A stretch of DNA of 46,965 nucleotides from the NCBI GenBank assembly GCA_025363655.1, contig JANYDK010000050.1, positions 1 to 46,965 on the forward strand, read 5' to 3'. How positions within the stretch are numbered: position 1 is the first letter of the stretch; each line of letters opens with the position of its first letter. Made by a program: the position numbers and the translations under genes. The notes beneath the pieces were generated by a model, which saw only the letters and a list, made by a program, of their open reading frames with translations, made no database searches and had not been told where the DNA came from. The DNA comes from Deltaproteobacteria bacterium (lineage in GTDB: Bacteria > Myxococcota_A > Polyangia > Polyangiales > JADJMO01). This document shows, one piece after another, positions 1 to 46,965 of this stretch.

Positions 1-1276
1 CCATTCCATCGCCGACGCCACCGCGCTCGTCCTTCGGGGCGACGGCGGCGCGGTCGTCCACACCGGCGACTTCAAGATCGACGACGACCCGACCGATGGT
101 GAGCGCTTCGACGAAGAGCGATTGCGCGCGGTCGGCGACGAAGGCGTCTCGCTCCTTCTCTCCGACTCGACCAACTCCGACTCTGCAGGTCGTTCGCGCG
201 GCGAACGGGTGATAGAGCAGTCTCTCGGCCGGCTCATCGGCGAGTCGAGAGAACGCGTGATCGTGGCGGTCTTCGCCTCCAACGTCCATCGACTGCGCGC
301 GCTCGCCGCCATCGCGCGCCGCACCGAACGTCGCATCCTCCTCCTCGGCCGCAGCGTGCAGACCCACGTTCGCGTCGCCGGCGAGACGGGATACCTGGGA
401 ATTCCTGCTGATTTGCTGGTCTCGATCGACGACGCGGCGATGGTTCCTCGGCGCGGGCTCTTGGTGATCGCCACCGGATCGCAAGCCGAGCCACGCGCCG
501 CGCTCAGCCGCCTCGCCCTCGACGATCACCCGCGCCTGCGGCTCGATCCGGGCGACACCGTGATCCTCTCGAGCCGCGCGATTCCCGGCAACGAGAACAA
601 CGTCATGCGCATGGTGGGCGATCTCTACCGCCGCGGTTGCGTCGTTCATCTCCCGGCGACCGAGCCGACGATCCACGCCAGCGGACACGCACATCGCGAC
701 GAGCAGCGCGCGATGATCGATCTCGTCCGCCCCGAGGCCTTCGTCCCGGTGCACGGGAATCGACATCATCTCGAACGCCACGCGGTGCTCGCGCGCGAGG
801 CGAAGGTCGCGCGCGTGCTGGTCATCGAAAACGGTGAAATCGCCGAGCTCGGCGGCTCCGAGCTCTCGCATGCCGGCACCACGCGCGTCGGCAAAATCGC
901 GGTCGACGGCTCGGGTGAGCTCTCGGCGACGGTGCTGAAAGATCGCGCGCTCCTCGGCGAGCTCGGCGTCGTCTCGACCACCGCGATGGTCGACGAACGT
1001 GGTCGTCCGACGAGGCCTCCGACGATCGCGACGCGCGGCGTGCTCGACGAAGTCGCGCGTTGGGAAGTGCTCGCCGACGTGCAGCGAGAAGTGCACGCAG
1101 CGCTCGACGCGCATCCGTGGACCGTCGAGCGCCCCGCCGACGAAGATCTCCGCGAGGTGATTCGGCTCGCCACGAGGCGCGCGCTCGCGAGGCACGTCGG
1201 CTCGAAGCCCATCGCCATCGCGACGGTCGTGCGTGCAGGTCGTACACCGGAAATCACTGGCGAATCCGCGCGTTGA
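1..1276 (+). CDS. rnj: Ribonuclease J (metallo-beta-lactamase/beta-CASP RNase), 5' end outside window
   Basis: Ribonuclease J is a cytoplasmic exo- and endoribonuclease that matures and degrades RNA using two zinc ions. The reading frame is open from base 2, so the N-terminal HxHxDH zinc motif lies upstream of the window. What is visible starts at HSIADAT and includes the zinc-ligand segment HTGDFKID, the typical SDSTNSDSAGRSRGER stretch (the beta-CASP boundary), SSRAIPGNENNV, HASGHAHRDEQ and VPVHGNRHHLERHA, followed by a C-terminal dimerisation domain. About 424 residues are present; the whole protein would be roughly 550. The stop is TGA at 1274-1276. No terminator is seen after it. The family assignment is firm; paralogue (J1 or J2) cannot be told. 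Confidence 0.93.
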   Translation, partial: HSIADATALVLRGDGGAVVHTGDFKIDDDPTDGERFDEERLRAVGDEGVSLLLSDSTNSDSAGRSRGERVIEQSLGRLIGESRERVIVAVFASNVHRLRALAAIARRTERRILLLGRSVQTHVRVAGETGYLGIPADLLVSIDDAAMVPRRGLLVIATGSQAEPRAALSRLALDDHPRLRLDPGDTVILSSRAIPGNENNVMRMVGDLYRRGCVVHLPATEPTIHASGHAHRDEQRAMIDLVRPEAFVPVHGNRHHLERHAVLAREAKVARVLVIENGEIAELGGSELSHAGTTRVGKIAVDGSGELSATVLKDRALLGELGVVSTTAMVDERGRPTRPPTIATRGVLDEVARWEVLADVQREVHAALDAHPWTVERPADEDLREVIRLATRRALARHVGSKPIAIATVVRAGRTPEITGESAR

Positions 1277-1435
1277 GGCGCGCGGCGTGAACCAACGTTC
1301 GCGCGAATAATCGAACGAGTCGCTGCGTCTCACCCACAAGAGAGAGCGCTCCGCGAGGCCCCGCCACTGAGGCGAGGATCCGCGACGAGCGCGCGACCGA
1401 GGCGCCGCTTGAGTGCCTCCCAAGAGAGGTGTGCC

Positions 1436-3130
1436 ATGCGCTCGCCCTTTGCCAGTGGTGTCTCGCTCGTCTCGGTCTCGTCACTGGCCTCATTGGCCTC
1501 ACTGATGTCGCTCGTGATCGTCGGCTGTGGTGCGCCGGCTCCGACTCCCGAGGGTGGCGGCGGCGATCTCGGCTTCGGCGACTCGAGCACCAGCGCGAGC
1601 CCAAATGCCAAGCTCTGGGCGCCCTCCGGCGATGGCGAGCTCGACGTCCGCGTCGTCCATGCACAGGACGAAGATCATCGCGCTCTCATGAAGACGACCG
1701 GCGGCAAGCGGCTCGTCTATCTCAACGCGCACGGCGGCAAGTTCACGCCCGGCTGGGACGACTCCTCGAAGGGAAAATCGAGCATCATCGACGGCCCCGT
1801 GAGCATCCCCGCGTATCGCAAGGGCGCAGCTCGTTTCGCCACCCTCCAGACGTGCGTAGCCAAGGAATACGCGCGCTGGAACATCACCGTCACCGATCAA
1901 GATCCGGGCTCGATGCCGCACGTCGAAGCCGTGATCGGCGGTCAGCCTTCGGCGGTCGGGCTCCCTTCGTCGGTGGGCGGCGTCGCGCCGATGAGCGACG
2001 ACGGCTCGGTCATCGAGAAGGCCGTCGTCTACGTCTTCAGCCAGAACCTCTACGACGACACCGTCGAGTGCGAGGTCGTGGCGCACGAGGTCGGTCACGC
2101 CTTGGGCCTCGAGCACGAATATCTCTGCCAAGATCCGATGACGTACCTCGAAGGGTGCGGTCACAAGGTCTTTCAGGATCGCTCGGCGCCCTGCGGCACC
2201 GACGATCCGGTCGCCTGTCGCAACGGCGGCAAACAGAACACCGTGCAACACCTGACGAAGGTGCTCGGCGTTGCGGGCGCCTTGCCCAATGGCGACGGAG
2301 ACGATGGCGGCAACGACGATTCGCCGGCGCCGAAGCCGAAGCCCAAGCCGCCGGCGGTCGACGACTCGGACGATTCGGGCGACACGACGGGTGGCGACGA
2401 GGATGGCAGCACGCTCGCGGCGCCCGCGGTGTCGATCGTCTCGCCGGCAGATGAGGCTTCTTTTCCGGCACACTCTACGCTCAGCGTGGTCGCCGACGCG
2501 CACGCGGCGAAGGGGACGAAGCTGACGGAGGTCGCGCTCCGATGGACGCAGGATGGGACGATGCTCACCGTCCCCTGCGACCAGCCGATCAGCGGCATCT
2601 CGTGCGCGAAGAAGGCCGACAAGTACACGTTCACGATCCAAGCCGGCGTCGGCGAGCGCACCTTCGCGGTGCAGGCGACCGACGCGGCTGGCCACACCTC
2701 GCGCACCGCTGAGCGCACGCTCTCACTCGTCGCCGCACCTCCCCCGCCTCTGCCCCCTCCGGTCATCGGGAACGGATCGGGTGACGATGGCGACACGGGC
2801 GACACCGACGATTCTGGTGGCTCGGTCTCGACGGGCGCGATGGCGCTCACCTTCGATGCGCCGAGCGATCGCGCCAAGGTCCACGCCGGCAGCAAGCTCG
2901 CCGTGCGGATGCACTCGCAGCACGAATGGGCGACGGTCTGGGTGGTCTGGACGGGTCCCCTCGGTGAGCAACGATTCCCGATGCGACCGGACAAGAAGGG
3001 CGACGGCTGGAGCTTGCAGATGCCGATCCTCGCCAAGGCCACGCCAGGCAAGCGCACGCTGACGCTCTACGCCGCCGACGTCGACGGCAAGATCGTCGCG
3101 GGGCCGACCCGCACGGTGCTCGTTCGCTGA
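1436..3130 (+). CDS. Secreted zinc metalloprotease lipoprotein (metzincin-like) with Ig-like C-terminal modules
   Basis: The protein (564 aa) begins with a lipoprotein signal peptide ending in the lipobox IVGC (Cys31), so it is probably anchored in the envelope. The ATG at 1436 has a GAGAGG ribosome site just upstream and fits the signal peptide better than an in-frame start at 1409. A zinc protease motif HEVGHALGLEH lies at residues 217-227, followed by a plausible Met-turn (DPMTYL), as in matrixin-type metzincins. After it comes an acidic and Pro/Lys-rich linker, then two beta-rich segments that look like Ig-type modules (about 325-425 and 460-564), separated by a second acidic linker. The catalytic motif is seen; substrate and exact peptidase family are not known. 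It stands alone between RNase J and the next regulator. Confidence 0.8.
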   Translation: MRSPFASGVSLVSVSSLASLASLMSLVIVGCGAPAPTPEGGGGDLGFGDSSTSASPNAKLWAPSGDGELDVRVVHAQDEDHRALMKTTGGKRLVYLNAHGGKFTPGWDDSSKGKSSIIDGPVSIPAYRKGAARFATLQTCVAKEYARWNITVTDQDPGSMPHVEAVIGGQPSAVGLPSSVGGVAPMSDDGSVIEKAVVYVFSQNLYDDTVECEVVAHEVGHALGLEHEYLCQDPMTYLEGCGHKVFQDRSAPCGTDDPVACRNGGKQNTVQHLTKVLGVAGALPNGDGDDGGNDDSPAPKPKPKPPAVDDSDDSGDTTGGDEDGSTLAAPAVSIVSPADEASFPAHSTLSVVADAHAAKGTKLTEVALRWTQDGTMLTVPCDQPISGISCAKKADKYTFTIQAGVGERTFAVQATDAAGHTSRTAERTLSLVAAPPPPLPPPVIGNGSGDDGDTGDTDDSGGSVSTGAMALTFDAPSDRAKVHAGSKLAVRMHSQHEWATVWVVWTGPLGEQRFPMRPDKKGDGWSLQMPILAKATPGKRTLTLYAADVDGKIVAGPTRTVLVR

Positions 3131-3232
3131 GGCCGGTTCGCTGAGCCCGTTCGCCCAGGCGATGTGCTGAAAAGATCGTCGTGACGGATGGGCGCCCTCC
3201 TCCCCAATGGAAGCATGGGAGGGAGTGCCACC

Positions 3233-6200
3233 ATGGTTGACACCGTGCTATTCTCGGCCCAAATGGCCCGTACGCAGCGAGTGCCATCGGAGTTGTCACT
3301 GCCGGTCCTCGGCATCGTCCGCGGCCTCGTGCTCGCGGGCAAAGGATCGGCGGGCGTGGTGCTGCGCGGTCAGTGCGACGGGGCGAGTGGCGAGCGCGCG
3401 ATCGGCATCAAGCTCGTCGACCCGAAGGCAGCGAACACCTTGCGCGACGAGGCCTTCGCCCGGGTCGCGCTCGGAGAAGGCGCCCCGCTCGGCGGCGGGT
3501 ACGTGAGCGTCGCGGGCGTCGAACGCGCGGCGCTCGCGTTTCGCTGGGTCGAAGGCGTCTCGGTCGAGGAGGCTGCCACGCGGATCGATGGACGCGGGGA
3601 AGCGAAGGCCTTTCTCGACTTGGTCATTCGCGACGTCGGAGCTGCGCTCGCCCGCCTTCACGGCGCCCTCTTGCGACATGGCGACGTGAAGGCGTCGAAC
3701 CTCGTCGTGCGTCTCGGCGGCGACGGCGGGGAGCGCACTTTCGCCGCGGATTCGGGCGCGCGCATCTCACTCATCGACTGCAGCTTGGCGGCGCCGTTCG
3801 GGACGCCGCTGCGGGGCGCCACGCCCGATCGACTTCCACCCGAGATTCGCAGCGGTCGCGACGCATCGCCCGCCGGCGCGGCCGACGTCTACGCGCTCGG
3901 GGTCACGCTCGTCGAGCTCGCCGAGCTGCTCGGGTGCGCCGTGCCGAAGCTCGCGCGCGCGGCGATGGCGACGCGCCCTGGAGATCGACCGACGGCGTCG
4001 ATGCTCGCCGGAGGAAGTCGAGAGCTCGTCCCGGTCGCCGTCGCCTACCTTCGCACCCGTCGCGCGCAGTTGGTCGCCCACGCCGAGCGAGGTTTCGCGC
4101 CGCCTGTTTCTTCGGCCGGCGTAGTCGTCGGCGGGTACATGCAGGCCATCTCCGGGCTCAGTCGTCCGGCGAGCACACGCCACTCGACGCCGATGCCGCC
4201 GCTCGACCTCGACGAGCGGAAGGAGCTCCTCACGCTCGTCGCCGGAGTCGAGGCGCGTGCTTGGACCTTGCCACGCGAGCTCGACGACGAGGAGGCGTTG
4301 CTCACCGCGCTCGCCGATGCGCAAAAAATAGGTGCAATTACGCGTGATGGGCTCGCTCTCGCCGCGCGCGCGGCTGCACCCGAGGAGCGCCGAGCGCTCG
4401 CAGATGTGCTCGCCGACGTCATCGTCGAAGGCATCACGCCATCGCTGTTGAACCGACTGATCGCGCTCGCACGCACCGAGGCATCGGAGACGTCAGGCGG
4501 CACGACGGCGACCATGAGGGCGACGGCGACGTTGCTCAGGCGAGCGGGTCGCGTCGCCGAGGCCCGCGCGCTCCCGCTCGATCCGCAGACCTACGTCGAG
4601 CTCGCGCGCCTCGCCCGCGATCCGATCGGTGCCGCCGCGGCGCTCGCCAAGGTGCCGAGCGACCTCCCCGAACGTGCGGCGCTCGTCGCCAGGATCGCCC
4701 TCGACGCCGGAGATCTCGAGGCAGCCGAGCACGCCCTGCAAGACGCGACGCCGCCCTCGCGCGCCGAGCCGGCGGCCCTTCTCGCCTATCTCCGCGGGCG
4801 ATTCGACGACGGGCTGCGAGAGCTCCGCGATGGCGAGGCCCTCGAGCCGGAAGCACGCGCCCGGCAGCTTTTTCTCGAAGGAATGCTCCGTCACGGTCGC
4901 GGCGACGCGCTCTCGGCGTTGCGTGGTTTCGGTCGAGCTGCCGACATCGCGCTCGCGCTCTCGGCGGTTCCGCTGGAGGCGACCGCACGGGCGAGCATGG
5001 CGGCTGCAGCGCACGACGCAGGCAAGCTCGGAGATGCGCTCGCGGCTTCGGAGCGCGCCGTCGAGCTTCTCGGCATGGTCGCGCGGCCTGCAGATGCAGC
5101 CCGCGCCCGTATGAACCGTGCGGCGACGCTCCTCGGCCTCGGCGCCCGGAGCGAGGCGATCGCCGAGGCTCGACGTGCCGAGCTCGACGCGCGCGCCGCC
5201 GGAGACCCCCGCGCCGAGCGCTACGCCCGCTTCATCATCGTCGATGCCGCCAGCAGCGAAGCGGCCAGCAACTTCGGAGAGGAGGCAGCAGAGGGGAAGG
5301 CTGACGAAGTTTCCTCGCCGCTGCTCACCGCGGCCGAGTGGGTGGCGCTGCGCGCGTCGTCGATCGAGGCGGCAGCGGATCGGTCGGTAAACGAGGGCGA
5401 TCAGCTCTTCGCGCTCGCCCACGCGCGGCTGCTCGACATCGCGCTCACACCGGACGATCGCGCGCGCGCCGAGCGACTCGCGGGCCACGCCGAGCCAGCG
5501 TCGGCGCGCTGGACCTGGCTGCGCGCGTGCTTGCGAGCCTCGGAGACGTCCGCGCTCGAAGGGGTGGCCCGCGCTCCCGATCACGAGGCGCCGGCGACCG
5601 TCGTCGGTCCCACCTTGGCCCTCGCGCTCGAGCTCGCGCGTCGATCTTCGCGCGGTGAGCTCGCCCGCTCGTTCGCCCAGCGTCTCGCGCGCGTCCATGC
5701 CGCGCTCTCCCCCGAGGTGCCCGTCGCCTACCGCGCGGCCTTCGAGGGCCAATCCTGGGTCGCCCGGGTCACGCAAGGCGACGGTGATCGCATCGAGTCA
5801 CTCGGCCTCGAAGGCGCACAAATCGACCTCCTCGCCGCCATCACCCGCGGTCTCCACGATCGGACCTCGCTCTCCGATCTTCTTCGGCAAATCGTCGACG
5901 GTCTCGTGCTCTGGGTCGGCGTCGAGCGTGGGCTCCTCCTCCTTCGCGCGCCGGGCCCTGATGGCACCACCCGGCTCGTGCCCCGCGTCGCGCGTGGCCT
6001 CTCTCGGGAAGATCTTCGCGGCGAGCAGCTCGCGCTCTCTTCGTCGCTCGCTGCGCGGGCGCTCGCCACGCTCGAGCCGGTTGTCGCCGTCGACGCGGCG
6101 GGAGATCACGTCGGAGAAGGCGACCTCTCCTCGTCCATCCATGCGCTCCGCCTTCGCAGCGTGCTCGCCGTTCCCTTGGTCGCGCGCGGCGAGGCGCTCG

Positions 6201-7459
6201 GCGTCGTCTACCTCGACGATCGCGTGCGTCGTGGCGCCTTCGGTCCCCGCGAAATAGCCTGGGTTCGGCTCCTCTCGACGCAGGCCGCCGCGGCCATCGC
6301 CGACACCCGCGACACGCTTCGACTCCGTCGTCTCGCGCGCAAAGCCGAGCGCGCGCAGACGCGCCTGGAAGCCCACCTCGCGCGCGCGGAAGGAGCCCTC
6401 GAGGTGGTCCGCGCGCAGCTCCCCGAGAAGACGCGCGCCGACTTCGGCGATCGACGCGGCACCCGTCACGCGTACGACGCGATCATCGGCGACGGTCCGG
6501 CGATTCGTCGCCTCCTCGGGATCCTCGATCGAGTGACCGACGCCGCCGACGCGCGCATCCCGGTCCTCGTCCAAGGTGAGAGCGGCACGGGAAAAGAGCT
6601 GGTCGCACGCGCGCTCCACGACAACGGCCCTCGCCGCGGACGCGCCTTCGTCGCCGAAAACTGCGGAGCCATCCCCGAACCGCTCCTCGAGTCGACCCTC
6701 TTCGGTCACGTCCGTGGCGCCTTCACCGGCGCCGATCGCGGGCGCGTCGGTCTCTTCGAAATCGCCGACGGCGGAACCCTCTTCCTCGACGAGGTCGGCG
6801 AGATGGGCGCGGCGATGCAGGCCAAGCTCCTCCGCGTTCTTCAAGACGGCGAGGTGCGTCCGGTGGGTAGCGAAAGAAGCCTCCACGTCGATGTCCGCGT
6901 CGTCGCCGCCACGCATCGTGATCTCGAAGCGATGGTCGCCGCCCGGCAATTTCGCGAAGATCTCTTCTATCGATTGGCCGTCATCCGGCTCCACGTGCCC
7001 GCACTTCGTGAACGAAGCGAAGACGTGCCCGCGCTCGTCGAGCACTTCATGAGCCGAGCTTCGTCGTCCCACTCCTCGTCCCCTTCCTCCAATCCCTCGC
7101 CTCACCACGTGCGCATCACCCGTCGTGCGCTAGCGGCGCGCGCGGCGGCGCCTTGGCCGGGCAACGTGAGGCAGCTCGAGAACGAGCTGCGAAGGGCGCT
7201 CGTGCTTTGCGACGAAACGCTCGACCTCGAGCACCTCTCGGCCGAGGTCGCCGCGGGCACGAGCCGTCGTGGCGGCGAGCTCACGACCGATCTCGGGCTC
7301 CGCGATCAGGTCGACGCCCTCGAGCGGAGACTCCTCGGAGACGCCTTGCGACGGGCGGGTGGCAATCAGACGCGCGCCGCCCGTGCGCTCGGCGTGTCGC
7401 GTTTCGGCCTACAGAAGATGCTGAAAAGGTTGGGGATCGAGCGCGTGCAGAGCTCGTGA
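3233..7459 (+). CDS. Ser/Thr kinase-like / TPR / GAF sigma-54-dependent activator fusion
   Basis: This 1408-aa protein joins a eukaryote-type kinase to a bacterial enhancer-binding protein. The N-terminal kinase has a glycine loop GKGSAGVV near residue 36, the lysine in IGIKLV, a catalytic loop HGDVKASN near 149 (Asp, Lys and Asn kept) and an Asp in DCS where DFG is usual. An Ala-rich helical region like tetratricopeptides follows (about 320-830), then a GAF domain (867-1030) and a short coiled coil. The AAA+ domain has Walker A GESGTGKE near 1114, the sigma-54 loop GAFTGA near 1162, and Walker B FLDE near 1186. A Fis-type helix-turn-helix ends the protein (about 1367-1407, NQTRAARALGVSRFGLQKML). 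GAFTGA implies real sigma-54 contact. The ATG at 3233 has GGGAGGGAG eight bases upstream; in-frame starts at 3188, 3215 and 3263 are alternatives. The GAF ligand and targets are unknown. Confidence 0.88.
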   Translation: MVDTVLFSAQMARTQRVPSELSLPVLGIVRGLVLAGKGSAGVVLRGQCDGASGERAIGIKLVDPKAANTLRDEAFARVALGEGAPLGGGYVSVAGVERAALAFRWVEGVSVEEAATRIDGRGEAKAFLDLVIRDVGAALARLHGALLRHGDVKASNLVVRLGGDGGERTFAADSGARISLIDCSLAAPFGTPLRGATPDRLPPEIRSGRDASPAGAADVYALGVTLVELAELLGCAVPKLARAAMATRPGDRPTASMLAGGSRELVPVAVAYLRTRRAQLVAHAERGFAPPVSSAGVVVGGYMQAISGLSRPASTRHSTPMPPLDLDERKELLTLVAGVEARAWTLPRELDDEEALLTALADAQKIGAITRDGLALAARAAAPEERRALADVLADVIVEGITPSLLNRLIALARTEASETSGGTTATMRATATLLRRAGRVAEARALPLDPQTYVELARLARDPIGAAAALAKVPSDLPERAALVARIALDAGDLEAAEHALQDATPPSRAEPAALLAYLRGRFDDGLRELRDGEALEPEARARQLFLEGMLRHGRGDALSALRGFGRAADIALALSAVPLEATARASMAAAAHDAGKLGDALAASERAVELLGMVARPADAARARMNRAATLLGLGARSEAIAEARRAELDARAAGDPRAERYARFIIVDAASSEAASNFGEEAAEGKADEVSSPLLTAAEWVALRASSIEAAADRSVNEGDQLFALAHARLLDIALTPDDRARAERLAGHAEPASARWTWLRACLRASETSALEGVARAPDHEAPATVVGPTLALALELARRSSRGELARSFAQRLARVHAALSPEVPVAYRAAFEGQSWVARVTQGDGDRIESLGLEGAQIDLLAAITRGLHDRTSLSDLLRQIVDGLVLWVGVERGLLLLRAPGPDGTTRLVPRVARGLSREDLRGEQLALSSSLAARALATLEPVVAVDAAGDHVGEGDLSSSIHALRLRSVLAVPLVARGEALGVVYLDDRVRRGAFGPREIAWVRLLSTQAAAAIADTRDTLRLRRLARKAERAQTRLEAHLARAEGALEVVRAQLPEKTRADFGDRRGTRHAYDAIIGDGPAIRRLLGILDRVTDAADARIPVLVQGESGTGKELVARALHDNGPRRGRAFVAENCGAIPEPLLESTLFGHVRGAFTGADRGRVGLFEIADGGTLFLDEVGEMGAAMQAKLLRVLQDGEVRPVGSERSLHVDVRVVAATHRDLEAMVAARQFREDLFYRLAVIRLHVPALRERSEDVPALVEHFMSRASSSHSSSPSSNPSPHHVRITRRALAARAAAPWPGNVRQLENELRRALVLCDETLDLEHLSAEVAAGTSRRGGELTTDLGLRDQVDALERRLLGDALRRAGGNQTRAARALGVSRFGLQKMLKRLGIERVQSS

Positions 7460-7544
7460 CCGATGAAGTCGACGCGTAATCGCCTACACGGGCACCGATG
7501 TCACTCTTGCGCGCCACCCCTTCCATCCGCAACGATGAGAGGTC

Positions 7545-8054
7545 GTGGGCCCCATTTCCCTCCGGTTCACCGCGCTCGGTCTTCCGCTCCTGCTCGGCTG
7601 CGGTTTGAATCTTCGCTACGTCGTCGAAGGCGACATGCGTTTCGAGCATTGCTACCGGCTCGACGACGACACGCACACGTCGGTCGACGAGAAGCGTCGC
7701 TGTTGGCGCGAGTGGACGGTCGCCTACCAAAAGGGCCAGGACAACTCGCGCATCGCGTATGCGACCGAACGATTGCGGGCGCTCGACGGCTCGGCCGCCG
7801 GGGTCGCGCCGTCCGCCAGCGCCGCGGTCGCCACCGTCTCCACCGAGGCCACGCCGAAGGCGGCGACCCCATATGCACCTCCTCCTGCGACCGCCAGCGG
7901 TAGCGAAGTGAGCCTCAGCGCCAGCATCACTTTGAGCGCCTGCGGGCAGACCTGTGCGAAGAGCTGGCAAGGTTGCACCGTCACCTGCAGCGGCGTCACC
8001 ACTTGCCTCGGCACTTGCGAAGACTCCTACCGCGGCTGCCTCAAGGGCTGCTGA
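7545..8054 (+). CDS. Small cysteine-rich lipoprotein of unknown function
   Basis: No family is recognised. The 169-aa product has a short lipoprotein signal with lipobox LLGC (Cys19). The middle region (about 30-75) is charged, with two Cys in HCYRLDD and RRCWREW. An Ala/Thr/Pro linker (80-110) leads to a C-terminal cysteine-rich tail with eight Cys in the last 42 residues, spaced as C-x3-C-x6-C-x3-C-x5-C-x3-C-x6-C-x3-C. Such a tail suggests disulfide bonds outside the cytoplasm. The only possible start is GTG at 7545, because an in-frame TGA lies at 7536; the GAGAGG before it is only two bases away, which is unusually close. It lies 85 bases after the kinase-activator gene on the same strand. 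Confidence 0.68.
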   Translation: MGPISLRFTALGLPLLLGCGLNLRYVVEGDMRFEHCYRLDDDTHTSVDEKRRCWREWTVAYQKGQDNSRIAYATERLRALDGSAAGVAPSASAAVATVSTEATPKAATPYAPPPATASGSEVSLSASITLSACGQTCAKSWQGCTVTCSGVTTCLGTCEDSYRGCLKGC

Positions 8055-8094
8055 GCGCCGACTCGCGCGCGGGTGGGTGCGCGATTGCGTGCGT

Positions 8095-9020
<926 letters not shown>

Positions 9021-9055
9021 ATTTTCAGCGGGTTCGGACAGAGGAGGATTCTGCG

Positions 9056-10462
9056 ATGAATGCCAAGGAAGCGATCGAGTTCGGCAAGAAGAATGGCGCA
9101 GTGATGGTCGACCTCAAGTTCGTCGACTTCCTCGGGACGTGGCAGCACACGTCGGTGCCGATCCATCGGCTCGAAGAGTCGTCGTTCGAGGACGGCTTCG
9201 GCTTCGACGGCTCGTCGATTCGCGGCTTCCAGCCGATCAACGCGTCGGACATGCTCATCATCCCCGACTCGACGACGGCGCAGATGGACCCGTTCATGGC
9301 TCACCCGACGTTGAGCCTCATCTGCAACATCTACGATCCGATCTCACGCCAGAACTACCCGCGTGACCCGCGCTACATCGCCAAAAAGGCCGAGGCCTAC
9401 CTCAAGCAGACCGGCATCGGCGACACGTGCTACTGCGGCCCCGAGGCCGAGTTCTTCGTCTTCGACTCGATTCGCTACGACGCCAAGGGACACGAGGCGT
9501 ACTACTACATCGACTCCGCCGAAGGTCACTGGAACAGCGGAAAAGAAGGCTCCAAGGGCTACACGATTCGTCCGAAGGAGGGATATTTTCCCGTCTCTCC
9601 GATCGACTCGCTGATGGATCTACGCACCGAGATGTGCGTCAACCTGGCGAAGGTCGGCATCGAGGTCGAGACCTCGCACCACGAGGTCGCCACCGCCGGC
9701 CAGTGCGAAATCGACATGAAATTCCAGAAGCTGGTCCACATGGCCGACCAGCTGATGTGGTTCAAGTACGTCGTCCGCAACACCGCCAAGGCCGCCGGCA
9801 AGAGCGCCACCTTCATGCCGAAGCCGCTCTACGGCGACAACGGCAGCGGCATGCACGTGCACCAGTCGATTTGGCGCGAGGGCAAGCCGCTCTTCGCCGG
9901 TGACGGGTACGCCGGGCTCTCCGAGACCGCGCTCTATTACATCGGCGGCGTCATCAAGCACGCCAAGGCGCTCGCGGCGATCACCAACCCGACGACCAAC
10001 AGCTACCGTCGTCTCGTCCCCGGCTACGAGGCGCCCGTCAACCTCGCCTACTCGTCGCGCAACCGTTCGGCGGCGCTTCGCATCCCGATGTTCTCGCCGA
10101 GCCCCAAGGCAAAGCGCGTCGAGGTTCGCTTCCCCGACCCGTCGACCAACGGCTACCTCGCCTTCGCGGCGATGATGATGGCCGGGCTCGACGGCATCCA
10201 AAACAAGATCCACCCCGGCGATCCGATGGACAAGAACATCTACGCGCTCTCGCCGGAAGAGCGCAAAGACGTCCCCTCGATGCCGGGCTCGCTGAGCGAG
10301 GCGCTCGAATCGCTCGAGCGCGACCACGCCTTCCTCCTCAAGGGCGACGTCTTCACCAAGGACGTCATCGAGACATGGATCGAATACAAGCGCGAGCACG
10401 AGGTCGGCCCGGTGCAGCTCCGCCCGAGCCCGATCGAGTTCTCGCTCTACTACGACTCGTGA
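9056..10462 (+). CDS. glnA: Glutamine synthetase, type I (GSI-beta)
   Basis: GlnA makes glutamine from glutamate, ammonia and ATP as a cytoplasmic dodecamer. The product is 468 aa, matching the adenylylated GSI-beta class. Visible motifs include [26 protein letters not shown], the metal-binding [11 protein letters not shown], the ATP region [16 protein letters not shown], and the [18 protein letters not shown] substrate loop with [12 protein letters not shown]. The tyrosine for adenylylation is present at about Tyr396 in [13 protein letters not shown] 9056 has GAGGAGG nine bases upstream. It follows glnB and ends shortly before a strong bidirectional terminator at 10485-10516, so the glnBA transcript is well defined at its 3' end. 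Expected control is by PII and adenylylation. I found no convincing sigma-54 promoter before glnB. Confidence 0.97.
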
Positions 10463-10484
10463 TCTCGTAGGCACATCGGCACGT

Positions 10485-10516
10485 GAAAAAGGCGCGGCTC
10501 ACCCCGCGCCTTTTTC
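10485..10516. terminator. Bidirectional intrinsic terminator between glnA and the AhpD-like selenoprotein gene
   Basis: A stem of 13 pairs is formed by G-AAAAA-GGCGCGG (10485-10497) and CCGCGCC-TTTTT-C (10504-10516), with a six-base loop. The GC part is flanked by five A on the left and five T on the right, so it offers a U-tract to transcripts from either side. It sits between the glnA stop (10462) and the stop of the minus-strand gene (10527), which converge here. Confidence 0.9.
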
Positions 10517-10526
10517 CGTTTTTTGG

Positions 10527-11114
10527 TCAGCGATAGCCGACGCGAAGGAGAATCTTCGCCATCTCTCGATACGCCTCGGCCTCTTGCGGGACGTGCCAGC
10601 CAAGCGCGTCGGCGAGCCGATCGTAGATGTTGAAGGCCCCGGCGACGTAGATGGCGTCGATCAGCTCGCGCTCGGAGGTGCCCGCGTCACGAACGGCGCG
10701 GGCGTCGGCGTCGGTCAGCGCCTCCGGCTCGAGGGTCATCTTCTCGAGGAAGACGAGCGTCGCCCGGAGCTTGGGGGCGAGATCGGAGACCGCGCGAAAA
10801 TCACGGAGAATCGCCTCCGTTCGTTCCTCTCCGAGCACCGCCGACGCGACCGCGCCGTGGGCCTTGCCTCAGAAGAGACACTGGTTGAGGCGCGAGACGA
10901 AGGCGGCGAAGAGCTCGCGCTCACCGATGCCCCACGGTGAAGGGCCGCGGAGGAGACGCTGGGTCACGACGGAGAGCGCGCTGCCGACGAGCTCGGGCCG
11001 GTGCAGCAACGTCTTCACGACGTCGGGCGGCTCGCGGCCCATCAGCCGTCGCATCATCGTCAGCTTCAATCGCTGTGGCCAATGGCGCGGGGTGGCGACG
11101 GTCGAAAGGCGCAT
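10527..11114 (-). CDS. AhpD-like (peroxidase-related/CMD family) selenoprotein with in-frame TGA
   Basis: A single minus-strand frame runs from ATG 11114 to the stop at 10527, broken only by TGA at 10869-10871; reading it as selenocysteine gives 195 aa, near the usual length of peroxidase-related AhpD-fold proteins. The residues around it read NQCLF-U-GKAHGAVA, so Sec82 takes the place of the second Cys in the C-x2-C-x3-H redox motif (Cys79, Sec82, His86). In characterised AhpD that position is the attacking thiol. Family-like sequence lies on both sides: GERELFAAFVSRLN before, and DARAVRDAGTSERELIDAI with AFNIYDRLADAL after. A hairpin with a GGUC loop follows the TGA. The ATG overlaps the upstream gene's stop (TGATG), implying coupled translation. 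A Cys-to-stop mutation is the alternative; the hairpin and the selB gene in the window argue against it. Function as a thiol peroxidase or reductase is inferred. Confidence 0.85.
10837..10862 (-). promoter_or_regulatory. Candidate bacterial SECIS hairpin after the in-frame TGA
   Basis: Counting from the base after the TGA on the minus strand, bases 12-17 (CGGCGC) pair with 22-27 (GCGUCG), giving six pairs with one G-U, around a GGUC loop at 18-21. Lower, after a two-base internal mismatch, bases 7-9 can pair with 30-32. Known bacterial SECIS elements place an apical loop with G in its first two positions about 16-37 nt after the UGA. The E. coli fdhF element also has a GGUC loop, only one nucleotide further from its UGA. 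The match is by eye; no folding energy was computed. Confidence 0.72.
10869..10871 (-). other. Recoded TGA (putative selenocysteine codon 82)
   Basis: This TGA is the only stop in an otherwise open 195-codon frame and replaces the second cysteine codon of an AhpD CxxC motif. The next three codons lead to the conserved histidine of the motif. A one-base change from TGC or TGT would also give TGA, so the SECIS-like hairpin downstream is the main reason to prefer recoding. Confidence 0.82.
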
Positions 11115-11419
11115 CAGCGTTTTTCCTCGCTCCCTCGCACCGCTGCGAGTGCAGCAAGAACGCGGAGATCTGCAGCAGCGAAGGCAGCGCAGGTCGTCGC
11201 CTCGAAGACCGCGTCTTCGCCGTGCGCGCGAACCTGCTCGGCGACCTCCTCGTCGGTCACCCGATAGGCGTGGCGCATGACTTTTTGCAGGTACCCGCGC
11301 ATGGACGTGGGAAGAATCGCGACGAGGATGCGACGACGGACGTCGCTGTCGAGGACCCCTCGGGCGCTGACCAGCGTACGTGCGAGCGCCGACCAAACGG
11401 CCGCGTGCGGATCGTTCAC
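11114..11419 (-). CDS. Small AhpD/CMD-like companion protein lacking the CxxC motif
   Basis: The 101-aa product is helical, cytoplasmic in appearance, and has no signal peptide. The stretch YRVTDEEVAEQVRAHGEDAV followed by FEATTCAAFAAADLRVLAALA resembles the DAD/EI-x2-LRAAG-x-SDD-x2-FE pattern near the end of carboxymuconolactone-decarboxylase/AhpD proteins, but there is no CxxC pair. The gene is tied to both neighbours by overlap. Its GTG start (11419) shares GTGA with the stop of the transporter gene, and its TGA shares TGATG with the start of the selenoprotein gene. This suggests the two AhpD-like proteins are made together and may act as a pair. The family link is by pattern only; a plain hypothetical protein is the fallback call. 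Confidence 0.72.
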   Translation of the reverse strand: MNDPHAAVWSALARTLVSARGVLDSDVRRRILVAILPTSMRGYLQKVMRHAYRVTDEEVAEQVRAHGEDAVFEATTCAAFAAADLRVLAALAAVRGSEEKR

Positions 11420-12447
11420 TTGCCCGAGTCTACCTCAACCTTCCGCTCGTCATCCGGTGTCACCCGAGTCGACCGAGTCGCAACCACGCCGAGCCCGACG
11501 AGAATGGCGACTCCGGCGAGGACGACGCGAGTGGTCAGCGCTTCGTGCAAGAGGAAGTACGCCGACGTCGTCACGAGCAGAGGCTGCAGATAAATGTACG
11601 CAGCGACGAGGCCCGAAGACGCGCGTGCGAGCGCGTAGGCGTTGGCGAGGTAGGCGAAGACGGTCGGCACCGCGAGGCACCAGAGGACGAGCCAAGTCGC
11701 CGTCGTCGACCAGGTCGGAATGTCGCGCAACGCGGCAAGAAGCCCGAACGGCGCGAGGAGCAGCGCGCCCCAGGTGAAGACCCAGGCGACCGTGCGCAAC
11801 GTGCCGTGCTTGCGCAAGAGCGGCCGCACGCCGACGAGGTAGGCGGCGTAGCTGAGCGAGTTGATGGTGACGAGGAGGTTGCCGATCGAGAGATCGCGGA
11901 CGCCGGTGAGCGTGACGACGCCGACGCTGGCGAGCGCGAGCCCGAGGACCGTGCGTACGCGTAGCTTCTCGACGCCGAACGCGGCCGCGATCGCCGCCGT
12001 GAAGACGGGAATCGCCGCCGCCAAGAGCGCAGTCGAGGTCGCGGTCGAGCGCTTGAGCCCGTGGAGGAAGAAGGCCTGGTTGATGACCACCCCGAGGATC
12101 GCGAAGAGCGCAAAACGCAGGTGATCCTGGGTTCCGAGGGCGGTGGTCGACGCACGATCGCGATCGCCCTCGCGCTCTCCCTTTCCCTTGCGTTTGCTCC
12201 TGCCGGCGACATGCGTGACGTAGAGGGCCGCAGCGTGGAAGGCGACGGCGCCGCCGGCGGCACGGAGGAAGGCGAGCGCCGAAGGATCGACATGCTGCTC
12301 GCTGACCGCACGCTTGCCGACGATCGCGTTGGAGGCGAAGGCGAGCTGGACGAGGAAGAGGGCGAGATGAACGGCCGGCGTCGCGGATGCTGCAGGCACG
12401 GCGCGCTCGGCCCCTCGTTCTTCTGGGTCGGGCTCGGGGCCGGGCAC
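11416..12447 (-). CDS. EamA/DMT-superfamily transporter
   Basis: This 343-aa inner-membrane protein has about ten hydrophobic segments in two five-helix halves, as in the EamA family of drug/metabolite transporters. The first half starts with HLALFLVQLAFASNAIVGKR. The second half includes GNLLVTINSLSYAAYLVGVR and LVAAYIYLQPLLVTTSAYFL, which is typical of the paired EamA domains. A charged loop rich in Arg, Lys, Asp and Glu (about 82-105) separates the second and third helices. Substrate is not predictable; the family exports amino acids, purines or other metabolites. Start is GTG 12447, without a clear ribosome site, so a downstream start is possible. It is the first gene of the operon that ends with the AhpD-like selenoprotein, and is divergent from rseP. 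Confidence 0.83.
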   Translation of the reverse strand: MPGPEPDPEERGAERAVPAASATPAVHLALFLVQLAFASNAIVGKRAVSEQHVDPSALAFLRAAGGAVAFHAAALYVTHVAGRSKRKGKGEREGDRDRASTTALGTQDHLRFALFAILGVVINQAFFLHGLKRSTATSTALLAAAIPVFTAAIAAAFGVEKLRVRTVLGLALASVGVVTLTGVRDLSIGNLLVTINSLSYAAYLVGVRPLLRKHGTLRTVAWVFTWGALLLAPFGLLAALRDIPTWSTTATWLVLWCLAVPTVFAYLANAYALARASSGLVAAYIYLQPLLVTTSAYFLLHEALTTRVVLAGVAILVGLGVVATRSTRVTPDDERKVEVDSGK

Positions 12448-12491
12448 GATGAGGTCATAGCCGAGCTGCGCCGGCGCGAAAGCAGCTTCGG

Positions 12492-14315
12492 ATGTGGTAC
12501 ACCACGCCCGGGGCTGTGGACTTTCTCTACTTCGTGCTGCTGGTCGGCGCGCTGGTGCTGGTGCACGAGCTCGGACACTTCACGGCCGCGCGCATCTTCG
12601 GCGTGAAGGTGCTGACGTTCTCCTTCGGCTTCGGTCCCACGCTCTTCGAAGTGCGCGGCCGCGAGACGACCTTCCGCGTCGGCGCTTTCCCCTTCGGCGG
12701 CTTCGTCCGCCTGCTCGAAGACCCGAAGGCGACGCCGCGCGCCACCTTCGGTCGGAACGAGGGAAAAGGGGCTAGCGGGGAGCGAGGGGAGCGAGGCGAA
12801 AAGGGCCAAGAGCTTCCGGAAGAAGATCGTAAGCGCACCTACCAAGCGCAACCGCTGTGGGCGCGGGCGCTCATCGCCTTGGCGGGACCGGCGATGAACA
12901 TCATCGTGCCGTTCTTCATCTTCTTCGCGGTCATGCTCGAGGGTCGGAGCGTGACGCCGCCGGTGATCGGTCACGTCATCCCCGGCTCACCCGCCGACGT
13001 CGGCCTGCGCGTCGGCGATCGCATCGTCGACATCGATGGCGAGGGCGTCGACTCCTTCAACCAAGCGCAGGAGATCATCGCGAAGAATCCGGGGAAGAAG
13101 ATGACCTTCCACGTCGTCCGCTCGATCCCGGCGACGCCTTCGGCCAAGGCCCACGAAGAGACGCTCGAGGTCGTGGTGACGCCGCGTTCGGTCACCGAGA
13201 CGCGTGACTTCGAGGCAGCCTCGACCATCGGTCGCATCGGCATCGCGCCGGCGACGCCCCTCGCGGTCATCGGCGTCTCCGATCCGCGTTCGGCCGCGTA
13301 TCGCGCCGGTCTCCGCACCTTCGACGTCATCACTCACGTCAGGGGCGTGCCGACGCCACGCTTCGTCGATCTCGAGCTGGCGATGCGCGACAACTCCGGC
13401 GTCGCGGTGCTCGTCAGCTTCCTTCGCCCGACGCCGGTCCGCCTGCCCGGTCCGCAAGACGGCGAGGTCTTCCTCGAGGTCGCGGTCTACCAAGCTGGCG
13501 TCGTCATGTTGGCTCCCGAGCCCTCGACCGCTGCCGAGGGTGACGGGCTTCGTCGCGCGGGCATCGAGACCGCCGATCTCTTCGTCGCCTCGGCACCAGA
13601 AGGCTCGTCCGAGTGGCGCGCCGGTCTCCGTCGTGGCGATCGGGTGCTCGCGGTCGACGGCAAGCCGATGAGCTCGTGGGCGGGCTTCGTCGAAGATCTG
13701 ATCGGCGCCGCCGATCGAACGCGCGAGGTGTCGTTTGCCCGCGACGGCCAGACGCTCAGCGGGCTTCTGCGCGTGCGCAAGGAAGACTGGATCGACGCCA
13801 CCGGCGAGCGTCTCGAGCGCTACGTCGTGCGCGCGACGCACTGGATGCCGTCGGTGCCACCTGCCCTCGTCGGCGATCCCGCGCCGCTCAGCCGCGCGTT
13901 TTTCGGCGCCATCCGCGAGACGGCGAACGTGGTCCGTTTCCTCTCGGTGACCGCGCTCCGCGTCGTCCAAGGACGCGTACCGACCTCGGCTATTTCTGGA
14001 CCGATCAGCATCGCCGACGTCGCGGGACGGGCAGGTGAGCGCGGCGCACGCGACTTCCTCTGGGTGATGGCGCTCGTCTCCGTCAACCTCGGGCTCCTCA
14101 ACTTGCTGCCGATTCCGACGCTCGATGGCGGACAGCTCCTCTTCCTCGTCGTCGAAGGCGTGATGCGTCGCCCGGTGTCGGTGCGTGTCCGTGGCATCCT
14201 CTCCATCGCCGGCCTCGCGATGTTGCTCGTGCTCATGGCGATCGCCATCCACAACGACATCGGTCGCCATTGGCAAGCCGTCGTCGGGCCGATTCGACAC
14301 TTGTTCCGCTCGTGA
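12492..14315 (+). CDS. rseP: RseP-like site-2 zinc metalloprotease with three PDZ-like segments
   Basis: RseP cuts membrane-spanning segments of anti-sigma factors and remnant signal peptides in the inner membrane. The product is 607 aa, longer than the roughly 450 aa usual for the family. The catalytic HELGH is at residues 25-29 in the first membrane helix, followed by PFGGFVRLLED. A polar insertion rich in Gly, Glu and Arg occupies about 80-115. Three consecutive PDZ-like segments follow, each with an AG/GLR-x-GD-type core: about 157-225 (ADVGLRVGDRIVDIDG), 255-315 (SAAYRAGLRTFDVITHV) and 350-425 (SEWRAGLRRGDRVLAVDG). The second zinc site, LPIPTLDGGQLLF, lies near 540, followed by two membrane helices. 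Start is ATG 12492, 44 bases from the divergent transporter start. Neither dxr nor bamA, common neighbours of rseP, is next to it. Confidence 0.92.
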   Translation: MWYTTPGAVDFLYFVLLVGALVLVHELGHFTAARIFGVKVLTFSFGFGPTLFEVRGRETTFRVGAFPFGGFVRLLEDPKATPRATFGRNEGKGASGERGERGEKGQELPEEDRKRTYQAQPLWARALIALAGPAMNIIVPFFIFFAVMLEGRSVTPPVIGHVIPGSPADVGLRVGDRIVDIDGEGVDSFNQAQEIIAKNPGKKMTFHVVRSIPATPSAKAHEETLEVVVTPRSVTETRDFEAASTIGRIGIAPATPLAVIGVSDPRSAAYRAGLRTFDVITHVRGVPTPRFVDLELAMRDNSGVAVLVSFLRPTPVRLPGPQDGEVFLEVAVYQAGVVMLAPEPSTAAEGDGLRRAGIETADLFVASAPEGSSEWRAGLRRGDRVLAVDGKPMSSWAGFVEDLIGAADRTREVSFARDGQTLSGLLRVRKEDWIDATGERLERYVVRATHWMPSVPPALVGDPAPLSRAFFGAIRETANVVRFLSVTALRVVQGRVPTSAISGPISIADVAGRAGERGARDFLWVMALVSVNLGLLNLLPIPTLDGGQLLFLVVEGVMRRPVSVRVRGILSIAGLAMLLVLMAIAIHNDIGRHWQAVVGPIRHLFRS

Positions 14316-14375
14316 CGGGAAGCGCCGACGAGCTGAGCAGTTGCCCCCCGGGCCAACCGTGGCAAGAGAACTTCG

Positions 14376-16091
14376 ATGGCGAGCGGACGGGTCAAGTCGG
14401 GTAGTTCTGGACCTTCGCCGGAAGGTGCGCGTCGAGAGCGTGAGGTCGAGACCTTCGTCGTTCGCCGCCGTCCAACCACGCCTCCGGCCTCGGGTTCGAC
14501 CCCTGCTCCGCCGTCGTCGGCACCGGTCTCCACCGCGCCGCCGCCGCTCTCTTCGCACCCACTCTCGTCGCATCCACTCTCGTCGCATCCGGCGTCTTCA
14601 TTGCCGACTTCGTCGCGACCGATTTCGTCGAGGCCGCGCGTCTACGAGCCGACCCCTGCGCCGACGTCGCCTTCTCGCGATGCCGACGGGCGCAAGCCAA
14701 GCCGACGAGGTGGCGCGACGTTGCCCGTCACCGCGCGCAACCTGGCTGCCGAAGTCGTGGCCCGCGTGGAGCGTGACGGAGCCTTCGCGGCCGCCGTCCT
14801 CGATCACGAGCTGAAGCGCGCCGTGCAGCTCTCGACGCGCGATCGCGCCCTCGCCACCGAGCTCGTCTATGGAACGTTGCGCCTTCGTCCGCTCCTCGAG
14901 AAAGCCATAGAAGCCGCCACCCCGCGAGGCATCGCCGCGCTCGATGCGCGCACGCGCGGCATCCTCCTCGTCGCCACCTATCAAATTCACTACACGCGCA
15001 TTCCGGCTTTCGCTGCCGTCTCGGAGGCGGTCGAAGCGGTGCGCGCCGTGAAGGGACGCGTCGTCGGCGGGTTCGCGAATGGAGCGCTGAGGCAGGTGGC
15101 CGTGCAGGCGCAAACGTCGCCCCTGCCGCCGGTTCCGGTGGCGTTTCGCGAGGCGACGGCGGCCTGGCTGCGTCGTGCGCTCGAGCGATCGATCGGCGAC
15201 GACGCCACCGAGCAGCTGCTCACTGCCGGTCCACACCCGCCGCCGCTCAATCTACGCGTGCGTCGCGAGCGCACCACCGAGGAGACGGTTGCCTCGCGCG
15301 ATCGCGCCATCGCCAAGCTCGTGAGCAACTTGCCGAACGCGTCGATCGAGCCGGGCGCCTTTGCCGATGCTGCCATTCGCGTTCGCGGCGCCGGCGATCC
15401 GCACGCCCTCGTCGGCTACACCGAAGGTCAGTGGACCATCCAAGAAGAAGGCTCGCAGCTCATCGGCATGCTCGTCGGCGTGCGTCCGGGTGAGCGTGTG
15501 CTCGACGCGTGCGCCGGCCGCGGCAACAAGTCGACGCTCCTCGCCGAATGTCTTCGCGATGCCGAGGGCGTGGTCCGCGGCACGCTCGACGTCGCCGACG
15601 TGCGGCCGGAAAAGCTCGGTCGACTCGCCGCCGAGTTCACCCGCCTCGGCCTCCCCGCCCCCACCGGCCAATTCGGCGTCGACTGGTCGCTCGGCATCGG
15701 AGAGGCGCCCGAAGACGCCTACGATCGCGTGCTCGTCGACGCGCCTTGCAGCGGCACCGGGACGATTCGCCGTCGGCCAGAGATTCAGACGCGTCGGCAA
15801 GCGACCGATCTCGCGGCCCTCACCGCGGTACAGGTGAAAATTCTCACCAACGCCGCGCGGGTGGTGAAGCCGGGCGGCTTGCTCTTCTACGCGGTGTGCA
15901 GCGTTCTCCGTGACGAGGCCGAGTCCGTCGTCGCCCAGGTGCGCGCCCTTCGCCCCGACCTCGAGCCGGCGCCCTTCGACGTCGAGCTCGGAGAAAAGCT
16001 CTTCGGCCAAGGTGCCAGCGCTGGTCGACTCCTGACGCACCTGCACGGCACCGACGCGTATTTCGTCGCCTCGCTCCGACGTCGCGCCTGA
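14376..16091 (+). CDS. rsmB: 16S rRNA (cytosine-C5) methyltransferase, RsmB type, with long disordered N-terminus
   Basis: RsmB methylates a cytosine of 16S rRNA (C967 in E. coli) using S-adenosylmethionine. The 571-aa product has three parts. Residues 1-115 are a low-complexity Ser/Pro/Arg extension with LSSHP repeats. A NusB-like RNA-binding domain covers about 118-245 (VTARNLAAEVVARVE, STRDRALATELVYGTLR). The methyltransferase domain has SAM motif LDACAGRGNKS near 375, motif IV DAPCSGTG with Cys458, and the catalytic cysteine at Cys508 in FYAVCSV. Both cysteines of the m5C mechanism are therefore present. A conventional RsmB is about 430-450 aa, so the extension is the odd part. It follows rseP by 60 bases on the same strand and may be co-transcribed. 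Confidence 0.92.
   Translation: MASGRVKSGSSGPSPEGARREREVETFVVRRRPTTPPASGSTPAPPSSAPVSTAPPPLSSHPLSSHPLSSHPASSLPTSSRPISSRPRVYEPTPAPTSPSRDADGRKPSRRGGATLPVTARNLAAEVVARVERDGAFAAAVLDHELKRAVQLSTRDRALATELVYGTLRLRPLLEKAIEAATPRGIAALDARTRGILLVATYQIHYTRIPAFAAVSEAVEAVRAVKGRVVGGFANGALRQVAVQAQTSPLPPVPVAFREATAAWLRRALERSIGDDATEQLLTAGPHPPPLNLRVRRERTTEETVASRDRAIAKLVSNLPNASIEPGAFADAAIRVRGAGDPHALVGYTEGQWTIQEEGSQLIGMLVGVRPGERVLDACAGRGNKSTLLAECLRDAEGVVRGTLDVADVRPEKLGRLAAEFTRLGLPAPTGQFGVDWSLGIGEAPEDAYDRVLVDAPCSGTGTIRRRPEIQTRRQATDLAALTAVQVKILTNAARVVKPGGLLFYAVCSVLRDEAESVVAQVRALRPDLEPAPFDVELGEKLFGQGASAGRLLTHLHGTDAYFVASLRRRA
14547..14591 (+). repeat. Three tandem 15-bp repeats inside rsmB
   Basis: Three copies of CTCTCGTCGCATCCA (the first diverged at three bases) lie head to tail in frame and encode Leu-Ser-Ser-His-Pro three times. 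They sit in the disordered N-terminal extension of the RsmB protein. Length change by multiples of 15 would not disturb the frame. Confidence 0.85.
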
Positions 16092-16111
16092 GTCGCCCGA
16101 ATCTCGCGTAC

Positions 16112-16942
16112 TTAGAGCCGAAACGACGCGACGAAGCCAGGCATCAAGCTGTAGAGCCGGACGTCGGTCGAGCGTTGCGCGATCGTCGAGTGGAGCAAGT
16201 CTCTCTCGAGGCCGAGCTCGGCGATGATGTGCAACTTGCGAAAGCCGACCCCGAGGCCGAGCGTCGCCGCGGCGAAGAGCCGGGTGACGGCTGCGTCGAG
16301 GAAGGGGGCGTTGGCGTCGATCCCGGTGAAGGCGACGCGCCCAGTGACGCGATCGGCACCGACCGCCGCGCCTGCGTATGCGAAGACGAGGCCGGCATCG
16401 CTCTGCCAGGCGGCGATGAAGGGAATCGTTCCGCCCCAACCCTTGACGTTGTCGACGAACGCGCCCGGCAAGATGCCATCGTCCGGACGCCCCATCAGCA
16501 CCGCGCGCGCTTCGGCGCCGATCGAGAGCGTCGTCGCGCCGGCGTTCTCCGTGCGCGCGTCGTAGAAGATGAAGCGCACGCCCGTCCCGACGTCGCGGCC
16601 GCCGTAGCGGATGTTGCCCTCGACGCGTTCGTGGAGGCCGACCTGCGCCCGCACCACCGGCGCGACGCCCGGATGCGCACCGAAGAGCATGGCCACGCCG
16701 GGATCGATCTTGCCGACGTCGGTGGTCTTGGTCGTCGAATCGGCGAGCGCCGCCCGCGCGTCGACGAGCGCGCTACGATCTCCGCCGATCGGCGCCATGC
16801 CGGCCGCGCCCACTTGCGCGCGCACCTCGCCCGGAGCGACCGACCGTGGCTCGACCAAAAGCGGCGAGCTCGTGGCGCAGCCGCAGAGACCGGCAGCAAG
16901 CGCAGCAGCGGCGGAAGTGGCGAAAAACGAAAAGGCGCGCAT
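16112..16942 (-). CDS. Putative envelope lipoprotein with outer-membrane beta-strand character
   Basis: No named family is recognised. The 276-aa product starts with a signal peptide ending in LCGC, so it is probably a lipoprotein (Cys22), followed by repeating Gly/Ala/aromatic strands such as VRAQVGLHERVEGNIRYGGR and LGLGVGFRKLHIIAELGLER, and a last strand ending in Phe-Arg-Leu (FVASFRL). This pattern suggests a beta-barrel or barrel-like surface protein. The ATG at 16942 was chosen because an earlier in-frame start at 17023 would bury the signal sequence behind 27 polar residues. It converges with rsmB (20 bases between stops), and its start lies 96 bases downstream of the ferredoxin stop. 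Confidence 0.68.
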   Translation of the reverse strand: MRAFSFFATSAAAALAAGLCGCATSSPLLVEPRSVAPGEVRAQVGAAGMAPIGGDRSALVDARAALADSTTKTTDVGKIDPGVAMLFGAHPGVAPVVRAQVGLHERVEGNIRYGGRDVGTGVRFIFYDARTENAGATTLSIGAEARAVLMGRPDDGILPGAFVDNVKGWGGTIPFIAAWQSDAGLVFAYAGAAVGADRVTGRVAFTGIDANAPFLDAAVTRLFAAATLGLGVGFRKLHIIAELGLERDLLHSTIAQRSTDVRLYSLMPGFVASFRL

Positions 16943-17038
16943 CGGAAGGCGAAGCGACTCGCCGATGCACGCCTTAGGTTCGATCGACCCCGGAGGGCAA
17001 TCGATTCTCGGGGCCCCGGCCATAGCCGGGGGTGAGAC

Positions 17039-17506
<468 letters not shown>

Positions 17507-17563
17507 TCAGCTGCCGCCTCGGGTTGCTTCCGTTTCCACAGCCCTGCTAGAAGGACGCCTCCC

Positions 17564-17962
17564 ATGGGCGCCCCTCCTCAGCTTCGCCGTGTCCGCGTGC
17601 GTGAGCTCGTGCTCGTCGCGGCGACCGCTCTCGTCGTGCTCCTGGGAATCGGCTGCAAGCCGCAAATCGGCGACTCGTGCAAGCTCTCCACCGACTGCAG
17701 CGTCACAGGCGATCGCCTCTGCGACACGTCGCAGCCCGATGGATACTGCACCATCTTCAACTGCGAGCCCGACAGCTGCCCCGGCAGCTCGACCTGCGTC
17801 GAGTTCCACCCCAAGTCCGATCGCTTCGTACGTCGCTTCTGCCTCGCCACCTGCGGCTCGCCTGGAGACTGCCGCTCGGGCTACGTCTGCATCGATCCTT
17901 CGAAGCGTGACGCGCACATCATCGACAGCGCCTCGGCGTACGGCAACGTCTGCCTGCCGTGA
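17564..17962 (+). CDS. Cysteine-rich lipoprotein of unknown function
   Basis: The 132-aa product has a lipoprotein signal peptide with lipobox GIGC (Cys31). The mature part has about a dozen cysteines in a pattern such as GDSCKLSTDCSVTGDRLCD, CTIFNCEPDSCPG, CLATCGSPGDCRSGYVC. This style is common among predicted secreted proteins of myxobacteria and suggests a disulfide-stabilised surface protein. ATG 17564 follows an AAGGA site seven bases away. Its TGA overlaps the GTG of the next gene (GTGA), so translation of the downstream permease is probably coupled. The 219 bases upstream, shared with the divergent ferredoxin gene, contain no promoter I can defend. Confidence 0.75.
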   Translation: MGAPPQLRRVRVRELVLVAATALVVLLGIGCKPQIGDSCKLSTDCSVTGDRLCDTSQPDGYCTIFNCEPDSCPGSSTCVEFHPKSDRFVRRFCLATCGSPGDCRSGYVCIDPSKRDAHIIDSASAYGNVCLP

Positions 17963-18894
17963 AAATTCGAGGGCGCTCGGCCCTCGCCGCGGCGCTCTCG
18001 CCGCTGCTGACGGTGCTCGCCGTCTGCTCGCTCGTCTTCCTCGCGTTTCGCCTTCTTCCCGGCGATCCGTCCGAGCTCGTCCTCGGTGAGCACGCGACGC
18101 TCGAAGAACGAACGCAGCTCCGCGCGCAGCTCCACCTCGACGAGCCGCTGAGCCGACAATACGTCCTTTTTCTCGGTCGCTTGGTGCATGGTCGATTCGG
18201 ACCGTCGTTGCGCCATCCGGAGACCGATGCCTTTCGTCTGGTGCTCGGCGCCTTGCCCGACACGGCGCTGCTCGCGGCCATCGCAGTCACGCTCGGCGCC
18301 TTGCTCGGCGTCACGGGCGCGCTCGTCGCCGTCGGTTCGCCGTCGCGTCTGCTTCGGGCGATCGCCGATCGCGCGATCGGGCTCGCGGCGTCGATTCCGC
18401 TGCTCGCCTTCGCGCCGACCGCGCTCTGGCTCCTCGCGGTGAAGCTGCAGCTGGTGCCGCTGCCTGCCGATCCCGACGCCGGTCTCGCGGGTCTCTTTTT
18501 CGCGAGCGGTCTCCTCGCCATTCCGCTCGGCGCCGCCGTCGCCCGCGTCGCCCGTTCGGCGCTGCGAGAAGCGCGAAAGGCGCCGTTTCTCCAGGTCGCG
18601 CGCGCCAAAGGCCGCTCCGAGCTGGCGGTGTGGGTGGTCCATGCCCTCCCTTCCTGCGTCGGTCCGATCGTGACGGTGATCGCGGCGCAGCTCGGCGCGC
18701 TCCTCGGCGGCGCCATCGTCCTCGAGCGAATCCTCGAACGACGGGGGCTCGGCACCGTCCTCGCGGAGGCGCTCTCTGCGCGTGATTTGCCGGTGATCGA
18801 AGCGACGGTCGTCGCCTCGGCGCTGCTCTTCGTCGCCGCCCAGGCGTTCGGCGAGCGCGTTCATGTCGCCGTCGATCCGCGGGCGCGAGGGTGA
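17959..18894 (+). CDS. ABC transporter permease, DppB/OppB type
   Basis: The 311-aa inner-membrane protein matches the first permease of oligopeptide/dipeptide/nickel importers. It has the N-terminal helix followed by FRLLPGDPSELVLGE, the large periplasmic segment with LGRLVHGRFGPSLRH, then five more helices. The cytoplasmic EAA-type loop reads ARAKGRSELAVWVVHALP, where the ATPase would dock. Start GTG 17959 shares GTGA with the end of the Cys-rich lipoprotein. The second permease follows directly. No ATPase or solute-binding protein gene lies alongside, so the partners must be elsewhere or the lipoprotein may take a substrate-binding role, which is speculation. Confidence 0.88.
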   Translation: MKIRGRSALAAALSPLLTVLAVCSLVFLAFRLLPGDPSELVLGEHATLEERTQLRAQLHLDEPLSRQYVLFLGRLVHGRFGPSLRHPETDAFRLVLGALPDTALLAAIAVTLGALLGVTGALVAVGSPSRLLRAIADRAIGLAASIPLLAFAPTALWLLAVKLQLVPLPADPDAGLAGLFFASGLLAIPLGAAVARVARSALREARKAPFLQVARAKGRSELAVWVVHALPSCVGPIVTVIAAQLGALLGGAIVLERILERRGLGTVLAEALSARDLPVIEATVVASALLFVAAQAFGERVHVAVDPRARG

Positions 18895-18898
18895 CGAG

Positions 18899-19663
18899 AT
18901 GCGTCGCCTCGCCTTTCCTACGATCCTCGTGCTCCTCGCGCTGGTCATGCGCCTGGTGCGCGCCGACGATCCGAGGCGCCTCGATCTCACGCACGAGCTG
19001 GCGACACCATCGCTCGGGCACCCTCTCGGATGTGGCGAAGGTGGCGTCGATCTCCTCTCACTGGCGACGGAGGCGCTCTTGCGAAGCTTGCTCCTCGCGG
19101 CGGCCGTGGCGTGCGTCGCGCTCGTCGTCGGGACGCTCCTCGGCGCAGCGGCAGGGCTGGCCGGAGGAACCGCCGCGAACCTGACGCGTCGTCTCTGTGA
19201 CGGCGTTCAGGCGTTCCCTTCGTTCATCCTCGCGCTCGGGGTCCTGGCGACGATTCGAGCACCTTCGCGTTGGCACGTCGGCGTCGTGCTCGCCCTCACC
19301 GCATGGGCCCCCTTCGCACGCCTCGCCCTCGCCGAGCTGCGCGTGGTGCGCGGCCTCACCTACGTCGAAGCGGCGCGTGCGCTCGGCGGTGGCCCGCTTC
19401 GGGTGCTCTTTCTCCACGCCATTCCCGCGACGTTTCCGGTCGCACGCGCGCAGCTCGGTTCCTCGGCGGCCGCGCTCCTCGTCTCCGACGCGGCGCTCGC
19501 CTTCCTCGGCGTCGGCCCTTCGGATGGCGTCGCGCTCGGTTCGATCGTCGATCAAGGTCTCGGCGTCATCGTCCGCGCCCCGCACGTCCTCTTCGTCGGC
19601 GCGGTCACGTTGGCGATCGGCGCCCTCGCCCTGCAAGCCCTCGCCGATCCTTCGCGGGACTAG
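18899..19663 (+). CDS. ABC transporter permease, DppC/OppC type
   Basis: This 254-aa protein is the second permease of a peptide-type ABC importer. It has an N-terminal membrane helix, the HPLGCGEGGVDLLSLATEA segment that corresponds to the HPLGTD-x-G-RD motif of the family (with Cys and Glu where Thr and Asp are usual), five further helices and the EAA loop EAARALGGGPLRVLFLHAIP. The near-terminal ALAFLGVGPSDGVALGSIV matches the usual LSFLGLG-x(n)-WG segment. ATG 18899 has a GAGGG site and starts four bases after the dppB-like stop; an ATG at 18863 would overlap by 32 bases. It converges with selB, 23 bases apart. Confidence 0.87.
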   Translation: MRRLAFPTILVLLALVMRLVRADDPRRLDLTHELATPSLGHPLGCGEGGVDLLSLATEALLRSLLLAAAVACVALVVGTLLGAAAGLAGGTAANLTRRLCDGVQAFPSFILALGVLATIRAPSRWHVGVVLALTAWAPFARLALAELRVVRGLTYVEAARALGGGPLRVLFLHAIPATFPVARAQLGSSAAALLVSDAALAFLGVGPSDGVALGSIVDQGLGVIVRAPHVLFVGAVTLAIGALALQALADPSRD

Positions 19664-19686
19664 TCCGGCGACCGAGCGAAACGAGA

Positions 19687-21642
19687 CTAAATCTTTCGCA
19701 GCTTGCGCACGTCGCCAACCCGCAGCGTCACCTTCTTCGCGTCGAACCACTCGGCGAGCGGCATGACGTACTTGCGCGACGCCCCCACCAGGTCCTTCAG
19801 CTCACCGGTGGTCATTTGCCCTGTTTTCTCGATGAACGCGACGACGCGCGCTTGCAGATCGTCGATGACGGTCTTGGCGAGCCAGAAGTCGCCTTGGATG
19901 TGGACGAGTGAGCCCGCGCTCGCGAGCGCCGTCGCGAAGGCACGCGCACGCTCCGCCGAGAGCCCCAGCTCATCGGCGATTTCCTGGAGAAATGGCGGCG
20001 CTGTGCCGGCAGCGCGGAGGCGCTCGACGATTTTCTCGGCGACCGGATCGTCGATGCGTGCGCGCGGGGTGAACGAGGCGAGCCGCACCCGCTCGCCGCT
20101 GCGGACCATCTTTCCAGCGGCCACCGCAGCGTCGAGGCAAGCGTCGGCGAGCCCGGAAACCGCGTTCGCCGGAACGACGGAGAGTGCGGTGGCGAGCGGC
20201 GCGCCTTCTTCGTCGGGATGGGCCTCGTGGTATCTACCGAGCGCTGCGGCGATGGCGGCGGTGACCTTGGCGCGTGGTGTTTCGCCGACGTAGCGTGGGT
20301 CCTGCGAGCCGCGCTGTTCGAGCGGCAAGAGCCCGCGCGAGAGATCTTTGCTCATCGAGCGACGTCGCAGCCGAGGGGCGAGAAACGACGCCGAGATTCC
20401 AGCGACACCAGAGGCGTCGATCTCGAAGCGTGCACGCGAGGTGCTGTCGGCATCGAGCAGACGTCGGAGCTCGTTGCCGTAGGCGAGCCGGCCGCCGAGG
20501 AGTCGTCCTGGCGCGACCCGAAGCACCTCGAGCGCACCGAGCGTGGCGCCGACGCTGGCCAGACGGGGATCGCCTCGTGCGACCAGTCGATCGCCGACCG
20601 CGACCGCGAGGGGTGTCGCGAGGACCACGCGGACCAGCCGTCGTTCGCCGCCGCCGATCGTCGTCGCGCTATTTTTCGCGCCTTCGGCGCTGTCGGCGCG
20701 CTCGTCGGTGTCGGTGAGCGGCACGAGGCGGGCATTCGATTCGTCGGTGCCGGCGTGGATGGCGATGCGCGCGCGTCGACCGAACGCACGACCTCCGCTC
20801 GGACGCTCGAGGACGGCGTCGAAGGCGCGCGCCGCGAGGAGCGACCCAGGCGCAGAGAGCACGTCGCCGCGTCGGAGCTGCGAGAGCTCGACCCCGGCGA
20901 GCGCGAGCGCGACCCGACCGGTGGCCTGCGCGCGATCGACCGACTTGCCGTGGACGTGAATGCCGCGCACTCGCAAGCGATCTCCGGTGGGCCAGCGCTC
21001 GATGTCATCCCCGACGACCACGGTCCCGTCGACGATGGTCCCGGTGACGACCACGCCTTGCCCTCGCGGCGCGAAGGCGCGATCGACGGACAGGCGAAAT
21101 GGCCTATTTTTGCGCTCACCGACGTCGACTCCGAGCGCCGCTTCGGCGAGCGCAGTGCGCAGCTCGTCGATGCCCTCGCCCGTCTTCCCGCTGACCTCGA
21201 ACATTCGCGCGGTGCGAAAGCGCGTCTCGGCGATCGCTTGCTCGACGTCCATCCGCGCCAACTCTCGCGTCTCGGCGTCGGCGACGTCGCACCGCGTGAG
21301 GGCGACGACGAGCGAAGCGACGCCGAGCCCGGCGAGGATCACCAAGTGCTCGCGCGTCTGCGGCATCACGCCGGCGTCGGCCGCCACCACCAAGAGGGCG
21401 ACGTCGATACCCTGCGCTCCCGCCACCATCGTCCCGACGAACGACTCGTGACCTGGCACGTCGACGATCGAGAGCACGTGATCGTTGCCCCGGAAGCGCA
21501 CCGGCATCGGCGCGAAGCCGAGCTCGATGGTGATGCCGCGCCGCTTCTCCTCCGGCAGCCGATCGGTCTGCACGCCGGTGAGCGCATGCACCAGCGTCGT
21601 CTTCCCGTGATCGACGTGTCCCGCGGTCCCGATGACGGCCAT
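19687..21642 (-). CDS. selB: Selenocysteine-specific elongation factor SelB
   Basis: SelB is the GTPase that delivers selenocysteyl-tRNA to UGA codons next to a SECIS hairpin. The 651-aa product starts with GTAGHVDHGKTTLVHALTG (G1, residues 5-23), then TDRLPEEKRRGITIELGFA (switch I/G2), DVPGHESFV (G3) and a TRCD version of the NKxD guanine motif. Three beta-barrel domains follow, and about 480-651 form the tandem winged helices that bind SECIS RNA, ending with the recognisable KDLVGASRKYVMPLAEWFD of the last winged helix. Length and domain order match a complete SelB. The gene follows a lytic transglycosylase gene by 18 bases on the same strand. selA, selC and selD are not in the window. Its presence supports real UGA decoding in the AhpD-like gene at 10527-11114. 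Confidence 0.95.
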   Translation of the reverse strand: MAVIGTAGHVDHGKTTLVHALTGVQTDRLPEEKRRGITIELGFAPMPVRFRGNDHVLSIVDVPGHESFVGTMVAGAQGIDVALLVVAADAGVMPQTREHLVILAGLGVASLVVALTRCDVADAETRELARMDVEQAIAETRFRTARMFEVSGKTGEGIDELRTALAEAALGVDVGERKNRPFRLSVDRAFAPRGQGVVVTGTIVDGTVVVGDDIERWPTGDRLRVRGIHVHGKSVDRAQATGRVALALAGVELSQLRRGDVLSAPGSLLAARAFDAVLERPSGGRAFGRRARIAIHAGTDESNARLVPLTDTDERADSAEGAKNSATTIGGGERRLVRVVLATPLAVAVGDRLVARGDPRLASVGATLGALEVLRVAPGRLLGGRLAYGNELRRLLDADSTSRARFEIDASGVAGISASFLAPRLRRRSMSKDLSRGLLPLEQRGSQDPRYVGETPRAKVTAAIAAALGRYHEAHPDEEGAPLATALSVVPANAVSGLADACLDAAVAAGKMVRSGERVRLASFTPRARIDDPVAEKIVERLRAAGTAPPFLQEIADELGLSAERARAFATALASAGSLVHIQGDFWLAKTVIDDLQARVVAFIEKTGQMTTGELKDLVGASRKYVMPLAEWFDAKKVTLRVGDVRKLRKI

Positions 21643-21660
21643 TGCCCGTCTGCTCGTTTT

Positions 21661-22341
21661 CTACGGCTCGCCGCTGCCGACCGAAGCTTCGACCGGGTCG
21701 AGCGCGCGATAGCGTCGGTAGAAGGCCTTCACCTTGACGACGTAGTCCTGCGTCTCGGCGATGTTGGGAATGCCGCCCGCGCGGATGACCGAGCCTTCGC
21801 CAGCGTTGTAGGCCGCGATGGTGAGGTCGAGGTCGCCGTTGAACATGTTGGCGAGGACGCGGAGGTAACGACACCCACCGAAGATGTTCTCGCGCGGATC
21901 CCAGGGATCGGTGACCAGCATGTGTGAGCCGGTCTCGGGCATCAGCTGCATGAGCCCTTGCGCGCCGGCGACCGAGAGCGCGGTCGGGTCGAAGTCGCTC
22001 TCGACCTTGATGATCGCGCGGACGAAGGCTTCGGGGAGCTGGTAGTAGCCGGCCGCTTCGCGAATGATGTCGTCGAAGCGCGTGTAGCGCTCGATGCCGC
22101 CGCCGCCGAAGGGACGCGGCCAGCCCTCGGGCTTCTTCGCCGCGCCGTCCTTCGACTTGGCGTAGAGCTTCCACTGACCGCCCTTGCCGGGCGCCTGGTT
22201 GGTGAAGTGGAGGACCCCGTCGGCGTCGATGTATTGGTAGATGTCCGCGCGCGCGTCGGCCGCGCCGAGCGCCACGAGGAGCCCGGCAGTGGCGCCGACG
22301 AAGACGTAGAGGCCACGTCGCGCGAGGAGAGCGCTCACCAT
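21661..22341 (-). CDS. Lytic transglycosylase (SLT domain) with N-terminal DUF4124-like segment
   Basis: The 226-aa product is an exported peptidoglycan-cleaving enzyme. It has an N-terminal membrane/signal segment (about 10-32, ending AADARA), a short DUF4124-like motif DIYQYIDADGVLHFTN, and an SLT domain. The catalytic glutamate is Glu114 in IIKVESDFDP, followed by SVAGAQGLMQLMPET and, further on, AAYNAGEGSV, the three signatures of Slt70-like enzymes. A Tyr/Arg-rich end (FYRRYRAL) closes the domain. ATG 22341 was chosen for the signal peptide; the frame extends to 22527 without family sequence. SelB follows 18 bases downstream, so both may share a transcript. An inverted repeat at 22421-22459 lies in its upstream region. 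Confidence 0.9.
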   Translation of the reverse strand: MVSALLARRGLYVFVGATAGLLVALGAADARADIYQYIDADGVLHFTNQAPGKGGQWKLYAKSKDGAAKKPEGWPRPFGGGGIERYTRFDDIIREAAGYYQLPEAFVRAIIKVESDFDPTALSVAGAQGLMQLMPETGSHMLVTDPWDPRENIFGGCRYLRVLANMFNGDLDLTIAAYNAGEGSVIRAGGIPNIAETQDYVVKVKAFYRRYRALDPVEASVGSGEP

Positions 22342-22420
22342 TCGTTGGCGTCGATCGTGCGCTCTGCAGGGCGTGCCGGCCAAGGAATCCTCCAGAGACG
22401 AGGTCGAAATGCTCGACCTG

Positions 22421-22459
22421 GAACAACGATTGGAATGAGAGAACATATTCCAACTGTTC
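22421..22459. promoter_or_regulatory. Inverted repeat in the divergent slt / lipoprotein intergenic region
   Basis: TTGGAAT (22430-22436) and ATTCCAA (22447-22453) form a perfect seven-base dyad ten bases apart. An outer pair GAACA (22421-22425) and TGTTC (22455-22459) extends it with unequal spacers of four and one bases. It sits between divergent genes (22341 and 22549) and is AT-richer than its surroundings. It could be an operator or an RNA hairpin. No T-run follows it on either strand, so it is not a typical terminator. Confidence 0.4.
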
Positions 22460-22548
22460 GACTTTGCAGCGTTCCACGTCGCGGCTTTCGCTTTGCTCGG
22501 TTGCGAGAGCCTTGCCGCGGGCATCACCTGTCGCTACCCTGAACGAAA

Positions 22549-23412
22549 GTGTCGTCTCTTCTTCCCCGTATCCCTCTCCTCGGCGCCCTCGCTGTCGGTG
22601 CCGTCGTCCTCGGCACCTTTGCGTGCTCGGCGAACGTCGGTGCAGACCCGAACGCGGGCGCCGCTGCGCAGCGTCTGACGGTCGTCGATGTGCGCGTGCA
22701 AGAGGGTGAGAGCGGTCCGCGGGTCGATGCATCTGCCCGCTTCGTTGCCGTAAAAGAGCCAGGCGCGCCTGGAGACGCCCTCGAGCTGCTCGGTCTCGCC
22801 TATCGCACGCAGCCAGTTGGTGCTTGCACGCTCGGCGATCCGACGGCCACGGCTCCCTCGGCCGTCCGCGTCGATTTGCGCGACCTCTCTCCGGTGACCA
22901 TCGAGCTCCACGGCGACGAGCCGAGCCCGTCGATTCTCCGCCTCGAGCCGAAGCCCTTCCCCGACGTCGCTGGCCTCGTCAGCGGCGTCGTCTTCGTCGC
23001 TCCCAGCGCCCAGCTCGTGAATCCGGTTCGTTTTGCCACCGTCCACGTCGGCAACGGCGACGTGCAGAACCTCGAGCTCCCCGACTTGCCCGCCCGCCTC
23101 CAGCTCGTCGACGCGCTGCCGCTCGGCACTGGCGGGTACGGCGTCGACGCCAACGGCATCGATCTCAACGTCTCTGCCATCGCGCCGACCGATCGCGTCG
23201 CCGTCGACCTCGTGCGCGACGGCGTCGTCCGCGCTCGCTGCGGGGTCGATGCCCTCGGTCATCTCCACGTCGATGCGGCCACCCTCGGCGGTGCTGGCGA
23301 TGCCGTCCTCGTCCTCCGCGCCCAGCGTCACATCCTCCGCGATCAGGGCGCGCTCGGCTCCCTCGACGCGCGTCTCGAGCGCGCGCTCGACGTCAAAATC
23401 GTCGTTCGCTGA
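22549..23412 (+). CDS. Putative secreted or lipoprotein, unknown function
   Basis: No family is recognised. The 287-aa product has a hydrophobic N-terminal segment (about 8-25) ending GTFACSANVG, which may be a lipobox with an unusual residue at -3. The rest is rich in Val, Asp and Leu with short beta-type stretches such as LTVVDVRVQEGESGPRVDAS and YGVDANGIDLNVSAI, so a beta-sandwich is possible. Only three cysteines occur (26, 94, 238). Start is GTG 22549 with a weak ribosome site. Its last 20 bases overlap the end of the convergent glycosyltransferase gene. A role at the cell envelope is inferred from the signal only. Confidence 0.65.
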   Translation: MSSLLPRIPLLGALAVGAVVLGTFACSANVGADPNAGAAAQRLTVVDVRVQEGESGPRVDASARFVAVKEPGAPGDALELLGLAYRTQPVGACTLGDPTATAPSAVRVDLRDLSPVTIELHGDEPSPSILRLEPKPFPDVAGLVSGVVFVAPSAQLVNPVRFATVHVGNGDVQNLELPDLPARLQLVDALPLGTGGYGVDANGIDLNVSAIAPTDRVAVDLVRDGVVRARCGVDALGHLHVDAATLGGAGDAVLVLRAQRHILRDQGALGSLDARLERALDVKIVVR

Positions 23413-24091
23413 GCGTCCGCAGCACCCTCGCGACGATGCGCCACGGATCGGTCCGCGGGTCGAAGTGCGTCGTCCGGTCGGCTGGATAGCGCACGCTGAT
23501 CGGCACTTGCACGAGCGGGATTCCTTGGCGAAGGGCTCGCAGCAGCACCTCCGTCTCGAAGGCGAAGCCATCGTCGCGCACCGAGAGGCGCAGGGTCGCC
23601 GCGAGCGGATAGCGGCGCATCCCGCATTGGGTGTCGCGGAGCCTCCGCGCCGTCACCATCGAGAGAAATCCGTTGGCGAAGGCGTTGGAGCGCTGGTTGG
23701 CGACCGGCGCGTCGGCCGCCGCGAGATCACGCACGCCGAGGACGAGCGCACCCGGATCGGGCGAGGCCGCGAGGAGGATGCCGATTTCTTCCGGTAGGTG
23801 CTGCCCATCGGCGTCGAGCGTCACCGCGACATCGTGACCGAGGTTCTGCGCGAGCGCGAAGCCGCGCTTGAGGGCCGCGCCCTTGCCTTGATTGGGCTTG
23901 TTTTGCCCGAGTTCCAGCGCTTCGGGGTGTCTGGTGACGATCGCGCCGGCGGCGAGCGCGACGGCGGCGGTGGCGTCGTTCGAGCCGTCGTCGACGACGA
24001 TGACGGTCGAGACCTGCCCGAGCGCTCGGGTCACGAGATCGCCGAGCGTGCGTTCGGCGTCGAGCGCCGGGATCACCGCGCAAGGATGCAT
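23393..24091 (-). CDS. Family 2 glycosyltransferase (dolichol-phosphate mannosyltransferase-like)
   Basis: The 232-aa product is a GT-A fold glycosyltransferase that would move a sugar from a nucleotide donor to a lipid carrier or similar acceptor. The N-terminal nucleotide site contains VIPALDAERTL and IVVDDGSNDAT. The metal-binding DxD motif is DADGQHLP near residue 94. The RDTQCGMRRYP and DDGFAFETEVLLRA segments match the DPM1-like subgroup of GT2 enzymes (for example YfdH-type and cell-wall flippase partners). There is no membrane domain. ATG 24091 lies 26 bases after the stop of the FHA/CpaF-like gene, so the two are likely one transcript. The end overlaps the convergent lipoprotein gene by 20 bases. 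Confidence 0.9.
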   Translation of the reverse strand: MHPCAVIPALDAERTLGDLVTRALGQVSTVIVVDDGSNDATAAVALAAGAIVTRHPEALELGQNKPNQGKGAALKRGFALAQNLGHDVAVTLDADGQHLPEEIGILLAASPDPGALVLGVRDLAAADAPVANQRSNAFANGFLSMVTARRLRDTQCGMRRYPLAATLRLSVRDDGFAFETEVLLRALRQGIPLVQVPISVRYPADRTTHFDPRTDPWRIVARVLRTLSERRF

Positions 24092-24117
24092 CGGTCGAGG
24101 AGCTTGCTCGGGGCGAT

Positions 24118-26139
24118 TCAGCGCGTGGCGCGCCGGAAGATCGTCTCGTCGACGCGATGACCGTGTGCCTTGAGCTCTTGGACGACCGCGGGCACGACGC
24201 CCGTCGGGCTGAAGGTGCCCTCGCCGCGCTCGGCGCCGGCGGGATCGAGCGTGAACTCGAAGATGTCGCGAGTCTTGATGTCGCCGCCATCCGGCGAAGT
24301 GAGCTCGGCGATACGCAGCACGCGGTGACGACCGCTCTTGAGGCGCGTGACCTCGACGGCGACGTCGAACGACGAGGCGAGCCAGGCCCGCGCACTCTGA
24401 GCATCGAGGCCTGGGTGGGCTGCGATGAGCGCAGGGACGAGGCGCGCGAGCGATTGACGGAGGGTCGGACCGCGGAGCGCCGCGATGACGCCGTCGCAAC
24501 CGCCGCCGATGACGTCGACGACCGAACCGACGATTTGTCCGGCCATGACGCCGATGAGGAGGCGATCAGGACGAAGCGATGCCGCCATGCGGACGATGCG
24601 CGCGCCGGCTTCGCCCGTGTCGGGGACGACGAGCGAGGCGCCGTACGGCTGCGTGAGGACGAGCTCGTCGATCTCTTGCACCGCGATGGTGCGTTCTTCG
24701 AGCGCGCCGGCTGCCGCGAGGGCTCCGATGAGCGTGGTGGTGCCAGCGCCGAGTGGACCGGCGACGAGGACGTTGGCCTTGGCCGCCAGGCACTGCTGGA
24801 GGAAGATCGCCATCCCCCGCGAGAGCGTGCCCGAGCGGACGAGGTCTTCGAGGCCGAGATCGGCGCGGCGACGTTTGCGGATGACGACGGTCGAGCCGTG
24901 CGCTGCGACCGGCGGAAGGATCGCGGTGAGGTGAGCGCCGCTCGCGAGGCGGAGATCGATGGTGGTGTCGCCCGGCTTGAAGCGATAGCCGACCGAGAGC
25001 GCGAGTCGGCCGAGGGCGCGGCGGAGCGCTTGTTCGCTGGTGAACCCGATATCGAGCGGCGCGGCGCCGGCCTCGCGGATGACCATGATTTGATCGAAGC
25101 GCGCGATTTGGATCTCGACGACCTCGTCGTCGTCGAGGAGCTCGCCGAGCGGACCGGTGGAGAGAGCTTCGCGCGTCGCCTCGCGCACCAGGTCCTCGAC
25201 GCTGACGCCGCTGGGGATTTCGCCTTCTTGCTGGAGCGCGCGCGCTTGCTCGCGGATCACGCGCTCGACGCCGGCGCGCTTCTGATCGTTCGGGGCAGCG
25301 AAGGTGTCACCATCGTCGAGATCGACGACGTCGACGAGGCGCTGCACGAGGGTGCCGAGCGCACCGACGTGACCGGGTTGCTTCGGACGCGAGGTGGCCG
25401 GGCGGGACGGTTGCGCGACCCCCTGCCCGGTCGCCGCCGGTGCCATCGCCGGCCTTGCCGGTGCGGGAGGCGGCTGCGCCGGCGGAGAAGCCTGCGAACC
25501 TTGCGAACCGAGCGTGGTCTTGAAGTTGGATGCGGCGCGATCGATCGAGCCGCTCGCTTGCGTCGAACCAGCAGCGACGGCGACGGGCGCGCGCGGCGGG
25601 CGGCTCTCTCCACGGCCGGGCATGCCGGTGCGCGGATCGATGACGGGCATGCCGGTCGTCGAAGGGTCGTCGGGATCTTGCTCGAGCGGGATGTGGCTGA
25701 CCGCGCTCCCCTCGTTGCCGACAGCCGAGGAAATGCGGGGCGGCGGCGTCGCACCGGAGGCGTCCGGATCGCGAAGCACGGCGGGCACGTCGCTGTCGCC
25801 CGAGCCACGGATGTCGCGCGGCGAAGGGAGCGGGCCACTGCCCGACGAGCCGGCGTCGACCTTGAGGATGAAGTCGCCGATGTAGATCTTGTCGCCCTCG
25901 CGGACGATGGTCGCCTGGGCGATGCGGTGCCCATTGACGTAGCTGCCGTTGGTCGACTTCAGGTCGGTGACGATGAAGCGGCCGTCGCGGAAGACGATGC
26001 GCGCGTGGCGCTTGCTGACGTTGCCCTTCGGCAGCAGCAAATCGTTGCCCTGGACGCGGCCGATGCTGATCTCGTTCTTGTCGAAGACCTCACGACGCTC
26101 TTGGCCCCCCTTCTCGCTGATGATGATCGCGAACGACAT
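24118..26139 (-). CDS. FHA domain fused to catalytically degenerate CpaF-type secretion ATPase
   Basis: The 673-aa protein has an N-terminal FHA domain (1-95) with IGRVQGNDLLL, SKRHARI and STNGSYVNG, which binds phosphothreonine peptides. A Pro/Ala/Ser linker of about 150 residues follows, then a CpaF/VirB11-like ATPase domain (about 290-610). Its catalytic motifs are altered. Walker A, usually GGTGSGKTT, reads GPLGAGTTT, so the lysine is replaced by threonine (about residue 465). The usual GEVRG of Walker B reads GVMAG, losing the glutamate. GHDGS and the TIHAN box read GCDGV and ALRGP. The domain therefore probably cannot hydrolyse ATP and may act as a scaffold. ATG 26139 has a GAGAGG site ten bases upstream. 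Regulation by the several Ser/Thr kinases of this genome through the FHA domain is an inference. Confidence 0.87.
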   Translation of the reverse strand: MSFAIIISEKGGQERREVFDKNEISIGRVQGNDLLLPKGNVSKRHARIVFRDGRFIVTDLKSTNGSYVNGHRIAQATIVREGDKIYIGDFILKVDAGSSGSGPLPSPRDIRGSGDSDVPAVLRDPDASGATPPPRISSAVGNEGSAVSHIPLEQDPDDPSTTGMPVIDPRTGMPGRGESRPPRAPVAVAAGSTQASGSIDRAASNFKTTLGSQGSQASPPAQPPPAPARPAMAPAATGQGVAQPSRPATSRPKQPGHVGALGTLVQRLVDVVDLDDGDTFAAPNDQKRAGVERVIREQARALQQEGEIPSGVSVEDLVREATREALSTGPLGELLDDDEVVEIQIARFDQIMVIREAGAAPLDIGFTSEQALRRALGRLALSVGYRFKPGDTTIDLRLASGAHLTAILPPVAAHGSTVVIRKRRRADLGLEDLVRSGTLSRGMAIFLQQCLAAKANVLVAGPLGAGTTTLIGALAAAGALEERTIAVQEIDELVLTQPYGASLVVPDTGEAGARIVRMAASLRPDRLLIGVMAGQIVGSVVDVIGGGCDGVIAALRGPTLRQSLARLVPALIAAHPGLDAQSARAWLASSFDVAVEVTRLKSGRHRVLRIAELTSPDGGDIKTRDIFEFTLDPAGAERGEGTFSPTGVVPAVVQELKAHGHRVDETIFRRATR

Positions 26140-26381
26140 CGGAAGAGGGCCTCTCGGGGTGCCTAAGGAGCGATGGGGGTGACGGAGCCGCGGCGCGTAC
26201 TTCCCACTCGGCGCGGAGGCCGAGCGGACGCCCCATGGTTCCGTGTCGGTCGGCGTTCCGTCAACTTCTCGCCGACATGCATAGTGTATCTAATCCCGGG
26301 CGAAGGTTGAAGCCCTAACCGCTGGCATGGCAGGGTCGGCCAGGGTTCCCTTCGCGCGGCCACCTCGGTAAGGGCTGCAGC

Positions 26382-27977
26382 ATGCCTGCCGACACCCCCG
26401 CCGTCGCCCCCGTTCCGCGGTCCGAATCGTCCGTGAGCAGCCCCGAGAGCCTCGAGAGCCGCGTCCGTCAGCACGAAGAGCGCATTCTCAAAGGGGGAGC
26501 CGCCAAATATCACGCAAAGAACGCCGAGACCGGCAAGCTCTTCGCCCGCGAACGCATCGCCCGGTTGTGTGACGCCGACTCATTCGTCGAGGATGCTGCG
26601 TTCGCCAACGCGCTCGATTCCGATCTTGCCGCCGACGGCGTGATCACGGGCACGGCGCTCGTCGGCGGTCGTCAGGTCGCGATCATGGCCAACGACTCGA
26701 CCATCAAGGCTGGTTCGTGGGGCAAGCGCACGGTCGAAAAGATTTTGCGCATCCAAGAGACGGCGCGCGATCTTCGTTGTCCGCTTTTCTACTTGGTCGA
26801 CTCGGCCGGCGCGCGCATCACCGATCAGGTCGAGATGTTCCCCGGCCGTCGCGGCGCCGGTCGCATCTTCTACAACCAGGTCTCGCTCAGCGGACAAGTG
26901 CCGCAGATCTGCGTGCTCTTCGGGCCGTCGGCGGCCGGTGGCGCGTACATCCCCGCGTTCTGCGACGTCGTCATCATGGTCGACGGCAACGCCTCGATGT
27001 ACCTCGGCTCGCCGCGCATGGCCGAGATGGTCATCGGTGAGAAGGTGACGCTCGAGGAGATGGGCGGCGCGAAGATGCACTGCAGCGTCTCGGGCTGCGG
27101 CGACGTGCTCGCGAAGACCGAGGACGAGGCGATCGCCAAGGCCAAGGCCTACCTCTCGTACTTGCCGGTGAGCTTCGAAGAGCAGCCGCCGATGGCCCCG
27201 CCGGTCGCACCGAAGGCCGGAGAAAAGGCCCTCTCGGAGGTGATCCCGCTCGACGAGAACAAGCCCTTCGACATGATGGCGGTGATCCGCGCGGTCATCG
27301 ACGAGGGCACCTGGTTCGAGATGAAGGCGCTGTGGGCGAAGGAGATCCTCACCGGCTTCGCGCGCATCGACGGGCGCGTGGTCGGCATCGTCGCCAACCA
27401 ACCGAAGTGGCTCGGCGGCGTTCTCTTCGTCAACTCCGCCGACAAAGCCGCGCGATTCATCTGGCTCTGCGACGCGTTCAACATCCCGCTCCTTTATCTC
27501 GCCGACGTGCCGGGATTCATGATCGGCACCAAGGTCGAGCGCGAAGGGATCATCCGCGCCGGTGCGAAGATGATCGCGGCCGTCAGCGAGGCGACGGTGC
27601 CGAAGATCTCGGTCGTCGTCCGCAAGGCCTATGGCGCCGGGCTCTACGCGATGTGCGGGCCGGCCTTCGAGCCCGACATCTGCCTCGCGCTCCCCGAGGC
27701 ATCGATCGCCGTGATGGGCCCACAAGCAGCGGTGAATGCCGTCTATTTCAACAAAATCCAAGAAGTGCCGATCGGTCCCGAGCGCGACGCCTTCGTCGCC
27801 AAGTTGCGCGCCGAGTACAAGGAAGACATCGATTTGGTGAAGCTGGGGAGCGAGCTGGTGGTCGACGCGATCATCCCCAGCGATCGCCTGCGCTCGGAGC
27901 TGGTACGCCGCTTCGCCACCTACGCGCGCAAGAAGGAAGCGCGGCCGCCGAAGAAGCACATCGTCGTTCCGGTGTGA
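26382..27977 (+). CDS. Acyl-CoA carboxylase carboxyltransferase (beta) subunit
   Basis: The 531-aa product is a biotin-dependent carboxyltransferase that moves carboxyl from carboxybiotin to an acyl-CoA. It has two crotonase-like halves. In the first, DSAGARITDQVEMFPGRRGA and FGPSAAGGAYIPAFCD mark the acyl-CoA pocket; in the second, the biotin site shows GIVANQPKWLGGVLFVNSADKAARFI and the acyl site LADVPGFMIGTKVEREGIIR, with KAYGAGLYAMCGPAFEPD. The pattern is closest to methylcrotonyl- or propionyl-CoA carboxylase beta subunits; the substrate cannot be fixed by eye. No biotin carboxylase or carrier gene is adjacent, so the alpha subunit is elsewhere. ATG 26382 has AAGGG upstream. The 242-base upstream gap holds an AT-richer patch (26278-26300) that could be a promoter, but I do not call one. 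It ends four bases from the convergent kinase gene. Confidence 0.93.
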   Translation: MPADTPAVAPVPRSESSVSSPESLESRVRQHEERILKGGAAKYHAKNAETGKLFARERIARLCDADSFVEDAAFANALDSDLAADGVITGTALVGGRQVAIMANDSTIKAGSWGKRTVEKILRIQETARDLRCPLFYLVDSAGARITDQVEMFPGRRGAGRIFYNQVSLSGQVPQICVLFGPSAAGGAYIPAFCDVVIMVDGNASMYLGSPRMAEMVIGEKVTLEEMGGAKMHCSVSGCGDVLAKTEDEAIAKAKAYLSYLPVSFEEQPPMAPPVAPKAGEKALSEVIPLDENKPFDMMAVIRAVIDEGTWFEMKALWAKEILTGFARIDGRVVGIVANQPKWLGGVLFVNSADKAARFIWLCDAFNIPLLYLADVPGFMIGTKVEREGIIRAGAKMIAAVSEATVPKISVVVRKAYGAGLYAMCGPAFEPDICLALPEASIAVMGPQAAVNAVYFNKIQEVPIGPERDAFVAKLRAEYKEDIDLVKLGSELVVDAIIPSDRLRSELVRRFATYARKKEARPPKKHIVVPV

Positions 27978-27981
27978 GAGC

Positions 27982-29772
27982 TCACGAGCTGGGTTCGTCG
28001 AGATCGGCGAACGTGACGGCGCGGCCTCGGCCAACGATGCGGAGCGATGGCAGCGTCTTGGAGCGTCGGACGCCGGCGCGGACCAGGGACGCGACGACGG
28101 CGGTCAGTTTTTTCTGCTCTTCGGCGCTCGGGTCGACGACAGGGCCCTGCGCGAGGTGCTCGACGCGAAGCACTTCTCCTTCCGCGCCTATGACCGTCGG
28201 CAAGAGCGCGTGACCGAGGTAGGCGAGCTCTTCGGCGAGGCGCCGACGTCGATCGTTCGGTCCGACGAGGAGCTCGTCACGTTCGAGGCGACGGTCGTGG
28301 CGGGTCCCCTCCCCCGCGGCGATGAAGCGCTCGCCTCGGGAAGAAGTCGGCGGGATCGAAGGAGGCGGTAGCGACTTCTGCGCGACGATCGGCCTCTCGG
28401 GGATGTCGAACGGGCGATCGGGCAATCCGAGCGCGAGGAGCTCGCTGCGTGCTGCAGCGGCGGTCGGACGGTCGTCGCCTTCCTCGGCGAGGAGACGATC
28501 GACGAGCGCTCGCAGCGGCGCCGTCTCGCTCGACGGAGCACGCGTCTCGAGGCCGAAGAGTTCGCGTGCCATCAAACCGACGGAGTAGACGTCGCTCTTC
28601 GTCGTCGCCGGCGCGCCGAGTCGTTGTTCGGGGGCCATGTAGCGGAGCGTGCCGAGGAGACCGGCCGTCGCCGTCGCCTGCGCGTCGCCGAGGTGCGCGA
28701 CGCCGAAGTCGGCGAGGTAGGCGCCGCCCACTTCGTCGAGGAGCACGTTGGCCGGCTTGATGTCGCGATGAATGACGCCACGCCGGTGCGCCGCTTCGAG
28801 CGCCTCGAGGACGGTGGCGAGAACTTCGCTGACGCGACGTGGAGAGAGCGGCGCGCGCGCGGCCAAGGACTCGAGGCTACCGCCGCCCATCCAGGGGAGA
28901 ACGAGCGTCGGGCCTTCGCTGATGACCGCCCGCGCGCGCAAGATGGAGCGGGCTTCGACGTGGGTGAGGATCTCCATCTCGCGTTGGAAGCGCGCGAGCG
29001 CATCGCGACCGGCGCCGAGTTGTCCGCCACCGGTGAAGATCTTGAGGGCGACACGCGCGCGATCGGGGGCGAGTCGATCGATCGCCTCGAGGACGCGCGA
29101 CGACGGGCTCGACGCGACCTCGCGTACGACCTCGTACCGTCCGTAGAGCAAGCTCGTCGATTGCGGACTCCGTTGCGCAGACGGCGGCGTCGAATTGTCT
29201 CCATCGCGGGCTTCGGTGAGGCCGAGGGTGGCGTGGGCGCGGGCACGGAGCTGCGAGGCGCGCTCGTGGACGAGCGTCCCGAGCGCGCGCAGGGCAGGCT
29301 CGCAGCGTCCTGCTTCGATGAGCAATTCGGCGAGATCGCAGCGCGCATCGACGTCTTCGGGTGAGGTTCGCACGTGTTGCTCGAGGGTCTTGCCGGCGCG
29401 ACCGAGATCGCCGAGTCGACGGTAGACACGCGAAGCGTTGCGGAAATCGTGGCCTCGTTCGTAGAGGGGCGCGGAGTCGCGATCTTCGCCGAGGGCTTCG
29501 AGCACCGCCGCTTCGGCCGCGGCATCTCCGCGTCGCACGGCGGCTGCGCGGGCTCGTGCACAGAGCTGCGGGCGTGACGTCTCGCTCGCGCCTCCGAGCG
29601 CGCGGGCGAGCTCGAAGGCCCGCAGCCGGTCGTGAGCTTCGAGCGCGATTTCGAATGCGCGCACCAGATCGCCGCGCTTCTCGGCGAGCACGCCGGCCTC
29701 TTCGAGGCGCATCGCCCGCACCAAGCCTTCCACTTCTTCGTCCGTCGTCTGTCGCGCGGGAGCGTCGCTCAC
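27982..29772 (-). CDS. Ser/Thr protein kinase with N-terminal TPR-like region
   Basis: The 596-aa cytoplasmic protein places a helical repeat region (about 10-190, with motifs such as GDLVRAFEIALEAHDRLRA and LYERGHDFRNASRVYRRLG) ahead of a kinase domain (about 213-455). The kinase has the lysine in VALKIF, HRDIKPANVLLD near 331, DFGVAH near 350 and the APE segment GTLRYMAPEQ. The glycine-rich loop is missing: the sequence reads VASSPSSRVLEA where GxGxxG is expected. The remaining catalytic residues are intact, so activity is uncertain rather than lost. About 140 residues follow without a recognised domain. Start is GTG 29772. It is the last gene of a long minus-strand run and converges with the carboxyltransferase gene. 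Confidence 0.88.
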   Translation of the reverse strand: MSDAPARQTTDEEVEGLVRAMRLEEAGVLAEKRGDLVRAFEIALEAHDRLRAFELARALGGASETSRPQLCARARAAAVRRGDAAAEAAVLEALGEDRDSAPLYERGHDFRNASRVYRRLGDLGRAGKTLEQHVRTSPEDVDARCDLAELLIEAGRCEPALRALGTLVHERASQLRARAHATLGLTEARDGDNSTPPSAQRSPQSTSLLYGRYEVVREVASSPSSRVLEAIDRLAPDRARVALKIFTGGGQLGAGRDALARFQREMEILTHVEARSILRARAVISEGPTLVLPWMGGGSLESLAARAPLSPRRVSEVLATVLEALEAAHRRGVIHRDIKPANVLLDEVGGAYLADFGVAHLGDAQATATAGLLGTLRYMAPEQRLGAPATTKSDVYSVGLMARELFGLETRAPSSETAPLRALVDRLLAEEGDDRPTAAAARSELLALGLPDRPFDIPERPIVAQKSLPPPSIPPTSSRGERFIAAGEGTRHDRRLERDELLVGPNDRRRRLAEELAYLGHALLPTVIGAEGEVLRVEHLAQGPVVDPSAEEQKKLTAVVASLVRAGVRRSKTLPSLRIVGRGRAVTFADLDEPSS

Positions 29773-29825
29773 GCGGTCAGGATAGCTGAGGCGAACCCGA
29801 CGTGATCGCTCGCCTTCGCTCGCCT

Positions 29826-30926
29826 TCAGTCGCCGTCGTCCATCTCGTCGTCGTCTTCGGCCTCGTCGACGAGGTTGGTGTTCGGTGCGAGCACCGCGGC
29901 CCCGCTCACGGCCACCGAGCGCGCGGCGATGGCAGCATCGACATCACGCCCGATCGGAGCTGGAGAAGGCGGGATTTTACCTTCTTTTCGGGCCTTGGCG
30001 TCGCTGCTGAGCGCGTCTCCAGGGAGCACCCCGGTGGTCTTGTTGGGCGCGCCGGGGCCCGACTTGTCGACCCAATAGAAGCTGCGTTCGCGGACATCGA
30101 CGTGGACGAAGCCGCTGATTGGATAGGTGCCGGCGCCGGTGAAGCCCATCGCGCGCACGTAGCTCGCTACCCACTCGTCGACCGTGCCGGGGACGACGAG
30201 ATCCATCGCCCTCCCGTACCCATGGTTGCTGCCGAGCCGTTTGGTCGGCGTGCGGTAGCCGGAGACGAAGCGAATTTCGCCTGATTTGAAGTGCCTTTGC
30301 AGCTCGTAGACGATGTCGAGGAGATGGCCGTCGATCGGGTGCTCGTGGCCGTCACCAGAGCGGAGGATGAAGCTCGCCTTGTCGATCTCCGACGGAGCGA
30401 AGTCGCCCTTGTCGGTCGACGGCGCGAGCTCGACGCGCTCGTTGCGGTTGATCGAGTAGAGCACCAACTTCGGTCGACCCTTGGTGTCGACCGGCGGCTT
30501 GCCATCGGTCGCGAGGTGCCACTGCTTGACCATCGCGACGTACGCAGGAGATGCCCAGCCGACCGCGCTCTTCTTCGCGATCGGCCCTTTTCCAGCAGGC
30601 TTGCCGCTTGGTTTCGCGCCGCCGGCGATGGGCTTCGGTTTGACGACGGACCCACCCGAAGGCACGGGCGAAGGCACTGCCGACGACGTCGGCTTCGCGC
30701 TGCTCGACGTCGAGGGTTTGGCGCTGGCGGCGGCGGCTGGCTTCGCGCTCGGCGATGCTGTCGTCGCAGTCGGTTTGGTCGCGACGCTCGCGAGAGGAGC
30801 CTTGCCCGTCGACGCTGCCGGCTTGGCCGAGCCCACCGGAAATGCATGCGCGAGCGACGCAGCCGTGCCGAGCGATGCGAGGCCGACGAGCAGCACGAAG
30901 GGGGAGCGACGAAGACGCAGCAGCAT
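29826..30926 (-). CDS. Exported DUF882/peptidase M15-like protein
   Basis: The 366-aa product has a signal peptide (about 1-28, ending LAHA), then a 90-residue low-complexity region of Ala, Lys, Pro and Ser, and a DUF882 (YcbK-like, peptidase M15 clan) domain at about 125-290. The metal-binding pattern of this clan is visible: SGYRTPTKRLGSNHGYGRAMD supplies His235 and Asp242 and GFVHVDV supplies His275. It may therefore be a zinc peptidase that cuts peptidoglycan peptides. The tail is acidic and ends DDEMDDGD. ATG 30926 begins the signal peptide (MLLRLRRSPFVLLVG). It lies 65 bases after glmS on the same strand, and 53 bases before the TPR-kinase gene. Confidence 0.86.
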   Translation of the reverse strand: MLLRLRRSPFVLLVGLASLGTAASLAHAFPVGSAKPAASTGKAPLASVATKPTATTASPSAKPAAAASAKPSTSSSAKPTSSAVPSPVPSGGSVVKPKPIAGGAKPSGKPAGKGPIAKKSAVGWASPAYVAMVKQWHLATDGKPPVDTKGRPKLVLYSINRNERVELAPSTDKGDFAPSEIDKASFILRSGDGHEHPIDGHLLDIVYELQRHFKSGEIRFVSGYRTPTKRLGSNHGYGRAMDLVVPGTVDEWVASYVRAMGFTGAGTYPISGFVHVDVRERSFYWVDKSGPGAPNKTTGVLPGDALSSDAKARKEGKIPPSPAPIGRDVDAAIAARSVAVSGAAVLAPNTNLVDEAEDDDEMDDGD

Positions 30927-30991
30927 GCGGGAACGCCATCGCTTAGCACTCCGCCCACGCGGAGGCCAAATCGGCGCCCCGGAGGGCGTGC

Positions 30992-32857
<1,866 letters not shown>

Positions 32858-32950
32858 GGGGTGCTCCTGAAGTTGAACGAAGACGAAGTGGTCATAGCCG
32901 AAGGTGCGCGGGGCCGCCGCGACGTTCGGCTTCGGGCATGAGCAACGCCT

Positions 32951-35134
32951 TCAGGACGGGCGCTTCTTCCCGCAGAAGCCACCGATGCAGGTGCCGTCGC
33001 CGCAACAATCTGCATCGACGGTGCACTTTTCTCCGATTTTGTGACAACCGGTCGGCGGGTCGACGCAGGTGGCCTTGCCGTCGGCGCCGGCGCGGCAGAA
33101 GCCGCTGCAGCACTCGAATCCAGCCTCACACGAAGCGATCGAACCATCTTTCGGCGTCGGCTTGCACGGCTCGAGCGTCCAGTAGCCCGACATGTTGATG
33201 GTCTCGAGCAACTGACCGGGGAGCCAGAACGCGGGGTGCGACGGGTCGGGCCCCTTCATGCTGGCGTCGACGGCGGCGACCCACAGCTGCTTGCGGTTGT
33301 CGTACGAGGCGTCGGTGCTGCTCGACATCTTGTTGCCGTAGTCACGCGGGCTGACGAAGACGACCCAGAAATATCCGCCCTCGGCGATGGGATTGACGGT
33401 CGGCTGGTAGTTGCGATCGAGGCTGCGGCCGGCGAGGGTCGGGGTGACGCCGACGCCGTTGAGCGCGTCGAGCTTGATCGGCGCCGAGCCCGAGCCGGTG
33501 CCGACGGCGTAGATGTTGTCGACGCCGTGCTGCTTCGTGCCGTAGTTGGCGCGCGAGTAATCGCCCGCTTGGTAGAAGACGAACTTGCTGTCGGGGCTGA
33601 AGCTGGGGAACGCGATCGCGCTCGTCGCGCCGGCGCCGGTGACGAGCGTGCGGAGGCCGCTGAAGGTGTTGGAGGCGTCGACGAAGTCGAGCAGCTGAAG
33701 ATCGCCTTTCGAGTACTCGACCGGATACGCGCCGGTGACGTTGCCAGCGAACGCGAGCAGCTTGCCGTCGTTGGAGAACGCCGGATCGTTGCTGTTTTGC
33801 GTGGCGTTCATCGTCTCGAGGTACGTCGTGATCGGCGCGCCGCTCGTCGCGTCGAGCAGGTGCAGCTTCATGTCGTTGGTGTTGAGCGCGGCCTTCTTTC
33901 CGTCGGGAGAGAGGCCGACGAAGGTGCCGTTCTGCGCGTAGTCGCTGACCGCGCCGACGCTGCCGCTGCCGACGTCGACGAAGCCGAGCGGACCGGTGGA
34001 GCCGCGCGGCGTCGAGAAGACGCCCGAGAGCTTGGTGCCGTCCTTCGACACCGCGTGACAGGCGACGCACTTCTTGCCCGAGCCGTTGTCGGACCACGGC
34101 GGCGTCGGCGCGGCGCTCGAGTTCAGAGGTGTCGGTGCGCCGAGCGTGGCGTAGCTGCCGGCATCGAAGGCCGAGATCGGCGCCGTCGCCCCCGGCTTGA
34201 TCTTGACGATTTCGCCACGATTTACCGCCCAATAGAAGATGGTGCCGCGGAGGTTGGCGTCGGCGACGTGCCAGCTCGACTTGGCGCTGACGTACGGCGT
34301 GCCGCCCGGCTTCATGCGATGGAGCTCGACCGAGACGTCGCTCTCGACGCCGCCCGAGGTGACCGAGGTCGTCAACGTGGTCCAGAGCGCGTTGTCGATC
34401 TTGAGGACGCTCGGCGGGTTGGCGAGCGCGTAGATGGAGATCTCGGTGTACGGCCCCTTCACCTTCAGCACGTACTCGTCGCCCGCGGCGCCGCCGTTCC
34501 ACATCACCTCGGGACCGAGGAGGCCCTTGGGAAAGACGGTCTTGTCGTACGGGTAGAGCAGATGGGTGACGGCAGGGTCGGGCGTGGTCGCGCCGTCGAG
34601 CTTCGGCTTGTCGGAAGGATCGACTGAGCCGGCCGGATCGATCGAGAGCTTGAGGTTGATGGTGACGTCGGCGGTGGCGCTGAGCGCGCCCGCGGTGGCC
34701 GTCACGGTGACCTTTCCGCCACCCTTCCCCGTCGCAGTGACGAGCCCGGTGCCGCTGCCGACGGTGACGAGGTCGTAGCGATCGACCGTCCAGCTCGCCG
34801 TCGTCACCGGGGTCTTCGAGCCGTCGGAGAGCACTCCGAATGCGTGCAATGTCACGTTCGGCGGCGCGGCGAGATCGGTGACGGTGAGCGTCGTCGAGGC
34901 TGGATCGATGACGAGAGAAGTGACCGTCTTGTCACCGATGTCGAAGCCGCTGCCGTCGGTGGGCACGTCGCTGTCGATGGGGACGCTGCTGTCGCCGTCA
35001 CCACCGTCGAGCGACGGATCGCCACCTCCGCCCGCGGTGCTGCAGCTCGGCGTCGCGGCGATGACGGCTGCGGCGAGCACGAAGAAGGCGAAGAAATAGG
35101 GCGAGCGCGACGAGTGGAGAAGGCTTGACGGCAC
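32951..35134 (-). CDS. Lipoprotein with Ig-like domain, CxxCH haem motif, WD40/TolB-like repeats and Cys-rich tail
   Basis: The 727-aa product has a lipoprotein-type signal ending ATPSC (about Cys31) and an acidic Gly/Asp linker. A Big_2-like Ig domain (about 68-155, SLVIDPASTTLTV to ATADVTINL) follows. A single haem-attachment motif CVACH lies near residue 355 with HAVSKDGTKLSG after it. A propeller-like region (about 365-600) has repeats such as GLSPDGKKAALNT, PAFSNDGKLLAFAG and PSFSPDSKFVFYQ. The last 60 residues hold 12 cysteines in CEAGFECCSGFC and CTVDADCCGDGTCIGGFC, a disulfide-knot style tail. I do not know a named family with this order. Start is GTG 35134. It is likely a surface or periplasmic protein; a role in electron transfer is only suggested by the haem motif. 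Confidence 0.78.
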   Translation of the reverse strand: MPSSLLHSSRSPYFFAFFVLAAAVIAATPSCSTAGGGGDPSLDGGDGDSSVPIDSDVPTDGSGFDIGDKTVTSLVIDPASTTLTVTDLAAPPNVTLHAFGVLSDGSKTPVTTASWTVDRYDLVTVGSGTGLVTATGKGGGKVTVTATAGALSATADVTINLKLSIDPAGSVDPSDKPKLDGATTPDPAVTHLLYPYDKTVFPKGLLGPEVMWNGGAAGDEYVLKVKGPYTEISIYALANPPSVLKIDNALWTTLTTSVTSGGVESDVSVELHRMKPGGTPYVSAKSSWHVADANLRGTIFYWAVNRGEIVKIKPGATAPISAFDAGSYATLGAPTPLNSSAAPTPPWSDNGSGKKCVACHAVSKDGTKLSGVFSTPRGSTGPLGFVDVGSGSVGAVSDYAQNGTFVGLSPDGKKAALNTNDMKLHLLDATSGAPITTYLETMNATQNSNDPAFSNDGKLLAFAGNVTGAYPVEYSKGDLQLLDFVDASNTFSGLRTLVTGAGATSAIAFPSFSPDSKFVFYQAGDYSRANYGTKQHGVDNIYAVGTGSGSAPIKLDALNGVGVTPTLAGRSLDRNYQPTVNPIAEGGYFWVVFVSPRDYGNKMSSSTDASYDNRKQLWVAAVDASMKGPDPSHPAFWLPGQLLETINMSGYWTLEPCKPTPKDGSIASCEAGFECCSGFCRAGADGKATCVDPPTGCHKIGEKCTVDADCCGDGTCIGGFCGKKRPS

Positions 35135-35194
35135 GAGCTGAGGATACCGGAACGTTGACCAAGCGCACGCGATTTGGCTGATTTTTCCGCCAAT

Positions 35195-36562
35195 TCAGCT
35201 GCGAGCGCGGACGAGCACGTGGAGGTCGAGGAGGTTGCTCCCGGTCGGCTTCGACGAGATCGCGGCGCCGTGTTGCGCAAGAAACGGCGCATCGTCGAAG
35301 CGCGCGAGGGCGTCTTCGCCACCCGTCGGTGCGAGGCCGGACACCACTGCGCCGGCGTGTCCCGAAGAACCATCGACGCCATCGGAGGCGAGAGCGACGA
35401 ATGCGACGTCGGCAGGTAGCCCACGCACCCACAGCTCGAGCGCCAGTCGTCCCGCGCGACCGCCCTTCCCCGTAGCGCTCGTCGTAGGCGGCGGCAAAGC
35501 CACGGTCGGTTCGCCGACGGCGATGGCGACCTCGCCGGGGCGAAGCGCGCGGGCATGCGCGAGGAGCCGATCGGCGACGATGTCGACGGGGTCGAGGTTC
35601 GGAGAGAGCTCGAGGCTGACGTATCCGCGACGTGCCGCGATGGCTTTGGCGGCGGTGACCAGATCGAAGGGCGTGGCGACGACCGCGACGTCTTGATCGA
35701 TGGCTCGGTCGATCACGCGGTCGGTCGCGATCGGTCGCGTGCGCGTGAGAAGGGGCGCGAATCGCGGAACGAGGTCGGGCGCATGCACGCGCAACGCTTC
35801 GAGCGCTTCGGCGCCGCTCGTCGGATCGAGACACGACGGTCCCGAACCGATCTCGTGCGGCGCACCGACACGGACGCGATCGGCGTCACGGACGAGCACG
35901 TCGGCGACAAGTCGTGAGCGCACGCGCGCATGACCGGCCGCACGCCGAAGACCACCGCCCTTGATGCGCGAGAGGTGACGTCGAACCATGTTGATCGCCG
36001 CCACCGATGCGCCCGAGCGGAGCATGCGATCGATGATTTGGCGCTTTTCTTCGAGCGAAATGCCCTCGAGCGGTGCGCAGGCGAGCGCCGAAGCGCCACC
36101 CGAGACGAGGACCAGGAGTTCTTCGCGCGCGCCGTCCTCGACGCGACGGGCGACCTTGGCTGCGGCAGCGAGGAGCCGCTCGGCGGCGTGGACGCTTCGT
36201 TCGTCGGGCAATGGATGGGACGCACGGAGCACGGTGACGCGCGCCTTCGAAGCGTGCGTTTCGAGCGCGCTCGCGTCGGTGCCGTCGCTGGTGACGACGA
36301 GCACGTCGGCAATGTCGACTTGCAACGCGTCGAGCGCCGAGAGCGCGCCGAGCGTCATCTTCGGCGCCGCCTTGCCGACCGCGAGCACCGTCACCCGACT
36401 TCCATTCTCGAAGAGCGACGAATCGGCTCCGAGGATCGTCGCCGCGCGCAGAGAACGCGTCACCGCGGCTTCGACGCTGACCTCGGCGACTGCGCCCTCG
36501 GTGATGGCCAACGCCTCGCGTCGCAGATCGCCCAGCGCATCGGACGCGCTCGTCACGCCCAT
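35195..36562 (-). CDS. Glycerate 2-kinase (DUF4147/MOFRL family)
   Basis: The 455-aa product matches the GckA/TtuD type of glycerate kinase, which phosphorylates D-glycerate to 2-phosphoglycerate. The DUF4147 half shows LAVGKAAPKMTLGAL, VVTSDGTDA, SHPLPDERSVHAAERLL, LVLVSGGASALACAPLEGIS and NMVRRHLSRIKGGGL. The MOFRL half shows AIAVGEPTVALP, GKGGRAGRLALE and VALASDGVDGSSGHAGAVV. The segment between them, where SDV-x-GDD-x(n)-IASGPT is usual, reads ADVLVRDADRVRVGAPHEIG then SGPS, a longer and altered version. The frame is unbroken there. ATG 36562 begins family sequence; the frame extends to 36709 but overlaps the upstream gene. It starts eight bases after the barrel-protein gene, suggesting one transcript with ino1. 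Confidence 0.88.
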   Translation of the reverse strand: MGVTSASDALGDLRREALAITEGAVAEVSVEAAVTRSLRAATILGADSSLFENGSRVTVLAVGKAAPKMTLGALSALDALQVDIADVLVVTSDGTDASALETHASKARVTVLRASHPLPDERSVHAAERLLAAAAKVARRVEDGAREELLVLVSGGASALACAPLEGISLEEKRQIIDRMLRSGASVAAINMVRRHLSRIKGGGLRRAAGHARVRSRLVADVLVRDADRVRVGAPHEIGSGPSCLDPTSGAEALEALRVHAPDLVPRFAPLLTRTRPIATDRVIDRAIDQDVAVVATPFDLVTAAKAIAARRGYVSLELSPNLDPVDIVADRLLAHARALRPGEVAIAVGEPTVALPPPTTSATGKGGRAGRLALELWVRGLPADVAFVALASDGVDGSSGHAGAVVSGLAPTGGEDALARFDDAPFLAQHGAAISSKPTGSNLLDLHVLVRARS

Positions 36563-36570
36563 CGCGTGCT

Positions 36571-37242
36571 CTAACGGATGTGCTCGTCGCCTTTGTCGAC
36601 GAGGTGCGTGCTGAGGAACTGATGCCAAGCGAGGCTGAACGTGAGCATCACCGCGCGACCGCCCGGGTCTTGCGCCCCATCGGCTCCTTCGAGTCGCTCC
36701 GGTGACCATCGAACGGTCGGCGCGAGGCGCAGCCAGAGACCGTTCGCTTTTCCGAAGAGCGGCAGCTCGAGCGCGACGCCGAACGAGAAGCCGGCCCGCC
36801 TCACCGCGTTGCTGGCGCGTGCAGCGACGAAAGTGCCGACCTCGATGCCGAACGAGTCGAGGACGAGGTTGCCGAAGCCGTGCGCGTGCGATTCGTGTCC
36901 GGTGAGAAATCGTGCGGGAAAAAGCGGCCGAATCTCGACGACGGCGCCGAAGGTGCGGCGGAGATCGCCGGTCTCGGTGGCGCGCGCGAAGGCGTCACCC
37001 TCGTCGTACGTGAAGCCGATGCCCGCCGCGTCGAGGTAGCGACCGCGGACCTCGGCGTGCCCCGCCGCGCGGTTCGTCGCCGGAAGTACGGAGGCGCCGA
37101 GGCCGAGCACGACGGAGAAGTCACCGTCGAGTCGACCGTAGGCGCCGTCGCCTTCGCCTGGGCTCGCGAACGCAGGACGTGACGAAGCCGCCGCGAACGA
37201 GATCGCGGCGGCTGTCAGCGTCAGCGTGAGCCCGAGACGCAT
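36571..37242 (-). CDS. Exported protein with outer-membrane beta-barrel character
   Basis: No named family is recognised. The 223-aa product has a cleavable signal peptide (about 1-27, ending AFA) and then alternating beta-type strands such as DGDFSVVLGLGASVLPA, AEVRGRYLDAAGIGFTYDEG, FGIEVGTFVAA, AGFSFGVALELPLFG and GLWLRLAPTVRWS, in the manner of a small outer-membrane barrel. The end does not have a terminal aromatic residue. The gene lies nine bases after ino1 and eight bases before glycerate kinase, so the three are probably co-transcribed. ATG 37242 starts the signal peptide. Function is unknown. Confidence 0.7.
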   Translation of the reverse strand: MRLGLTLTLTAAAISFAAASSRPAFASPGEGDGAYGRLDGDFSVVLGLGASVLPATNRAAGHAEVRGRYLDAAGIGFTYDEGDAFARATETGDLRRTFGAVVEIRPLFPARFLTGHESHAHGFGNLVLDSFGIEVGTFVAARASNAVRRAGFSFGVALELPLFGKANGLWLRLAPTVRWSPERLEGADGAQDPGGRAVMLTFSLAWHQFLSTHLVDKGDEHIR

Positions 37243-37251
37243 GATCGATGC

Positions 37252-38565
<1,314 letters not shown>

Positions 38566-38764
38566 GTGGTCTCCTAACCCCTACGGGGGGCGTGCTCGCG
38601 ACAGATGCGATGCGCTCGCCCGAGGTCTCGTCGTTCGATTCACCTGGCCAATTAGCACGGAGCGGGCCGAGGTCACACCGAAGTGCATCGGGGCCAAAAT
38701 CGTGAAAAAAGACTGGATGACGACGCGTGCGGTGTCGCGCGCGAACCACACTGCGCCGCTGCTG

Positions 38765-41101
38765 CTACGGCGCGAACTTCGCAGCCAGCTGTGGGAGCGG
38801 TGCGCCGGCGAGGATGGAGTAGCGAAGGAGGTTGCCATAGACGCGCGCCGTGTACGCCCGGGTCTCGAGGAAGGGGATGCGCTCGACGAAGACATCGGCG
38901 TCCATCGTGCCCGCCTCCGAGAGCCAACGCTTCACCGCGCCGGCGCCGGCGTTGTAGGCGGCGATGACCAGCGGCGTCACGCGCATCACCGCGGCCGGGT
39001 CGCCCTTCGGATCGGCGCCGAGCTCGACATAGAGCGAGCGCAAGTGCTTTGCGCACAGGTCGAGCTGGAGGAACGGCGCCTGGAGCGCGGCGATGTCGGT
39101 CTGGTCGAGCGTCTTGCCCGCGAGCGCAGCGGTGGTCGCGGCGGTCTGCGGCATGAGCTGCGCGATGCCGACCGCGCCCGCCGGCGAGACGACGTCGACG
39201 CGAAATGCGCTCTCCTGCCGCAAGATCGCGTGCATCAGCCCACGCGGCAGGCCTTCGCGCGCTTCGAGCGCGGCGACGACGGACTCGTAGGGAGTGGGAA
39301 ACGCACAACGCCAGGCCACCGAAGAGGTGCTGCTCTCGGCAGGTGGGTGGGTGGTGTCGAGCTTCTGCCCGACCAGATACGCGTCCCAACCGGCGCTGAG
39401 CGTCGCGTAGATGCCGCAGCGTCGTTCGTCGTCACCGAGCACCTTCGGGAGCACGCTCCGCGCGTCACGGACGAGGCCGACCGAAGCGAGAAAATCGGCA
39501 GGCGGCGGCGGCGCCGTGGCCATCATCGCGATGGGTCCGGTCGGCAGCGGCAGCGGCGTACCCCCGAGGAGCATCAGTCGACGTCGCGTCGCCAGGTCGA
39601 CCCATCCGTAGGGGAGCTGGCCGCCGAGCTTCGAGTAGATCGCGCGTGCGCCGTCCTTGTCGCCGCCACGCTCGAGCGCGATTGCGCGTAGGAGCGAGAT
39701 GCGGGCGGTGGCGAACGAGTCCTTCTCGTAGTCCTTCGCCGAGGGCCCCGTGAGCAGGCTGTCGAACGATTTGGCGGCGAGCATGTTGCCGAGCTCGAGG
39801 AGCGCGAGCGCCTTCGCGCGCCGGGCCTCGCGCGCGTTCGTCGCTTGCCCCTCGAGCTTCGCGAGGCCGTCCTTCGACGATAGATAACGATCGAATGCTT
39901 CAATCGCGCCTTTGAATTCGCCGTGGAGAAAACGGAGGTTGCCGGCGAGGAAGCCTGCCTCGGCGCCCCACCGGTTCTTCGGATGCTTCTTCGCGAGCGC
40001 GTCGTACAGCCCGATGGCGCTGGCGTCGTCGCCGCTGCGGCTCGTCGCACGCGCGGCGTGGAACGCGTCGTCGATGGCCTGGTCGTCGTTGCCACCGAGC
40101 TTCGCCGAGTCCGTCAGCGCGATGGCTGCGCGCGTGTAGGCGTGCGCGCGATATAGCGACCAACCCTTCTCGTGGGCGATGCGCCTCGCGCCGAGCCCGA
40201 GCTTCTGCGCTTCGTCGACGGCGGCGATCGCATCGTCGGCGGCGCCGGAATTGGCGAGCGACTTGGCGCGCACCAGCCAGTCTTCGGCGGAGAGTCCTTC
40301 GGGCGAATCCTTCTTCTCGCCGCCCGCCACCGCTTCGTCGAAGGTCTTCGGAAAATCGAGGAAGAGACGTCGTCGATCGTCCTTCGCCGCGCTCTCGTCG
40401 GCGAGCCTGCGATCGAGGCGAAGGCGCCAAAGCCAGAGCGCGCCGAGCGGGAGCCCGACCTTGGCGCCGCCGGCGATGGCGGTGGTGAGCGCCTTGCGTG
40501 CGCCTGCGAGATCGCCCGTCGCCTCGAGCGCGCGCGCCAGCGTTCGTGCCGCGAGCGCCCCACTGCGCGCGGAGAGACCTTGCGGCGCCGGTGCTTTGAG
40601 CGCGTCCGCCCACTTCTCGGCGCAGACCATGGCATCGACCTCGATGCGTCCGAGCGTGTCGACGACGGCCGCGAAGACCGACGCGTCTTTGGACGCGCGC
40701 AACGCCGCGATCGCGACGAGGGCCTTTTCGCCCTCTTCTTTCGTACACAGACCGACCGACACCCGCGCACGCGCGAACTGCGCGACGACGCCGGATTTCT
40801 CGGGCTCCAGGAGGGCGTCGAGGGCGCGCGCCGCTTCGTCCCAAGCCTCGACGGCCACGAGATCGCGATAGGGAACGGCAGCGAACGGCGAGCTACTGGC
40901 GCTGGTGGTCGCCGAAGGCATCGCGCTGCCGCTGGCGCTGGTTGCGCCCGTCGCGACGCTCGACGCCGAACCGCTCGCGCTCGACGCCGGCTCCGCGGTC
41001 TTCGCCCCGCCCGGAGCCGAGCCACCGGAAGGACAACCAGAGACGAGCGGAACGAGCCCGATGGCGACGACCACGGAAACCCAGAGGATCGTTCGACGCA
41101 T
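38765..41101 (-). CDS. slt: Soluble lytic murein transglycosylase-like lipoprotein
   Basis: The 778-aa product has a lipoprotein signal with lipobox VSGC (about Cys23), an Ala/Ser-rich linker, a long helical superhelix of TPR-like repeats (about 70-560), and a C-terminal SLT domain. The catalytic glutamate lies near residue 628 in ILRQESAFRVDVVSPAG, followed by AVGIAQLMPQTA, AAYNAGAGAV and FVERIPFLETRAYTARVYGN, the last being typical of Slt70 enzymes. It cleaves glycan strands of peptidoglycan with formation of 1,6-anhydro ends. ATG 41101 has a GGAGGGG site ten bases upstream. It follows der by 49 bases; the 199 bases after its stop show no terminator I can defend. Confidence 0.92.
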   Translation of the reverse strand: MRRTILWVSVVVAIGLVPLVSGCPSGGSAPGGAKTAEPASSASGSASSVATGATSASGSAMPSATTSASSSPFAAVPYRDLVAVEAWDEAARALDALLEPEKSGVVAQFARARVSVGLCTKEEGEKALVAIAALRASKDASVFAAVVDTLGRIEVDAMVCAEKWADALKAPAPQGLSARSGALAARTLARALEATGDLAGARKALTTAIAGGAKVGLPLGALWLWRLRLDRRLADESAAKDDRRRLFLDFPKTFDEAVAGGEKKDSPEGLSAEDWLVRAKSLANSGAADDAIAAVDEAQKLGLGARRIAHEKGWSLYRAHAYTRAAIALTDSAKLGGNDDQAIDDAFHAARATSRSGDDASAIGLYDALAKKHPKNRWGAEAGFLAGNLRFLHGEFKGAIEAFDRYLSSKDGLAKLEGQATNAREARRAKALALLELGNMLAAKSFDSLLTGPSAKDYEKDSFATARISLLRAIALERGGDKDGARAIYSKLGGQLPYGWVDLATRRRLMLLGGTPLPLPTGPIAMMATAPPPPADFLASVGLVRDARSVLPKVLGDDERRCGIYATLSAGWDAYLVGQKLDTTHPPAESSTSSVAWRCAFPTPYESVVAALEAREGLPRGLMHAILRQESAFRVDVVSPAGAVGIAQLMPQTAATTAALAGKTLDQTDIAALQAPFLQLDLCAKHLRSLYVELGADPKGDPAAVMRVTPLVIAAYNAGAGAVKRWLSEAGTMDADVFVERIPFLETRAYTARVYGNLLRYSILAGAPLPQLAAKFAP

Positions 41102-41150
41102 GGAGAACCCCTCCGTAATCGCAGACCCCTGTGCGCGCTGAGCTCGCTCC

Positions 41151-43016
41151 TCAGACCGCCTTCACCCGACGCTTGCGACGGGCAGGCTTCGGCGGAGTCT
41201 TGGCAGCCTTTGCCACCTTTGCCGCCCGCGGAGCAGGCTTCGATTTCGGAGAAGCCTTCGATTTCGATGCCGGCTTCTTGGTTGTCGGCCGCGCTTTTCC
41301 TGCGGCCTTCGACTTCGCCGGTGCCCTCGTTCGTCGCACCGCCTTCGGCTTTCGCACGGGCGCCTTCGGCTTGCCGGAGACGCTCGTCTCGCCTCCGCCG
41401 GAGGTCTCTCCGGCGAAGTCGTCATCGTCTCCGCCACCGTTGCCGTGACTGCCCTCGCGATCGTCAGCGTCGTCACCCGCGTCGCCCGCGTCGAAAGAGC
41501 GCTTGGCGACGCTCGTGCTGACGGAAGTAACGACGTCGTCTTCCTCGTCATTCCGCGTCGCTTCGGCGGCCTCGCGGTCTCTCTCGGCCCCGATCGCCCG
41601 TCTGCGCTTCGGCTTGTAGCGGATGCGGATCGGCGTTCCCGAGAAGCCGAATTGCTGGCGGATGCGGTTCTCGACGTAGCGCCGGTAGCTGAAGTGGACG
41701 CTGTCGGGCTCGTTGGTGACGACGACGAACGTCGGCGGTGCGCTCTCGGCCTGGGTCACGTAATAGAGGCGAACGTAGCGGCCGTTCATCGTCGGCGGCG
41801 GGTGTGTCGCCAGGACTTCTTCGAAGAAGCGGTTGAGCGCACCCGTCGTCACGCGGCGCTTCCACTCGGCGCGCGTCTTGACGATGGTGTCGACGAGCCC
41901 GCCCATCCCCCTGCCCGTCATCGCCGAGAAGCGGACGATCGGCGCCCAGGGCGTGAACGAGAGCTTCTCGCGCGCCAGCTCTTCCGCCTTCTTCTGCTGC
42001 TTTTGATCGAGCAAATCGCACTTGTTGAGCGCGATGACGATGGCGCGTCCGCGATCGAGCGCGAGGCCGAGGATCTTCGCGTCTTGCTCGGCCACGCCTT
42101 CGTCGGCGTCGCACATGAGCACGATCACCTCGGCGCGCTCGATGGCTCGCACCGCGCGCATCACGCTCACCGACTCGACCGTCTCTTGCACCTTCGACTT
42201 GCGGCGGATGCCGGCGGTGTCGATGAGCACGAACGGCACCTCGCGCGAGGTGTCGTCGGTCTTCAGTTGGAAGCGAACGAGCGCGTCGATGGTGTCGCGC
42301 GTGGTGCCCGGCCGCGAATCGACGAGCGAGCGCTCTTCGCCGACGAGGCGGTTGAGGAGCGACGACTTGCCGGCGTTGGGGCGCCCGATGAGCGCGACGC
42401 GCGGGAGATCGATGCCCAGCTCGGCGAACGGATCTTCGATGTCCTCGGGCTCGGGGAGCGCCGCGATGATCGCCTCTTCGAGCTCGCCGATGCCGCGTCC
42501 GTGGAGCGAAGAGACCGGCAAAATGTGCTGGATTCCCAGGCGATAGTGATCGAACGCGAGCGCATCGACGCTGGGCGAATCGGCCTTGTTGGCGACCCAG
42601 ATGACCGGCCGCTTGCTCTGCCGAAGGAGCTGCACCGCCTCGCGATCGGCGCTGGTGACGTCGGTCGTTCCATCGAGCACGGCGACGACGACGTCGGCCT
42701 CCTCGATGGCGCCGCGCACGTGACGCGCGATGCCTTGGCGCATCGGATCGTCGCTGTCGGGGTCGTAGCCGCCGGTGTCGATGAGCGTGTACTCGACGCC
42801 GCGAGAGAAGGCGTCGGCGTAGTTGCGATCGCGCGTCACGCCGGGCTCGTCGTGGACGATGGCGATCCTCGCCCCGACCAGGCGATTGAAGAGCGTCGAC
42901 TTGCCGACGTTGGGGCGCCCGACGATGGCGACGATCGGCCGTGCGTGCGCTTTGGCGCGCGCGATGGCGGGGACGGGATCGTCCACGTGCGGACGCTGCG
43001 GATGATGACGGGTCAT
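41151..43016 (-). CDS. der: Ribosome assembly GTPase Der (EngA) with basic C-terminal tail
   Basis: Der is a tandem-GTPase needed for 50S ribosome assembly. The 621-aa product has the first GTPase domain with GRPNVGKS (33-40), DTGG and NKAD, the second with GRPNAGKS, DTAGIRRKSKV and NKCD, and the KH-like domain (about 375-470) with NGRYVRLYYVTQ and YRRYVENRIRQQFGFSGTPI. A standard Der ends there, at about 450-490 aa. Here an acidic stretch (VVTSVSTS to GGGDDDDFAG) and then a 90-residue Lys/Ala/Pro-rich region resembling histone H1 tails are added. ATG 43016 was chosen over GTG 43037; neither has a strong ribosome site. It follows the small lipoprotein gene by 52 bases. Confidence 0.95.
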   Translation of the reverse strand: MTRHHPQRPHVDDPVPAIARAKAHARPIVAIVGRPNVGKSTLFNRLVGARIAIVHDEPGVTRDRNYADAFSRGVEYTLIDTGGYDPDSDDPMRQGIARHVRGAIEEADVVVAVLDGTTDVTSADREAVQLLRQSKRPVIWVANKADSPSVDALAFDHYRLGIQHILPVSSLHGRGIGELEEAIIAALPEPEDIEDPFAELGIDLPRVALIGRPNAGKSSLLNRLVGEERSLVDSRPGTTRDTIDALVRFQLKTDDTSREVPFVLIDTAGIRRKSKVQETVESVSVMRAVRAIERAEVIVLMCDADEGVAEQDAKILGLALDRGRAIVIALNKCDLLDQKQQKKAEELAREKLSFTPWAPIVRFSAMTGRGMGGLVDTIVKTRAEWKRRVTTGALNRFFEEVLATHPPPTMNGRYVRLYYVTQAESAPPTFVVVTNEPDSVHFSYRRYVENRIRQQFGFSGTPIRIRYKPKRRRAIGAERDREAAEATRNDEEDDVVTSVSTSVAKRSFDAGDAGDDADDREGSHGNGGGDDDDFAGETSGGGETSVSGKPKAPVRKPKAVRRTRAPAKSKAAGKARPTTKKPASKSKASPKSKPAPRAAKVAKAAKTPPKPARRKRRVKAV

Positions 43017-43045
43017 GGAACGCCCGGCTCGTAACACGCCGGGGC

Positions 43046-43070
43046 GCCTGCGTCTCGCGCAGGCTTTTTT
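43046..43070 (+). terminator. Plus-strand intrinsic terminator between der and the small lipoprotein gene
   Basis: GCCTGCG (43046-43052) pairs perfectly with CGCAGGC (43058-43064) around a five-base loop, followed by six T (43065-43070) on the plus strand. Genes on both sides are on the minus strand, so it would stop antisense transcription. On the minus strand the run is A before the hairpin. The last two T are also part of the minus-strand stop codon. Confidence 0.6.
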
Positions 43071-43521
43071 AGGGGTTCGGCGTCGGCATCGGCGGCTGCG
43101 CCGGCTGCGACTTCGCCTTCTGATCGAGCTTCTCGCCGAGCGTCTTGCAGTCGACGTCGCAAGCCGCCTCCATCTTCTGCAAATCGTCGATGGCCATCGA
43201 GCAGCGCGCGCACGGACCCCACTCGGGATATTGCTTGGCGTCTTCGGTCGACGCCTTCACGCAGTCGGCGTGGCCTTGCGCGATCATCTTGTCGAGCTCG
43301 TCCGGCGGAGCGTTCGCGCTTTCCAGTTGCTTGCGACTGAGCGCGTCGATGTGGGAGCAGAACTGTTCGGGCGTCGGAATCGCTCCGCTCGGCGCAGGCA
43401 CGGGCGCCGCCGTCGGGTTCGGCGGCGCGACTTTGTTCTCGTCCTTTTTGCAGGCGCTCAGCGCGAGGCACGCCAAGAGAGAGAGCGTCGCCCACGTCGT
43501 CCTGTCGGTGCTCACGAGCAT
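43069..43521 (-). CDS. Small lipoprotein of unknown function
   Basis: No family is recognised. The product (about 150 aa) has a lipoprotein signal with lipobox LSAC just before KKDENK, a Pro/Ala linker, then a helical domain with six cysteines (for example EQFCSHIDAL, HADCVKASTED, GPCARCSMAIDDLQKMEAAC and DVDCKTLG) and a Pro-rich end. The start is uncertain. ATG 43521 has GGAG eleven bases upstream and overlaps ilvE by ten bases; GTG 43515 would share GTGA with the ilvE stop; GTG 43533 is also in frame. All keep the signal peptide. Overlap with ilvE suggests coupled translation. Disulfide-bonded periplasmic location is inferred. Confidence 0.7.
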   Translation of the reverse strand: MLVSTDRTTWATLSLLACLALSACKKDENKVAPPNPTAAPVPAPSGAIPTPEQFCSHIDALSRKQLESANAPPDELDKMIAQGHADCVKASTEDAKQYPEWGPCARCSMAIDDLQKMEAACDVDCKTLGEKLDQKAKSQPAQPPMPTPNP

Positions 43522-44432
43522 GACGTCAGCCACTCCGGGTGAGAGGTGTCGCTGCCCCGAACCACGTCGAAATAGCGTGACTGTAGGCGTTTCGTGATCG
43601 GTCCAGGTTTGCCCTCGCCGATGGTTCGGTTGTCGACCTCACGCACCGGCGTGACCTCGGCGGCGGTGCCGGTGAAGAAGACCTCGTCGGCGAGCCACAG
43701 CTCGTCGCGCGTGATGCGATCTTCGACGACCGGGATGCCCTCTTCACGCGCGAGTGTCATCAAGGTCTCGCGGGTGATGCCGGCGAGGATCGACGAGCTG
43801 AGCGGCGGCGTCACCAACGTGCCGTGACGGACGATGAAGATGTTCTCGCCCGAACCCTCGCTGACGTAGCCCTGCGTGTCGAGCAAGATGGCCTCGTCGT
43901 ACCCGCCGAGCTTCGCCTCCCGCTTGGCGAGGATCGAGTTGGTGTACTGCCCGATCATCTTCGCCTTGTTGAGACCGACGCCGATGTGGTGACGCGCGAA
44001 GCTGGAAATCTTCGCGCGAATGCCGCGATCGAGCGCCTCTTGCCCGAGGTAGGCGCCCCACTTCCAGGCGATGATCGAGACGCGCGTGGGGTTGTTGACG
44101 TAGATGCCCATCGCCCCTTCGCCGACGAAGGCGAGCGGCCGGAGGTAGCCCTCTTCAAGCTTGTTCGCCTGCAGCAAGTCGGTGCAGCCCTGCATCACCT
44201 GTTCGCGGGTGAAGGGCATCTCCATGAGCACGAGGCGGGTCGAGTCGAAGAGGCGATCGATGTGCTCGCGGAGACGAAAGATGCTCGAGCGTCCGTCGGC
44301 TCGCTTGTAGGCGCGGATGCCCTCGAAGGCGCCGAGCCCGTAGTGTAGCGAGTGCGTGAGCACGTGGACCTTGGCCTCGTCCCAAGGCACCAGCTTGCCG
44401 TCCATCCAGATCTTTTCGAGCCGGTCGACCAT
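43512..44432 (-). CDS. ilvE: Branched-chain amino acid aminotransferase
   Basis: IlvE transfers the amino group in the last step of valine, leucine and isoleucine synthesis, using pyridoxal phosphate. The 306-aa product is the normal length for the class IV enzymes. It starts with KIWMDGKLVPWDEAKVHVLT and HYGLGAFEGIRAYK, has the cofactor lysine in YTNSILAKREAKLGGYDEAI, and LLDTQGYVSEGSGENIFIV and FFTGTAAEVTPVREVDNRTI, all strong signatures. ATG 44432 is the family start (MVDRLEKIWMDG). It is the first gene of the minus-strand run and is divergent from the MshEN-domain gene; the 114 bases between them show no clear promoter. Its stop overlaps the next lipoprotein gene. Confidence 0.96.
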   Translation of the reverse strand: MVDRLEKIWMDGKLVPWDEAKVHVLTHSLHYGLGAFEGIRAYKRADGRSSIFRLREHIDRLFDSTRLVLMEMPFTREQVMQGCTDLLQANKLEEGYLRPLAFVGEGAMGIYVNNPTRVSIIAWKWGAYLGQEALDRGIRAKISSFARHHIGVGLNKAKMIGQYTNSILAKREAKLGGYDEAILLDTQGYVSEGSGENIFIVRHGTLVTPPLSSSILAGITRETLMTLAREEGIPVVEDRITRDELWLADEVFFTGTAAEVTPVREVDNRTIGEGKPGPITKRLQSRYFDVVRGSDTSHPEWLTSCS

Positions 44433-44546
44433 CGGCCGGGTCTAGCCGGGCGCTCATGCACTGTCGAGCGTCATCGCGCCCCGATCGCGCCGTGAATTTC
44501 GTGCTTCCGGTGCCGAGCGCACTCCGTCCTGCGCGCCGGGGCGGAG

Positions 44547-45686
44547 TTGGATAACCTCGGCTACGTGCCCCCTGGTGATGCCCCCCGCGTACGACTCGGC
44601 GAGCTGCTGGTGCAGTCCGGTGTGTTGAGCGAGGCGAAGCTCGCGGAAGCGCTCGCCGCGCAGCAGGCCGAGCCGGTGCGACGTCGCCTCGGACAAGTGC
44701 TCGTCGAGCGCGGCTTCGTCGACGAGACGCAGCTCACGCAAGTGCTCGGTCGTCAGCTCTCGGTGCCGTGGGTCTCGCTCTATCACGTCGACTTCTCACG
44801 CCAACTCCTCAACTTGGTGCCGCGCGAGGTCGCCGAAGCGTACGGCATCATCCCCGTCTACGTGCGCCACGTCCGCGGCCAAGGCGACACGCTTTACGTC
44901 GCCACCGACGACCCCACCAACGACGATGGCCAACGTCGAGTGGCCGCGTATGCCGGCCTCCCCGTGCGCCCCATGATCGCCTCTGCGAGCGACATCCGAG
45001 CGGCAATTCGTGTGTACTACGGAGGAGGCGCCGCAGCGCCCGCACCTGCGCTAGCACCCGCGCCCGCGCTAGCAGCCGCCCCCGCGCCCTTCTCCGAAAC
45101 CAAACCTCGCAAACCAGACAGCGTCCCTCCCACTCGTCGCGAGTCGGGTCGCATGAAGGCCGCGAGCGCCGAGCCCCTGCCGAAGGTGATCGTCCTTCCA
45201 GACGAGCCACCTCCGCAGCCTCCGCCGATCGAGCTCCCGCCCGTCGCGGGGCCGCCTCCGTCTGCCGCGCCGTCGTCACCTGCGCCGACCGTGCCCGAGG
45301 TCCCCGCGCAGCGTCGCGGTCGTGCGCCGGCCGACGAGTACCCGGACATCGAAGCGGTCTCCATTCCGCCGCCGGCGAAGAAAAAGCCGGGACGCACCAT
45401 CGCCCTCACCCTCCTCGACGGCACGCAGATCTCGCTGCCGGCGCCGGTTCGTCGAGGGAAGCAGGAAGCGCCCGAGAGCGAGCGCAAAGAAGGCGAGGCC
45501 GAGGATTCGCTCACCGCGCGCGATCTCGTGGCTGCCCTGCGCGCGGTCTCGCACGGCGCCGACGCGAGCGAGATCCTCGGCGACAACCCACGTTGGGAGG
45601 CCCTCTTCGCCGCGCTCCTCTCACTCTTGCTGAAGAAGCGACTGATCGCCGATTGGGAATTCGTCGAAGAATTTCGGAAGATCTGA
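44547..45686 (+). CDS. MshEN (GspE N-terminal) domain protein without ATPase domain
   Basis: The 379-aa protein begins with a type II secretion GspE N-terminal/MshEN-like region (about 10-155). Helical repeats LGELLVQSGVLSEAKLAEAL and LGQVLVERGFVDETQLTQVL are followed by PWVSLYHVDFSRQLLNLVPR and the YVATDDPTNDD segment, which resembles the usual VAMADPTN motif. Members of this group can bind c-di-GMP in other proteins; whether this one does is not known. No AAA ATPase follows. Instead there is a Pro/Ala linker of about 130 residues, a basic segment, and a short C-terminal domain (about 325-379, ending LIADWEFVEEFRKI). Start TTG 44547 has GGAG directly before it; GTG 44565 is an alternative. 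It converges with the kinase gene, with one base between the stops. Confidence 0.78.
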   Translation: MDNLGYVPPGDAPRVRLGELLVQSGVLSEAKLAEALAAQQAEPVRRRLGQVLVERGFVDETQLTQVLGRQLSVPWVSLYHVDFSRQLLNLVPREVAEAYGIIPVYVRHVRGQGDTLYVATDDPTNDDGQRRVAAYAGLPVRPMIASASDIRAAIRVYYGGGAAAPAPALAPAPALAAAPAPFSETKPRKPDSVPPTRRESGRMKAASAEPLPKVIVLPDEPPPQPPPIELPPVAGPPPSAAPSSPAPTVPEVPAQRRGRAPADEYPDIEAVSIPPPAKKKPGRTIALTLLDGTQISLPAPVRRGKQEAPESERKEGEAEDSLTARDLVAALRAVSHGADASEILGDNPRWEALFAALLSLLLKKRLIADWEFVEEFRKI

Positions 45687-45687
45687 G

Positions 45688-46965
45688 CTAGCGAGACCGA
45701 GCCTTCTCGGTCGGACGAGGCTCGGGCTCGGCGGGGCGACGGGTGCTGGCGTGGCGGCCGACGTTGCGCGGATACGTCGTCGGCACGCCCTCGAGCGGCA
45801 CCGCGGCGAGCATGCGCTCGAAGGTGCGCGCGCTCTCCGGGCGATCGTTGACGCGCTTGCGGAGGCACTGGGCGACGGCGTCGTCGAGCTCGCGCGGGAT
45901 GGGGAGGTCGGGACGGCGCTGGCGCATCGGCGGAGGGATCTGCCGCTGGTGCAAATCGAGCAGCTCGCGTCGGTTCTGACTCTTGATCGGCAGGTCGCCG
46001 GTGAGCGCTTCGTAGATGAGCACGCCGAGCTCGTAGAGATCGGTGCGCGGCTCGACGGTGGCGCCGATGCATTGCTCGGGGGCCATGTATTCAGGCGTGC
46101 CGAGCGTGTAGCCATCTTGCGTCAGCTTCTCGTCGCCGGTGGCGCCGACCGCGAGCTTCGACATTCCGAAGTCGAGCACCTTCGCCGTCTCACCGTCGTC
46201 GCAGAGGAAGACGTTGCCGGGCTTGAGGTCACGATGGACGACGCCGAGATCGTGCGCGGCAGCGAGCGCGAGGCAGACCTGACGGAAGACGCGGATCGCC
46301 ATCCCAGGCGCCAGCGGACCATCCTTGTGCAGCTTCTCGGCGAGCGAGCGGCCGCGCAGGAGCTCCATGACCACGAAGATGGAGCCGTCTTGGAGCTGAT
46401 CGAGGTCGAGCACCTTGACGACGTTGGGATGATCGAGGGCGCTCGCTACCTGCGCTTCACGTCGAAGGCGCGCGATTTCGGAGCCATCTTTGGCCGCGGC
46501 GCCGCGAAGCACCTTGACCGCCACCTGGGTGCCGAGGCCGATGTGCTCGGCGGCATGGACGACGCCGATTCCGCCGGAGCCGATGCGCCTGCCGATACGG
46601 TATTTCCCGCCTAGAACGGTGCCGACGAGATCGCCCGGGGCGGCCGTGTTGGTGTCGCCGCGGAGCTCGAGGCCACGCTCGAGGGTGGCGATGCGGATGC
46701 GCTCGAAGGCCCGATCGCGCTCGAGGCGTTTGCCGCGCGCGAGGAGGACGCCGATGCCGTAGCCGAGCGCGCCGGCGAAGAGCGCGGCGAGGATGCCAGC
46801 GATCCAGGAGAGCGCGCCGACGAGCGCGAACCCGACGACGGCGGCGCCGGCGGCGAGGAACGGCGGACGCATGAAGCCGCGCGGCTCGAGTTCTTCCCAG
46901 GTGACGACATAGCGACAGTGATCGGCGCCGCGCGCGATGCAGGTGTCGTGGGTGATCTTCGCCGG
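45688..46965 (-). CDS. Membrane Ser/Thr protein kinase, 5' end outside window
   Basis: The minus-strand frame is open to the window edge, so the true start is upstream; an ATG at 46872 is only internal. The first 31 visible residues include THDTCIARGADHCRYVVTWE, which resembles the C-terminal C-x3-RG-x3-CRY-x-V-x-W end of V4R/haem-NO-binding type sensor domains. Two adjacent membrane helices follow (FLAAGAAVVGFALVGALSWI, then GILAALFAGALGYGIGVLLA). The kinase domain has glycine loop IGSGGIGVVHA, VAVKVL, HRDLKPGNVF, DFGMSK and GTPEYMAPEQ, so all catalytic motifs are intact. A basic tail ends the protein. It may be a receptor-type kinase with an N-terminal ligand domain. The sensor call is from a short motif only. 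Confidence 0.88.
   Translation of the reverse strand, partial: PAKITHDTCIARGADHCRYVVTWEELEPRGFMRPPFLAAGAAVVGFALVGALSWIAGILAALFAGALGYGIGVLLARGKRLERDRAFERIRIATLERGLELRGDTNTAAPGDLVGTVLGGKYRIGRRIGSGGIGVVHAAEHIGLGTQVAVKVLRGAAAKDGSEIARLRREAQVASALDHPNVVKVLDLDQLQDGSIFVVMELLRGRSLAEKLHKDGPLAPGMAIRVFRQVCLALAAAHDLGVVHRDLKPGNVFLCDDGETAKVLDFGMSKLAVGATGDEKLTQDGYTLGTPEYMAPEQCIGATVEPRTDLYELGVLIYEALTGDLPIKSQNRRELLDLHQRQIPPPMRQRRPDLPIPRELDDAVAQCLRKRVNDRPESARTFERMLAAVPLEGVPTTYPRNVGRHASTRRPAEPEPRPTEKARSR

Follow-up and report, generated by a model that had tools for sequence, protein, structure and literature searches.

A gene on the minus strand of the 46,965-nt stretch of myxococcotal DNA analysed here (the window; contig JANYDK010000050.1) is predicted to encode a selenocysteine (Sec)-containing AhpD-like thiol/selenol oxidoreductase with a motif-less partner, an explanation to which, taken as a whole, we assign a probability of about 0.88 on the basis of sequence comparisons. 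The AhpD-like CxxU type of selenoprotein has been on record since 2005; it was found in the Sargasso Sea (PMC1088965) and again in the GOS data (PMC2398784), so the gene is an additional member of a known family. The less ordinary part of the locus is the companion gene that is coupled to it.

The gene (10527-11114) spans 195 codons; codon 82 (10869-10871) is its sole internal TGA, and a further TGA terminates it. The internal UGA specifies the second residue of a CxxU motif whose first residue is Cys79 (10878-10880), and the surrounding residues are C79-L-F-U82-G-K-A-H86. The original prediction, a 195-codon minus-strand frame with TGA at codon 82 in a C-x2-[TGA]-x3-H arrangement, is exactly what translation gives. 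Gene finders that stop at UGA would miss or truncate such a gene. Frames of this appearance are plentiful by chance in the window, which has a GC content of 68%: 133 of them are interrupted by one TGA and stay open for 60 codons or more to either side of it, so that a TGA-interrupted frame alone is no evidence. This frame stands above the background because the protein is conserved to either side of the TGA, related genomes share the TGA codon, and synonymous sites in the hairpin that follows are invariant.

We searched 284 genomes of the phylum and found 11 full-length orthologues besides the window gene. The TGA occupies the codon-82 position in 11 of these 12 closest Myxococcota orthologues found, window gene counted, and a relative in which the enzyme is fused to a companion domain (L034) uses the same TGA codon; Cys takes the Sec position in one orthologue (L026) and in a Microbacterium homologue (L009). 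Both kinds of homologue proposed for comparison, Cys- and TGA-containing, were thereby available, and they align at the Sec position with conserved flanks. Identity of the window protein to the remaining 11 Myxococcota orthologues is 39-54% and extends to either side of the TGA; in the clade alignment C79, C/U82 and H86 do not vary and E67 is almost invariant. In the tree, the 13 Myxococcota loci and Microbacterium form one clade with support of 100/98, comprising 12 Sec and 2 Cys members, and this clade is made up of the companion-bearing loci. Relatives with the same TGA are under purifying selection downstream of it, in line with the earlier view that decay is less likely. Plasmid records contained only relatives below 60% identity. 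A second Myxococcota clade of AhpD-like TGA genes (L037-L045), mostly with a CFY-U motif, has its own hairpin after the UGA.

Directly after the TGA, the sequence is CACGGCGCGGTCGCGTCG in almost every clade member. It contains a predicted bacterial SECIS hairpin (10842-10857, minus strand) with a 6-bp stem, CGGCGC/GCGUCG, and an apical GGUC loop (10848-10851), encoded by codons +4 to +9. The published bSECIS model calls for a loop of 3-9 nt, a stem of 4-16 bp, a G within the first two loop positions, a UGA-to-loop spacing of 16-37 nt and a minimum free energy of -7.5 kcal/mol or lower (PMC13188914); the hairpin, with its GGUC loop, 6 bp, 17-nt spacing and about -9.7 kcal/mol, lies within all of these limits. 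At sites where the amino acid is invariant among ten genomes, a single codon is used at 6 of 6 positions in the hairpin versus 0 of 13 elsewhere, and pairs with the same residue share the identical codon at a fraction of 0.88 over codons +3 to +13 versus 0.52 elsewhere. The stem also covaries: 98.7% of cells are paired, compensatory replacements turn G-U into C-G and G-C into A-U, and in the divergent members L023, L034 and L041 both sides of stem pairs are altered with the stem retained. L026, the orthologue with Cys, lacks the hairpin. When the region 3' of the UGA was folded as a single sequence, the result was neither exceptional nor significant; random synonymous recoding of single hairpins gave marginal results for most members, and an Rfam search of the window returned no matches. 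We take the hairpin to be a SECIS on the strength of the comparative tests. No paper on selenoproteins of Myxococcota or myxobacteria was found in the literature searched, and the locus gives this phylum a Sec gene with good support as well as a clear example of an in-frame SECIS that is frozen.

The assignment of the protein as an AhpD/CMD-fold, peroxidase-related protein, with Sec replacing the second cysteine of CxxC, is supported by profile and motif comparisons. The CMD profile PF02627 is matched at 25.9 (gathering cut-off 23), and the 'peroxidase-related' profile TIGR01926, which is matched by all 14 clade members, scores 79.3 bits with the window protein (E 3e-22), slightly short of the curated cut-off of 81.8. 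Its best relatives of known structure are AhpD-like (3c1l and 6k40, for example) and have the second cysteine of CxxC where the window protein has Sec82. AlphaFold gave no usable structure, the mean pLDDT being 51 for the selenoprotein and 59 for the companion. The AhpD signature E-x11-C-x2-C/U-x3-H is present in full as E67, C79, U82 and H86, and the same spacing occurs in Mycobacterium tuberculosis AhpD, where the residues are Glu118, Cys130, Cys133 and His137, Cys133 being the peroxidatic and Cys130 the resolving cysteine. Unlike the mycobacterial protein, the window protein has Sec at the place of Cys133 and Phe at that of His132, belongs to a different subfamily and has a motif-less partner. 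By this motif spacing, Sec82 would act in the role of Cys133 and Cys79 in that of Cys130, with His86 and Glu67 as a proton relay, and the putative role of the enzyme would be peroxide reduction or a redox relay.

Immediately upstream lies the companion gene (11114-11419, minus strand), which has a GTG start, encodes 101 aa and contains no redox motif. Its stop and the ATG of the selenoprotein gene overlap by 1 nt in the sequence TGATG, as the original prediction of coupling to the upstream gene had it. An EamA-family transporter gene (11416-12447, minus strand) lies directly upstream in turn, overlaps the companion start by 4 nt and is probably co-transcribed here; its position next to the companion is not conserved at other loci. 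Locus comparison identified the companion as the sole conserved neighbour of the selenoprotein gene: a homologous gene of about 100 aa is directly upstream of the enzyme in 12 of 12 Myxococcota loci and in Microbacterium, and in L034 the selenoprotein carries the companion domain as a C-terminal fusion. A companion profile gave strong matches (E < 1e-27) among the 284 genomes only in the 13 genomes of the selenoprotein clade, a pattern that is partly circular because the profile was built from those same 13 Myxococcota loci and Microbacterium.

Using hhalign, we found that the companion aligns to residues 121-159 of the selenoprotein (E 5e-6), and companion members match TIGR01926 only at positions 115-173, past the redox motif. 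The homology was detected for the window's companion through its family and not by single-sequence HMM scans. Given its homology to the enzyme's C-terminal half and its lack of a redox motif, the companion looks like a motif-less half of the AhpD fold, related to the helical C-terminal half of the very enzyme it accompanies. We found no description of it in the open-access literature. Strict linkage, fusion and homology together suggest that the companion could form a hetero-oligomer with the selenoprotein and help to fold, stabilise or gate the active site, a proposal we hold with as much doubt as belief. The stricter form of the idea, a two-subunit AhpD selenoenzyme in which the overlapping upstream gene supplies a motif-less half-AhpD pseudoenzyme as obligate hetero-oligomeric partner of the selenoprotein, we likewise put at even odds. 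If true, the two-subunit arrangement would have been kept across Myxococcota and one actinobacterium and fused in at least one lineage, and a motif-less half-enzyme partner would offer a testable idea on the assembly or control of Sec-containing AhpD-fold enzymes.

The companion might instead be a translationally coupled neighbour of an ordinary AhpD-like selenoprotein, with no partnership between the two products. In keeping with this, no companion was seen among the related AhpD-like selenoproteins L037-L045 that were compared. Against it stand the strict adjacency across the phylum and in an actinobacterium, the L034 fusion and the homology to the enzyme's own half. One companion also matches the profile NF041238 weakly at positions 36-112 (E 0.0025), and the C-terminal part of that profile matches the enzyme, which hints at a second fused arrangement. 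We consider the coupled neighbour rather unlikely; it concerns the companion part only, and its likelihood is not exclusive of the main explanation. In a separate locus (L056; G097, contig C4, 4003-5541), two AhpD-like TGA genes, with CFY-TGA and CEF-TGA motifs, flank a companion gene on the same strand.

Comparison with other AhpD-like families places the selenoenzyme and its companion more closely. Known AhpD-like CxxU selenoproteins (COG2128/TIGR01926) share with the window protein the fold family, Sec as the second residue of CxxC and a SECIS right after the UGA, and their Cys homologues are widespread (PMC1088965, PMC2398784, PMC13188914); TIGR01926 also figures in the list of a 2026 review (PMC13188914). 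Unlike them, the present clade mostly has CxFU, with Phe before Sec; its GGUC-loop SECIS is frozen throughout Myxococcota, and a motif-less companion is paired with the enzyme. NF041238 (AhpD_rel_CFYUT, the Sargasso 'hypothetical protein 1') is, as here, an AhpD-related (seleno)protein with CxxU, and its C-terminal part (224-342) matches the enzyme with an E of 4e-13; the window protein scores 49.3 against it, below the cut-off of 175, and NF041238 is one 357-position profile whereas the companion here is a separate gene. Clade members also match the AhpD-like profiles TIGR04030 (perox_Avi_7169) and TIGR04029 (CMD_Avi_7170), with scores far under the cut-off (42.8 vs 233). These two profiles describe a pair made up of a peroxidase-like and a CMD-domain protein, so a two-partner arrangement has precedent.

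The genome encodes much of the machinery for Sec decoding. The window itself contains selB (19687-21642, minus strand), encoding a Sec-specific elongation factor of 651 aa with SelB winged-helix domains; a tRNA-Sec with a UCA anticodon is on contig C66, and selD, on contig C90, has its own in-frame TGA within GAG-U-ACK (GAGUACK), which we take to be the usual Sec site of SelD. The conserved sequence and the machinery suggest that Sec would be inserted by SelB and Sec-tRNA-Sec, bound to the hairpin that directly follows UGA82. The earlier proposal that Sec replaces the second Cys of the AhpD CxxC is supported by the aligned TGA and Cys homologues, the covarying SECIS and the presence of tRNA-Sec, SelB and SelD. 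It had also named absence of selA, selC and selD from the genome as counting against Sec; selC and selD are present, and selA was not found in the assembly with TIGR00474, Pfam SelA or a sister-genus SelA protein as queries. With 96% completeness and 150 contigs, the assembly does not prove that the organism itself lacks selA. Fourteen of 18 relatives tested have selA, including 4 of 4 other members of the same family, and in three of those four it lies at or near a contig end, indicating that the gene is readily lost from assemblies.

We used the genome G285, in which selA comes after an MFS gene, as a synteny reference. The corresponding site is contiguous in the window genome and contains no selA remnant; it holds a small lipoprotein-like gene and hsdR-hsdS-hsdM of a type I restriction-modification system, and a break of the assembly at this site is accordingly not supported. 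The hsdM, hsdS and hsdR genes lie on contig C33 (L092, 3907-9952), at the position that selA has in G285. These observations and the failed searches are what would be expected had selA been lost in the lineage, with the restriction-modification cassette at its site, UGA82 functioning as a genuine stop and the SECIS, selB, selC and selD surviving as relics. We judge this improbable: SECIS, Sec codon, downstream frame, selB, selC and the Sec codon of selD are all intact, the assembly is 96% complete and divided into 150 contigs, the other four family members have selA, mostly at or near contig ends, and the gene could also have moved. We conclude that selA was relocated, is in sequence missing from the assembly or was lost very recently; since SECIS, Sec codon and selD are intact, recent loss is the less likely choice.

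The weakest alternative, a pseudogene or sequencing error in which a TGC or TGT Cys codon was mutated to or misread as TGA, could draw on the existence of Cys homologues and the abundance of chance TGA-interrupted frames in the window, but we reject it as having a negligible chance, since the same TGA occurs in 11 further genomes (10 orthologues and L034) from several families of the phylum and the synonymous sites of the SECIS are frozen.

Three further features of the genome were observed. A Cys-type AhpD-like paralogue (contig C25, 86872-87279; L100) has no internal stop and is about 31% identical to the selenoprotein. The selD gene has a stem-loop just after its in-frame TGA (L013, 1531-1575). 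The 3' end of the tRNA-Sec gene (L001, 1501-1600) overlaps the end of an integrase-like open reading frame on the opposite strand (1558-3012), as if tRNA-Sec were an integration site.
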